From NCBI GenBank assembly GCA_011634665.1, contig WAEK01000007.1, positions 518,001 to 582,000 on the forward strand: DNA of 64,000 nucleotides, read 5' to 3'. Source of the DNA: Mortierella sp. BCC40632 (lineage: Eukaryota; Mortierellomycota; Mortierellomycetes; Mortierellales; Mortierellaceae). A program made the position numbers and the translations under genes. Under the pieces are notes generated by a model. That model had not been told where the DNA came from, searched no databases, and saw only the letters and a program-made list of their open reading frames with translations. How positions within the stretch are numbered: the stretch's first letter is position 1; each line of letters starts with the position of its first letter. Shown here piece by piece: positions 1 to 64,000 of this stretch.

Positions 1-209
1 GTTGCCGTGTGCCACCGGCAGGGATCTGCGGACCAGAGAGCTGAATCATGCCTTTGTTGATGTACACCATGCTACAATGAGAGAGAAAGCGTGTGAGTGT
101 AAAAGTTAATTGGACTGCTCGTAACAAGAGAACGTGCCTCAGAGTAACAAAAAGCTCTCGGTGCATACCGTTTGCCAAACCTGAAACCGTGGTCCACACA
201 GGCCTTTTT

Positions 210-3200
210 CTATCTTGTGCCAGTCAAAGAACGATTTGAATACCTGGGACTTGTTCGACTCTGGGCTTGTGACATTCTGAACATTGGTGGAGAGGCTGTC
301 CCTGGACGTCTAAAAATATCAAAATGGCCTGCCTTCTTGTTGCATAGTGTCTCGAATAGCTGTTGTGCGCCTAGAAGAAGGCCATGAAGGCTTCCTGTCG
401 CCATGTGCGGGCAAATCTTGCGTGCGTAATCCTTATGACCCAATAATCCAAGTATTGCATTTGAGATTAAGATCAGAGGCGCGTCGAGTGCAACATGTTG
501 AGTGTGTGGACGGTAATTCCCTTCGACTGGACCTTTGTATCGCTTAGGGACGTAAGGTCGGAGGCAATTAACGATTCTCGTTACTACGGAGAGCTCTTTG
601 TCGGTAAAATCCTTGTCTTCAAAGGCAGATTCACGGACATGCTCAAGGGAGTAGTTAGTCCTGGTCGACGGCGACTCCAATAAGACTTTAGCTAATGCCT
701 GTAGCGATGCGAGGCGTTTGCGATCTGGCTCCGTGACTTTTGTGTCAACAGCGGTCGGGTTTGCGAGGATACTAGGTGCTTCAACATCCATGAGCTGGTC
801 TTGTGCAACTTGCATGTCTAACTCAAGCATCCTGAGCTCATATTCTCCATCCAGATCACTCGGTTCTTGCTCGTCCAACTCTTCCAACTCTTGTTCGTCA
901 AGCATGTCTTCGTCAGTAGTCATTTCGGGCATCGGCGGTAGAGGCTTGATTAGTGATGTGTCGCCCCGCTCGGTGCAGTCTTAATGTCGTTCAGTCGTTG
1001 GATGTTGAGAATAAAGCGCCTGATGGCCGTATCCTGACTCTTCTGAAGACTGTCACACAGATGGTCGCACTCCTTCTTCATAGCATGTCGCCAGTGGGAG
1101 GCTGTCAGGCCTGACTGCTTCCTCTGCATCTCCTTCTTCGCTTTTTTTTTTTTTCTTCTTCTCTACGAATTTGGACTTATTCGCTTTGTTGCTGGCCGCT
1201 CGGTTCGGTGCAAGATGATACCTGAATAAGAACCTTAAAAAGGTGGTCGAGGCTTTTGTTGAATCCGACTCCTTCCCACATGTTCGAGATCATGGTAGCG
1301 CACTGGCGAAGATGAGCTTCCATAAGCTTTGTTGTACCCTCTCTTGCCGTGAATAGTGGGCGATGGTCAGATTCACGGGACAGTGACATAGAGAGATTGC
1401 TCCACTGCGGGTGGTCAGTACTGTCCTTGCGTGAGATGAGAGGGGCCATTTCTCAGCTGCTGTCGGGCCAGATGAGGATGATGAGATATTGGCAACCTTA
1501 CGATCAGTGAAATGGGTGACAACTTTGGACAGGTGGTTTTCGGAAAACAGGTCCACAATGTCTTTATGAAAGTTCCCTTTGCCCCCCTCCTCAATCGTGT
1601 CTTGAAGGCCCATGGGGAGAGGAGACACATCAAGGTACCCCTCTCCTCCTCTGGAACGGAGACCCCCCTTCCGGAAGCAGTTCAGACAGGTCGAGGCGGC
1701 CTGCTATGCCATACAGATCCCCGGGCCACCTACAAGGAGTTAAGTAAAAAATCAGTCACCACCTTACACCATGGCCATGTCGAATGTTAACAGCGATAGA
1801 CAGATGTGGAAGGTGTAACTTACTATCAAAGTCATCTTGTGCACTGTCGAATACATTTGCTCGACCATGTCCGACGTTGAGCATTGCTGCGCGTCAAGCA
1901 GTTCAACAATGTGTTGCGTCCAGTTCTCCGAGCCATCTACTGCCATTTCATTGTCGCCATCGACATCGAAATCGTCTCGGAGAACTTGCCCAGCGACACG
2001 GAACATGACCTCCAATTTTTGGTGTCGGGCTCGTCATCATCGTCACCGGCGGTACCTGACGGAGCCAGTGGTCCAGTTTTTGCAATTTTCTTTCCAGTGG
2101 CCCTTACCGTCTCTGATTCCCTCATATCAAATGCGGCTGTCCAAATTGCATCGGCGTTGTTCTCCACTGTGGCTCGCCATAAAGTGATCACATCACTGTC
2201 AGCTGCAGCCCTCATGTCATTCTTCAAATTTACCGAAGATCGCAAAATGATATCAGCGATGTTGTTCCGGTAGTAATCCTCCGCAAACGTCATCGTCCTT
2301 CTGGGGAGGACAGCCAAAGCGAGCTGAGTTTCCTTGAATGCGCTCTGGCGTTGTGATGAGGCTGCATCTCGGGTGTTCTTGTCTTTGGTTGACTGGAAGA
2401 ACTTTGTGATGTCTGCTACTGCGTCCTCTTGAAGGCGCCGTAAGCTATTTTCAAGAGTCGATGAGAGAGTCAGTGGGCAGTGGTACAATTTTTATGTTTT
2501 GTATGAGAGGTGAGAGTGGATTCTGCCTTACCATCCTTGTTTCAGAGCTTCAATCATGCTCGCTTTTAGTGTCATCTGCCAACTTTCTCTTTTGTCGCAG
2601 CGGTTCCTTCCTCGCGTGGTCGCGATATGTCGCGCTCTTCCCGGGTGAGGCGATACTGCGCTGTTCCTGCAGGGACGGTGACAACTGTGGTGAATTAAAA
2701 CTCGTTGTATGCGCCTCGTTGTTGCACGGTTGGTGAATTCTAAAACCAGGTACTCGCTTGTTCCGGCAATGCTATCTATGCAATGGAATAGGGCGCAGAC
2801 CTTGGTGGGTTGGGGTGACACGCCAGAGACGGCAGGTCGAAAGACGCGTGGTTTCGCGCGATTCGAGAATAGGAAAATGGTGTACCCGAGATTCTCGGCT
2901 ACAAACTTGAATAAGAGGAGTGTCTTTGGCGGCACCAGAATTGGTTCTACCTCAGGGTCGTCCGTTGTGAGTCGCAAGTTGTAGGCTGGTGGCCCTGGCG
3001 TCAGGAAGGTGTCCACTAAGAATCGCCCAAGGGAATTCTGATTGCCAGTGTTCACGAAGACTCCGTGGTCCAGCAGACCTTTCAGGGCGCCATTGGTGTT
3101 CTCGCGACAATCAAACAAATCGCTGTCGACCAAGGCATGCTCTAGACGATCCAAAAACTCTTTGGGAACGGGAGTCGCTGCCCATTTGGCGATTGCTGCT

Positions 3201-3260
3201 TTCACCGGGGCCCGGCCATGGAGGAGGGTCGGCTCCTGGATTAATATTTGTCATCACAGG
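210..3260 (-). pseudogene. Degenerate multi-exon hypothetical gene
   Basis: Several long minus-strand coding stretches run in one direction: about 3240-2730, 2488-2020, 2015-1803, 1628-1450, 1449-1230 and 932-210. They look like parts of one large protein. An acidic stretch rich in Glu, Asp and Leu lies near 932-800. The stretches are joined partly by plausible splice sites (GTAAGT near 1820) and partly by apparent one-base slips in short A runs of the coding strand: near 2016-2020, where a DDDDEP acidic stretch passes into a frame containing VMFRVAG, and near 1450. No domain family was recognised. Either the gene is decaying or the A-run slips are assembly errors. A lineage-specific hypothetical protein is likely. 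The 3' end may lie to the left of the window. Confidence 0.4.
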
Positions 3261-3289
3261 AACGATTTCGATGATGACTGACATGATGG

Positions 3290-3425
3290 TACGTGGTGGG
3301 AGGGTGGTGGAAGAGCGATAGATGGAGAGTGATAGATGGAGAGTGATAGATGAGGATGGAGGAGGAGGAGGAAGAAGTGTGATATGGGAGGAGAATGATG
3401 GAAGAAGAGTGATGGACGAGGAGTT
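3290..3425. repeat. Purine-rich imperfect tandem repeat
   Basis: A GA-rich, imperfectly repeated tract. Units resembling GATAGATGGAGAGT recur, followed by GAGGA and GAAGAAGAGTGATGG blocks. It separates the degenerate gene from the transposase remnant and has no coding signal. Confidence 0.6.
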
Positions 3426-3746
3426 GTATAGACGACTGTGGACACACAAACCTTGATGACCACGCTATTGATTTGAGTACATGGTTTGTGTTTTCCTTTT
3501 TCTTTTGTTACGTTGTACGGTTCCACCCAAGCACCTTTCCACATCCCTTTTTTTCACCCGCTCTTCGACTATCCACAGTCTTCCCTTGGAATAGCTACCA
3601 ATGGAGCGGTTAGAGCCGTACCCTATCAAGGACTGTAGCCACTGTAATGATTGACTCCTCGGTTTGAGATGTGAGGGGCCACTCGCCAAGGAACGATTTC
3701 AAAAACAGTTCTTGGTAACATATGTTTGAACGCTCTGGATCAACTT

Positions 3747-5095
3747 CTAACTATAGTTTCTACAAATGTTGTTCTCTAGTGAGGCACTTCGGGAAAACGA
3801 CAGGGAATGCATGATCCAGCCGTGAATATTCTCCGTGGTGATGGACCTCAAAGATTCTTTTTGATGCGACTCTCTACCGTCTCCGTCTTGTTGATTGCAC
3901 GACTCCCAAAAAAGGACTTGACCTTGGACCAGCATTCCTCAATAGGATTCAAAAATGGTGAGTATCGTGGCAAAGGGAGGCACCGATATCCACGCTGCTG
4001 AATGATGTCTGCAACACCATTGTGGATGGGCGCATTATCCATCACCAAGGTGCAGCCCTTCATCTCGGTTTTGTCCAATTGGTCCATGAGGCTAAAAAAC
4101 AAAGGCCTGAAAGTGCTTGGCTGTGGTTCCCTTCGTTCATTTTCCGAACCAGTCCTCAATCTACTTCTTCTTGCTCGTCGAAGCCGACTTTGGTAGAACA
4201 ACAGTCATGTCAACGATACCCTGCACACAAATGGCTCCGATGACCGTGTAATTCTTGCCCTTGCTGTTTGGGACAAGCTGTGTTGCTCGCTCACCCCTCT
4301 CTAGCCCATCCCACGCGACGAATGGTGTGCATGTTGAACCCTGCCTCGTCAATAAAGATACAGCGATTGACAAAATCGTTGTAATGGCCTGTCCATGCCT
4401 CGACCCAGTTGTATCGCTCATTGATGACACTCGGGTCGTTCCTGATCTGAGGAATCTTGATAACACGTTTCAAGGATAAGCGACACTCATTCCTCATATG
4501 CGTGTAAATCGTTGATTTTTGACACTTTCAAGGCTTGGAACTTCTCATTCAGGGTTTTATGAATGCTCTCAACTGTCAGGGTCGCCTGGTTTGCGACCAG
4601 TGACAGAATGAACTCTGTGTGCTCTTGTGTCAACTGCCTTTCGGGCTTCTTCGTCCTGGGATTTCTCTTCAGCATCATTGAAAGCTCGACATCTGGGTTG
4701 TCCAGATAGCATCTAATGAATCGATATGCGGTGCTCCTAGGCAGGTTTGCGCGCCTTGCTGCCTTGTCCACCGACAAATCTTTGATCATGAATGCCTCGA
4801 TCAGCGACTCAAGTTGCTTCTCTGAGGCTTTAGTGTACGTAGATCGAGGGCCACACTTTATCTTTGGAGCTTGATCGGACGCCTTCTCCCTCCGACTACT
4901 AGGGTCAGAGGCAGAGGTGTTTTTGTGCTGGGCAGCCTGGAAGTCGTGTAAATCCATCAATGACCGCAGACGACTGTCATTCCTGGAGGTGTTGGAGTCA
5001 GCATTATGCTCAACGCCGGTGCCTTGGGACTGGATGAGCTGTGGTGCTGGGAAGGCCATTTCTAAAGTGATAAAGTTGTGCTCTTGCTCCTCCAA
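3747..5095 (-). mobile_element. Decayed Tc1/mariner (IS630-type) transposase
   Basis: Read on the minus strand, the stretch encodes a DDE transposase in order. An N-terminal helix-turn-helix lies at about 4870-4690 (residues KAARRANLPRSTAYRFI). A linker follows, then the first catalytic Asp in FIDEAGFN near 4350, the second in LVMDNAPIHN near 4050, and the PRYSPFLNPIEE motif carrying the Glu near 3950. The last two acidic residues are about 32-33 apart, close to the Tc1/mariner range. The frame is broken at least three times: in the T run at 4516-4520, near 4300 and in the A run at 4094-4099 (plus-strand bases). The copy therefore cannot make a full transposase. The start is at 5095 or at the in-frame Met at 5059. 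I could not find convincing terminal inverted repeats on either side, so the element ends are only those of the coding remnant. Confidence 0.85.
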
Positions 5096-5624
5096 ATTCT
5101 CTTATATTTCCCAAATTCCTTTATCGGACATCCCAAATATCTATGTTGGACATTCCAATTTTTCGAATCAACCATCCTAAAGAAAAAAAAATGCAGTAGG
5201 TTTGGCTCAGACTCTACTCTGCAGTGTCGCCTACATCCTAGGAAGACAAAGAAAGAGAAACATCGGTCGCTAAAATGGTACTGATGACAATGTGAGTTGC
5301 GGATAAAACTATAAAACATGGCCAAAGAGTTGCCACCGCATTGTAAAGCAAACACCCTTTATGTTAGAGACTATGCTATCGATGAGCTTTCCTGACCATT
5401 TACGACGTTCACTGTTTCAACGCAGCTACTATTTCATAGTTCATCCGCTTTTAACTAGTCTCCAGCATACACACGCTTGCAGGTTTGGTAGTCTTTAAAA
5501 CAGTTGTGATTTTGGTTGACACGACAGTACCATGTAGAGCAACTAGAATTGAGGCAACCAAAGATAGCAGTGTAAAGCAGTCGCGTAGTCAAGGTCTAGG
5601 TGCCACCGCTAAATAGTTCCCCTT

Positions 5625-5663
<39 letters not shown>

Positions 5664-6691
5664 AAATAGCCTCTATCAAGCCATGACCAAGACTAGAAAA
5701 ATATCAAAAGATTCACAAGAATATTGTGGATGGAGATATGGACAAACTTATCGAAAGAATCGGTGTTACCCATGGAGGAGAACTCCATAGACACGGACTG
5801 CGCAATCTGGAGGTACTTTATTAGACAAGACCATAAATAAAAAAAGGTTTTGAGGTTTGGTTCATGTAACGATTGCCATAGAATAGCCCAACTTCACTGC
5901 TTTGTTCACTGTCCTGCTTTGGGATATGACTGAGTTGCTTTCTAGTCACCATCTTTTGGTTTTTGGTCTCCTAACCTAGGGGTGGATCCTAGATTCTGAC
6001 TCTCTGTCGCTTGTTTCTCAGGTCCTCAGCTAACACTTACTATCCACGAATATCCATTTGCTGATAGGCTGCGAGGTTGTGACTGCAGTAGAGGCTACCT
6101 TCATATTGCTCCAGTCTTCAACATTCAACTCATGGCGGTAAGAAAGAATCATGCTGCCATATTTCCTCCACCCCTCTCCACTATGCAAAGTGTACCTTTA
6201 CGGTTAGGCTTTGTGCAGCGGTTGGTAAACGCGATCCCTTCCTTTCTCCTTGAAGAGTTGTTTGGGGCCTTCAAGACTGTCTGGGCGAGCTCGTTTTCCT
6301 TTGCTGCGAAAAGAATAACTGGTGAACTTGGTAGGCCAGCGTGCCCTGGATATGTAGGAGGTCTCTAGGAAGAAGTGGTGAAGCAGATCAACCAATCAAA
6401 ATCCGCGATTTTTGTTGCGGTGACGTAAGAGTAGCCATACTTTTTCGCATTGACTACAGGACAAATGTTGGTCATGGAAGAAGGACCCATCATCAGGCAA
6501 CATTATACCGGTGCACCAGCCAAGTAAGGCGACCCTTGAGCCAACACGGCAACCCTCGAGCAAGACACATCAAAGGACAGTAAAGACAAAAGAACCACAT
6601 CCTCCATTTAAGGCAGCCTTGTCCATCTCGACAGGAAGCAAACGTTTCATTGTGCGCCGGCCTATAAAAAGGGCGTATTATTTCAGAGCCA
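5096..6691. other. Gene-free stretch
   Basis: No supported gene. It contains a 38-base poly(A) run at 5626-5663 and AT-rich sequence, and ends in the ADA2 promoter and leader, where TATAAAAAG lies at 6663-6671 just before the start codon. Confidence 0.6.
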
Positions 6692-9512
6692 ATGACCGTC
6701 ACCCATCGCAAGCGTACCGCGAATGATGCGGAGAAGGATATCGGTAGGGATGATTCCATCGATTCTGAGCATTAATGACATGAGTCGATGCTGCTCGATG
6801 AGTAGCATCGTTCCATGTAAATGATGATGACCATGTTACACATGAGGATGTTCACTAATTCCCGAAATACTGTTTCCCTCCTTCCTGTGATGCTTTTTTT
6901 TTTTAATACATAAACGTCGAACACCCCCAACATGTGATCGAACCCTTGTCCTTGCTCCGTTTTGGGCGTTTTACTTTCTCTCGATGGGCTTATCCAAACG
7001 CACCCCTGTTACTGTTGGTTATCCTTCTCTCTCTCCATAGCCGAGGCGGGTGTTAAATACCATTGTGATCCCTGCAACAGAAACATTACCGACACAGTGA
7101 GGATACGATGCGCCGTCTGCACGGACTTTGACCTGTGCGTTAGCTGTTTTTGCAGCGGCACAGAACTTGGCAAGCACAGGAATTGGCATGACTATCGTGT
7201 GATGGTAACCACTCTGCTTTTCTTTGATCAATTCTATGTGGGGCCTTGCCTAAGTGGGAGGTGAAGGTCCACTCTTGACCCTATTCTAAACTTAATTAAC
7301 TCTTTACCTCTTTTTTCTTTACCAAAAAAAACCCCCCTCTTCCCTTGAATACACCTGGCCCCTTCTCCCCTGTATCGCATGTTTGTACCGTCCATTTGTA
7401 CCGTCGTTCGATCCAACTTGGAAACAACCCTACCTCTTTTTTTTTTTCGTTCTTAGGAACAACACTCATTTCCCATTTTCGACACGGAATGGGGTGCGGA
7501 CGAAGAGCTCTTGTTGATCGAGGGCGCCGACACCTTTGGAATGGGCAATTGGCAAGATATTGCTGACCATGTTGGAACCAAAACAAGAGACGAGTGCGAG
7601 GCTCACTACCTTCAAGTCTATGTCAACAGCGAGAACTGGCCAGTTCCTGTAAGTGAATCTACTCCCCACCCACCCTGGGACCGCTTTGCTATTTTTTTTT
7701 TTTTTTAAAAAAAATAGAGAATCGAGTCGAACCTGCAGAGTAACGAAACCTTCTTCTCTTTCATCTTGATTGCTCATGCAGGATATGCACCATAAATTTG
7801 ATATGGACCCAGATGCACAAGCAGCAAGAAAAAGGCAAAGATTGGCGCAGAGAGTGACTCGAGTACCAGGTATGATTCCTAGCTTAGGATGAGTACTTGA
7901 TACTCTATTATTTTTCCTATCGATTACTTGTTCACTAATGGGTTACCTTCCTGGCTCCTCCCTCCCTCCCTCCGCCAAAATAGCCCCTGTAAAGGCTCAA
8001 AAGGTAGGGTGAAATTACCCATGCCTCGCTCAAAAGACTCTTTTTTTTTTGTCTTTCTTTGTCATGGAAACTCACAGTTCGTGTCATTTATCTCTCGTTT
8101 TTTATCCTGGGGTGGATGATTCTAGCCAATGACGAGCCAACCTGCCAACCACGAAATTGCCGGGTATATGCCTGGACGTTTGGAATTTGAAACGGAATAT
8201 GAAAACGAAGCTGAACAAGTGGTGAAGGATATGATATTTAACGAGGAAGACACTCCTGAGGAAGTTGGTATGTGAAAAAGAAAGGAAATGTGAAGCCCTC
8301 TTTCAGAGAGCAAAAAAAAAAAAAATTCTTGGAGAGTATTCACTAAGAGCTGAATTGCTAACGGGCATCGATTTGCGAATCTCCATCTTTTTTTTTTTTT
8401 CTTTTTTAGACCTGAAGCTAATGGTCCTTGAAATCTATAATGCCAAGCTTTCGAAGCGACTTGAGCGGAGGAAATTCGTTTTCGAGAGAGGATTCTTGGA
8501 ATACAAAAAGGTTTGGCTCTACATAGCATGGTTGCCTGAAGGAGGAGCAGTCATGGTGTCTTGACAATACTAAGAAAAAGAAATACTGAAACTACCTATG
8601 CTCATGTCTTTTACTCTTTTGGTGTGTATTTATTTCATCCCGATCTTAGAACCAAACTCAGGACAGGAAGCGTAGTCCAAGAGAGAAAGAAATCCTCAAT
8701 AGTATGCGCGTCTACGCTCAGCTTCAGACACACGAAGATTACGAAAAGTTCGTAGGAGGACTTTTGAAGGAGATGGAGTTGAGAGAACAAATTGCTCAAC
8801 TACAAGAGTTTAGGGCGAATGGCTTGACCACCTTGGCCCAGGGTGAAGATTATCTCCGCGATAAAGTCAACAGAGTACGTGTTGTTTTTGCCGATGGCGA
8901 ATGGCTTGCTTTGACAACATGTCTTTGTATTGTAGATATACTTTTAGCACCCTACTCACTTCACTTCACTTTCTTTTTTTTTCATCCGTCATCTTGTTGC
9001 TCCCTTAACAGTCAACGGTCCGTCATGTCACCTCGCGAGACAATCCTCTTAGTGACCGCAGAGGCCGCCCACTTTCACAACGGAGTGGAGTCGATGAGGT
9101 TTGTATATTTGACGCATGCCTCTTTTACATTTTTTCACTATTAGCCTTTTCAACCTCAACTCTCACACTCTTTTCCTTTTTCTCTTTTTTACAGATTCCG
9201 TCATCGCGCAGTATGGGCTCCATTCCTGCCAAACCAGCACCACCAGTCCGCAAACCAGCCAATCCATTGAATATTGAGAATGCAGAGGGTATCCACCTCT
9301 TGACTGTTCCCGAGCAGAAACTCTGCTCTACTCTCCGTATCCTACCCAAACCATACATGATCATCAAAGAACAGCTATTGAAGGAGCATGCACGCCAAGG
9401 AGGACTCAAGCGTCGACAAGCCCGAGAAATGATCAAGATTGATGTCAACAAGACAGGCAAGATCTATGACTTTTTTGTGGAACTTGGCTGGATCCAGAAT
9501 GCGGATGCATAG
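6692..9512 (+). CDS. ADA2: SAGA/ADA complex transcriptional adaptor Ada2
   Basis: Ten exons: 6692-6743, 7041-7204, 7457-7648, 7782-7869, 7984-8003, 8126-8267, 8410-8510, 8650-8874, 9012-9098 and 9195-9512, giving 462 residues. Ada2 is the adaptor that binds the Gcn5 acetyltransferase and stimulates its action on nucleosomal histone H3 in the nucleus. Domain order is typical. A ZZ zinc finger (about residues 24-72) holds the pairs CDPC, CAVC and CVSC plus two His. A SANT domain follows (about 79-130, with [20 protein letters not shown]). A charged middle includes [13 protein letters not shown], and a C-terminal SWIRM domain (about 375-462) ends in [10 protein letters not shown]. The first exon is short and starts MTVTHRKR, as other fungal Ada2 proteins do. 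The fifth exon is only 20 bases. The gene converges on the O-mannosyltransferase gene, with 374 bases between them. All splice phases agree, so the gene looks intact. Confidence 0.95.
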
Positions 9513-9886
9513 TGATTAAGAAAAGAGGCCATGACCAAGAAAGTAAAAGTAAAGGAGGTAATGGAGTGGCCCAATAGAAAAAAAGAAAAAAAAAAGAACT
9601 TGGTCCAAGTGACCATATCAGGAGCAAACGACATGAGCTGGCGAATCAAACATGAAAGCACACTTTCTACAGGCCCGAGACGACCAAGAGCAAAAAGAAA
9701 GAGAGGAGCGGGGGAAACTGTAACACAAGAATTTGACCATTTGTAAAATAGCAAAGTAAACTGGTATCCTACCCTAGATTGTCGACTGCTGCCTTTTTGT
9801 TCCTGAATGTCTTTCCCCCACCATCCAAAACAACATCCTCCACTCCTTGTCTCTGCCATGCAGCAGTCCCGTCACAACCTCTGATT

Positions 9887-12084
9887 CTATTGCTGTTTCT
9901 GTTCCAATTGTGCTTGGAGTATCCGGACCTGTTCTTGCAACATTTCAACCGACATTTCCTCAGAAGAAGGGTTTGGTTGGCTCTGTGCTGCCTGTTCTCC
10001 TGCCCTTGCTAGCCACTCCTCCCTATCATTCCTCTGTGCCTCTTCTTCGGGATCGTGATAGTAAAACTGACTCTCTTCCTCATATACCTCACTGTCACCA
10101 TCATTCAATCCATCCATCTCCGAGGAAGACGGGTTAGTTTGAATAATAGGCAGATCCTGACGGTTACAGATAAAGTCCCATCCACCCAGTGTCTTCAACT
10201 GCTCGCAGAGTGTGGTCGATCGAAAACCGATACCGTACGACAACGGAGAAAAAGAGAACCAGGAGAGACCCACCGAGACGACGATCGCTAGACCGGCAAG
10301 GTGGCGAGCGCGTCTCGGCCAAGCGCTCCAAAGTCGATCCAATCGAGTTACGAGAAGTAGGACTGAAAAGTAAAAAGCAGGAAGATAATGATGAAGATGC
10401 ACTTGGCGCGACATGAAAAAGAATGGAATGTAGTGGATTACCCATCCTGCAAAAAAAGTACCCGAGGTAATGGCGTAGAAAGGGGTCACGCCTATGATGG
10501 TTGCGGGGAGGAAGGGTTTTCAATGGGTCATGGTCGTGAGTTAGATACCTCTAAAAAAAAATACCTCAGATATTCTAAGAGAACTCGAGAAAATAAGATA
10601 GACTCTTTTGCTTACCAAAACGATCGCGCTCAATCTTGTTTTCTTGCTTGCCCTTCAAAAATTTGATGGTACTCCAAAGACGACTCCACATGTACGAAAT
10701 CACAGCACCAGTGGCCATCCACCATAGGACGGGATTTCCCATAAAGTAAATGTACTGGTTTGGCTCACGACTGGCGAAGTAGGTAACACCTCGTCGCATG
10801 AGTGGCCATCCCAAAGGCTTGGAATACAATGCACTCAACCTGGATTGCTCTGCATGGAGTTCTTCCCCGTTGGTAGGGGCAACAATATCATGATGCGCCC
10901 ACCACATGACACGGTTGAGTTCAATGAATTTTTGGAAGAAGGAAAGAGGCTGGTATGACAGCGAAGGTGTACCTCGAGGCACTAGTGACCGAGCCAGTTC
11001 CCCGCGCAAAAAAAAAAAAAAAAAAAAAAGATGTTTCGGGTGTTAGCGACATCTCCCTTTCTCTCATCTCTCTCTATCGGTCAATTGCCTCTGCGCCTTG
11101 AAAAGAAGGTTTGGCATAGACTTACGGTGTGTATTCACGTTTTGGTCGACAACAAAAATGGTATTAGCCTTTTGTCGACCTCCTTGAATACATCCGACTT
11201 CCTGATAAGTAGATTGAAGGCCTCGGAAAACTTTGTGCGACTGGAGATAACACTGAAGCTGTTCATTCCACAATCGGAATCCCTTGATCGAGTGCCATTG
11301 TTTGTTCTGATCTCGAGAAATGGGCTCAGCCGTGGCCTCGGCTGTGGTGGTGGTGCTCTTGTCCTCCTCAGAAGCAGGAGAGGAATCCTTCATTTCACGT
11401 TCCAGAATCTTGGGAGGTGCTCCTGATGTGCTCTTACTCTTCTCTTGAGAGGAAGGTGGCACCTTCATCTCTACTCCATGATGATCTGCCAATCCAGGGA
11501 CAAGACCTTCAGCTACAAGCTCTACTGTCCAGACCGTATCAGGCGATGGTTGCTTCAACCAACGGACGCCTCGAACTTCTTTGATAAAGGTCTTGTTGGA
11601 CCCGATAGACTCGGCATCGTTGACTGAGAGGGCTACCTTGGTGTAACAATGGCGTAATCGGATACGATCGCCATCATAGATGTATCCTTGGAATTGAATT
11701 CTGGGATCTGCTAAGCGTTCCTGTTTGTGAATATTGTGTTGTTCCCTTAGCTCTGGATCTGCAGGGAAGACCTGCCAACATGTGAGTCCATCGTCCCATT
11801 CTACTAACTGAACCGCTTGATCTATCAGAAGAAGAAGGATATTTGGGCATATTTACAAACGTCAATTTACGAAGGTATAATATAAACTACGAGATGGGCT
11901 CGAGTTTCTCTGGTATGTAGCATAGTCTGGCTATTACCTTTGGAACCATCCCGCGTATATTCTCCGGGCATAGAGTGAACCAATCCACCGTTCGTGTTGG
12001 CATGTCGGAAATGAATCTTGGAATCCCAGGCAATATCTGTTTTGAGGTGATATGGCATTGGGAGTTGACTAGTTTTAGGACACC

Positions 12085-12141
<57 letters not shown>

Positions 12142-13050
12142 CTTTTTTTTTTTCTTTTCTTTTCTTTCTTTTCAGGGACTCAAATGCGAACTTACCGGCC
12201 ATGACGGGTTGCACATCGTGATCTTTCAAAGTCATTTGGAACTGAGGACTGACCCAAGCATTTCCAGATCCCGATTTTGAGAGTAGACGAAAGTCAACGA
12301 CATGTAGACCCACGTAAAGCACTGTAGGCATGATGAACAAACACAAGAACAGAGCTATAAACTGACGCGAAAACTCGCGCTTTTTTTAAAAAAAAAATCA
12401 AGACAAGACAAGAGAGTAGAGAGACTGTTAGTGCCTTCCTTTTAAAAAAGGTTCAATTGAAGAACTTTTATCCTGTCAATAAAAAAAAAAAAAAAAAAAG
12501 GACGACATACTGTGCTGATATACAGATGAGTTCGAGACTCTTGCAGATATTTGAGAACGCAGAGTCCGACCGTGGTGACCGTGAAAAGACCAACCCATTT
12601 GACGCTAATAAGAAAACAAGAGTGTTAGTGTTTGGCTTGGATTCTTTTTTCTCTCTTTCTTTTTCATTTCTTTTCTTTTTTTCATCGTACCTGATCGACA
12701 AAAAGAGTGCGAATCCTGTCGTCATGAGCCAGTACCACCACCCACGGGTGAAGGGTTGGTTTCGATAATTGTAGAAGCGAATCCAGGAAAGCATGGTGAA
12801 GCCCATGAACAACAGCATTGGCGAGTCTAACAAGATGAATCGGCTCTGCGTAATCAACGCATTGTCTAAAATACCATGCAGTGTATGCAGGGGCGAAGGA
12901 GGGAGGAAAGATCATTCTCGTTATCAGTGTCCAAGGAACTCAACTTTGTTTTACACAGACCAGCTCATTCATTCCTTGTCTTCCCAATCAGTAAACAAAA
13001 AATAAAGGCAAGTAAAGAATGGAAGCAGTTGGTAGTACGGCAAGATTTGC

Positions 13051-13091
<41 letters not shown>

Positions 13092-13934
13092 GACACACAA
13101 CCTACCGAATGTCACAAGAATGGCGCCAATTGTGGCCGCTTGTGTTGAATGACCCGTTCTCTTGACAATCAAATACGAGATGGGGACTAGGGCTACTCCA
13201 CAGGCAGCAGCAAACATCCGCATACCGATGTATGGAACATTCTTCGCATAGGGACTAGAAAAGTCCGTCACCATCAGCGAAAAGGGAGAAAAAAAACCTT
13301 AGTGCTTCTTCTCACTCCCGACAAAGTTGGTGCAACCAGCGCTTTTTTAAAGCTAGACACAAACTAAAAAGGATTGAAACTGCGGGTAACGGTCGATCGG
13401 AGCTAGAGAGTACTTACAATCCAGGTCCAAAGGTAAAACTTCCGTCAAAGCCAAGCATGTAAGCGATACCGGCGTAGAGCATTTTTCCTAGAGGCGGATG
13501 AATGTCCATGAAGAACTCGCCCTTGATGTAGTCTGTTGTGAAGCCACCAAAGTGTTGCTCGTCAAAGCTTAAAGCATGGTAACGAAAGAAGGGGGCAAAA
13601 GAGGAGGAAGAAGAGGAGAAAAGATATGAGCAAGTGTTACTCGAGTAACCAAGATCCCCACGTAGCCCCACTTTTTTTTTGTTGTTGTTGTTGCTATTGT
13701 TGCTGTTGTTCGGTCAGGGTGCCTCTCCTCGCACTTGACACATCCAACTGGAAGATCCCCTGTTCATCATCCAACTGAGGTTTTCTATCGAACCCGCGCT
13801 CCTATTTTTTTTTTTTTTTTTTTGTCCTTCATTTCTCCCCAATGTTGATGACGCCCCCGTTTTCTCTTTCTCTCTCCTAAATGGAGACGGGCGATTCCTC
13901 TAGGTCTTGGTCGAAGAAGCCATCTCTCAATACC

Positions 13935-13974
<40 letters not shown>

Positions 13975-15041
13975 TTTTTTTTTTTTTCATCCCCTCTCTC
14001 CCACGGCCTATTTCAATACGACCCAAAAACATCAGAGCGAAAGTGTGTGTGAGAGAGAAGGGGATAGAGTACTTACACGACAGCCGATGGCAAGGCCAAT
14101 TTCCAGATCCTGACAAGAAAAGCCATAGCCGTCAATAGCACTAGTAGGACAGCCTGTCCTTTGAAACTATCCCAACCCCTCTTAGTCAACTGTCTCCTCT
14201 TCCACCTCTCATCCGCATTCATGCCATCGTCCTCATCCTCGCCTTCATATTGGTCAGCGCTGGGCAGCAGCAGATCCCAATCGTTGAAGAGATTATTCAT
14301 CCCCTTCTTGAGGTTGATCCTTCCACGAGAATGGTCAGGACCTCCGCCATGCTTTCGTCCTTTCTTTTGTTTCTCATCCTCGTCCAGCGTTGCTTGTGAG
14401 TTGGCATAGTCTTCTAGTGACTGGTGTGGTTCTGGTCGGAAGGTCCTGCCCACTTTTTTACGACTGAAGAAGCCTCCACTGGCATTGCCACCACCACCAC
14501 TGTGACCGCTGTCTGAGAAACTTCCTCGACGCGAAGATGACGCGCTTGAGAGCGATGCTGGGCCTGGTGAATATGCTCCATCCCCTGGAGAGGTGTCAAT
14601 GTTGAGCGAGGTTTCAGATGCGTTGCTGTGTGTACGCGAATGTCGATGGTGGAACGAGGGCGAATCCGCACCATAGAACGGTACTGCAGACGAGATGCCA
14701 ATAGTTCCTCCTCCTGTAGAAGAATCTTGCTGGCCATAGGAAGAACCATGGTACGAAGCAGGTGAGGCAGGGACAGAGGATCCAGATCCATATCCATCGT
14801 AACCTCCAGCACCATACCCTGGTGGCGCACCTGGAGCACTACCAGCAACTGGTGTACTTGGTCGTGACCCATATGGGCTATGATAGGGACTCTGTTGTTG
14901 CTGTTGTTGTGATGGCGGCAGCTGTTGAGTCGTGGAGTGGACAGAAGACATACTGCTGGTCCTGGACCTCATGCCGCTGTTGTTCGGGTTGCTGAAGGGG
15001 AGCTCGGAAGCACCTGTGGGGTTGTAGCCTCCGAAGGCCAT
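9887..15041 (-). CDS. Dolichyl-phosphate-mannose protein mannosyltransferase (PMT family, Pmt1-like)
   Basis: Ten exons, from 5': 15041-14077, 13567-13418, 13254-13106, 12865-12691, 12604-12511, 12361-12196, 12036-11938, 11821-11126, 10981-10616 and 10491-9887, giving 1154 residues. PMT enzymes sit in the ER membrane and move mannose from dolichyl phosphate to Ser/Thr of secreted and wall proteins. The catalytic loop motif VVFDEQHFGGF (Asp-Glu) falls at about residue 320, followed by DIHPPLGKML. Further transmembrane segments follow, then a MIR region (about 600-860) and the C-terminal membrane domain with IHYIPFFFMSRQ and LHHYLPAFYF. FDE rather than WDE, and the wording of that loop, favour the Pmt1 subfamily over Pmt2, but this is a judgement by eye. 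The first 300 residues are Ser/Gly/Pro-rich low complexity, longer than usual. The C terminus ends in a short Gln-rich coiled coil. The start is the Met of MAFGGYNPTG. Confidence 0.93.
12088..12141. repeat. 54-base poly(T) tract in a PMT intron
   Basis: An uninterrupted run of 54 T followed by T-rich sequence with sparse C. Read on the coding (minus) strand it is poly(A), lying in the intron between the sixth and seventh PMT exons. It is the longest homopolymer noticed in the window. Confidence 0.9.
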
Positions 15042-17294
15042 TATGGTCAAAGAAAGAGAAAAATAACGAGAACGTAGAGCAGGGGTAGTTTCCAAAGGGT
15101 AAGAAAGAAAAAAATGAAAGAGAGAAAGAAAAAAGATGACGAAAAGATAAAAAGAGGAGTGTAGAGAGAAAACTCACCCTTTGGCTCCAACAAAGAGACC
15201 AAAAAAAAAAAAAAAAAAAGGGAAGGGAAGACGCGGTGGGCTGCTAATGGGGCAAATAGGGGGAGGAGGAGGAGGAGGAGGAGGGGAGGAGGAGGAGGAG
15301 GAAGAAGAAGGACAGACGGTCAATCCACACTCTGCTCTGTTAACCACAGTGCGTAAACCCCCTTTTGTTCAGTGCCTTCCCCTTCGTTCTGTCTTCCATC
15401 CTCTTGCTCTAACTCTGACTACCACATCAACCTGGGCACATCCAAGGCCCGAGATAGCTCCAGCTCGAATAGTAAGAATGCAGGAGAAGGGGGATAAAAA
15501 GGAGGAAAGGAATGAGTTGCCTACACACACGCACAAATACACATTGAGACGCACAAACACACGCACACAAAGACAGACACACATTTGTTCTTTTCTTTTC
15601 TATCTCCCTTTTCACGTCAAGAGCTGCGCATGGATCGCTCTTGTGAGTTCTTTTCTCTTCTTCGGTCGTGGCTTCGAGCGCGACCTATTACGTGGGAGGA
15701 GGAGATCCTGCCGAGGGTTCATCGAGGGTTCCAATGATGGGTCAGGGGAGGGAAAATGGTCAGTCTACTCCCCCCCCAGGTGAAGCGGTGAAGAGGACTA
15801 GCAGCAACAGCGCTACAAACTGTTGTGGAGACACCCCTTCCTCTGTGATGTTCCATTCCATTCTGGAGTGGATCTCTCTGTGTCTCGTCTCGTCTCCTTT
15901 TTCCAGGATCAACCTTTCCTCCACATATACATTGTTAGACCACCACAGGAAGAAAAAAAAACGAAGGTGCTGGTGTTGAGTTCTTCCCTTCTCCTCAAGA
16001 GTCGACAAGAACGTTGGGCTGTTTGGTTTTTTATTTTCCCGGCAGTAATAGAAGGTAGATTCACCACTCCATAGAGGCCCAAGTTGCCGGTGTTAATTCA
16101 TTGAGAGAGGGAGTGAAGACGATGGATCCAATCTCGAACGTGGGTCACTGAGCGTGTGTGCATTGCTGAGCGTGTGCTGCTGAGTGTGCATTGCTGAGCG
16201 TGGGAAACAAACGTTCTGGTGCCATTTCAACAGAGATAGAGAGAGGGCTGTGACTCGTCGAAGAGAGGGATATACATCAAGTACCTCCTCGAGTGTAGTC
16301 CAGACCTGAGAGTAAGTCAAAAGAAGAACGAAAGACTAGGATATCTAGGATGGAGCCGTTTTGATACCCAGAGTGGTTCCAAGTGCTCGAAGCCTATAAG
16401 ATCGCATGGATCTTTGACACACAAACACGTTCTCTCCTTCTCTCTATCTCACCCAAAAGAATAAAAAACGACCCCCGTCCAAATGTTGGACTGAGAAACC
16501 TTTCCAGGCGAGACCTAGATCATAGATATTGAACGTCAACGGCTTTTTTAAAACCACGATTGACCCCGAGGACCTACCTGAATGTCTAGCCAAAAGGTGA
16601 TAGGCACAACAAGTTGGATTACGTTGGCAACAGTTGGACTTTAGTGGAGACCGAAGAGGAGGACAAGGAACCAAAGGATAGATCCTCAACTGACCAAAGA
16701 GGGAGGGAGAAAGGAGGACGAAGAGATAGCACAGAAGGCTAGAGAGTGAGAGGCACAGATCCGCATAGAAGCGTACGCGAGTGCATATCTCTGTCTCTCC
16801 TTTTTTTACTTTCCCAGGCGCATGGGACCACCGAGGGAAAAAAGAAAAAAGAAAAAAAAGACGAAATTCTAAAGAGTCTCGATGCGACTCAAAGTAGTCG
16901 CGCCTACTTTGCATCTTTTGCATCAAGCGACTCCTTGTCCACACACATTCTTTTTTTTGAAGAGCAGACCGTGCGGGAAAAATTTGTCCACAAGGCGCCA
17001 CTACAGCGAAAACGCGAGCTTTTTTTTTTTATTCGCCTTGGCCGAGAACAACAACAACAATAACAACAACAACAGTATCTCTCGAAGAGTCATCTGTTGA
17101 GAAGTGTGAGCTCCGCCGTCATTGTTGTTGTTAATGGTTAGTCCGTGGCAGGACAAAGAGGGAAAAGGGGGAAAATATAACACCAAGAACAACAATAATA
17201 AAAAAAAGGTACGACATAGCGATCCGAGCAGCCATGTTTATTTACCACCTTTCCTCTCCATCTCTTCCTTTCCTCTTCCACTTCTTCCCTCCTA

Positions 17295-17333
<39 letters not shown>

Positions 17334-19947
17334 AAAAGAACTTATGTTGCTATGCTTGGGCAACTTTAGGCCAATGTGGTTAATCCATTGGCCTGGGATA
17401 GGTTGAATGGAAGAAGAGAAAAACAAGGTCAAGTCAGCAATTTTTCTTGTTTTTTTTTCCCTCGTTGACTCCTTCCTATGAGGTTGTACGGTCGCACAGC
17501 TCTAGACCCATCTTTGCTTGCATCGGCATAGATTGGAGTGTTTGTGGGACTTGGTGTCCCCCCCCCTGAAGACAATTCTTCATGCCCATCGACTGCCGGG
17601 CTCCGCTTTTTTCTTCTTTTTTTTTTTTCTACTCCTGTGTATGTGTGATGAACCATTGTGGACAGTGCACGACAATCCCGAGGGAAGGGAATGAGAGAGG
17701 AGGAAGAGGCCGTTAGTCTAGGCTTTAGTGAGTATGTACTCATGAACCATTTTTGGGCATTGCGCGGGTACCTGCTGAGCCACTGTGATTGCTTCAAAAA
17801 AAAAAAAAATGGACAGAGGACTCGGGGGGGGCACTCAACCAGAGTACCCTTGTCGATGACTCTGGAGAGAGAGAGAGAGGAATCAGGGTCGATTCACTAT
17901 CGCCACGATAATCTGAATCTTTGTTTTATTCGAAAGGAGAGTGGTTGCTTTCGGGCCTCAAGTTGCTCCAGCTCCTCTTGCTCAACCAAATCGTTTCTCC
18001 CTCCTGTCGATCTCTTTTTGTTATGCATTTTAATTCAATGGGCCAATGGCTACTGGCAGTCGATATGCATAACGATGCATCGGGGTCTGTAGACCGATTG
18101 GCCTGGAGAGCTTTGGGAATAGGTAGTTTTGACTTTTTTTTTTTTTTCCTTTCTCCTCCCATCCCCCCCCCCCTCCTCCTCCTTTCTCTCCTTCCCAACC
18201 TCACCTTCTGTTAGTATTTTTTTTTTTTTTTTTTTTTTCCTTTTTGCATTGCGCCTCCCCCCATTTCGCAGACCGCAGAGAGGGCGGGCGTGAGGCGGCG
18301 ATGCAGACATGGCCAAGCGACGATCAGCTCACACGAAATCGGCGTTCGTTTTGGTGAACGACAGAAGAATCGAGAACATCGGGGAATACCAGCAGAATAA
18401 GAAAAAAGAGAGAGAGAATGAAAAAAAGGGCTGCGAGTGGATGACGGTGCAGGATGACTGTCGTGCTTGCATTGTGTTGTTTTCTTTGCTGAAAAAAAAA
18501 AAAAAAAAAAAAAAAATGGAAGAGAGAGAGAGAGAGCAGCGAGGTTGGGATGATGAGCCAGCAAGCTGTTTGTTGGACAAAAAGGACCCCCTCGGCCCTA
18601 CAAAAGCCAAAAAAGGCCAGGCCCCCCCAGCCAAAGCCCTGCCAGGATGTGGTTTGGATATTGTTATTTATATATGTGGGTCGATATTCAAATGACATTA
18701 TTATTATTATATTTTTTTTTTTTTTTTGCCATGGGCCATACCTGCTTACATGCCTGTTTTATGTCCAGCCTTGTTGGGCGGTAGTTTCCCTGTTGCGACC
18801 CTTGTTAGTTTGGTTCGCATTTTCTGAGTGTTTGTGGCTCTCACTAATGTTTTTCTCCTCATCCACCACCCTCTCTCTTCCTTTTCTCCCCCACACAGGC
18901 AAGACGCGCATCCATCGCCAGGTACTCTTAGCTGGTATTTATCGATGTGATGAGTGAATATCTCGATGGGCGTATTGCGTTTTGGGACAAGTGGACAACT
19001 GCAACCACTGGAACCCTATCCCCACAGGGACCTTGCAGGAGCTTGGTCTTTTTAGACCTTTTGAACCTGAGAGAGGCGCAAGGACAGGTGTGTGAGAAGG
19101 TGCCTGTCTGTGTGCGCTCTTGTGTGTGAGTGTGTGTACAAAGCGTCAGCCGCAGGAGAGAGGAAGAGAAAAGTGAAGGGTGGCGTCAGTGCGTCGCTGG
19201 TTGATGGCCAGTGGGAAGAAGGAGGCGCACACATGTTTAGATCCTCTGTTGCCAGGCTACTGATAAGAATTAAGCCCGCCATACCATAACTCCCCTTGCT
19301 CCTTCTTTGCTTTTATGAACACATTATTGAGCATCGATGAAAGTGACAAACAAAAACAATAAAATGACAGAATAGGGTCGAGGGGAAAGAGGAAAAGGAA
19401 GGGGGGGAGGAGGAGGAGCACTTTTCTTTTCTTTTTCTTTTTCATTTTTTTTTTTTTCATTGACGAAACAACTTATTTCTTCTTTTTACAGAGTGGGTCG
19501 GATTCAACAAGCACGTTCTCATCCTTCGGTTGCCCTATCGAGTAGCATCACAGCATCTGCGTATGCATGGACACGAGAGAATGATGAGGCGGAGAAGCAA
19601 GAGGATAAGAACTGTTTGCAGTCAAAGGCGGCCAACCTCCGGTCCATTGTCGCCGTTGTCAATGGCTAGCTTTCTTTGGATTCTCACTTCGAAGTGACTA
19701 TGCATTGCATGTCTTTACTTTTTTTTTCTTTTTCTTTCCTACGGGTTATTGCTCTTTCCTTTATCTCTTTGCGCCTTGCGACATTCACTATCGCAAAAAA
19801 AAAAAAAAAAAACGGTTATCGCACCCTATCCTTTTCGTTGTTGCTCACCCTGCACCATCAAGATAAGTAACGCAATACTCGATGCACGTTTCTAGGCGTA
19901 TGTCTGTCCCCGATAGCGGATAGGCGGAATGATAAACCCCCCTCTCC

Positions 19948-19988
<41 letters not shown>

Positions 19989-21689
19989 TTTGACTTCCAT
20001 TCAGGCGTTCGTTCCTGCGTTGCTGTTCTGATTGCTCCTCTCTCCCCCCCTCTTCTTCTTTGTGTGTCGCTCTCTCGCTTTGTGTCTCAATACCCTGGTG
20101 CCTCCTCTCTCTTTTTCCCTTTTTTTTCCCTCTTCACCAACGTCCAAATATCGGCTGGACAATAGACACGTTTTTGGATGACTAGAGTTCCATGGACCAT
20201 GAACATCTGTCTGAATGTACGACCCCGCGTAGACTTTCCTCCGAAGCAAACGGCCTGAATAGGCTTTTCTTCTCAAAAGACTAATACAGTGGAGGGAATC
20301 AGGGGGAGCAGGGAGGACAGAGAGAAGGAAAGAAGAGGAAGGACAAAAGTACAAAAAAAAAAAAAAAAAAAAAAAGAAGCTTCATTGAACGCCGGACATT
20401 AAGAGTGTGAGAGCTCAGAGGCAAAAGGGAGCGAGGGGAGCGATAGAGAACGAGCGGAGGAAAAAAGACGACCTATCGAACAAGGTCGAGTGGGGTCAAG
20501 TAAAGCAGACTGAGTGGAGTCGAGTCGGACTGGTCGTCCGTTGTCTGCAGACGGGTATGTGCCTCTTTGTTTGGAGGGCGGCGACAGAGAGACAGACGTG
20601 TGAGACCCATTGTTGCTGTCTAGGCTGCGGGAAAAAAAAATAAAAAATCGACGGCAGGTGGGAGCAGCGCTGTCGGCAGACTGGGCATTTAGCAATGGGT
20701 TTTTGGTGCTGGTGCGGGTGTTGAACACATTATACGCGCCATAGCATCGGCCAAGGTGCTCATTTCCAACGATGCGGTTGGACTGTGCAGCCAAGCAAGA
20801 AGGAAAAAAAAAAAAAAAAAAAAAGGAGCACGATGCAACCATTCGTGTCGCACTGGGTTGGTGGGAGCAGGTCAACCTGATCCGTCAAAGACCTACCAGA
20901 AATGCCGGCGCCGACGAAGAAGAGGGCGGGGGAACGGAGCGGGGGCAACAGGGGGACAGAAGAAGAGAGAGACAGACAGAATGAGAGAGAAAGAGAGAGG
21001 CTCGGGTTGAGAGGCCGCCTGTGGAGAAGCGATGGCCATTGCTCATCGGCGGAGGCAAGAGTTGTTGTGTGTGATGGGCTGGAAATGAACCCAATGGCCA
21101 CTGGCCAGGCCCTGCTCCCCCGCCTCTCATTCTCACAGCTGCGGGTCCACTCTCGGGCGGGCCAGGCTGCGAGATGAGAGCGGAAGCCTCAAAGAAAGAA
21201 AGGCAATGAATACCGCCCAATACCGCGCCTATACAAAAAAAAAAAAAACGCAATCGACTGAGGGCCTTTGGTGCGATTCGAGCCCAATGTTCAGCCTCTG
21301 ACCTCATGTTTTTTCCACGCTTGCTTCCGTCCACCTTCCTTCGCGCAGAGAGCGAGAGAGGAGAGAAGGGGGATGTGTGAAGGGGCGGTCGTTCGTTCGT
21401 CGTTCGTCCAAGGCCTGACTCTCTACTCTTTCTCTCTTTCCCCATTCGCATTTTTTTTTTTTTTTTTCCATTCCATCCATCCATCTACTGCCCACAACCT
21501 CCCCATCATCTCATTCTACTCCGTTCCATCATCCCCACTCTCTTTCTCTCTCTCTCTCTCTCCCTAGTCTCATCCAACCATCGACTCTCAGTTTGCTCCG
21601 CCAGTCCACCCCACCTTTCCTCGCTTCTCCCTCACCTGCCCGCCCATTTGCACCAGCAGCCTCGCTCCTTCGCCAGCCCGCTCGCCCAA
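15042..21689. other. Long gap without a supported gene
   Basis: About 6.6 kb between two divergent start codons (PMT on minus, the Mga2/Spt23-like gene on plus). It contains a (GGA)n tract at about 15258-15312, several poly(A) and poly(T) runs (17297-17331, 18218-18240, 18491-18516), (TC)n near 19955-19984, and CT-rich DNA before 21690. Short open frames exist, but none shows a recognisable domain or consistent splice sites. It may hold regulatory sequence, long 5' leaders or noncoding RNA genes; nothing seen decides this. Confidence 0.5.
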
Positions 21690-21984
21690 ATGTCCTCCAG
21701 GGAAGGGTATGTCCAGCTACTTTCCCCCTTCCTCGTGTGGCCCTTTGTCAGACCCTGTCGAAATGGCCCCGTCTGTTGCCGGTACCGAACTTTATCGGGG
21801 TCCAGCCAGGCGCACTGGGCAGGGCCTGAGCAATTGTCCCTAATTTAGCAGGCGATCCCAGATCTCCCCGACCCTACCGCCCCGTCGTCTCTCTTTCTTT
21901 CTCACTCTCACTCTCACTCTCTGGATCTGCCCTGTCCCTGCGTCTTTGTTATCCACTTTGCCCACTCTTGCAGAGAGTCGATTT

Positions 21985-22034
<50 letters not shown>

Positions 22035-25000
22035 CACACACACGCACGCACACATACACTCCATCCTCCCTCCTCTCTTGCGATATTTCAGCATGGGCAA
22101 GCAGACTCGTCTCCTGACCTTGTCTGTCATTTCCAGCACATTACGCTATTATCGCCTCTTTTCTTTTCCACCCCTGGCTTTTCATCTGCACAAAGAGTGC
22201 GTGGTCATTTTTGGGTCCGTTTTCGTGTTGGTCATGTTCTAGAGATATGTCTGCGATACGAATCGGCGACCTTGGTATTTTGACCAACACACTTCTGCGG
22301 ACCCCGCACGATCGTCGGGCAAGGGTAGCACTGTTGCCCCGGGCGCCGGCTGTGCCTGTGGTGTCTGCATTGGGTGGCGAGGGAGAAAGAGCAAGGGGAT
22401 GCGTGTGTCGCGCAGAGAAAGCACACACTGCATGTTGCACGCCCAGCCAATTGACACACTTTTTCTCTTTCACAATGAACTGACATCTGTTTCTTTTTGC
22501 TCTTGTGAACACATGTATCTTCATATCGCCTTGCATCCCCTCATTCTCCTTTCCTCTCCGACTCCGACGCGTTCCTTTGTGCTCTGTCCATCCATCCATC
22601 CGTCCGTCCGTCCGGCTGGCTCCCCGACGCGCAGCCTTCGGATCGAGATCGACGGCATCCCTGCCGAGAACGGCAAATGCAGAGTGGAGACCCAGCTTAA
22701 GATCACACTCTTCCTCAAAGATATGCACGGCGAGGTCGTCAAGCGCTGGAAGCAGCTCCGTCTACCTCGGCCATTGATCGCCAAGGAAAAGCACCGCATG
22801 GAAAAGTTCAATGGTACGTCTACATCGTTGCGTCGTCCATGACCAAGCCCTGTGTCACCTGCTGTAGGCTAGAGCGTCAGAGCGTCACTGCTTGAGCACG
22901 ACTCGCTGACGCACACTCTTTTCTCTCGTTTGAATGAATTCGATCTTTTATAGGACGTGACAAGTCTCTACCCGAATCAGACATACTGACACTTGAAGCA
23001 AGACTGGTCTGTGACCATGACATGGAAAAGCTCCTTGAGTGTTGCGACAATTGCATCGGTCGTGAGCGCAAACGTGCCCACCGGCGAAAGGAGACTCAAA
23101 AGCTCATCCCCGGAGGTTCCTCGATCCTGGCATCGATTCCTATCTTTGGAGCAGTTAAGAATGCGGGCACATTGTCTCCCGAGGATGAGTGCAATCCCCC
23201 CACGCCGACAGACCCGCACGATTATCTCGCCTGGGAGCGAAGTCGTATCATGGTCTTTAGCAGCACAGAATACATTGACATTTCATCAGGACAGTGTCTA
23301 TTGCCTACGCGAATCACATGCTACTGTCGACACCACAATGAGAAGGTCGGATTCCGGTAGGTTACAGGCTGACCCATTGTCCCTTTCCCTCTCTCCTATT
23401 GAGCATATGTCTATGCCATCATATGGATGTCAAAGAGACAGCTGAACCACCGACGTGTCCGTCGCCACGCGTGGTTCTAGCCAATGGTTTCCCTTGTGGC
23501 CCATCCGCCTATTTTGCATCCTATTGCATGGAATTATTTTTATTGTTTTTCAGCTGAAAGGGTGCAGTCGCACATGCTAACGCCTCTCTCATACGATATG
23601 CCTATCGATTAGGATCCAATTCACGGCTCGCGACTCGACGGGTGCAATATTGACCTCGGTCCTCACGAACCCGGTGATGATGATGGACGATCACAAGTCT
23701 GGAAAGAGAACCATCCCTGGAAACCCTAAAACCTTGGGCTCAAGCTGCTCCGGCTCAAAAGTAGCCCCTGCGACTAGCAAGACTCGTCGCCGAGTCTCTT
23801 CAGGCAGTTCGCTGAACCTGAACGTTAAGCAAGAGGGCCGCGCAGACGAACTCGACGGAGACTCTGAGGACGATGAAGAGGATCTCTCAGAGACTGAGCT
23901 CGAGACGGGTTACCAATTTCTCAGAGCCAAGCGCGAAGCAGATGACGACCCTACAGGGGACACCAACTCCAACGGGATTCCGACGAGACCTAATACGAAG
24001 CGAAGAGTCGATGAAGAGCATAGCGCTACTAGCAGGCGGGCACCAACATCGTTGGCCTTGAATGCCAGCCGTGGTCCGTTTAGGAGAAAGACTAGCCATG
24101 ATGTCCCTTATACTCCTGTCTCCAGCGTTCCAGCTTCTCCCTTTATTGGTCCGATCGATGGCTTCACACCTATCAAGAGGGAGTCGTTCTCTACATCTCC
24201 CTTCGTTCCAGGATCGCCCTATGCCAATGATGACCAGCACAACATCTTTTCGCCCAACTATGTACAAACCCTGTCGATGAATGGCAACATTCAGAATCTC
24301 AACGAGTTCCTGAGTGGTGGTGCTTTACAACTTTCGAAGTCTGGATCTACTGATTTCCAGACAAAGTTCCTCTCAGACCAACAGCTCCTTAACTCTGAAT
24401 CTGTGTCTCTGCTAGAGAGCTTCACTACACTGGACGAGTCCAATTCGACAGACGCGTTTGCTCCTCCTAGTTATGCTCCTTCTCTCCAGTCAACAAGCCC
24501 TGGAGATGGATACGAATCCAGGACATCTTTCTCAGTCCCCAGCTCGGCTTACTCAGAAACGGCCTCGCCCATGCACTCTCCATTTGTTCCCACATTCTCT
24601 CCTGTTGCTCTTAACTCGGATGCAACAGCAGCCACGACGTTCTTCAATGCAAAGCAGCCCCAAGACTTTCAGAGTCTGCAGCAACAACAGCAACAACAAT
24701 GGCTGTTCCAGATCCAACAAGCCTTTCAGCAGCAAAAGCTTGATCCCACAAAGCTTCACATTGATACCCAACAGGCAGCATGGGCAGCCAACTCATCGAA
24801 CCCAGCTTTTAAAGATGCACTCCAGACGATGAGAAATGCGGTCTCGCTACCAACAAGCCCATCTTCGAGCGCCTTTATCCAAATCCCTGCCTCCATTCCA
24901 GACGAGGGCGAGCCCCTTGACCTATCGCCACCATTGATGAGCGAGATGGAGGGTATGAAAGGCTTTGCAGCCAAGAGGCGAGGTGGGCATGTGCGGAAGA

Positions 25001-26388
25001 GCTTTTCCACAGTCGCCTCGACTGCGGCCTCGACAGCTTCTTCGCCCATCATCTCGCCAAGGGCTCCTTCTACACATATGCCTCCATCTCCATCTCCTCC
25101 TCCCTTTTCTGGACTCCCTCCACAGATTTCAGACTCCATAGCCACTTCGTCCTCGTCTTCACCCTCTGTCGCTGTTGCCGCCGCAGCCGCAGCACAGTTC
25201 CTCCTTTACCAACAGCAACAACAGCAGCAGCATCAGCAACAACTCTTTCAACAGATGCAACAGAAGCAAACACCTTCAAGCCGCGGGCCCGTAGTACAGA
25301 CACAGCAGCCACAGCAGCAAGTCCCATCCAACCATCAACCACAACAAAAGCCTCGAGTCAACAAGCTGATTCCTTCGCGAGGCCCACTTGATGGAGGCAT
25401 CGAGATTACTCTGCTTGGCACCGGGTTCTATCCAGGCATGGTTCCGTCGTTTGGTGGAGTCCCTGTAAGCCACTGTCATTACTATGGGCCCGAAACCGTG
25501 ATCTGTCGTCTTCCCCCACGCGTGTATGCAGGAACAGTTGTCGTCAGGGCCAATCATACGACTGAGCCCCTTCATGTGAATGGACCCTCTCTTGAAGGAT
25601 CCGTTTCGACCGCAGCTACCACGCCTTCTCCATCGACCCCATCATCGCCGACCTTGTCTCTGGCAGGAGCAAGCCACTTGGCGGAAGATGAAGCGACAGC
25701 ACTGTTCGAATACGAGGAGGATAAAAGTGATCGAGACCTGATGGCCTTGGCGCTTCAGGTGCTTGGGATGAAGATGAATGGCCGCGTGGAGCCACCGCAT
25801 CAAGTAGCGCTGAGGATCATGGGAACAGCAGCGGCCATTGCAGATCGAGAGGCTGCAGCGACGGTTGCAGCAAAGGCAGCCCTGTCGAGACGCGAATCTC
25901 TCGTGAGTCCGTCACCGATCTCGGCCAAGCACTCAATCCCTGGCCGAGGCTCTATCTCTGGACCTGGGGCAAGCACCATGTCCGCCCCTTCCACTCTCCC
26001 ACCTGGTACACTTATTCCAATTCCGCTGCAGTCGCCGAATGCAATGCTTAGTTCGGCTTCGCCCGTGTTCTCTTTGACGTCGTCGCAGCACCATCATCAG
26101 CAGGCTAACTCTATCCTTCAACTGAGTTCGATTCTCCAGCTCCAACAACAACAACAACAACAACAACAACAGCATCAGCACTTGCAACACCAGTTACAAC
26201 AGCTGCAACAGCTTCAGCAACAACAACAGTTGCAGCAGGACCGTCGACGGTCCTCATCGTCCTCGTCGTCGAGTTCTTCGATTTTTCCGTCGTTTGGGCA
26301 ACATCTCCATCCAACTTCACCGACTCCACTCCGAGATCTTGAGTCTGGATTGAATCATGGGGCAGGAATGCAACGCCGCTGGTCGTAA
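21690..26388 (+). CDS. Mga2/Spt23-like IPT-domain transcription regulator
   Basis: Exons 21690-21706, 22635-22813, 22954-23356 and 23613-26388 give 1124 residues. The last three exons are secure. The 17-base first exon (MSSREG) is inferred because its phase fits and its donor is GTATGT; another first exon is possible. The N-terminal block (LRIEIDGIPAENG, VETQLKITLFLKD, LECCDNCIGRERKR, ITCYCRHHNEKVGFRI) is the conserved region of fungal Mga2/Spt23, transcription regulators that in yeast control fatty-acid desaturase (OLE1) and respond to membrane state and oxygen. An IPT/TIG domain follows at about residues 780-860. Three Gln-rich tracts lie near 24678-24700, 25210-25260 and 26140-26240, and there are acidic and Ser/Pro-rich linkers. 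The protein ends about 260 residues after the IPT domain. No ankyrin repeats and no C-terminal membrane segment are seen, unlike yeast Mga2 and Spt23. Confidence 0.85.
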
Positions 26389-27527
26389 AGAAGTAAAAAA
26401 AAAATCAAGCAAAAAACGCATGCATGCAAAGACAACAGTCAGGAAGAAGAAGCAAAGCCAGTAGTCGTTTGGTGGACCCGAGGAAACAACAATGCATACC
26501 TTTTTTTTTTTTTTTTTTTTTATCTCATTTTTTTCCACACCCTTTCCCACCTCTTGTTTTCCTTGTAAAGTCATGATGTTAGAGCCACTATACCCTCCCT
26601 TCATTTTCCTTTCTTTTTTCTTGTTCTCAATACTTGGCATGATTCTTACTCTCACTCTCTCCTCCTCTATTCCTTTCTTTTCTTTTCTTTTCTTTTCTTT
26701 TCTTTTCTTTCTTTTTTTTTCAGCATTCCATCTTTCTTTCTTTTGCCTTGTTTATAGTATAGCTACGCCTCTCTCCTCATCGTTTGTACTCTTTAACAAT
26801 CCTTTTTACTATCTCTTAGCATTGTTGATTATTTTCGCCAAACCAACCAACCAACTAGTCAACCAAAAAAAGTCTATGCATCCTGTAACAATAAAAAAAA
26901 CAAAAAAACCAAACTCTCCTACTAACCTAATCATGTGACTAAGGGTTTATTTTTTTTTAAAAAGCCTCAGAGCTCCACTGATCAGTTCTTTTTTCTTTCA
27001 CTCTCACTCACTCCTCCATCACCTACCCCAAGGATCCTCCACAATTCAAGGTAAGCAGCAAACGCCCTCCCCCCCTTCTCGAAGGCCATTCATCTCTCTT
27101 GTGGTGCAATATGATGTTTCACTTTATATATGTTAGACTTCCTACGACTTAGTCGTCTGAGGAAAAAATTCTTGTGACCTGATTCCACACATCTCACCAC
27201 CTCATGGCTGGTTTAAAGACTGGAAATGAACAAAATGATTGACCTCTTTTTTTTTTGCGCCGATCGTTTGGTTTCTCTTGTAGGTAAACGAAATGCATGG
27301 CGCATCGACTAAAGTAGCAAGTAACAGCACCAATAATATTAATAATAAAAGACCATCAAAACTGAACCCATGTCTTGAGTCATGCCACTCGCGTTCCTTT
27401 TATATATATATTTGTTTGGTGATGATACAGTAGTTCAATTATGGATCTTGTAGGATTTGGTCCGCCAAAACTTGTCCATACTGTTGACAGACTGAGCAGA
27501 ATAGAACAAATAACAGTGATAGGTAGG
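26389..27527. other. Gap with a possible small transcript
   Basis: It contains a poly(T) tract near 26503-26521 and a (TTTTC)n microsatellite at about 26675-26712. A stretch at 27000-27340 has a CT-rich leader, a good donor (AAGGTAAGC near 27050) and an acceptor (CTTGTAG near 27283). These precede a 46-codon reading frame starting MHGASTKVAS. That frame has no recognisable relative, so it may be a noncoding transcript or chance. Confidence 0.3.
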
Positions 27528-29009
27528 CTACAGATCAACAAAATCTAGACTCCTAGAGCAAATAATGCTTTGGCGAATCCCATATTTCTCAAAGAGCTTC
27601 CAGAGTCGTTCATTCTGAGTAGGGTTCTCGTGCAAGCGTCCACGGATTCCCCAGAAATTGGGCCAGTTCATTCGAATCCACTCGACATCTTCTGGCTCCA
27701 TGCTTAGAGGACAATTGACAAGACTACACTGTTGAAGCTTCTTGAGTGTCTTAAGCATCTCTAGTCCTTGACCCAGTCGAAGCCATGAACCCATCCAAGG
27801 GATACTCCAAGAGACACCAAGGTCCTTGGCAGAAACAGACAAATCTAGAATCTCAAGTTGATGGAGTTGAGCGAGTCGACTGTAGAAAGTACGGATAATG
27901 AATTTGGACGTGAATGCAGCAATCCTTATTTGAAGCGAGGCTCGAAAGAGTCGAAGACCTGAACAAATCCAAGGTAATGGACTCATAAGAGCTTCACAGT
28001 CAATCGTACCGCCCGTGAGGGCGCGAAGATTCGGACAAGAGCGAAGAATTGCCAGAGGGGAGATCAGTCTCCATTGGTGACTGAGTGTAATCTCCTGTAT
28101 AGTCTCGAAATGGCGCTGAAGAGCAGTACGGTAAAGAGGATAAAGCATGTGGTGCGTGGTGAGGGCACACTCATACTGGATAGACCTCATGGGCGGAAGT
28201 GCATCGAGGACCCGGATCATATCCTTGGTTCTGATCGGACGACAATCCTCAAGAATAAGAACTCTTAGCAATGGGCAACAAGGGATGACTACTTCCACAA
28301 GTTGGTGAATGCCCGATTCGGTAGCGTGGATGTGAAGGAACCTGAGGTTTGGACAGCGGCTTGCCACTTCAAACGCGAGCTTTTGTTGGGTTCCCAGTAC
28401 CGTCAAGTGCTCCAGAGACGGAAAGGTAATATCTGCCGTCCAAGAAATAGCACTATCCTCAGGCAGTTGGGTGTAGTTGATTGCCAATCGACGGACCCGA
28501 GTACAAACACGCGTTAATGATGCCCAGAGCTTGCTATCCGCTAGGTCACCAAATCGAATTTCGACCCAGTCTAGATTTGGACAGTCAAGGGTTTGAATCA
28601 AGTTCTCCGTCGAGAGTCGAACTCCATATCCCTGGACGAATCTCCTGAGTGATGCTCGGTTCTTTTGCACCAGGCACTGGACCATGGGATTGAAATTGCA
28701 GTCATCAAAGAGTCGGCCCTTACACTCGAGAGACAGTAGTTGAGTGCAGTTTTCGAAGATGTCTATAGATCTTGGGACGCGAGCGACCAAGAGTCTCCGG
28801 ATGAGCGGTCCGTTCTTGAGCAAGAGTTGGCGTAGAGCTGAAACGGCTACCTGCCGTTCATCCTTTGGGATTTGAAAAAAACGCCAGACCCAAGGCAGTA
28901 GGGTCTCGTACCAGGTTTTGGAGATGAGAAGACATGTTGTTAGGTCTTTGATGCAGAGGAATCGGCCGATGGTGCTCCTAATCTCGGGAAGTGCAAGTGC
29001 TTGCTCCAT
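27528..29009 (-). CDS. F-box-like / leucine-rich-repeat protein
   Basis: A single exon of 493 residues. The N terminus (residues 1-45, LALPEIRSTIGRFLCIKDLT then CLLISKTWYETLLPWVW) has the shape of an F-box, the Skp1-binding motif of SCF ubiquitin ligases. The rest is a run of Leu-rich segments such as PNLDWVEIRF, PSLEHLTVLG, PNLRFLHIHA and PLLRVLILEDC, spaced 25-30 residues apart, as in LRR substrate-recognition domains. Mortierella-type genomes carry very large F-box/LRR families, so this is likely one member. The target cannot be told from sequence. It is divergent from the HIBCH gene and read away from it. No frame damage was seen. Confidence 0.8.
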   Translation of the reverse strand: MEQALALPEIRSTIGRFLCIKDLTTCLLISKTWYETLLPWVWRFFQIPKDERQVAVSALRQLLLKNGPLIRRLLVARVPRSIDIFENCTQLLSLECKGRLFDDCNFNPMVQCLVQKNRASLRRFVQGYGVRLSTENLIQTLDCPNLDWVEIRFGDLADSKLWASLTRVCTRVRRLAINYTQLPEDSAISWTADITFPSLEHLTVLGTQQKLAFEVASRCPNLRFLHIHATESGIHQLVEVVIPCCPLLRVLILEDCRPIRTKDMIRVLDALPPMRSIQYECALTTHHMLYPLYRTALQRHFETIQEITLSHQWRLISPLAILRSCPNLRALTGGTIDCEALMSPLPWICSGLRLFRASLQIRIAAFTSKFIIRTFYSRLAQLHQLEILDLSVSAKDLGVSWSIPWMGSWLRLGQGLEMLKTLKKLQQCSLVNCPLSMEPEDVEWIRMNWPNFWGIRGRLHENPTQNERLWKLFEKYGIRQSIICSRSLDFVDL

Positions 29010-29785
29010 CTGAAATGCAATGGGCTTTGATGAACAAAAAGGTTAGTAATACAAAAAGTCACGCCTACGGTTGGCGACTTGGCGTCAATTTCGATTCTTG
29101 GCTCAGGTATTCTACATAGGCGATTTCCACCGTGTCCATCTAGCGAACCCCAGAATGTACCCCAGCTCAGTTCACTCACTCACTCACTCTTTCCCTTTCA
29201 CCTATCACAAAGCGAGAAGAGAGCGAGCAAGTGTGGGAGATCTATTTTTCTTGGAGCGTGGGATAAAGCGCTCCTTTCTCTCTCCTTTGACTATCGCAGC
29301 GTGGGAAGATATTGACCATTCAGCAGCATAAAGTATCACAGAAAGAAAAAAAACGGCTGCAGTTTACCGTTTGGGCGCATTGCTCTATTCCTTTTCACTT
29401 TTCGCCATTGATCCCAACCGCCTTGCTTGCATAGACTGTTGACAAATCGACCCAAGAGCAAATCGTAAGCCTTTCAGGGTCAGTCTTTTTCCAAGAGACG
29501 AGAAGGGAAGAAAGAGGGGAGTGTTGAGGAAAGGGTTATTTGAAGCTAAGGCATGAGTACTCTAGCGAGATCCATGTGGCCAAGAGTAATATCCAACCTG
29601 GCAACGGATGGTGTTGACAGTCAAAGATGTGTGGTCCATCCTAGCACGTCACTTGAGGGGCTTCGGTCCCCTCCCCCCCATCTCCCGCACAGGAGCAGTG
29701 TAACATAAACATTCTTTCCCACACTTTGTCACTTCTTGTCTCCCCTATCCTTCTCTCTCCCCCATCACAACAGAAATCCCGACCA
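29010..29785. promoter_or_regulatory. Divergent promoter region, F-box gene and HIBCH
   Basis: The 776-base space between two divergent start codons. No recognisable gene or clear operator was seen. It contains a (TCAC)n stretch near 29171-29189 and CT-rich sequence before the HIBCH start. Confidence 0.4.
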
Positions 29786-31936
29786 ATGTTGCGCCAAACG
29801 ATCCGCTTGAATGCCGCCGTCAAGGTGTCGCCATCGATCGTTGCTCAGCATCGTATCCGCATGATGAACAACTGGCTTGGAGCGCGCGTCAATGTAAATA
29901 TTGTCTCCTCCTCATTCGCCCGTTGAAATGGTTCCTGAGCAAACGAAAAAAAAAATAGAGGGACAGAGACTGAGAGGACACGGAAACACAAGCATTTTGC
30001 CTATCCCACAACAGATCCCTGATACTCAACTTGCTCAACATTTCCGTGCTCGGAATAGATGTCTACTACTGCTGCCAAGGCTGAGGCTGTTGAGGTAGAG
30101 TTCACTCGCTCATTCATGAGGAGGAGGAGGAAAAAAAAAAAAAGATTTGTTTTTTTTGTGGCAAGAAAATCAATGACCAGCATGACCCGAGCATAGTCTA
30201 ATCACTCTTGGTTGATCCCACATGTCCCATGTCAACAGGCCGATGTTTTGCACCGTAAGCACCTTTCCAGCCGCACATTTGTCCTTAACCGCCCCAAGGC
30301 TTTGAACTCGTTGAACTTGAGCATGGTCCGCAACATGACCCCCCAGCTCCAGGTAAAATATTGCGAGCTTTCTCAATAGGTCTTCAAGCCTTTCAAGTGG
30401 AGCCTTTTGGTTTCATCATTTGTTTCACCGTCTACCCCCCTCCTCTGACCATGCTTCTTTTGTACCTCCAACCATTTAGGCCTGGGATGCTTCCGATCTG
30501 TGCAAGGTTATTGTTATTAAGGGAGCCGGAGAGAAGGCATTCTGTGCAGGAGGAGATGTTCGCGCTGTTGTTGAGCAGGCTGCAGCTGGAAACCATGAGG
30601 AAGCACTCAACTTTTTCGCTGAGGAATACAGACTCAACCACATGATCGCCACCTTGAAGACTCCCTATGTCGCCATCCTGGATGGAATCACAAGTAATGT
30701 TATCAGGATGGAGCCTTTGTTGATCAACTTGTCGCCCAGTATTTCTGCCCCCAAAAAAAAAAAAAAAAAAAAGTCCAAACAGCTTATTAATATTATTCAT
30801 CTTTCTCTCTTCTCATCTGCCCTTCTTGAATAGTGGGTGGTGGTGTCGGTCTTTCGGTGCACGCACCCTTCAGGATCGCCACGGAAAAGACTTTGTTCGC
30901 CATGCCCGAGACCAACATTGGACTTTTCCCTGATGTCGGAGGCTCATTCTTTTTGCCTCGCTTGGATGGAGAGACTGGCACTTATCTTGCTCTTGTGGGC
31001 GCTCGTCTCAAGGGCATTGACACCATGTACGAACGGACCCCTCTCTTTCCCTGACCCTTTGTCTGAAAAAGCAAAAGAGTTGCTTGTTTATTTTCCATTC
31101 CGGGATGATATTTTTGACTGACCGCCAAATGGGACGTTCTTTTTTTTTCACGTTTTAGGTTTGCTGGCATTGCCACGCACTATGTCCCATCGGAGCGCCT
31201 GTCAGCATTGGAGGACCGTCTGAGTGAGTTGGAGACCGATAACCACGATGTGATCAACATGGCCATTGAGGACTTTGTCAGCGAGCCCTTGTCCGATCAC
31301 AAGTATGCTCTCTCCGAGAACCGGGAAGCCATCGATCGTTGCTTCCGTTTCCACACCGTCGAGGAGATCATTGAAGCATTGAAGAAGGAGAAGACCACCT
31401 TCGCGGATAAAACTTTGGAGATTATGAGCAAGATGTCGCCCACATCGCTCAAGGTCACGCTCCAGCAGATTCGTGAGGGTGCCAACTTGAACATTGCAGA
31501 CTGCTTCCGAATGGAGCACCAGCTTGTTCGTCAGTTCTTGTATGGAAATGACTTTTCCGAGGGTGTGAGAGCTCTCTTGATGGACAAGACCAACGATCCC
31601 AAGTGGCAGCCATCGACGATCGAGGGAGTTGACCGTGAGCAAATGTTGGGACAGTACTTCAGGAACCAGGCCCCCGTTGCGCTTTCGCTTGCCAACAGCC
31701 TTGCCTGGAGGGAATACCCCTACAGACGATATGCATTGCCCTCAGAGAACGATATCCGTCGGATTGTCCGAGGCGAGTTTGAGGGCAGTGGACCTCTTCA
31801 GTTGACTTCGGATGAGGTCGTGGAGGTCTGTGTGAAGAGGAGCGGAGGCAAGATTGGTGTTCGGGAGAAGGTCAATGAGGTCTTGTCGCGCAAGGTCACC
31901 AAGGGACCCGATGGTCAGCTCAAGTGGATCAACTAA
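29786..31936 (+). CDS. HIBCH: 3-hydroxyisobutyryl-CoA hydrolase
   Basis: Six exons, 29786-29893, 30059-30094, 30239-30352, 30480-30693, 30834-31026 and 31159-31936, give 480 residues. This crotonase-fold enzyme hydrolyses 3-hydroxyisobutyryl-CoA in valine breakdown, in mitochondria. The first 30 residues ([12 protein letters not shown], then basic and hydroxylated residues) look like a mitochondrial targeting peptide. The oxyanion-hole segment [10 protein letters not shown] is followed by [14 protein letters not shown]. The catalytic Glu and Asp appear in [16 protein letters not shown], the signature that separates HIBCH from ordinary enoyl-CoA hydratases. The C-terminal domain is complete and ends in DGQLKWIN. 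The yeast homologue is also known as Ehd3, a protein found with mitochondrial ribosomes. It lies head to tail with ILV6, 732 bases upstream. A 12-codon second exon is the least certain part. Confidence 0.94.
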
Positions 31937-32668
31937 AAATGGGAGAGATGACACAGATGTGTTGTGAATAGAAGTGAAAGAAAGAAATCAGAAAACAGAA
32001 GAAAGAAAGAAAAAAAAGAAAGAAAAAGATGCAGTTGTATGCATAAATGTATAGAAGCATACAGGAATGTCCAAAGAGTTGTTGTTACTGTTGTTGTTGT
32101 TGTCGTATCTCTATTTCTTTTCTCCGATCTGCCGATCCAGTGTAGTATGTAAGGAGGGCACATGATCCAAGTCCAACCTGGAGGCGATCGCCTATGTTTG
32201 GAGGGCGGGAAAGGGCGGGGACGGCCCAAAGTTGAAGAAGGAGGGGGGGAGGGGGATCCAGATATGGGCTATGATTGGTTTGTTCGGAGAGAAAGACAGT
32301 GTGTCAACCTTGTCATGCAGTTAAGCTATCATCCAGAGCAGACAAATAACTTAACCAGGTTACTCATCGTGCTCAAACCTTGATTCTACACACACATACA
32401 AATCACAGGCACCCTCGGCTTGAGTTTTTTTCTCTCCCCCTCCTCCACCAACAGATCAGGCTCTCTCACTCACACACTCACCCTCACTGCCTCGTGTCGC
32501 ATAAAAAAAAAAAAATCACCCCCGCACTGACAGACTAGAAAGAAAATACTCCTTAGGCCTTCGTCTCACCCTTTTTATAATTCTCATTTCTTGTTCTCGG
32601 ATTCAAATTCACTCTTTCTCTCTCCTCATCCTCATCCTCCCCACTCCATCCCTTCCTCACATTATACC
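31937..32668. other. HIBCH-ILV6 intergenic region
   Basis: 732 bases without a gene. It holds the HIBCH 3' end with GTTGTT repeats (about 32078-32104) and the ILV6 promoter, with CT-rich DNA and CTTTTTATAATTC near 32569. Confidence 0.5.
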
Positions 32669-32752
32669 ATGTGGTCGAGTAGAATCCTTCACTCTGCCGC
32701 CAAGGTCGCGCCTTTGGTACGTGCCTCTCTCTCACTCTCTCTCTCTCTCTCT

Positions 32753-32783
<31 letters not shown>

Positions 32784-33998
32784 GCCACCACTCCCACCCA
32801 CAAAGGACACGAGTTGGTTCTTTATTCGGATCAATAATGACTGGACTCTCAACCTTGGAAGAAGCGCGCTGAACTGTAGAAAAGGACCAATCTGGTAGAG
32901 TCTAACCATTTGAAGCATCTCCTCTTCCACCCTTTCTCCAGACTGGCGCGGCAGCAGCAAGGACGGCAGCAATCCCCAGGACCAAGGCTCTTCAGCAAAT
33001 GATCCGTCAATCTTCTTCGTCGACTTCGGCTATTTCGTATAAGCGTTCTCATCCCCACAAGCGTCATCCTGCTCTTTCGTCCGAGTATCTCTACCCGGCT
33101 GCCCCTTCGGCGGAGGAAGCTGTTTCCAATATTTTGTATAACACGCCTCCAGGAGGTCTTAACAAAACCAAGCAGCGTCACATCTTCAACTGTCTGGTCC
33201 AGAACGAACCCGGTGTCCTGAGTCGTGTCTCGGGGATCCTTGCCGGTAGAGGGTTCAACATTGACTCGTTGGTGGTTGCCAAGACAGAAGTCGCAGATCT
33301 CAGTCGTATGACAATTGTTCTCCGTGGAGAGTCTTCGACGATCGAGCAAGCCAGGCGTCAACTTGAAGATCTTGTAAGTTTTTTTTTTTTTTTTTTTTTT
33401 TTTTTCTCAAGAAAATGAGATGGGTCGTAAAGAATGAACAGATCTCTCATGTTTTCTCTCTCGTTCTGACTTCTCTGTTTTTTTCTTTCTTTTTTTTTTA
33501 TCTCATCTCCATAAAAAAAAACAGGTGCCAGTGTGGGCAGTGTTGGACTACACGGGATTCAAGGTGATCCAGCGCGAGTTGCTTCTGATCAAGGTCTCCG
33601 TGCTCGGTCCTGAGCACGTTCGTGCCCAGATGAACTCTCGATCGTCCAGCTATCAACTCATCCAGGAGGCTCAGGGAGATGATGAGGAGACCATGTCGCC
33701 TTCCAATGCCCTTCGCCAGACGCATGCTCATCTCAAGTCGTTGACCGAGTTGGCCAAGCTCTTCCAAGGCAAGGTGGTCGACGTGAGTGGCGATTGTGTG
33801 GTGATCGAGCTCTCGGCAAAGCCCGACAGGATCGATTCCTTCATCAAGTTGGTCAAGCCCTTCGGTATCTTGGAGGCTGCACGGAGCGGTATGATGGCCA
33901 TGCCCCGATCTCCCATCTACGACCGTCATGAGCAAGATGATGAGGAGGTTCAAGAGGAAGGATCAGGTGTCGATGCTTCGATGCTGCCCCCCGGATAA
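32669..33998 (+). CDS. ILV6: Acetolactate synthase small (regulatory) subunit
   Basis: Exons 32669-32716, 32942-33373 and 33525-33998 give 317 residues. Ilv6 binds the catalytic subunit Ilv2 in mitochondria, raises its activity and confers feedback inhibition by valine in the first shared step of valine, leucine and isoleucine synthesis. The first 40 residues are rich in Arg, Ser and Ala with no acidic residues, as expected for a mitochondrial presequence. An ACT domain begins at about residue 96 (HIFNCLVQNEPGVLSRVSGI, then GRGFNIDSLVV) and a second ACT-like half starts at ELLLIKVSVLGPE. The C-terminal regulatory part ends with FGILEAARSGMMAMPRSP. The long acidic/Ser linker between the halves is usual in fungi. 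Long poly(T) runs in both introns lie outside the coding sequence. It sits between HIBCH and the leucine fusion gene on the same strand. Confidence 0.95.
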
Positions 33999-35063
33999 AC
34001 GCTCTTTCTTCTCCAGAGCCAAGAGTGTAAATAATGTACTATGTAGTAGTAGGAGATGGCCAAGCTCCCGGGCTGGAGCCTGTGGATCCGTTGAGTAGAA
34101 AGATGACAATAAACCAACTTTTGACCGAACTTGATCTTTCATGAATATTTTTATTCTCTGTTTTTTTTTTTTTACTCTTGCGCTTCACGATCAATTCATC
34201 AATTGTTGATTGTCCTGCAACACTCGTTGTTATGGTCAAGCATATTTTGGCCTGAAGAAGAGGAGGCGGCGCACAGTGGGATCGGATAGTGGTTTGTCCT
34301 CCCAAGTCCAGGTAAAAAAAGAGTCAAAACGGAGGCTTGCGTGGATGAGCAAGGTGACACTCTCGGACAAAAGAGATGGACTGGAGGCATGTGCGCCCCT
34401 GTGGACGCGGAAAAGTGTGTCGGTGAGAGCACACACGAGTAGATCTGACTGGTATACTCCTCGCTCTAGCGCTATGAGCGAAACCTTGTTTGCTTGATAT
34501 CGGAAAATGGGACTCAAATGGCTAATGAGAGATTAGCAACAGCCAGCAGACAGTCATATGACACATCTACTTTGGTTCGGAGCAACTCTTCCTCATTGGG
34601 CAGGCAATGACGGAGTGAGTAGTGAAAAAAAAAAAAAAAAAGGAGTGGGGTTGACACTGACACTGACAAGTGGGTCCTTCAATGATCCTTATAAAAACCA
34701 TCCCACTTTTCCGGCTCTCGTTGACCTCTTCTCCTTTCCTTTCTTTCTTTAAAACATCTTCACTCCATTTCCCGTCCCTTTCTTTCACGCACTTTCTTTC
34801 TTTCTCTCTCTCTCTCCCCTACCGCCCACAAGAGCTTTTCTTTATTTGCTCGTTTGTAGATTTACCATCTCCAACCATCCTCCTTTTTCTCGCATTGACA
34901 CCTTGATACCACTTTTTGCTATTATTTTTTTCCCACACGACTTTTTCTCTTCAAGAGTGTATATTCTTTCATCGCAATACGCCCAACAACTGCATTTTCT
35001 TTCTCTCTCCATTCAAGCTTTTCTCTTTTTTATTTTTCAGTTCACTGAAGTAAATCACAAACC
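33999..35063. promoter_or_regulatory. Promoter and leader of the dehydrogenase-isomerase fusion gene
   Basis: 1.07 kb without a supported gene. A TATAAAAA box lies at about 34690. From there to the start codon the DNA is strongly CT-rich, a pattern common at well-expressed fungal genes. I saw no clear Leu3-type or Gcn4-type operator. Confidence 0.4.
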
Positions 35064-38000
35064 ATGGCTCCCAGACAAGCTTCAGTAGTTCTCTTGCCCG
35101 GTGACGGTGTTGGTCCCGAGGTCATCGCCGAAGCCAAGCGTGTTCTTGAGCTCGTATCCAAGATCAGATCCCACAAAATCAATATTGCCTTCAAAGAAGA
35201 GTTGATTGGTGGCGCGTCCATTGACGCTCATGGTAAGTGCTCAGACTCGTGAACAATCGCCCATTGTTCTCCGCTTTGGCAGCAACAATTTCGCTTTTTT
35301 ATTGCAGGATGGAGGAGAGACGAGATGAGGAGGCAGGGAGACGAGAGTAGAGATGGAGTGAGGAGGTCAACTCCGCCTCCAGCCGAGCTCTCTCTTTCTC
35401 TCTTTCTCTCTTATCTTCTCTCTCTCCAGACGAACAAATGGCACAGGCCCTTCTTCCCCGGCCCTGTCCGGTTGCCCGCCCAGGACTCTTTGCGCGCGAC
35501 GAGCTTGTTTAGTCTCTTCAGGCTGAGATTGCGATTCGAGTCGAGTCAAGTGGAGAGTGGGAGTGGGCAGGAACCTTAACTTTGTGACTACGCATCTCCA
35601 ATATTCCTTAACCTGGATGACTGACCTGAACCTTGATATGCTCATCGCCATCTCTAAATAGGCACTGCGCTCACTGACGCTGCTCTTGCCTCGTGCAAGG
35701 CATCAGACGCCATCCTCTTGGGTGCTGTTGGAGGCCCCAAGTGGGCCACAGGAAACCCACGCCCTGAGCAGGGCCTCCTCGCCCTCAGGAAGAGCCTTGA
35801 CCTCTACGCCAACCTTCGCCCTTGCACCTTTGCCTCCGACTCTTTGATCTCACACTCACCTCTCAAGGAATCCATCGTCAAGGGAGTCGACTTTATGATG
35901 ATCCGCGAGCTCGTAGGAGGAGTCTACTTTGGCGACCGTAAGGAGGCCACCGAGGAGGATGGCTATGCCTACGATACCATGCCCTATTCCAAGGCTGAGG
36001 TCGAGCGTGTCACCCGTCTCGCCGCTGCCCTTGCTCTCCAACACGAGCCTGCCTGGCCCATCCACTCGATCGACAAGGCCAACGTTTTGGCCTCTTCTCG
36101 TCTCTGGCGCAAGACGGTCACGGATGTGATTGAGAAGGAATTCCCCCAGCTCAAGGTGGGCCACCACCTTGTGGACTCTGCCGCCATGTTCCTCGTCAAG
36201 AACCCCCGTAGCTTGAACGGTGTCATCCTCACGGAGAACATGTTTGGAGATATTCTCTCGGACGAGGCTTCGGTCATTCCTGGATCGCTCGGTCTCTTGC
36301 CTTCGGCTTCGTTGAGCGGCCTTCCCGAGAAGGGCAAGCCATGCTTGGGAGTATACGAGCCTATTCACGGATCGGCCCCCGACATTGCTGGAAAGGGCGT
36401 CGCCAACCCCGTAGGAACCATTCTCTCTGCTGCTATGTTGCTCCGTTACTCTCTCGGCATGGAAGCTGAGGCTGTTGCTGTCGAGGACGCTGTCCGCAAG
36501 GTCTTGGACGACACCGAGACTGCTGGATTCGCTTTCCGCACTCGTGATTTGGGTGGAGACAAGACCACCAAGGAGATGGGTGACAAGATCCTCGAGACTC
36601 TTGAGAAGGAGCTCGTCGGTCTCAATGCTGCTGAGGGTGCTCCCATTTCTCGCCCCTTGGCCCTTGGACGCCCTTCAGGACGTCGTGGTTTGACCATCTC
36701 GGAAAAGATTATTGCCCACAACGCTATTGGTCTTACCGAGCCCGGTAACATCAAGCCTGGCGACATGGTCTGTGTCTCTGTCGATTGGACCTTGGCCTCC
36801 GAGTTGACCTGGAAGGGTATGGACAAGACCTACGATCAGATGGGCCGCCCCAGCGTCTTCCGTAACGATCGCTTCTGGCTCGCCATCGACCACACGGTCG
36901 ACCCCAGCATCAACCATCTCCCCAAGCCTACCGAGTTGATCAAGGCCTCGACCGACTTTGCAGAGGAAGCCAAGTTGATTGATTTCTATGGCCCCAACTA
37001 CTCGATTCTTCACACCGAGTTTTACCGTGAGCGTGCCCAGCCCGGTCAGTTGATCATTGGTGCCGATTCGCACTCGTGCTCTGCTGGTGCTGTCGGAGCC
37101 TTTGCCGTCGGACTCGGAGCTGCCGATGTAGTCATGCCCTTGGTCACTGGCGAGACCTGGTTCAAGGTCCCCGAGACGGTCGAGATTCGCTTCGTCAACC
37201 AGCCTCCCTTCGGTATCGGTGGCAAGGATGCTATTCTCTATGTCCTTCAGCAACTCAAGCGTAACACGGTTGCTTTCGAACGTTCTGTCGAGTACACTGG
37301 TCCTGGTTTGAAGCATCTTTCTTGCGATGCCCGTTTCGCTTTGGCTAACATGGCTACCGAGTTTGGAGGTATTGCTGGTGTCTGCGCTGCAGATGAGACC
37401 ACGGCTGCTTACATTGCTAAGCGCAAGAACCCTCAGCACAAGAACTCGGCCTTGTACTTCAAGGCTGATGAGGATGCCCAGTATGCCGAGACACACGTCA
37501 TTGATTTGTCCAAGGTGGATTCGTTGATCGCTCTTTACCCCGATCCCGATAACTGTGTTCCCGTGGATGAGGCTGCTGGTACCAAGTTGGACGGATGCTT
37601 CATCGGTGCCTGCACAACTGCTGAGGAGGATCTTATCTTGGCTGCTTTGGTTCTTGAGGCTGGTCTCAAGAAGGGTCTTGTTCCTGCTTTGGGTGGTAAG
37701 CGTAAGGTCACTCCTGGCTCTGTGCCCATTGTTGCCAAGCTCCGTCGTTTGGGACTCCTCAAGATCTATGAGCAGGCTGGATTCGTTGTTGGTGCCCCCG
37801 GATGCTCGTACTGCATTGCCGTCGCCGCCGATCAGGCCGGTGAGGGTGAGGTCTGGTTGTCTTCTCAGAACCGTAACTTCCGTAACCGTATGGGCAAGGG
37901 TGCTATCGGTAACTTGGCTTCTGCTGCTACAGTTGCTGCCTCTTCGTTCGACATGAAGATCCGTAACCCTCGTGACTTGCTCGACAGCATTGACCATGCT

Positions 38001-38735
38001 CGCTATGAAGAGATGTTGGAGCAGTGGATTGAGAAGGGTAAGCCCGTTGTCTACTCGGAGCCTGCCCCTATCTACTATGATGCCAGCGGTGCCGGTACCT
38101 CGCTCCCCGCCCCCCCACCTTCGTTCTCGGCTACGATCAAGGGTCGTGTTCAGCGCTTTGAGGACAACATTGACACGGACGCCATCATTCCTGCTCAGTT
38201 CATGCCCGGTACCTCGGATCAGGATCTCGGTACCCACGCCTTCCAGTTTGTCAAGCCCGAGTTCCGTCAGTTGGTCAAGGATGGTTTTGACATTGTTGTC
38301 GGTGGTGGTGGTTTCGGTTCTGGATCTTCTCGAGAGGAGGCTCCTCGTGCGCTTTTGGGAGCTGGTGTCAAGGCTGTGATTGCCAAGTCGTATGCTTTCA
38401 TTTATGCTCGTAACCAGCCCAACATGTCGTTGCTCGGTATCACGATCGATGAAGAGTCGTTCTATACTCATGCTCAGGAGGGTGCTGAGGTGACGATCGA
38501 TGTCAAGGGTCGCAAGGTCATCTGCGGTGGTGAGGAGTACTCGTTCGGTTTGTCGTTGATGGAGGAGCGTCTCTTGTCTGGTGGAGGTGTGACTGAGATG
38601 TACAAGAAGTATGGCAAGCAATTGTTCCGTGTTGCAACTGCTCCTGAGACGGCCTCTGCTGGTGGCTGTGGATCTGAGGCCAAGGGCCCTGCTTCCAAGA
38701 GCAACTGTGGAGATGACAGCGAGCTCGCCTGGTAA
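35064..38735 (+). CDS. Fused 3-isopropylmalate dehydrogenase and aconitase-type isomerase
   Basis: Exons 35064-35232 and 35662-38735 give one protein of 1080 residues. Residues 1 to about 365 are a complete 3-isopropylmalate dehydrogenase (Leu2 type): [11 protein letters not shown], the LRP motif, [13 protein letters not shown], the catalytic-region segment [32 protein letters not shown] and the NAD-binding [14 protein letters not shown]. From about 390 a complete aconitase-superfamily protein follows: [20 protein letters not shown], iron-sulphur Cys at about 707 ([10 protein letters not shown]) and at 771 and 774 (PGCSYC), then [10 protein letters not shown] swivel (small-subunit) domain runs from about 882, with [13 protein letters not shown] and GSGSSREEA. 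Isopropylmalate isomerase and the dehydrogenase catalyse consecutive leucine steps, so the fusion could channel 3-isopropylmalate. However, the isomerase half is not a close match to ordinary fungal Leu1 (DHTVDP in place of the usual DHNVPT), so its substrate is uncertain. A separate Leu1 may exist elsewhere. Confidence 0.93.
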
Positions 38736-38920
38736 AGAAAGAAAGAAAGAAAGAAAACGATCACCACAACAACCACAACAACCACATTTTGTAGCATATT
38801 TTGTCAAATAAAAACAAACAAATAAACAAACAAAAAAAAATAGAGCAGCTTCTGTATAACTATGGTTACTTGGTTCCTTTTTTTCTGTTAAAATTTATTT
38901 ACAGCGCGTCGATTCGAGAT

Positions 38921-40705
38921 TTACATCTTATCCTTCTCCTCGTCATAATAGCGATCCAGGACTTCTTTGGTCCATTGGCCAAAGTTTCGTCCGTCCTCGG
39001 TCACGATCATCTCGAGTGAGGGCTGCATAAAGACTGCAAATGTGTTTCTCGCCAAGGATGCGTACCGCTTGGGATCCTCGGCAGGAGCCGTCGCGCCTCG
39101 GACACAATGGGGTGTGGCGGCCAAGAGACCCTGTGTGGCTAACTGAAGAGCTTCGCCCGTTTGGAAAGCAAGATGGTCACGAGGGATGGAAGCCTTGACG
39201 ACTTGTTGACCACGGTTCCGGATGTAAAGACCTGCCTCGGGATCCGGGCAAGGAATCTCAACTAGACCCTCTGTTGCGATCTTGGTCTCATCAATGTACA
39301 TGGCACTTGTCAGACCCGTGAGTGAGCCATGGTCCAGGTGCCAACCACACCAAGAGTCCATGTCATCCTTTGTCTCATTGGCTGGCAAGGCAGACTGCGG
39401 GAAATAGTGAAGGAGGCGAGCCTTGGTCGTCTTGGATTTAGCAACTACATCCTGGAGATGAGTTGGAGAGAAGGTGCTAAGCTTCGAATGGACTAGTTAT
39501 GATTCATAGAGGAGAGTCCGTTAGAGGAGAGTTTATTAGATCGAGGAGCATTAGCCTAAAGATCGCTTGATCAAATCTTTCAATACAAAACTTACCAAAG
39601 GCATCACAAGTCTTGGCAACTAGCTTGCCAACACCAACCACAAACTGGCCAAGTTCCTTGAAGGCGTGCTCGAGTTCTGGCAAGTCCTTATGAGGCCAGA
39701 CATTAGGATGGCAATACTCGGGAAACTGCTCTTGAAGGTCCTTGGAGGACTCGGGTTCGTCCATGAGAGGGTTCGCATAGTAGCTTCCCTTGGAAACGTC
39801 TAAAAGAAGAAATAAACGACGTACATCTCGTGTGAGAACTTTGTGTTTTTGCACAGTAGGACAAAGGATGAAAAATAGTGGGTTCTCTGTCTTCTTTGAG
39901 TGCGGAGAAGTCGATCGAGTGGACGACGGGATAGAGACAGAAGTGCTGCTGGGAAACAAAGAAGGGCCAGTCTAAATGTTGCACGACATGTCAAGATTTC
40001 GTATCCCGAACGGATGTCCGGAGGGGGGAGGGGGAGGAACCAGAGAGTTGGAGCGAACAAAAAGCCATTCTCCCCCACCTTGACACGAGGGATACCAAAA
40101 AAAAAAATAAAGCGAAAAGAAAAATGCGACAAGAAAAAAAGGAGCAGAGATTGTAAAACGCGCACGCGCGGGCGAGGTTTCCCACAGTCAATATGACCTG
40201 CTCTCCTCTGGCAAACGGAGGGCCCCCTTCCTCCTCTCGTCTATGCGTTTGTGCATTACCTGGTTTGCCATTCATAATTTCTTTTCCACAGCTCCATCCA
40301 AAGCTATAGCGACTGGCCGAGTGCACGGTCTTTTCCTTGACCTCCTCGGGCAAAGCTGCAAAGGTCGAGGCCAACTTGAGAAGTCGTTCACGGAGCTGGA
40401 GGTATTCCTTGGGGAGGTTGCTGACGAGCAAGAGACCCAGACAATGGTCATGCGAACCAAAGGCTTGCTCAATCTTTTTCGAGACGTCCACATTGTTGAC
40501 CAAATCCTGGTAGTCGACGACAACGACATCGTTCTACTCCCCCCAACCCAACCCCGAGCGAAAGAAAAGGACGGCGCAGCAGGAAGAATTAGAAGCAGGA
40601 AGGTGAGAAAAAGGAGGTAGAAGGTGATACAGTGTGGACCAAACTCTTTTTTTTCTTTTCGAATGCAGAGAAGAGAATGAGAATGCGACTTACTATGGGC
40701 GACAT
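38921..40705 (-). CDS. 2-oxoglutarate/Fe(II)-dependent oxygenase (isopenicillin-N-synthase-like)
   Basis: Exons from 5': 40705-40694, 40533-40260, 39799-39596 and 39492-38921, giving 353 residues. The fold family is that of non-haem iron oxygenases acting on small molecules. The iron ligands are likely His and Asp in WCGWHLDHGSL and the later His in ATPHCVRG. An Arg follows about 23 residues on (SLARNTFAVFMQ), where the family binds 2-oxoglutarate. The N-terminal region (VVVDYQDLVNN) matches the usual opening of IPNS-like enzymes, and GLLLVSNLP sits where they have the GF.. motif. The first exon codes only four residues (MSPI); its phase fits but it is the weakest part of the model. The gene converges on the leucine fusion gene with 185 bases between stop codons. 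The substrate cannot be read from sequence; amino acid hydroxylation is one possibility. Confidence 0.85.
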
Positions 40706-41609
40706 GACGAGAGTAGATGAGTTGGGGGATGAGGATGAGTAGAAAAAAAAAAATAAAATAAAATAAAAGAAGAGGGGATGATGAGGTCAATGCAAAGAGA
40801 GGAGCTTTAGAAAAGTGGCCGTGTGTTTTTTTTTTTTTTATATTGAGGCGGCGTGAGAGAGAGAAGAAATAGAAGAGGTTTCTTGTCCTTTCTCTATGAA
40901 AAATGGCGGAGGTTGAGTACCTCTCGGCTGATAAGTCCGAGAACTTTCAGGGACAAAGTCTAGTCCAATGACTTGCCACTGTTTTTTTTTTCTTCTTCTT
41001 TTTTTTCCCTCTTAATGTCACCATGATTCTGAATAGGAGAGTCTCGTTGTGGGCTGGTGTATGACCCCATGTTGGTCCAAGTGAAGGGCAGGGACGTCAG
41101 GCGACCGCTGTTGCCGAGCGTTTCTTTTTTTTTTTTTTTGCAAGTATATTCTCTCTTTGGTGGCCAGGATTCAGGCCTGAGCAGGACAAGTTTTCTACAA
41201 TGCATCACACAGACTTTAAATAGGCTGTTGACCTACTTTGGACCAAAGGAGGAAGAGGAAGAGGAGGAGGAATTCATCAAAAGTCTAAGAGCCAAACCAA
41301 TAATCATCGCTATGACATTCTCTTAAAAGGGCAGCTCTTCCTGGATTACTTTGGGAGCAAGGCCTCTCCTAAAAACTCGGGACTTAGTGATAAGAGTAGT
41401 CCAAGTCGCGTACCCAACCTAGCCGAATACTGTAAGTTGTCCTAATACTCGTAGATCGTGGAGACAGTCAGAGATAGAGAAAAGGCGAGAATTTCGTGCC
41501 ACCGTTTTGCAGTAACAACAGTAATAGCTCCTCCATTAAAAAAAAAAAAAACTCCCATCGAGACAACTCCAATTCTCTCCCATCTTCCGTCTTTGCTCGA
41601 AACAACCCC
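40706..41609. other. Gene-free stretch
   Basis: Divergent region between the oxygenase gene and paralogue A. It contains poly(T) runs (40828-40839, 41124-41140) and a (GAGGAA)n stretch near 41248-41270. No supported gene. Confidence 0.5.
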
Positions 41610-43491
41610 ATGCCTCCAAAAAGACCAGCTTCCTCAATGTCCAAAGTAACTGGCTATCGGTCTTTCGCAATGAAGACCAAGAGCAAAGCAGTCAGGTTTA
41701 CAGAGCCTCAACATGAGATCATGATCGAGTTTATGAAGGTTCCAGGTCATTTCAATCTCATTTATACTCCTGGCCAGAAACAGGAACCCCTCTCGTTTAT
41801 GGGCGTGGACAAGGTCCAGGGTTTCGACAAGATGGCAGATTACTTCAAGGAGCAGCTCCTGCGGAAACAACATTTGATCAAAAATATTGACATTGCGGTC
41901 ATCAGTGGCACAATGATGGAACAGCGTTGGATTAACCTAATGCGAAAGTATGCCGAATACCTTGTTCTCAAGGACATGACTGGAAGTGACGAAGGAACTG
42001 GACGAGAGAACAGCTCGGTTTGGAAGACGGCAAAGTTCAATCGAAGAGAATGGCCAGCCTTCAAGGAGGTTCACGCGCTTTTCAGTCAGAATCCCGAGCA
42101 GAACCCAGGAAAATCACAGGCAGATGTGCAAAATGGGTACCTCTTCCTTTCTTCCTCTTTCTTTCTCACTTTCTTTCTTCTTTGTTCAGGTGTTGCTGCC
42201 TACCAACCCTTTCATTCATCCCCTTCAAAATGGCTATAGGTCTTTACCATATGAGCATGACACCCGCCAAGACCACGACGACCCGTTAAGCCTTCCAGGC
42301 CCATCCAACTGGCATGCTAGAATCAATGAACCACGACCTGCTCCTTCCAACATGGCGAATCCCACTCTCCTCCAGCCAAAGCCCGAGAGATCTAGCGTAG
42401 CACTCTTGGACCCCAAACAAGAGCCATTGGAGCCTCAACTCATGCCCTTTCAACAATCTCTAGCTCTCACACCACAACCCCCCATATCCTATCCGCCAGC
42501 TTCCCGAGTGTCACTTGAACCTGAATCAGGACCTTTGCAACTGCATCTGGCTCCCACTCTCTGGCCTCTACTATCCCTTCCATCAGCTCACCAAGAGCCG
42601 TGTGAGGTGGCACCTATTATGACACGAGAAGCAAATCACACCCTACCTTCTTTGGAAGTCAGCGAGGAAAGTCACGATGCAGAAAATCCCGAGTTGCGAC
42701 AGTCAACAGGGTTCTCAGAAATGAACTGGAATCAACAGAAGCAAATGGAGGCCCAGCTAGATGACGAAAGTAGCGGAACAAATCGATTGAAGTTGAAGGC
42801 GATGGAAAGGCAGGTGAAGGTTGCGGTACAGAGATATGAAGAGATGCAAGAGAGAGTCAGGAGCGTACAAGAAAAGTTTGAAAAGATGGAGAGACAGGCT
42901 GAGATGACCCGACAACAATATGAAGAAATGGAGAGACGAGCCGTCTTTTCACAACAGAGAATCGAAATGGTTGAGAAGCAGAATGAGGCTATGCTAAAGA
43001 TGATCGGAACGATTGCAACACAGAACTCGACTTTACTACAGAGTGTCCAAGATCTACGGATGCAGATCAATGGGGAACGAAAGAGAGGAAGCACTACGCA
43101 GTCGGAGGAAATGCAAAAAGGGACCGTCTTGTCGATCATGCAACGGCTTTCTACGTATTACCTCGCATCAAGTGAGTTTAGACAGGATTGTAAGTCCAGG
43201 TGGAAAAGAAAGAGCAACAGAAAGAGTAGAGTAAACAATAGCAGCTCCGAGAGTGATGACGACAACAGCTTTAGCGAGGACAGCGGTTCAAGCGATGAAA
43301 GTTGTTCTGACGATGGCAACAGCAGCAACAGCAGCAGCAGCTCTGGCGACGACCGTCGAGGGAACCGAGGAAGTCGGGATCGTTGCAGAGATCGTCGGGA
43401 TCGCAAGCGTCCCAAGCTTGATAAAAAGGGTAAAAGCGTTGCGGGAAGAGCAAAAACCAAGGAGTGTGCTTTAATAGCAATACATACTTAG
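41610..43491 (+). CDS. MADF/trihelix-like coiled-coil protein, paralogue A
   Basis: Exons 41610-42136 and 42240-43491 give 592 residues. I do not recognise a named gene. The N-terminal block (about residues 30-125) begins RFTEPQHEIMIEFMKVPGHF and ends QRWINLMRKYAEYL. Its spacing of helices and closing W..LMRKY resembles MADF/trihelix DNA-binding modules; that is a shape judgement only. A short RREWPAFKEVHALF segment follows, then the intron, a Pro-rich middle with GPSNWHARINEP, a coiled coil of about 150 residues with repeated EEM(Q/E)ER units, then Lys/Arg-rich, Ser/Asp-rich acidic and again Lys/Arg-rich parts. This would suit a nuclear protein. Compared with C and D, the tail runs past the shared KKGK end by a dozen residues. 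Start MPPKRPASS matches paralogue D. Confidence 0.8.
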
Positions 43492-44043
43492 TAGCTGAAA
43501 CGAGAAAGAAAAAAGCACAGTCTTTCTTTTTACTGCAAAGAGCAGCCAGTGGAAGTGTTTCCCTTTTTGGAGCTCAGGATGAGGACTTGGAAGGAGCTTT
43601 TTCTTCTGTTGCTGCCATGTCAAGCATCCAAAGGAACCATAATGGAAGGGTAAATGATTGTTTTACTGATAGATCTTCAAGTGTGGAATCCTTCCATAAG
43701 AGGTGTGTCCCTGCGATAGGAGCTGAGTTAACTGCAGATTCAGAGCACTGCAACAGGGTCCTGGGCTCTCTCATCAGATCTAGGGATAGTTGTCTCAATA
43801 GGGTTTTGTCGCGTCCATAGGTTTGTGAATAGAGTCAGCCTTTGTCCATCTCTTGCAAATCATAAAGGAAAAAAAAAAAAAAAAAAAAAAAAAAAGGCGA
43901 CATGGAGATTCCTCTGTTCGTACCACCATGAACATGTTTATTGAATAGCCAGTATATTTCTCTCTTACTCCTGTCGCCCATCACATTTTCTTTGCTACGA
44001 ATCCTCTCCATCTATTCTCAACCTCAACACAAAAGTCGACATC
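43492..44043. other. A-B intergenic region
   Basis: 552 bases. A poly(A) run lies at 43869-43895. Segments around 43550-43760 loosely resemble sequence behind paralogue C and near 54300, fitting repeated duplication of a gene plus its 3' flank. No gene seen. Confidence 0.4.
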
Positions 44044-45834
44044 ATGTCTCCAAAAAGATCGACATCCAATTCTAACCGAGCCAAGAAAAAGAAAGCCAAG
44101 AATGGAAAAAACATATTCACCGAGGCTCAGCAAGAGATCTTGATCGAATTTATGAAGATCCCAGCTAATTTCAATCTCGTTTATGGTCCCGGTCAGAAAA
44201 AGGATCCCCTCCGATTCTCAGACACGACCAAGAATGAAGCATTCGAGAGCATGGCAGCTCACTTCCTGTGGAGGGTCCTAGAGAGTCAAGAGTTGGTCGA
44301 GAATCTCAATCTCAATGCCATCGATGGTGCGGTGGTTGAGAGACACTGGATTCAAATGATGCGCAAGTATACCGACCACCTAGCACTTTTGGACTTGGCC
44401 GGGAGTAGTGAAGCGACTGGACAGGCTATGACCGCAACTCAGAAGACAGCAAAATGCAATCAGAGAGAGTGGCCATCCTTCAAGGAGGTTCACACGCTTT
44501 TCAGTCAGGATTCTGAGCAAAACTCAGGAGACTCGCAGGCTGGCGAACAACGAGAGTAATCCTTTCTTTTTTTTCTCCTTCCTCTTCCTTGTTCAAAGAT
44601 TGCTGCCTACCAACTCTTTTTCAACTCTTTTTCCTTATAAAGTCGCGATAGGTCTTTATCAGATGAGTACGACGACCATCAGGACCACGACGACTCATTA
44701 GGCTTCCCAGGTCCGTCCAACTGGCACACCAGGGTCCATAGCCCACAACCTTCTACTCCTAGCATCATGGGTCCCACTCTCCTCACACCAACACCTGAGA
44801 AATCTGGTACAGCATTTCTGTCTCCTAAACAGGAGTCAGTGGGTCATCCTGGACCAATACCTTCCCAGCCATCTCCAGCTTCCACTCCACAATCTCCCAT
44901 ATCTTCACAACCATCCCCAGCTCTTGCTCCACAACTATTGGCGTCTTCTCTACCAAATCGTCAAGAGTCATCTGCATCAATAGCCCATATTGAACAAGAA
45001 AGGATAGAGATTCTACTTCCTTCAGAAGGTGACGCATTACCAGAGTCTCCAAACGAGGGCTCAGTCCTAGATAATGCCTCGAATGTGTCACTTACTCCCG
45101 CACCCTCTATTCACCAAAGCAAAAGGACAAGGATTTACCAAGCACGCAGAGGTCAGGACATGGAAGTGCTCGAGTTACAGCAAACGACTCCCTCCTTGGA
45201 AATGCAACAGATGGAACAGGAGCTAAAGGAAACCAGGGATCATCAAGCGACTTTTGAGAAGAGACTTCAAAGAATCGAGGAGATGGTAAGCCGAGCCGAT
45301 GTTGCATTACAAAGGATGGAGGTAATGGAAAAGCAGGGCGACACTATGCTCCATCGACTTGGAGCGATGGAGATGCAAAATAATAATACACTACAAATGA
45401 TTGGAAGGGTCGAGAAACAAAACAAAACTTTACTGCAAAGAATCAAAGAGCTACAAACCCAACTCGATGCAGAGCGACAAGGAGGCACGACGCGATCAGA
45501 GAGAATGAGCAGAGCTGCTGTTGTATCAATGGTAGAGAATCTTGCTGCTATCTATTTCCCATCGAACGAGCCTCGTTCTGGCGATCATGAGCATAGGCAG
45601 AAGAGAAAGAGTCGCACAAAGAGTCGCGAGCGTAGAGTCGATGAAAGCAGATCCGAAGGTGATGAAGACGAAGACGACGATGACGATGGTGACGACAGTA
45701 GTTCTAGTGATAACCACCGAGAAAGCCGAGGGAGCAGGAATCATCGCAAGGGTCATTGGGGCCACAAGGGTAAACGTGTTGTGGGTAGAACAAAAAGTGG
45801 GAAGCGGACTTCAATAGCTACACAGGCTTCGTAA
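44044..45834 (+). CDS. MADF/trihelix-like coiled-coil protein, paralogue B
   Basis: Exons 44044-44555 and 44652-45834 give 564 residues. The architecture is the same as A. The start is MSPKRSTSN, and the N-terminal module runs from FTEAQQEILIEFMKIPANF to HWIQMMRKYTDHL. Then come the REWPSFKEVHTLFSQ segment, an intron in the same place and phase, and a Pro/Ser-rich middle with GPSNWHTR. A coiled coil with MEVMEKQ, LGAMEMQNN and IGRVEKQNK units leads to an acidic run of about ten Asp/Glu and a basic tail containing HKGKRVVGRTKSGK. The identical intron phase (2) shows A-D arose by duplication after the intron was gained. Function unknown. The sequence immediately before the start codon (AAGTCGACATC) matches that before D. 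Confidence 0.8.
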
Positions 45835-46429
45835 CTGAAACGAGAAAGAAGGAGGAGGAGTGATTGCAAAGAATAGGGATCCATCATCATTCTCCTTTGG
45901 TTAGTTGGAGGTGGTTTCTTCATAATAGGAAGACTCGACAGCATCAAACTTTCTGCAGGAACCTTATTCATTTTTTTCTCCATTGCAGCTTTGTATTGGC
46001 CAAGAAGAATCAAGGGATACTTCTTTATCTGTCCATGCAGCGCGTTTTTTTTTTTTTTTTTTACTAGTTGCACTGGAAGCCTCTTTAGTCTTGAGGCGAT
46101 GGTTGCTCCGATATGACTCAGTCGCGTCTACAGTCTAGCGTATAGTTTTCCATGTCCTTCAGCTCTCGTGAATCATTAAAATGGGCAATGGAGTCAAAAG
46201 CGATAAGGAGGTTCCTTTGCTCGAGCCACACCCACACAACAATACATTTAAACAAATATTTATTCGTACTCCCTGTTTCTCTTTTATCTCTTTCTCTTTC
46301 TCTTTCACTCTCTTTCTTTCTCTCTCCATCTCTCTCTCGTTGACTCTCTCCATCTTTCCTCCACTTCCATTCTATCGACCATTCATTCATCCTCCATCTA
46401 CTGGTGCCTTATTCACACGGAACAACATC

Positions 46430-48652
46430 ATGTCTCAAAAAAGACCACGCGCCAGCTATGGAAAGATTGTTCAATGGACCGCCAAGAAGAGAGTGAAGCG
46501 AGGAAACATCTATTTCAATGAGACTCATCAAAGGATCCTGGTCGACTTTATGAAGGTCCCATGTCATTTCGACCTTATCTATACTCCTGGCCAGAAAAGG
46601 GATCCCCGCCATCCCACAGGGGTGGCCAAGGCCCAGGGCTTCAAAAAAATGGCCGAATACTTTGGGAAGACGCTCCGTCAGAAAGCTGGATTAATCGGGT
46701 ACATCAATCTCGAGGCCATCAATGGCGAGATGATCGAAAGTCGATGGGCAAACATTATGAATAAATATACCAGATACCTTAGTTCCAAGAACTCGGCGGA
46801 TCGTGGGAACGAAAACCCATTCCTCGAAGAGGTGGATGCACTTTTCGCTCAGAATTCTGAGAAGAGCCCCGAGGACTCGCAAGTCCAAACGCGACAAAGG
46901 TACCATTTCTCTTCCTCTTCTTCCTCCCTTTTCCCTTTTTTGTTCCAATGTTACTGCCTACCAACCCTTCTCATATTTCTCCTTTCTAGAGTCGTTAAGT
47001 CTGTCCTAAATGGGCGCGACAACCAGGGCTCCAGAGACTTGTCACGCCTTCCAGGCCCTTCCAGCCGGGATACTAGACTTCGCAGCTCCCAACCTGTTCC
47101 TTCCAACCAGGATGCTGGACTTCGCAGCCCCCAACCCGTTCCTTCCAACCGGGACACTAGACTTCGCAGCTCCCAACCTGTTCTTTCCAACCAGGATACT
47201 GGACTTCACAGCCCCCAACCCGTTCCTTCCAACCGGGATAGTAGACTTCGCAGCTCCCAGTCTGTTCCGTCCAGCCGGGATACTAGACCTCGTAGCCCAC
47301 AACCTGCTCCTCCCAACCGGGATACTAGACTTCGCAGCTCCCAACCTGTTCCTTCCGACCGGGATATCAGACTTCACAGCTCACAACCTGTTCCTTCCAA
47401 CACGGTGAATCATACCCTCCCTACTCCAACACCCGAGAAATCTGGCATCACTCTTCTGATTCCAAAGCTAGAACTACAAGACTCTCGACCTGCACCCTCT
47501 CCTCCATCTTCAGCTTCCACGACACAACCTACTCCATCCCTCCCATCGGTTCCTCAAGAATTGCCAGTTCCTGCTCAGCCTCTTACACCTCCTATATCCG
47601 CTCGTCCAGAACTGTCCGAGGCAGCATCCACTACAGAGCGAGAATCGCTTCAGATCCCTCCCTCCTTGGACGATAATGAGCCACCAGAGTCTCCTGATGC
47701 GAGTGGCACTCTAGACAATGCTTCGAATACCCCTTCTTCTTCTCAAACTTTGATCCAATCAACCAACAGAGAAGAAACTCGACCAACAAGGAGATCTCAG
47801 GGTATGGATAGTCTTTTGTTCCGACGGACGACTCGCTCTTTGGAAAAGAAAAGAAAGGAGCAGGAGCAAAGCGGGGTCAAAGACCATCAAGCCACGCAAG
47901 AGGAGCGACTGAAGAGAATCGGGGAAGTGGAGAACGCAGCCGATCTTGTACAACACATCAATGCAGAGATGAGGAAGCAAGCTGAAAAGGCCCAACAGAG
48001 ATTCAAAGAAATGGAGAAGCAAGTCAAGATGACACAACAAAGATTTAAAGAGATGGAGAAGCAGGTGGAGACTGTGTTGGGGAGACTCGAGTCGACAGAG
48101 AAGCAGAGCGAGACGACTTTGGAGAGAATTGAAGGGATCGAGAGACAGAACGAGACGACACAAAAGAGGATTGAATCAATCGAGAAGCAGAACGAGACGA
48201 CGTTACAAAAGATTGAAGGGATCGAGAAACAAAACAACTCGATTCTTCAGGGTGTCAAGGCATTACAGATGCAAAAGGATACGGAACGACAAGGGAATGC
48301 GATGGTTCGGTCAGAGGAATTGGAAAGGGTCAATGTTTTGTCGATTATGCAGCGGCTTTCTACATTCTTGATCACATCCGAGGAGCCTAGACAGAGTCGT
48401 AAGAATCGACGGAGAAGAAAGAGTGATAGGAAGGGTCGGGAAAGGAAGGTCAGCCATGACGATGATGACGATGACGATGATGATGACGACGACGATAGCA
48501 GCAGTTCAGAAAATGATGGTGGTCGTAACTTTAGTGATGATAGCAGTGAAGGTGGTGACCGTCGAGGGAACAGGGAGAGTAAGGGTCATCGCCAAGGTCG
48601 TCGAGGCCATAAGGCTGATAAAAAGGGAAAGCGTGTTGTGAGTGCAGCATAA
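46430..48652 (+). CDS. MADF/trihelix-like coiled-coil protein, paralogue C
   Basis: Exons 46430-46899 and 46990-48652 give 710 residues, the longest of the four. The intron (90 bases) contains no in-frame stop, so it could also be read through; splicing is inferred from the paralogues and the GTACC...TTTCTAG borders. The N-terminal module runs from FNETHQRILVDFMKVPCHFD to SRWANIMNKYTRYL. After the intron come eight 14-residue repeats, then a Pro-rich stretch. A coiled coil of about 200 residues follows with regular units such as FKEMEKQVKMTQQR and IEGIEKQNETT. Last come a run of 13 Asp and a basic tail ending KKGKRVVSAA. The tail stop codon falls where A and B read through, so a small change there lengthened or shortened the family's C terminus. 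Confidence 0.82.
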   Translation: MSQKRPRASYGKIVQWTAKKRVKRGNIYFNETHQRILVDFMKVPCHFDLIYTPGQKRDPRHPTGVAKAQGFKKMAEYFGKTLRQKAGLIGYINLEAINGEMIESRWANIMNKYTRYLSSKNSADRGNENPFLEEVDALFAQNSEKSPEDSQVQTRQRYHFSSSSSSLFPFLFQCYCLPTLLIFLLSRVVKSVLNGRDNQGSRDLSRLPGPSSRDTRLRSSQPVPSNQDAGLRSPQPVPSNRDTRLRSSQPVLSNQDTGLHSPQPVPSNRDSRLRSSQSVPSSRDTRPRSPQPAPPNRDTRLRSSQPVPSDRDIRLHSSQPVPSNTVNHTLPTPTPEKSGITLLIPKLELQDSRPAPSPPSSASTTQPTPSLPSVPQELPVPAQPLTPPISARPELSEAASTTERESLQIPPSLDDNEPPESPDASGTLDNASNTPSSSQTLIQSTNREETRPTRRSQGMDSLLFRRTTRSLEKKRKEQEQSGVKDHQATQEERLKRIGEVENAADLVQHINAEMRKQAEKAQQRFKEMEKQVKMTQQRFKEMEKQVETVLGRLESTEKQSETTLERIEGIERQNETTQKRIESIEKQNETTLQKIEGIEKQNNSILQGVKALQMQKDTERQGNAMVRSEELERVNVLSIMQRLSTFLITSEEPRQSRKNRRRRKSDRKGRERKVSHDDDDDDDDDDDDDSSSSENDGGRNFSDDSSEGGDRRGNRESKGHRQGRRGHKADKKGKRVVSAA
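47057..47392 (+). repeat. Eight in-frame 42-base repeats in paralogue C
   Basis: Eight copies of a 14-residue unit of the form PSNRDTRLRSSQPV, with alternating variants (NQD, LHSP, PRSP). The unit corresponds to the single GPSNW.ARINEPRPAPSN motif of paralogue A and GPSNW in B and D, so C has amplified a conserved family motif. Confidence 0.9.
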
Positions 48653-49214
48653 AAAGAGAAAAAAAAAAAATTAAAAAAAAAAAATAGGAGGGAGAAGACG
48701 TCAGTCACTACGTAGAAAAATAGCAGAGGTGAGAAAGAAGTCAACTGCATGGTCTCTCTCAAATCCAGGAAACAGAATCTTGTCTTCAGTGGAAGTGCTC
48801 TCCATCAGAGGCAAGAATGAAAGACGTAGCATCGAAAAAAAAAAAACCTTCTCCTTCGCTATGCTCCAAGTATGGTCGTTGGAGGGCTTGAAGATAGGTT
48901 CAAGAAATCCAAGGAAACCAGAGCAAAAAGAGGCACAACCAGTGTCCTTTTCTGGTTTCTGGAAATCCTTTCGAAATACAAGGTGAGTTGACAGATTTTC
49001 AAGGAAAGAGTCCTCCTTGTTGATGCTTGTTCTTTTTTTTCGCTTGAGCAGTGCATTTACTTCCCCACGTTGCTTTACTCCCTTGGGGAAAGGGAGGGGG
49101 AGGGGGGAAAGGGCTATTTAATGTGAGAACTTTACGGAATTTATCACATCTCTGAATTTGGTCCGCATAGGAACCAAGCCCGTGATGTATCCTTTATTGA
49201 TTCTTCATCTATTT

Positions 49215-49265
<51 letters not shown>

Positions 49266-50321
49266 CATCATCATCATTCGGTAGCAAAGCATTCAAGCTA
49301 AATAAACAGATATGGACACCTATCGAATAGTGGGTTGAGCTGGGAAAAGTGTAGTTGAGATTGTATTAGTTAATAGCCTGTTGGTGACAGCATACAATAG
49401 TATATTTGTAGTTGTCAGTGAAGTTGTAAGGAAGGCAAACCATTTTGGAGTTCAAAGTATCCGGAAATGTCAGCATGCCATCAGAAAAAAAAAAAAAAAA
49501 AAAAAAAAAAAAGAAAATAATCTTTCCAGGCTAGTAGGATCCGAAGGAGCAAGCATGCGTCAGACCAGCCAAAATAGGAAAGCAACTTGTGAGGAAGAAA
49601 TCAACCGGATTCTTGAGGTAGATGGATCGGTCGACAGGGCGCGTGCCCACGCCATCGGCCTATCCTTGCCGGGTGAGCGAGCTTGTGGAGCCAGAGGTGA
49701 ATCGGGGAGATTTGGCAATCAGGATGGGGACCAAATAGCTTGAGAAGAGTTTGTAGTAAGGAGACAACGTTTTGTTGTTTTTTTTTTTTTTTTTTTTTTT
49801 TGGAAGAGTGGATTGTGGTTAACTCCAGCGAGAAAAAGGACGCGACATAAAGTGGATTGGTATTGAAATGATTCTCATCCCTTCATGTTGTTGTGAAGGA
49901 GGGACGTTTAGGGAGGACCTACATTCAGATTTGCTGCTATTATTGCACTCGACCTTGTTGTTGTTCTCTGCTTTATTGTTATCTCTCGCAGGGTGGACAT
50001 TCCTCATGCATTGTGTTACAGTGTTGCAGGGCCCTAGCTTTCACACCTTTGCTACTCTACTTATTGAGTATAATAGCTCCCTGGGAGCTACTTGGTTAAC
50101 TTTTGACAGTTGGAAAAGGAAGGGAGGGGAGGGGGGGAGGATTCTGTTGAAGGATCCACCAGTCCAGTGCTTGCTGCACGGTTGAGTCCTGGACAGAAGT
50201 TTTCGGGCTAAATCATCCTTAGTCTATCTTTGTCGTTCAAATGACCAGCTATCCCTTGATTGAGAATCTCTGACCAGGATCCGACAATGCGGATCGACTT
50301 TCAACACCGTTTGAAAGTTGT

Positions 50322-50355
<34 letters not shown>

Positions 50356-50881
50356 AAAAGAAACTATGCTTCAAGCTTTGAAAGGTGCAGTCTTCTTTTG
50401 ATCCTTAGACCTTGGTTGTACATACTCACTAAGACTCACTTCTCTTGTGCTATGGCACGACAAGGCTCTGGCCTCTGATCTGTAGAATTGCTTGTAGAAG
50501 TAGCATCCATCTTTTCCACACTCATATCATTTGGGTGTCATTTTAAGAGCGATCACCATTTGTGGATCATCCTCGAGTCCAATGGAAAGGCAGAGTGGAA
50601 GAAATACAAGAGGACCGAGAGAGGTTCTTTGTTTAGACAAAGCTATGGTGTGTGTATGTAGGAAAGTAAGATTGCGAGATAGATAGAAAAGTAGCCAAGT
50701 ACAAATGAGGCTATTGTCGGGGATCTCGGGATTAAGGAGAAACTCGCCAAGAAACAGAAGGAATCAAGTAGAGCGCAGACTCTTTTATTTTTGCAGTTGA
50801 CTTTTGAGCTCCCTCTCAATCCTAATCCCACCCTCCAGCTGGCTCACTTGTACAGAAAGAAAAAGAAAAAGAAAGCACAAC
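48653..50881. other. Gap with duplicated 3' flank
   Basis: 2.2 kb without a supported gene. It holds a (TC)n tract at about 49221-49261, poly(A) at 49484-49511 and 50323-50353, and poly(T) at 49779-49801. Sequence at about 48880-48985 resembles 54405-54500, upstream of the Fanzor gene. Confidence 0.5.
50540..50720 (+). repeat. Dispersed duplicate, copy 1
   Basis: Closely similar to 53897-54075: both contain TTTGTGGATCATCCTCGAGT, then a shared AAGGCAGAGTGGAAGAAA stretch, then a shared CAAAG.TATG/TATAGTGT stretch. The two copies bracket the small secreted-protein pair, so that whole block appears to have been duplicated locally. Confidence 0.8.
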
Positions 50882-51079
50882 ATGGCAAAGGGATCAAAGA
50901 AGGCGACAGCGTCACTCAAAGCATGGAGTAGGATTTTCGACGGCTCTCAAATGGTGTCGATGGATGACAAGCCTAAAATTAACAACCTTGATTCAGCAAG
51001 CGATAGACAGGCGGGTCCTTCGACAAAACCTCCATCCCTTCTCCATCCAGCTATGCAATGTCAGCTCAGCAGTTCCTAG
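50882..51079 (+). CDS. Short hypothetical protein (65 aa)
   Basis: A 65-codon frame starting MAKGSKKATASLKAW with a basic N terminus and a Ser/Pro-rich end. No relative was recognised. The start codon follows a purine-rich AACATGG context. The duplicated flank upstream is shared with 53.9-54.1 kb, but the frame itself is not, so it may be chance. Confidence 0.25.
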   Translation: MAKGSKKATASLKAWSRIFDGSQMVSMDDKPKINNLDSASDRQAGPSTKPPSLLHPAMQCQLSSS

Positions 51080-51229
51080 GAGGCTGAAATCATCAAGAGG
51101 GAGAACATCAAAGGTGTACAAACAAAGGGTTCATGCATCACAATCCGGGGGGAGTGGCGGTCCTTGATCTAGGGCGAAGCGACAAAGTGCATTAATTGCA
51201 GCGAAAGAGGCATAGGATAGAGACTACCC

Positions 51230-52340
51230 AGTGAAAGGCATGAACAATGACAACTCCCTTATTTAGCATCCCTCCTTCACAACATTATGAAGAGACAAGA
51301 ACCATGTTAAAGTATGACTGGTCTCTTTCCCACCCTTGTGGTCCCCACATCCCTCTTGTTGGAATCGACAACCTTCTCCTCCAAAAGTAAAAGACCGCTC
51401 CATCTTGGTTATAAACTCTCCTCAAGCCATTTGATCTCCATCATGACTGCCGGCTCTTCCCAGTCTACCTCTGGTTCTGCAAACCTGCCTGCTCGATCTA
51501 TCCGCCTCAAGAACCTTATTGTCCTCTTCCCTGTAATAGCTCTACTCTTGGCTGATCTCACAAATGTTGTTTTCTTGGTTCCTACATGTAAAGAAGGAGA
51601 ACAGCTGCGCTGCTGTAGGGAATGTGATCCTTCAGAAGGTACTGCTTCTATTTGCTTTACTTTCATTTTGGCTCTCTCCTTCTCTCCACCCCTTGCCCTT
51701 GTCATCATCCTCCTACAACATTCACCCACATGCTCATGCTCATGCTCATAATCATTTACCACACTCACATTCCTGCGGTCTGAACCCTTTGTGAACTACT
51801 GTAAATAGGGGGATAAGGCGGGTTTTGCAAAGTCCTCACACTCTTGCCAGACGAAAACCTGGCCGAGTAACCATCGGTATAACCGTCGATATGGCTGTCA
51901 TCCAGGATTGTTAATGTCCACACCTCACTCGAATACGAGTTCCCCTCTTTTACATATAAAGTACAAACGGTTTGCAATTGCTTCGATACGAATTTTTTTT
52001 TTCAGGTTAATGCAACGGTGCGAGTGTTTTGTAGAATGATACGACGATATTCAAGCTTTTGGTTCATAGTTTATAGATTTACTCGTAATATACAGCAGCT
52101 ATCTTTCCCTCTCATTCATTCCATCGAGACTCAATGAGAGGTGGAAGCCACTGTGGATGATCTTCGAGGCGAGCAATAGAGCGGGAGAGAGGAGAAAGAT
52201 TGGAGGAACCGAGTCAAGCTCTCTTGCTCAGGTAAGATCAAGGTGTGTGTGTGTGTACATGGGAGCGTGGGTAGTGGACAAGGATGGATTTGGGTGTGTC
52301 GAAGGAGACTAGGGGAGAGTGGATGGACACACTATTAATA
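51230..52340 (+). repeat. Tandem duplication unit 1 (carries truncated secreted-protein gene)
   Basis: Matches 52565-53830 in order. The promoter part reads CCCTTATTTAGCATCCCTCC here against CCCTTCCTTAGCATTTCTCT there. The gene start follows, then the 3' flank with GCCCTTGTCATCATCCTCCT against GCCCTTGTCACAACCCTCCT, then a GAATGTCCGCACATCACTCG-like stretch, then GCCACTGTGGATGATCTTCG against GTCATTGTGGATGATCCTCG. Compared with unit 2 the second half of the coding region is missing. Confidence 0.8.
51443..51751 (+). pseudogene. Truncated paralogue of the hydrophobin-like secreted protein
   Basis: The frame starts MTAGSSQSTS and shares RSIRLKNLIVLFPVIALLLA with the intact copy at 52749. It continues to the first Cys and Cys-Cys pair (CKEGEQLRCC). 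After SEGTAS the sequence jumps to what is 3' flank in the other copy, so the last four or five cysteines are lost and the frame continues as an unrelated hydrophobic tail for about 35 residues. A deletion of roughly 0.25-0.3 kb relative to the neighbour explains this. A donor-like GTACTG sits at the break, so a spliced product cannot be excluded. Confidence 0.6.
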
Positions 52341-52564
52341 GTGAATGTATGGACAACCACCAAGAAATGTAAGGAGGTCAAGGGATAGTTCCTAAAAAGG
52401 CCCTACTCTCTCTTTTTTTCTATTCCTTCCTTTTTCTACTTGTCAAGAAAAAAAAAAAAAAAAGCGAGTGGGCCAAGGGGACGTGCACCGTAATGCTAGA
52501 GGACAGGCGGCCCCTATTATAGAAAAAGAGACGTATGATGAGAGCCACCTTTTGGAAGGCTTGA

Positions 52565-53830
52565 ACAACGCCGAGTGTGGTCCCTTCCTTAGCATTTCTC
52601 TTTCACAACATCATAGAGCGACAAGAAACATTTAAATACGCTCATGGTCTTTTTCCCACTTCCTTAATCCCACATAACTTGTTGGAATCGACAAAACAGA
52701 ACACTAGATCCTTGTTACAAACTCTCCTCAAGCTATTCGGTCTCCACCATGATTGCCAGCTCTACTCGATCTACTCCTGTCTCCACAAGCTCACCTACTC
52801 GATCTATCCGTCTCAAGAAGCTTATTGTCCTCCTTCCCGCAATGGCTTTACTCTTGGCTGGTCTCACAAATGCTATTCCTGCGGATCCTTCTTGCACGTC
52901 AGAAAAACTCCTGTTTTGCTGCACTTCTGTCGTTCCGGGCACTGATAATGCTAGTGGTTGCAGCCCTCAGTCTGGGTCTAGTGACTGCGATGGTGATTTC
53001 AAATGCTGCACTTACACAGATTCTACTGACTATGGCTTCGGCTGCGTCGACCCACAAACTCGCTAGTAGATAGTGTCCGCATCTGATTTCTTGATCACAC
53101 CAGAGTGGACTGTGTATACCTTTGCAGGATAACACTAGAGAATGAGATGAGCAGGCTGACATACATGTATCTTAGTCTGTGTGCCTCATCTCGCTTTCTT
53201 TATTCAATAAATGAAAAAAATGTACATATAAAGCACTCACGACTCTTTCTCTGGCAGATCAGAGCGATTCTCGAGCCTCTGCCCTTGTCACAACCCTCCT
53301 ACGACATTCTTCCACTAGTTCGTGATCATATTCAACTATCATATTCATATACCATACCCACACTCCTGTGACCTGGATCTTTCTGTGAGGATAAAGTGAA
53401 AATTCGCAAAGTGCTCGTACCATTGCCTGGTGGAAATTAGATTGGATAACTGTCGGATTAACTGGCGATGCGGCTGCCATCCGGGATAGTGAATGTCCGC
53501 ACATCACTCGAATACCTAGTTCTTCTCCTCCCCCTCCTCTTCCATTCATTCAAGTGGCATTCTTTGAGAAATGAAAGTCATTGTGGATGATCCTCGAGCT
53601 GTGCAATAGAACGGAAGGAAAGAAGAAAGCCAGGGCTATTAGAGTTAGGTTCTCTTGATCAGGCAAAGCCAAAGTATGTGTTGTGTACTCAGAGGAATGT
53701 GAGCAGTGGGCAGAGGAGGATTTGAGCTTGTGAGAGGATATCATTTTGAGACTAAGGAAGGAAGGAAGGAAGGAATGAATGAATGAAGGAAGGGCAGTAT
53801 TTCGAACGAATGCAGGGACAACCATGACAT
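52565..53830 (+). repeat. Tandem duplication unit 2 (carries intact secreted-protein gene)
   Basis: Partner of 51230-52340, as described there. Its right part also contains an (AAGG)n/(GAAT)n microsatellite at about 53757-53790. Confidence 0.8.
52749..53066 (+). CDS. Small secreted cysteine-rich protein with hydrophobin-type cysteine spacing
   Basis: A single exon of 105 residues. Residues 1-24 are Ser/Thr-rich. Residues 25-42 (KLIVLLPAMALLLAGLTN) form a hydrophobic signal segment with a likely cut after LTNA. The mature part of about 62 residues has exactly eight Cys in the order C-x7-CC-x12-C-x8-C-x5-CC-x11-C-x6. That C-CC-C-C-CC-C order is the hallmark of hydrophobins, amphipathic wall and surface proteins, which are described from Ascomycota and Basidiomycota. 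The spacings sit between class I and class II patterns. The mature part is more acidic and less hydrophobic between cysteines than typical hydrophobins, so a knottin-like or other small secreted protein remains possible. It lies in a tandem duplicate next to a truncated copy. Confidence 0.65.
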   Translation: MIASSTRSTPVSTSSPTRSIRLKKLIVLLPAMALLLAGLTNAIPADPSCTSEKLLFCCTSVVPGTDNASGCSPQSGSSDCDGDFKCCTYTDSTDYGFGCVDPQTR

Positions 53831-53896
53831 TAAGCAATATAAGAAAATCAAGAGTGTTTAGTTCCGATCCTTTTTTTTCCCTATTATTCAGATGTC

Positions 53897-54075
53897 GTTT
53901 TTAGAGCGATAGCCGTTTGTGGATCATCCTCGAGTCCAATGGCAAGGCAGAGTGGAAGAAAGACAAGACGACCGAGCGAGACCCTTTGTTCGTGCAAAGT
54001 TATAGTGTTTATGTACGAGAAAATAGGAATGGAGGGGAGACAAGAGAGTAGCTATGGTCAAATGAGGCTAATGTA
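53897..54075 (+). repeat. Dispersed duplicate, copy 2
   Basis: Partner of 50540-50720. It marks the right border of the duplicated secreted-protein block. The stretch from 54076 to 54709 holds no supported gene. It includes a 20-base poly(A) run near 54160-54180 and, at 54405-54500, the copy of the flank found behind paralogue C. Confidence 0.75.
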
Positions 54076-54709
54076 GGGAACACCAAGATGATGGATAGAC
54101 TCGCTCCTTGATTTTTGACTCCTCTTTCAGTCCTACTCCTGTCCTTCATCTGGCTCTGTAAAAAAAAAAAAAAAAAAAAAGGAATAGAGGAGAGGAGAGA
54201 GGAGGTATACATACATCAATGGAAACAAATACAATGTAGCAATGGTGGGAACAAAACAAAAAGGCAAGATCTCTCCCCCCCCCCTCTCTATTCTATGGAG
54301 CCGAGTGTTGTATTCAATGGCGGTGTTCTTCATAAAATGATAACAGGAGAACATGGTACAATGAAGCAGGAAACCTTGTCCCTCACTATGCTCTGCATGT
54401 GACCTTTGAAGAGTTGTTTGGCGGGTCAAAAATCCAAAGAAACGAGAGCAAAAGACACAGCCAGTGTCTTTCTGGATAAGTTTTTTGAAATAAGAACGAG
54501 CCAACTGGTCATTCAAGGATGGGGATTCTTCTTTTGGCTAGAACAGTGTGTAAATTTTGAGGCTAGAGTTGCATCAGTCACGTCCACAGTCGGGTACAGG
54601 ACAATGGGCAAAATAATTATTTCTGGGTAGTGGCTTAATGGTACTGACCAGGGCACGGACCTCTTCCGCAATTGTTTAAAACAATGAGATTTGGGCCTCT
54701 TCCACTCTT

Positions 54710-54781
54710 CACTTGTCCATACTCTCTCACTTGTCCACACTCTCCCACTTGTCCACACTCTCCCACTTGTCCATACTCTCT
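54710..54781 (+). repeat. Four 18-base tandem repeats before the XPG-Fanzor start
   Basis: Four consecutive units of CACTTGTCCACACTCTCC with one or two changes each, ending six bases before the ATG at 54788. The repeat is in frame with that ATG and an upstream ATG at 54713, so it could code an N-terminal LSHLST repeat. It could instead be an untranslated leader minisatellite or protein-binding site. Confidence 0.85.
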
Positions 54782-54787
54782 TTCCTA

Positions 54788-57700
54788 ATGGGCATCAATG
54801 GCCTTTGGCCGTTTCTTGCTCGCAATGGCTACCGCCCCGAGCCCTCATCCTCGGTCCCTTCCGTTACTCCCTCTCCTACTTCCCCTCCCACTCTGCGAGT
54901 CGATGTGCCTGGAGCATTCTACCCCCGGATCCGTCAAGCTTACAGCAGGTACAAAGGCACTCGGGCGCATCGAGCCCTCGAGACCGCCATTACAAACTCC
55001 GGCCTGCCCAAGACATCTGTGCTCTACCTTGACGGGGCACCTCCTATCGAGAAAAAGTTGACACATGACGATCGAGCATCAAGGCGGACCCAAGCCCTTG
55101 TGAAAGCAAGGGCTAATCTTGATCTCCTGAAGGAGAGGATCCAAGGTCAAAGACGGGTCAGACGATGCCACTTCAGTCGTGTCGAGAGAGATCTCGCTGC
55201 TGGGTTTCACTGGTCACCAAGTGAACGGCAAGGGTTCGCTTTACACATGCGAACCAACGGCTGGACCGTACGCGAATGCAGTTTCGAGGCAGATGTGGCG
55301 ACAGCGACTTTTTGGCTTACAGTACTGTCTGGACTATCGTCCGTCCATTCCGAGGAAAATATCACCGATATGATATATCTCAAGTGCTTTTGCATCTCGA
55401 AATCAGTCGAGATCAGCTATCGGCGCTTTGTGTCGTCTCCGAGAACGATTATACAAAAAACATCACGAATCTGGGCCCAGTAACAAATCACAGATTGATC
55501 AAGCCTCTAGTGGGACCAGGTATATACTCTACCTCTCTGCGACTGAATTTACATTTCATCATGCCAAGTTGCTTGCTTCGTTCTAACCACTTTAACCATT
55601 CAATCGACTATCTTAGATGCTCCTTCGATAGTCGAGGCGTATCTTGGCCTGGAAGAAGTCGAACGAAAGAACACGAACAATGCATCGTTTGACACCGCGA
55701 AGCGAGTGTTTTTTGATCAAGTACAACAATTGGATCCCGCGCCACCACATTCTTCTGAGGAGTACCTGAAACTTGCTGAGGAACTTGATGAAGCAAGGCA
55801 GCTGCACAGGGCCACAGTACGGTCAACTGCGGGTCCTTCCAGGCAAGGAACTGTAGCCAACAGTTTCCTCACTGTGGACAGGCGACATGAAGTCAAGTCA
55901 GGGTCTGGGGGAAACCTCAAGTTCCGCCCCCGCTACTCCGCCAAGACTAGATCTCGAAAGATACAGCACGACCCTCCTGAAACAATGGAGATGTACAAGT
56001 TTAGGCCATGGAGAGAGCCTCCCAGGATCGAAGGCGGGACACCATCAGCCTCTACTTCAAGGCCAGCTAGGGCTAAGAAAGCAAAGGTCGAGAAGAAGGA
56101 TGCCAGAACCATGGAAAAAAAGGGCCTAATGTACACGATGGGGCTCCAGCATCCTATTGTGACTCTTGAGGTCGGCACCCTCCATACCAATCTGGAGGAA
56201 GCTATCGACGGGACCCAGTTCAACAAGCAGGTCATTCTCCCTAAAATCAATCAAGCGTTACAAGACATTGTCGAAATCGCGTCAGAAACCCGCCGTATTT
56301 GCGAGCGCGCCATCGTTGTCTTTTTGTCGCGATTGACGATAGATGATATTGACGAGGGCGACAGAGAGATCCTGGATAAACTCTGTCCGAGGGTATCGAA
56401 TACGCCAGGTCCTGACGACGACATGGACGATCAAGAACCAACTGAAGCCGGGACCACTAATGCAGGGTTCTTCCAGGCACTGTTGATCTGCATTTACACC
56501 AAGAGACTTCCGCGAACTGGAGCATCGGCTCCAGCGATCAAGCGACTCGTTGAGAAAGTCAATGATGTCATCCCGACTATGAGGAGCTCTGCCATCATCC
56601 AAAGCCAGGTGCCATACACTGCAAGCAACCTCCTGGGATCAACAGCGACGGATATGGCTGTCTCGATGAGTGTCCACTTCAGGAAAGGATCACTGGCGTT
56701 GTCTGAACAGGTAAAGAAATGGATACCTATTATATGCAGTTATGTATCGTGTTAACAAGCCTGATGCCTGAACTAAGAAAAAAAATATATATGATTTTGG
56801 TCCCATAGGTCCAGGCTCGCGTGAAAAAGAACCTCCTTCCAGCGGGTACACCTTCTAGGATTCTGCCAAACATTCCTGCAGCCGAATTTTTTTTTTTGCT
56901 TCTCAACCGAGCAATAGGCAATCGCCGACGACTGTCGCCAATGTCCTCCATGGAGGACAAGTTCGTCACTCTCTCAGAGGTCGACTTGATCACCTTGCTC
57001 TGGCGCGACGTTGATCTTAAGGCCCTCTTCCGAAAACTTGTCTGTGACGACGGAAACAGCGACGATAGTCTCCAAATCGTTCTAGCCAACCTTACAACCA
57101 AGAACCCAGGAATTGTACTCAATTCAATCATCACTGACATTGGGCGCAAAGATGATCAGAGCGGAAACACAGGCCAAAGGATACGTAACAAGAACCGGTC
57201 ATACAAGAAGAATGTAAAGGCTCTGTCTATTCGAGAGCTGAAAGAACATCTAACGGAGATCCGCGATGAAGACTTTTCGGCGATCGGGTACGCCAAACGC
57301 GGATACACTCTTCATGGGTCCATCCGAACAGACGGGTTTCGCCTCCAAGTGTTGGCGTTCAAGCTAAAGGAGTTGAAGTCGGTCAAGTACAAGCAACTCG
57401 ACCAAGACAAGGTCCCCTTACGCATCAACTCGACGGTTGGTGGAACAGATGATTCGCTTACCGAGATCCGGAATGTCGTGAGGTCCAAAGACGACATCGT
57501 CGAGCTATGGGGGGATAAGACCTTACCTGAAGAGATCGCAGTCCTTGGGATCGATCTTGGGCAAGCGTTTACCGTCGGGGCCAGCGTCCTATTACCAAAG
57601 AGCGGAAGATACGATGCTGCGAGGGAAAAAGAAAAGAGGAGAAGGAGGAGAAGGAAGGAGAGAAGGAAATCACGAAGACGCAAGAGAAAAAAACAAAGGG

Positions 57701-58629
57701 AAAGCCATTGCTAAGAAGGTGGAGAAGGAAGGTGGGGAGGGAGGAGGGTCTGGGGCCAAAGGCAAGGGTAAAGGGAGGGCCACGGGCTTGGGGAAGGATA
57801 AGCAAGAGCCCTTGCCTTTTTCAAGTTTGGCGGCCAACCAAAAGGCACTCTACCAGCCAGTCTTCAAGCATCGGCGATGGGCTGAGACGAGAAAGCAAGA
57901 GGCGCCCGCCGTTGGCAGGTCGGTGAGCGACATCGAGAGTGAGTTGCCTCCTCTCCGCGGCAATGACATCGACGTCGAGAAGTATGTGACAGATATCAAG
58001 ACTGTCGAGAGCCAGCTCCATTCATTCTACAACAACGACCAGAAAAAGGTTTGGAAGCGCCGTTCGTGGGATCGGAAGAAGGCCATGACGGAGGAGTATC
58101 GTCAATTGGCGGACCAGCTTTTGAAGATGGTGGGTGGGTCCACTGCAGCCAAGAGAGAGGACGAGAACAAGGTTGTCATTGGGATTGGCCTGGGAGAATT
58201 TGGCTCGAACATCTGTCTGTCCTCGCTGCACACGTCCTTCAGGTCATACTTTGTGCAAAAGGTATTGTGGCATTGCTTAGGTTTGCAGAGATCGCATACA
58301 AATGAAGCGACAAAACTCTAACTTTTTATTTTTTCTTTTTCTTTTTCTTTGGACAGGCTCGCTCACTTGGTTACATCGTGGTCGGGGTCAACGAGTACTA
58401 TACGTCGAGAAAGTGCCCTGTCTGTGAGGAGTTTGTGGGACAGGTAAACATTCGTCGATTGTACTGCCCCAAATGCAAGACCTATATCCATCGCGATATC
58501 CTTGCCGGGCACAATATCGCGAACGTAGTCCGGGGCCATTTACTGAACCAGCAGCGGCCCCTTTACCTCCAACCCCGCACAGTCCAATTTCTCGTAGTTG
58601 GTGGCAAAGAGGGCCATACTACGCCGTGA
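54788..58629 (+). CDS. XPG/FEN1-like nuclease domain followed by Fanzor (TnpB-like) RuvC nuclease; two frame breaks
   Basis: Exons 54788-55519, 55617-56710, 56809-58261 and 58357-58629, spliced by good GT-AG sites. The N-terminal part is an XPG/FEN1-type flap nuclease: MGINGLWPFL, an Asp in VDVPGAFYP, LDGAPPIEK, a Glu/Asp cluster in VRECSFEADV, then GDSDFLAYS and VVSENDYTKNI. Between EADV and GDSD (55294-55303) about 15 residues are missing and the frame changes, so this half is damaged. The C-terminal part is a Fanzor, the eukaryotic relative of RNA-guided TnpB. It has RuvC-I with Asp at 57553-57555 (VLGIDLGQAFTVG), a candidate RuvC-II Glu (IGIGLGEFGSN), a zinc ribbon CPVC...CPKC, and RuvC-III Asp in HRDILAGHNIA. 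A second frame change falls between RuvC-I and RuvC-II in a purine-rich tract, probably the A7 run at 57687-57693. The second break could be an assembly slip. The stop lies 158 bases before paralogue D. Confidence 0.85.
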
Positions 58630-58787
58630 TTGGACAGTGTCAAGTGAGTGCATAATAGACACATTGTGCCTCCACATCCCCTTTATCCTTCAAATGCAAT
58701 GACTTTGCCAACAAAGCTTCTCTCCTTCTTTCTCTCTCACACACACATACACCTCTTACTCTTAGCCCTCACACCCAAGTCGATACC

Positions 58788-59286
58788 ATGCCGCCAAAAA
58801 GACCAGCCCCCGACTATGGGGCGACTGGTTATCAAACCATGAAGAAAGCCAAGGGAGAGAATACGAGTATAAGGTTCACTATGGCCCAGCAAGAGGTCTT
58901 GGTCGACTTTATGATGGACCCAGAGCATTTCAAGCTCATTTATGATCCTAATAAGGAATGTAATCCTCTCCAACCCAATGGCAAGGCTCAGAGCAGAGGG
59001 TTTAAGCAAATGAAGGATTACTTTTTGATGAGACTGGGTCAAGAGAGAGAATTGATTGGAAATCTGGACCTCGATTACATTCGGACCAACATCATCAAAA
59101 TTCGATGGAACAATGTGATGAAAAAGTATACCAATTTGCTTAATTGCGGCAACAGAGAGTCTTCAAGTCGAAACAAGAGAGAATGTCAGTACCTCGAGAA
59201 AGTACATGCCTTGTTCAATCCAGCTCCCAGACAGAGTCAGCAAGGCCCACGAGTCAATCCACAGCCGACGTAAATCCATTTTTTTT

Positions 59287-59334
<48 letters not shown>

Positions 59335-60714
59335 AATGTCCAAGATGTCGCAAAAGACTACCCATTTTCTCTTTTTCTCTCTACTTTCAAATAGTGCTCG
59401 GTCTTTATATGAAGAGCACGACTACCATGACCGCACAATAGCGGGCCCTTCCAACTGGTATACCAGACCCTCTGGGTTACAGCTTGCTTCTTCCAACATA
59501 GTGAGTATCTCTCCTCCAGCATCAGCCCCAAACAGCCCCAAAAGATCCAGCGTACTTGAGAGAGCCAATGCATCAAAGAGAGTCAGTTCACCCACTGGAG
59601 TTCCTGTACCCACGAAAACCATTGCACCCAGAAGGGTCAGTACACGCAAGAGAAAAAGTGTACCCAAGAAAGTTGTTGTGCTGAGAAGAAGTTCACGCAA
59701 GAAGCCCAGTCCATCTAATTGCAAAATCGAACCCAAGAGAGTCAGCCCACCCGAGACAACCACTGCAGCCAAGGGAACCACTGCAGCCAAGGGAACCACT
59801 GCAGCCAAGGGAACCACTGCAGCCAAGAGAACCACTGCAACCGAGAGAGCCATTGTGCCCAGGGGAACCAATTCCCACGATAGGTCTGGTGTACAACGGC
59901 CTCTCCCGAGACAAGAAAGATCTTCTCATCAAGATACTTCCGAGGACGAAGAGTCGTCCGAATCTCAAAGTGAGGATGGACCTCTGGACGAAGGATCCGA
60001 TTCAGAGGCCTCATTTAGACCTGCCTCTCCTAGGAACCGGTCCACGAAGACAAGAATGCAATCAAGAAGTATGCATCTTGATCAAGTAGACCCCGAATTA
60101 TGGAGGATAGAGATCTCCTCTAGAGTCGACTTGTTGGAAAAGGAGGCTAGGGAGGCCAAGGAAGCCAGCGGACTTAGGGAGGCCAAGGAGCGCAGGGAGT
60201 CCAGTGAGAACGAAAAAAGATACCAGAGTAAATTCATGGGGATGAAGCTTCGGACGGATGGAATAGAAAAAAAGGTCGACTCGGAAAAGAATCGGATGAA
60301 TGAAGTACAGCAAAGAATCGAGAGAATGATTGAGAGGTTGGGAGATGTAACGGAACAGAGGCTCAACATAATGCAGAAGCAGCACGACTTTCAGCAACAA
60401 CGTCAAGATTATACTGATGCTCAGTTAAATTTAATATGCCAAAGTATCTTGCAAATGCAACCAGGGAACAACCATCTGGGGCAACCTCTGAGACAGCCTC
60501 TGGATGATGACCGGAGCAATGGACTGAGGAGAGAGAATAGCAATAGTAATTGGCAGAGTAGAGTCGAAGAAGGCGAATTCGAGGAAGGTGAAGTCGAACG
60601 AGGCAACAGCCAAGACTCCTATAATCGATCATCCCGAGAGACTAGGGATTTTTACCAAGGCCATCAAGATTACAGAAGTGACAAGAAGGGCAAGCGCATT
60701 GTGGGTGCAGCTTA

Positions 60715-60715
<1 letters not shown>
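58788..60715 (+). CDS. MADF/trihelix-like coiled-coil protein, paralogue D
   Basis: Exons 58788-59269 and 59395-60715 give 600 residues. It is the fourth member of the family seen at 41.6-48.7 kb, with the intron at the same place and phase. The start MPPKRPAPD, the N-terminal module from RFTMAQQEVLVDFMMDPEHF to RWNNVMKKYTNLL, and GPSNWYTR after the intron all match. The middle differs: it is rich in Lys, Arg and Pro (SKR, RKRKS, KKPSPSN) and carries in-frame TTAAKG repeats. An acidic SEDEESSESQSEDG-like stretch, an EAREAKEA-type coiled coil and an EEGEFEEGEVERG acidic patch precede the tail, which ends KKGKRIVGAA like C. It lies just downstream of the Fanzor gene and on the same strand. Function unknown. 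Confidence 0.82.
59755..59844 (+). repeat. In-frame 18-base repeats in paralogue D
   Basis: About five copies of GGAACCACTGCAGCCAAG, coding TTAAKG units, the last diverging to TTAAKR and TTATER. This is a recent slippage expansion inside the coding region. Confidence 0.9.
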
Positions 60716-60746
<31 letters not shown>

Positions 60747-61028
60747 GAAAAAGGGACAATGTTGCCATGGAAGAGACCAAGAAAGGATACGGCCTTCTGG
60801 TCGCGTTTTATAGGATTGTTCGTCGTCATAAGTAAAGTTACGACTAGATCAGAGTAGCACTGCAGGTATCACGTGAATCAAGTGTCCAGCTGCGCGTAAG
60901 GACTCTGTCGGGACGGGGTGGGGGAGAGTCATTTTTATCCATCTCTGAACTGAGCGAACAATCTATTCTCCATCATCATCATCATCATCTATACTTTATC
61001 AACACCACCTCTCATCATCGTCATCATC

Positions 61029-62100
61029 ATGGGACTTCGCAGCGCCGTCAAGCAGCTCAACTATACCTACGAATTGCACACAGGGCTCTATATGCTCGAG
61101 CCATGGGAGAAGGCCGTCTTCAGTACGTATATTACCTATAGTTTGTGCATGAGAGAGAGAGAGAGTTTTCTGTGTGCTCTTTTCTCTCTCTCTCTCTCTT
61201 TCTCTCTCTGATCCGAATCGCAGGAAGACGATGGCAACACATACTTGAACACACGAGAGCTGGACCTGGAGCTAAAACAACAATAACAACAACAACAACA
61301 ACAAACACGACAGGCTGCATCTTTTCCGAGATGACGACGTGATTTGGTTGACACATGGATGGATGAAAAGACCAAGACCAAGAAAAAAAAAAACAGGACC
61401 GAGTCTCTCACCCTCTCTCTATCCGGATTGTCGGATCGCTTCAACACCACGCAGGGATAACGCTTTTTTCTTTTCTTTTGTGAACACTCAGGTCTGGATC
61501 AGGACAGGACATAACAGGACATAACGGGACAGGAACTGGTCGGGGATTGAGTCGTGACAGGGGAGAAGGGGAGGGAGGGAGGGAGGGATCCGGAATGCTT
61601 CTCCTCACTCTTCTCTACTCGGTCTTTTCCTCCTCCGAGACGCAAATCTACGACGCGAACACCCAGAACAATATAACCGAGTCATCTAGGCCTCTTCACC
61701 CCCAAAAGAGGTCAAAAACTACGCGGAGCATTTCCAAAGCGATCTCATTCTAGGAGGAGCAAAAAAAAAAAAAAAAAAAAAAAAGAGAGAGAGAGAGGCC
61801 ACTCAGAACGCTCCGAGGAGGAGCATCCAGACTCTTTGCTCTCTCTTCTTTCTCTCTTTCTCTCATTTATTATGACGTTATTCACTCTTTTTTCTTCTTA
61901 TTCTTCCTCTTCTCTCTCTCTCCCCTTTCTCTTCTCCCCTTTCCTTTCTGCTTTCTGCGTCTTGGTTTTCTTTCCTTTTCTTTCCCTTTGACTGAACTGG
62001 ACTACCACTTCTACTAGACTCTGTGGTGATGATCGGGCTCTTCTTGACCACGTATGCGACCTACAACTACGTTTCCAAGCTGACGGGTGGACTGTTCTAA
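61029..62100 (+). CDS. SPTSSA: Serine palmitoyltransferase small subunit-like protein
   Basis: Exons 61029-61122 and 62018-62100 give 58 residues, too short and too split to be seen as one open frame. The sequence LYMLEPWEKAVFNSVVMIG matches the signature of the animal and fungal small activating subunits of serine palmitoyltransferase (SPTSSA/SPTSSB), where LYMLEPWE..VFNS is almost fixed. These single-pass ER membrane proteins bind the large SPT subunits, raise activity many fold and steer acyl-CoA choice in the first step of sphingolipid synthesis. The amphipathic N-terminal helix (LRSAVKQLNYTYELHTG) and one transmembrane segment (VVMIGLFLTTYATYNYV) are both present. The 895-base intron is long for this window and contains (CT)n, (CAA)n and poly(A) tracts. 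The start follows a CAT-rich leader ending TCATCATCATGG. Confidence 0.92.
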
Positions 62101-62587
62101 TTAAGCAAGAGTGGAATCCTTTCTATTATTTCCTACTCTTTTTTTTTTTCCCCTATTATTTTATTTTATTATATTTTATAACCCAAGCTCATATGATAGA
62201 ACAGTGGAGAGTCCTTTAGGAGGGAGAGATAAAGAAAAGACAAAAGATGAAGATGAAGAAGAGGAGGAAGCTTTCTTCTCCTACACCAATCTGAACGCAC
62301 TGGGAGCAGGATCGGATGAACGGAAAAAAAAAACCAACCAACCAACCAACCAACCAACGAAAAAATCGAAATCGGTCAAAAAAAAAAAAAAAAAAAAAAA
62401 AAAGCTATCAACTGGAGGGGTTATCTTTCTTTCTTCTTCTCTCTCTCGCTCTCTCTTTTATTACGGCCGCCTAATATGAAGATACCATCCATCCTTTTCC
62501 AGTTGTTCTCACTATTGGAGATAAAGAAGAATAAATCGTAGCTATTTTTTGACCATCCTAGAGGAGAGGAAGAGGGGGTAGGGGTGG

Positions 62588-62589
<2 letters not shown>

Positions 62590-62653
<64 letters not shown>
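62590..62653. repeat. (GA)n microsatellite
   Basis: About 31 uninterrupted GA units. It is the longest dinucleotide repeat in the window; similar but shorter (TC)n tracts occur near 13935, 19957, 21990, 49221 and 59290. Confidence 0.95.
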
Positions 62654-62658
<5 letters not shown>

Positions 62659-63223
62659 GAAAGAGGAAAGTGCGATTGCGAGTCGCGAGTTGCGCCCGTT
62701 GGACCCGTCCCGTATCCCAACCCCTAGGACCTCGACCGCTGAGTTTTCTTATCAGCATAAATATGCTTCCACCTTCACTCCACCCCCTCCACTCCACCCC
62801 CTTCCCCCCCCCGATTCTAGTTGGCGCTTGTGGGAAAGGAGAGGAAGAGGGAGAGGGAGAGAGAGAGAGGAAAAGAAAGGAAAGGAAAGAAAGAGAGACA
62901 GGGAGGAAGAGAGAAAGAAGAGGAGAGGTATAGATATGGGCAGTAATCGAATCGAGAGATGCTCAAGCGATACTCAAGACAAGGGAGAAGGAGCGAGAAG
63001 AGACAAAAGAGGATGTGGAAAAAAAAAAAAGGGCAAACAACACCAGCAGGAGTCAAATCTTCCTAATAGGGATCCCTCATGGCAAAAAAAAAAAAAAGTT
63101 TTGCCCGCTCCGTACCTCTTGTTTGCTTATTTGGCCTCTAGAACCTTTTTTTTTTTTTTTTTCCTGCTCTCTTGATTCATTGTTCGATGCTCTCTACGTT
63201 TGCTCTCTTCCTTGCCTTGCCAG

Positions 63224-63261
63224 ATGGCATCCATCTTGGCGAGCCTCAAGGGTCATCAGGA
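63224..63261 (+). CDS. Possible first exon of a gene running off the window
   Basis: An ATG in good context opens MASILASLKGHQ and meets a strong donor (GAGTGAGTCC) after 38 bases. No continuing exon was found before 64000. This could be the start of a gene to the right or chance. Confidence 0.25.
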
Positions 63262-63341
63262 GTGAGTCCAGTCCTTTGGGGGGTGGGGGTGAAAGAATGT
63301 GTTGACCTAGAACACTTTTTTTTTTTTTTTTTTTTTTCCTT

Positions 63342-63385
63342 CCTTCCTTCCTTCCTTCCTTCCTTCCTTCCTTCCTCCCTTCCTT
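63342..63385. repeat. (TTCC)n microsatellite
   Basis: Ten or so TTCC units directly after a poly(T) run. Confidence 0.95.
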
Positions 63386-64000
63386 CAGTTCCTCACTCTT
63401 TGGATGTCCCATGTGTGTGTGTGTGCGTGTGTGTGTATGTGTCCTTCTCGCAAATCCTGAATCTTCTTGGTTGTACCCAGACGCGTCCTCTTTCTTTTCT
63501 TTTCTTTCCAAGATGATGTGTTAGTGTTGTTGTTGTTGTTGATGATGATGGTGATGATGATGTTGTTGCCTTGTTGTTGTTTTTTGCTAGTTTTTTTTTC
63601 CATCCTGCAAACAGATGGTCCCTGGATTTTCCTTTCAAACTTTGAACTAGTGCAAACAGTCTCTCCTTTCCCCTCCCTTCCCTTCCCTCTCCCTCTCTTT
63701 CATTGCCATTCTCTTTCTCTCTCTCTCTCTTTCACTATCTATCTCTTTCTGTCACTCTCTCTCACATACTCTCTTTCTCCTCTTCTTTCCTTCTGGACTC
63801 CTTTTGATGGTGATTACGATGATGAGTAAATGGCCAAAGAGCCTTTTGGGCGGTGCTTCTTTCTTTCTTTTTCCCCCCTCCTCTTCCCCCCCTACCTTCC
63901 TTTCCCATCTCACTCTATTGTCTGTGCTATGCTTAATTATTTTTTTTTTCAAGCCTCATCCCTTCTCAGTTTTTGTGGCCAGAACTAGCTAGTGTGATAT

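What the first reader, a model, noticed from the sequence alone, without database searches (positions are those of the whole stretch)
54788..58629. XPG/FEN1-like nuclease domain in one gene with a Fanzor RNA-guided-type nuclease
The sequence shows a FEN1-style start (MGINGLWPFL, LDGAPPIEK, GDSDFLAYS) running by well-phased introns into a RuvC/zinc-ribbon nuclease with the Fanzor order of motifs (VLGIDLGQ, CPVC...CPKC, HRDILAGHNIA). Fanzors are known as eukaryotic TnpB relatives that cut DNA guided by RNA. A flap-endonuclease partner in the same protein would join a target cutter to a 5'-flap processor, which could suit element mobility or repair of the cut. I am not aware of a characterised fusion of this kind, but could not search. 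The joining of the two halves is inferred from splice phase.
Basis: partly seen in the sequence, partly recalled or inferred. Interest (0 to 1): 0.88.

Follow-up and report, generated by a model that had tools for sequence, protein, structure and literature searches.

The report
Fanzor nuclease fused to repair nuclease
In a family of fungal jumping genes one predicted protein joins a Fanzor, a nuclease predicted to be guided by RNA, to a nuclease domain of the FEN1/EXO1 DNA-repair family, which would likely trim the cut DNA ends so that repair copies the jumping gene back in; the copy in this window is broken.

The parts
54627..54787 (+). 5' non-coding part shared with the closest paralogue; left limit of homology to G000:C1:564060
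   Evidence: blastn 54627-58577, 96.8% identity; no further match to that paralogue on the left
54788..55303 (+). XPG/FEN1-type domain, N part (MG start, RVD, LDG, EK...R, EAD)
   Evidence: 37-40% identity to the N-termini of P0001 and P0002
55295..55296 (+). 43-nt deletion and frame change inside the XPG-I region (broken point)
   Evidence: alignment to the closest paralogue
55297..55519 (+). rest of the XPG-I / H3TH region (GDSDFLAYS ... NDYTKNITNLG), other frame; exon 1 ends at 55519
   Evidence: 51-56% identity to P0001 and P0002
55520..55616 (+). intron 1, GT..AG, phase 1 (inferred)
   Evidence: join matches P0001 308/310
55617..56710 (+). exon 2: XPG tail, linker and start of the Fanzor REC region in one open frame
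   Evidence: aligns collinearly with P0001 310-645; the EXO1-like fold runs to 354 and the Fanzor-like fold starts at 461 of P0001
56711..56808 (+). intron 2, GT..AG, phase 0 (inferred)
   Evidence: join matches P0001 645/651
56809..57686 (+). Fanzor WED/RuvC-I part (IRTDGFRLQ, VLGIDLGQ)
   Evidence: 49% identity to P0001 651-910 for the first 273 residues
57687..57700 (+). frame change (one extra base relative to the closest paralogue) in a Lys/Arg-rich stretch
57701..58261 (+). Fanzor RuvC middle part
   Evidence: 49% identity to P0001 894-1062
58262..58356 (+). intron 3, GT..AG, phase 0 (inferred)
   Evidence: join matches P0001 1062/1064
58357..58577 (+). zinc ribbon and last RuvC motif (NEYYTSRKCPVC..CPKC..HRD); homology ends at 58577, before the stop; native 3' end and right-end region lost
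   Evidence: Cas12f1-like_TNB 1.5e-12; divergence from paralogues at 58577

Best explanation
The window holds a broken copy of a transposon gene family of Mortierellaceae fungi that joins, in one predicted protein, an XPG/FEN1/EXO1-type nuclease domain to a Fanzor1-type RuvC domain; the intact protein is predicted to cut the element's empty target site under RNA guidance, and the XPG half would likely resect or trim the 5' ends of that cut so that repair copies the element back. Shown by sequence: the two halves and a conserved middle region in one gene across several genera, conserved active-site residues in both halves, both folds in one model, element ends with 8-bp duplications in three families, TGACGT at a fixed distance before the duplication at five of nine left ends read, and a conserved right-end hairpin. 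Inferred: that the right end is transcribed as a guide-RNA scaffold whose guide is the flank beyond the element; that TGACGT or part of it serves as the target motif; that the MULE-like transposase moves the element; that the XPG half is an active 5' nuclease and acts at the Fanzor cut.
Confidence: 0.5

Rival explanations
1. The XPG half serves the transposition reaction itself: it trims flaps or gaps at excision or integration joints made by the MULE-like transposase, while the Fanzor half separately protects the element from loss.
For: A MULE-like transposase lies in the same element in families B and C and beside C6:2619; FEN1-like enzymes act on flaps (established for FEN1, recalled).
Against: MULE transposons in general move without an XPG domain (recalled). 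The fixed covalent link is to the Fanzor, not to the transposase, which lies on the other strand.
Confidence: 0.2
2. The XPG half is a nucleic-acid binding or RNA-processing module (for example trimming the guide RNA) and not a DNA end processor.
For: Members of the wider FEN/XRN/vhs fold group act on RNA (recalled); viral structure matches include vhs and XRN proteins at lower rank.
Against: Among solved structures, sequence and fold match DNA-acting members best; the metal-binding carboxylates are kept.
Confidence: 0.12
3. The XPG half no longer cuts and only holds DNA ends or the target.
For: None direct; the window copy itself has lost part of the XPG-I region.
Against: Active-site residues nearly invariant among the 65 to 107 rows with letters at each position, which an inactive domain would not need.
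Confidence: 0.08
4. Two neighbouring genes are wrongly joined by gene prediction and by the reader.
For: No cDNA was available; many database entries are partial models; 41 of 60 zinc-ribbon places show no XPG place nearby.
Against: Same order and strand in 19 of 33 XPG places of one genome; conserved middle region between the halves; exon 2 open through the join and collinear with relatives; gene models in several genera.
Confidence: 0.03

Closest known systems
Fanzor1 (SpuFz1, GtFz1, PpFz1)
   Same: RuvC/zinc-ribbon order, TDG motif, Glu before the [TS][TS]xxC motif, fold over about 480 residues of SpuFz1, transposon cargo, folded right end
   Different: The solved chains are 590-726 residues and match only the second half of this protein; here an XPG-type nuclease domain precedes it
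FEN1/EXO1/XPG (Rad2) nuclease family
   Same: N-terminal Met-Gly, seven carboxylates, arch Lys/Arg, fold over about 270 residues
   Different: Here it is the N-terminal part of a transposon-borne Fanzor; identity to the solved chains is about 15-20%
PpFz1 with its RuvC-inserted FRI domain (PMC11423790, passages read)
   Same: A fungal Fanzor1 with an added domain
   Different: FRI is a cyclophilin-binding insertion in RuvC, not described as a nuclease and not N-terminal
MuDR-type Fanzor1 elements ROr-4, PBl-3, MCi-4 (PMC3627910, section 12 read)
   Same: Fanzor1 in Mutator-like elements of early-diverging fungi
   Different: Those have 9-bp duplications and encode no MuDR transposase; here duplications are 8 bp, a MULE-like transposase is present in two families, and the XPG half is fused

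Membership tests
Fanzor1 | D-X(125-275)-[TS][TS]-XX-C4 zinc finger-X(5-50)-RD (PMC3627910) | tested here: met
   18 of 89 relatives match both my search patterns, D-to-TS distance 152-275; RuvC-I pattern alone 66, zinc/RD pattern alone 23; the other 71 lack one or both, many being partial
Fanzor1 | TDG motif in the WED domain (PMC10711439) | tested here: met
   TDG in 68 of 89
Fanzor1 | Alternative RuvC Glu (PMC10711439) | tested here: inconclusive
   A Glu stands before [YFL]x[TS][TS]xxC in 23 relatives, but my pattern required it; whether it is the published alternative Glu was not tested by structure
Fanzor1 | Fold of solved Fanzors | tested here: met
Fanzor1 | Carried by a transposon with defined ends | tested here: met
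   Ends and 8-bp duplications in families B, C, D; not for the window copy, which is truncated
Fanzor1 | Right-end RNA that guides DNA cutting | tested here: inconclusive
   Conserved folding right end; no RNA or cleavage data
FEN1/EXO1/XPG nucleases | Seven metal-binding carboxylates and N-terminal Gly2 | tested here: met
   Conserved in all but one to three of the rows with letters among 118 rows (the E160 position is Asp), Gly2 60 of 60; correspondence to FEN1 assigned by motif, FEN1 numbers recalled; the window copy lost the stretch between EADVA and GDSDF
FEN1/EXO1/XPG nucleases | Fold | tested here: met
FEN1/EXO1/XPG nucleases | Pfam gathering score | tested here: inconclusive
   1 of 8 proteins passes (P0007, XPG_I_2 29.2 against 24.2); XPG_I is below its cut-off of 24.9 in P0001, P0007, P0008 and P0010 (19.3-22.6); the other 4 have no XPG match
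FEN1/EXO1/XPG nucleases | 5' nuclease activity | not testable with these tools
   needs purified protein
MULE transposons | MULE transposase domain and SWIM zinc finger | tested here: inconclusive
   SWIM 28.9 above cut-off 19.6; MULE 21.3 below cut-off 27.6
MULE transposons | Target duplication of about 9-11 bp (recalled; 9 bp for the fungal Fanzor MuDR elements in PMC3627910) | tested here: not met
   8 bp in the copies read; so called MULE-like only

The most novel reading that the evidence does not exclude
A one-protein cut-and-resect homing machine: an RNA-guided Fanzor that carries its own EXO1-type resection nuclease, so that each RNA-guided break at an empty site is driven into copying of the transposon instead of end joining. 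If so it would be a natural fusion of a programmable cutter to a repair-choice enzyme.
Probability: 0.35. Interest if true: 0.95.

Novelty: new variant of a known kind. Interest (0 to 1): 0.85.

Why it matters
How a eukaryotic transposon gains from an RNA-guided nuclease is open. A covalent partner from the FEN1/EXO1 family suggests which step after the cut matters: the DNA end. It makes the copy-back model directly testable by point mutation in one protein, and it offers a natural design for a programmable nuclease with built-in end processing.

Tried and rejected
Tried and dropped: (1) That the gene at 58788-60712 is a partner of the element. It has six other matches in the genome, three of them in this window, none inside the copies of the element that I read. 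(2) That CGGTGACGTAAT alone marks the guide RNA: 30 of 49 genome sites are not linked to a zinc ribbon; I fetched 16 of those 30, and by eye only one, L076, has the hairpins. (3) A conserved GNRA-capped third stem: the cap is in a different register in families E and F, so only the P1 helix was tested for covariation. (4) A viral source: no relative in IMG/VR with A3; in the viral structure library the rows shown look like one half each, judged by length and by name where one is given. (5) A close XPG relative outside the group: 81 hits, the named ones all from genera of Mortierellaceae, the rest without a name; only proteins of 0.55-1.75 times the query's length that share short words were scored, so others are not excluded. 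(6) No left end was established for the window's own family, and no target duplication was seen for copy C25. (7) A 10-nt length difference near 57800, which one search printed, was an end effect of the slices that I aligned; one search does not show it and it is dropped.

Full report
What is in the window. The window is part of a 49.9-Mb assembly of 62 contigs without a name; the best protein relatives are from Mortierellaceae. From 54788 the plus strand reads an XPG-type start, then a middle region, then a Fanzor-type RuvC and zinc ribbon. Pfam gives Cas12f1-like TNB at E = 1.5e-12 for 58357-58626, and only a weak XPG_I match (0.24) for the broken first part. Introns 55520-55616, 56711-56808 and 58262-58356 join parts that are continuous in relatives.

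The copy is a relic. Against the closest paralogue (C1:564060, 96.8% identical over 54627-58577) it lacks 43 nt at 55295, inside the XPG-I region, which changes frame; it has one extra base near 57687; and it leaves the paralogue at 58577, before its stop. The paralogue has a frame change of its own in the XPG N part. I did not score which copies are intact. Between these two copies dN/dS is 0.12 and 0.38 for the two larger XPG blocks, 0.26 for exon 2 and 0.20 for the first RuvC block; three short blocks have 0 to 2 changes, among them the second RuvC block with 0 silent and 2 replacing changes. Against a more distant paralogue (C3:126, which has stops in its RuvC blocks) it is 0.38 and 0.54 for XPG, 0.54 for exon 2 and 0.25-0.37 for the RuvC and zinc-ribbon blocks.

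The fusion is real. (a) In the same genome 64 zinc-ribbon and 40 XPG matches merge to 60 and 33 places; 19 of 33 XPG places have a zinc ribbon 0-5 kb downstream on the same strand, none on the opposite strand, and 4 have one upstream on either strand. Seen the other way, 19 of 60 zinc-ribbon places have an XPG place upstream and 41 have none that was found. (b) A search of 5.8 billion proteins gave 21 relatives and one with the Fanzor half gave 79, 89 different ones in all; both scored only the about 8000 candidates sharing most words. The named sources (Mortierella, Linnemannia, Benniella, Gryganskiella, Podila, Dissophora, Entomortierella, Actinomortierella, Haplosporangium, Gamsiella, Lobosporangium) are genera of Mortierellaceae; some metagenome entries have no name. 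Of the 89, 29 match both half-profiles and 15 of these start at Met-Gly; of the 59 without an XPG match none has more than 136 residues before the conserved part, as expected for truncated gene models. (c) Exon 2 is one open frame that aligns with residues 310-645 of P0001, while the EXO1-like fold of P0001 runs to 354 and the Fanzor-like fold starts at 461. So the join is crossed inside one exon, not only by a splice inference. Automatic names in the databases call some members XPG-I domain-containing and others Cas12f1-like TNB domain-containing, each by one half.

The element around it. Three paralogue families have defined ends. Family B (C25, C2:1641, C3:1908, C15, C4:784) is about 6.9 kb in C25 and C3. 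Family C (C4:2772, C7:1957, C11:1402, C2:1634, C15) is about 7.9 kb in C4 and C7; in C2 and C11 the two ends lie about 12.7 and 13.9 kb apart, and in family D (C1) about 14 kb, so these hold further DNA that I did not read in full. Family C right ends are sharp: five of five copies share the last 34 bases after the start of the motif and then differ. Family B carries upstream, on the other strand, pieces of a broken MULE-like transposase (SWIM 7.9e-7, MULE 3.8e-4); similar pieces lie in family C and beside C6:2619; family D was not examined for it. Target duplications are 8 bp: GAGCGTCT, CGTCTGGT and CGCGCCTT (family C at C4, C7, C11), CCACTACC and TAGTCCGA (family B at C3, C15), AGGAGAAG (family D at C1), and a run of A at C2. 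I read nine left ends. At five (C4, C7, C11, B at C3, D at C1) TGACGT stands exactly 5 nt before the duplication. Family C at C2 has TACGTCATCG there; family B at C2 and C15 directly follows a family C right end; family B at C25 shows neither duplication nor motif. The C11 copy sits in the right end of another such element. At C2 and C15 a family C and a family B copy lie in tandem with the same 8 bp between and after them, as if one site had been used twice.

The right end as a likely guide-RNA scaffold. In families B and C, and in C6:2007, C11:1388 and C12:1330, CGGTGACGTAAT lies 87-128 bp after the stop; the window's family has only GGTGAC there (71 bp in C1), and C6:2619 has none within 330 bp. 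It occurs 49 times in the genome against 7 for the reversed control; 19 of 64 zinc-ribbon matches have it within 800 bp downstream on the same strand, with none on the opposite strand or upstream. Before it lies a hairpin whose 6-pair helix is 97.6% paired in seven sequences that I chose (two from one family). Its covariation score was reached by 0 of 500 shuffles and falls on sliding, while pairs changed on both sides (32 of 500) and further pair types (422 of 500) were not exceptional. Six of these seven right ends were folded: z-scores -2.5 to -6.6, with 4 of 200 shuffles as good for one of them and 0 for the others. In four of six folds the last bases of the stretch close the outer stem, so the scaffold would end where the flank, the likely guide, begins; only for families B, C and D is that last base set by comparison of copies. 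Published Fanzor1 reRNAs have a three-stem shape with terminal repeats and target duplication in the scaffold (PMC10711439, passages read). The motif is also found at 30 unlinked sites, so it is first a terminal-repeat feature. One unlinked site, L076, keeps the hairpins without a zinc-ribbon match, like the ghost loci of SpuFz1 (PMC10432273, passages read). The window copy has lost this region.

How it likely works. TnpB is thought to cut the sister chromosome that lacks the element so that recombination copies the element back, and the same is proposed for Fanzor (PMC10432273, passages read). A FEN1/EXO1-type nuclease tied to the cutter would likely act at that break: it would resect the 5' ends and so favour copying over end joining. 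This is inference. Flap or gap processing during transposition is the main rival.

Not in print as far as I could search: Fanzor with XPG, 0 papers; TnpB, Fanzor and flap endonuclease, 1 listing, on large-cargo integration, not opened; Fanzor with Mortierella, 0; XPG with TnpB, 1 listing on Cas12a, not opened; RNA-guided nuclease, transposon and Mortierella, 0. Of the 82 papers that hold the word Fanzor, 40 were listed and four were looked into: passages of PMC10711439, PMC10432273 and PMC11423790, and passages and section 12 of PMC3627910. The library lacks most subscription papers; a 2023 Science Advances survey of Fanzors is recalled and was not seen.

Noticed in passing
window 35658-38732 (+): One open frame of 1025 aa with isopropylmalate/isocitrate dehydrogenase (Iso_dh 1.1e-112) followed by aconitase-type domains (5.8e-73 and 5.1e-15): a LEU2-LEU1-like fusion.
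   Followed up: no
window 41478-48649 and 58788-60712 (+): Local gene family: the gene after the Fanzor relic (weak Myb/SANT-like match) has three relatives in the window and three elsewhere in the genome.
   Followed up: partly
L076 (G000:C5:2453260-2453650): Right end with intact hairpins and CGGTGACGTAAT but no zinc-ribbon match nearby; resembles a ghost guide-RNA locus.
   Followed up: partly
G000:C2:1626560-1646121 and G000:C15:125500-133032: Family C and family B copies in tandem sharing one 8-bp duplication between and after them, as if one target site was used twice.
   Followed up: partly
left flanks of copies at C4, C7, C11, C3 and C1: The motif before the duplication is TGACGTCA or TGACGTAA at four of these five sites, which is also the classical CRE/ATF binding site (recalled), so these elements may aim at promoters.
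   Followed up: no
L064-L079 (16 of 30 unlinked CGGTGACGTAAT sites): Several share terminal-repeat-like sequence after the motif but, by eye, not the hairpins, which suggests a larger transposon family without Fanzor using the same ends.
   Followed up: no
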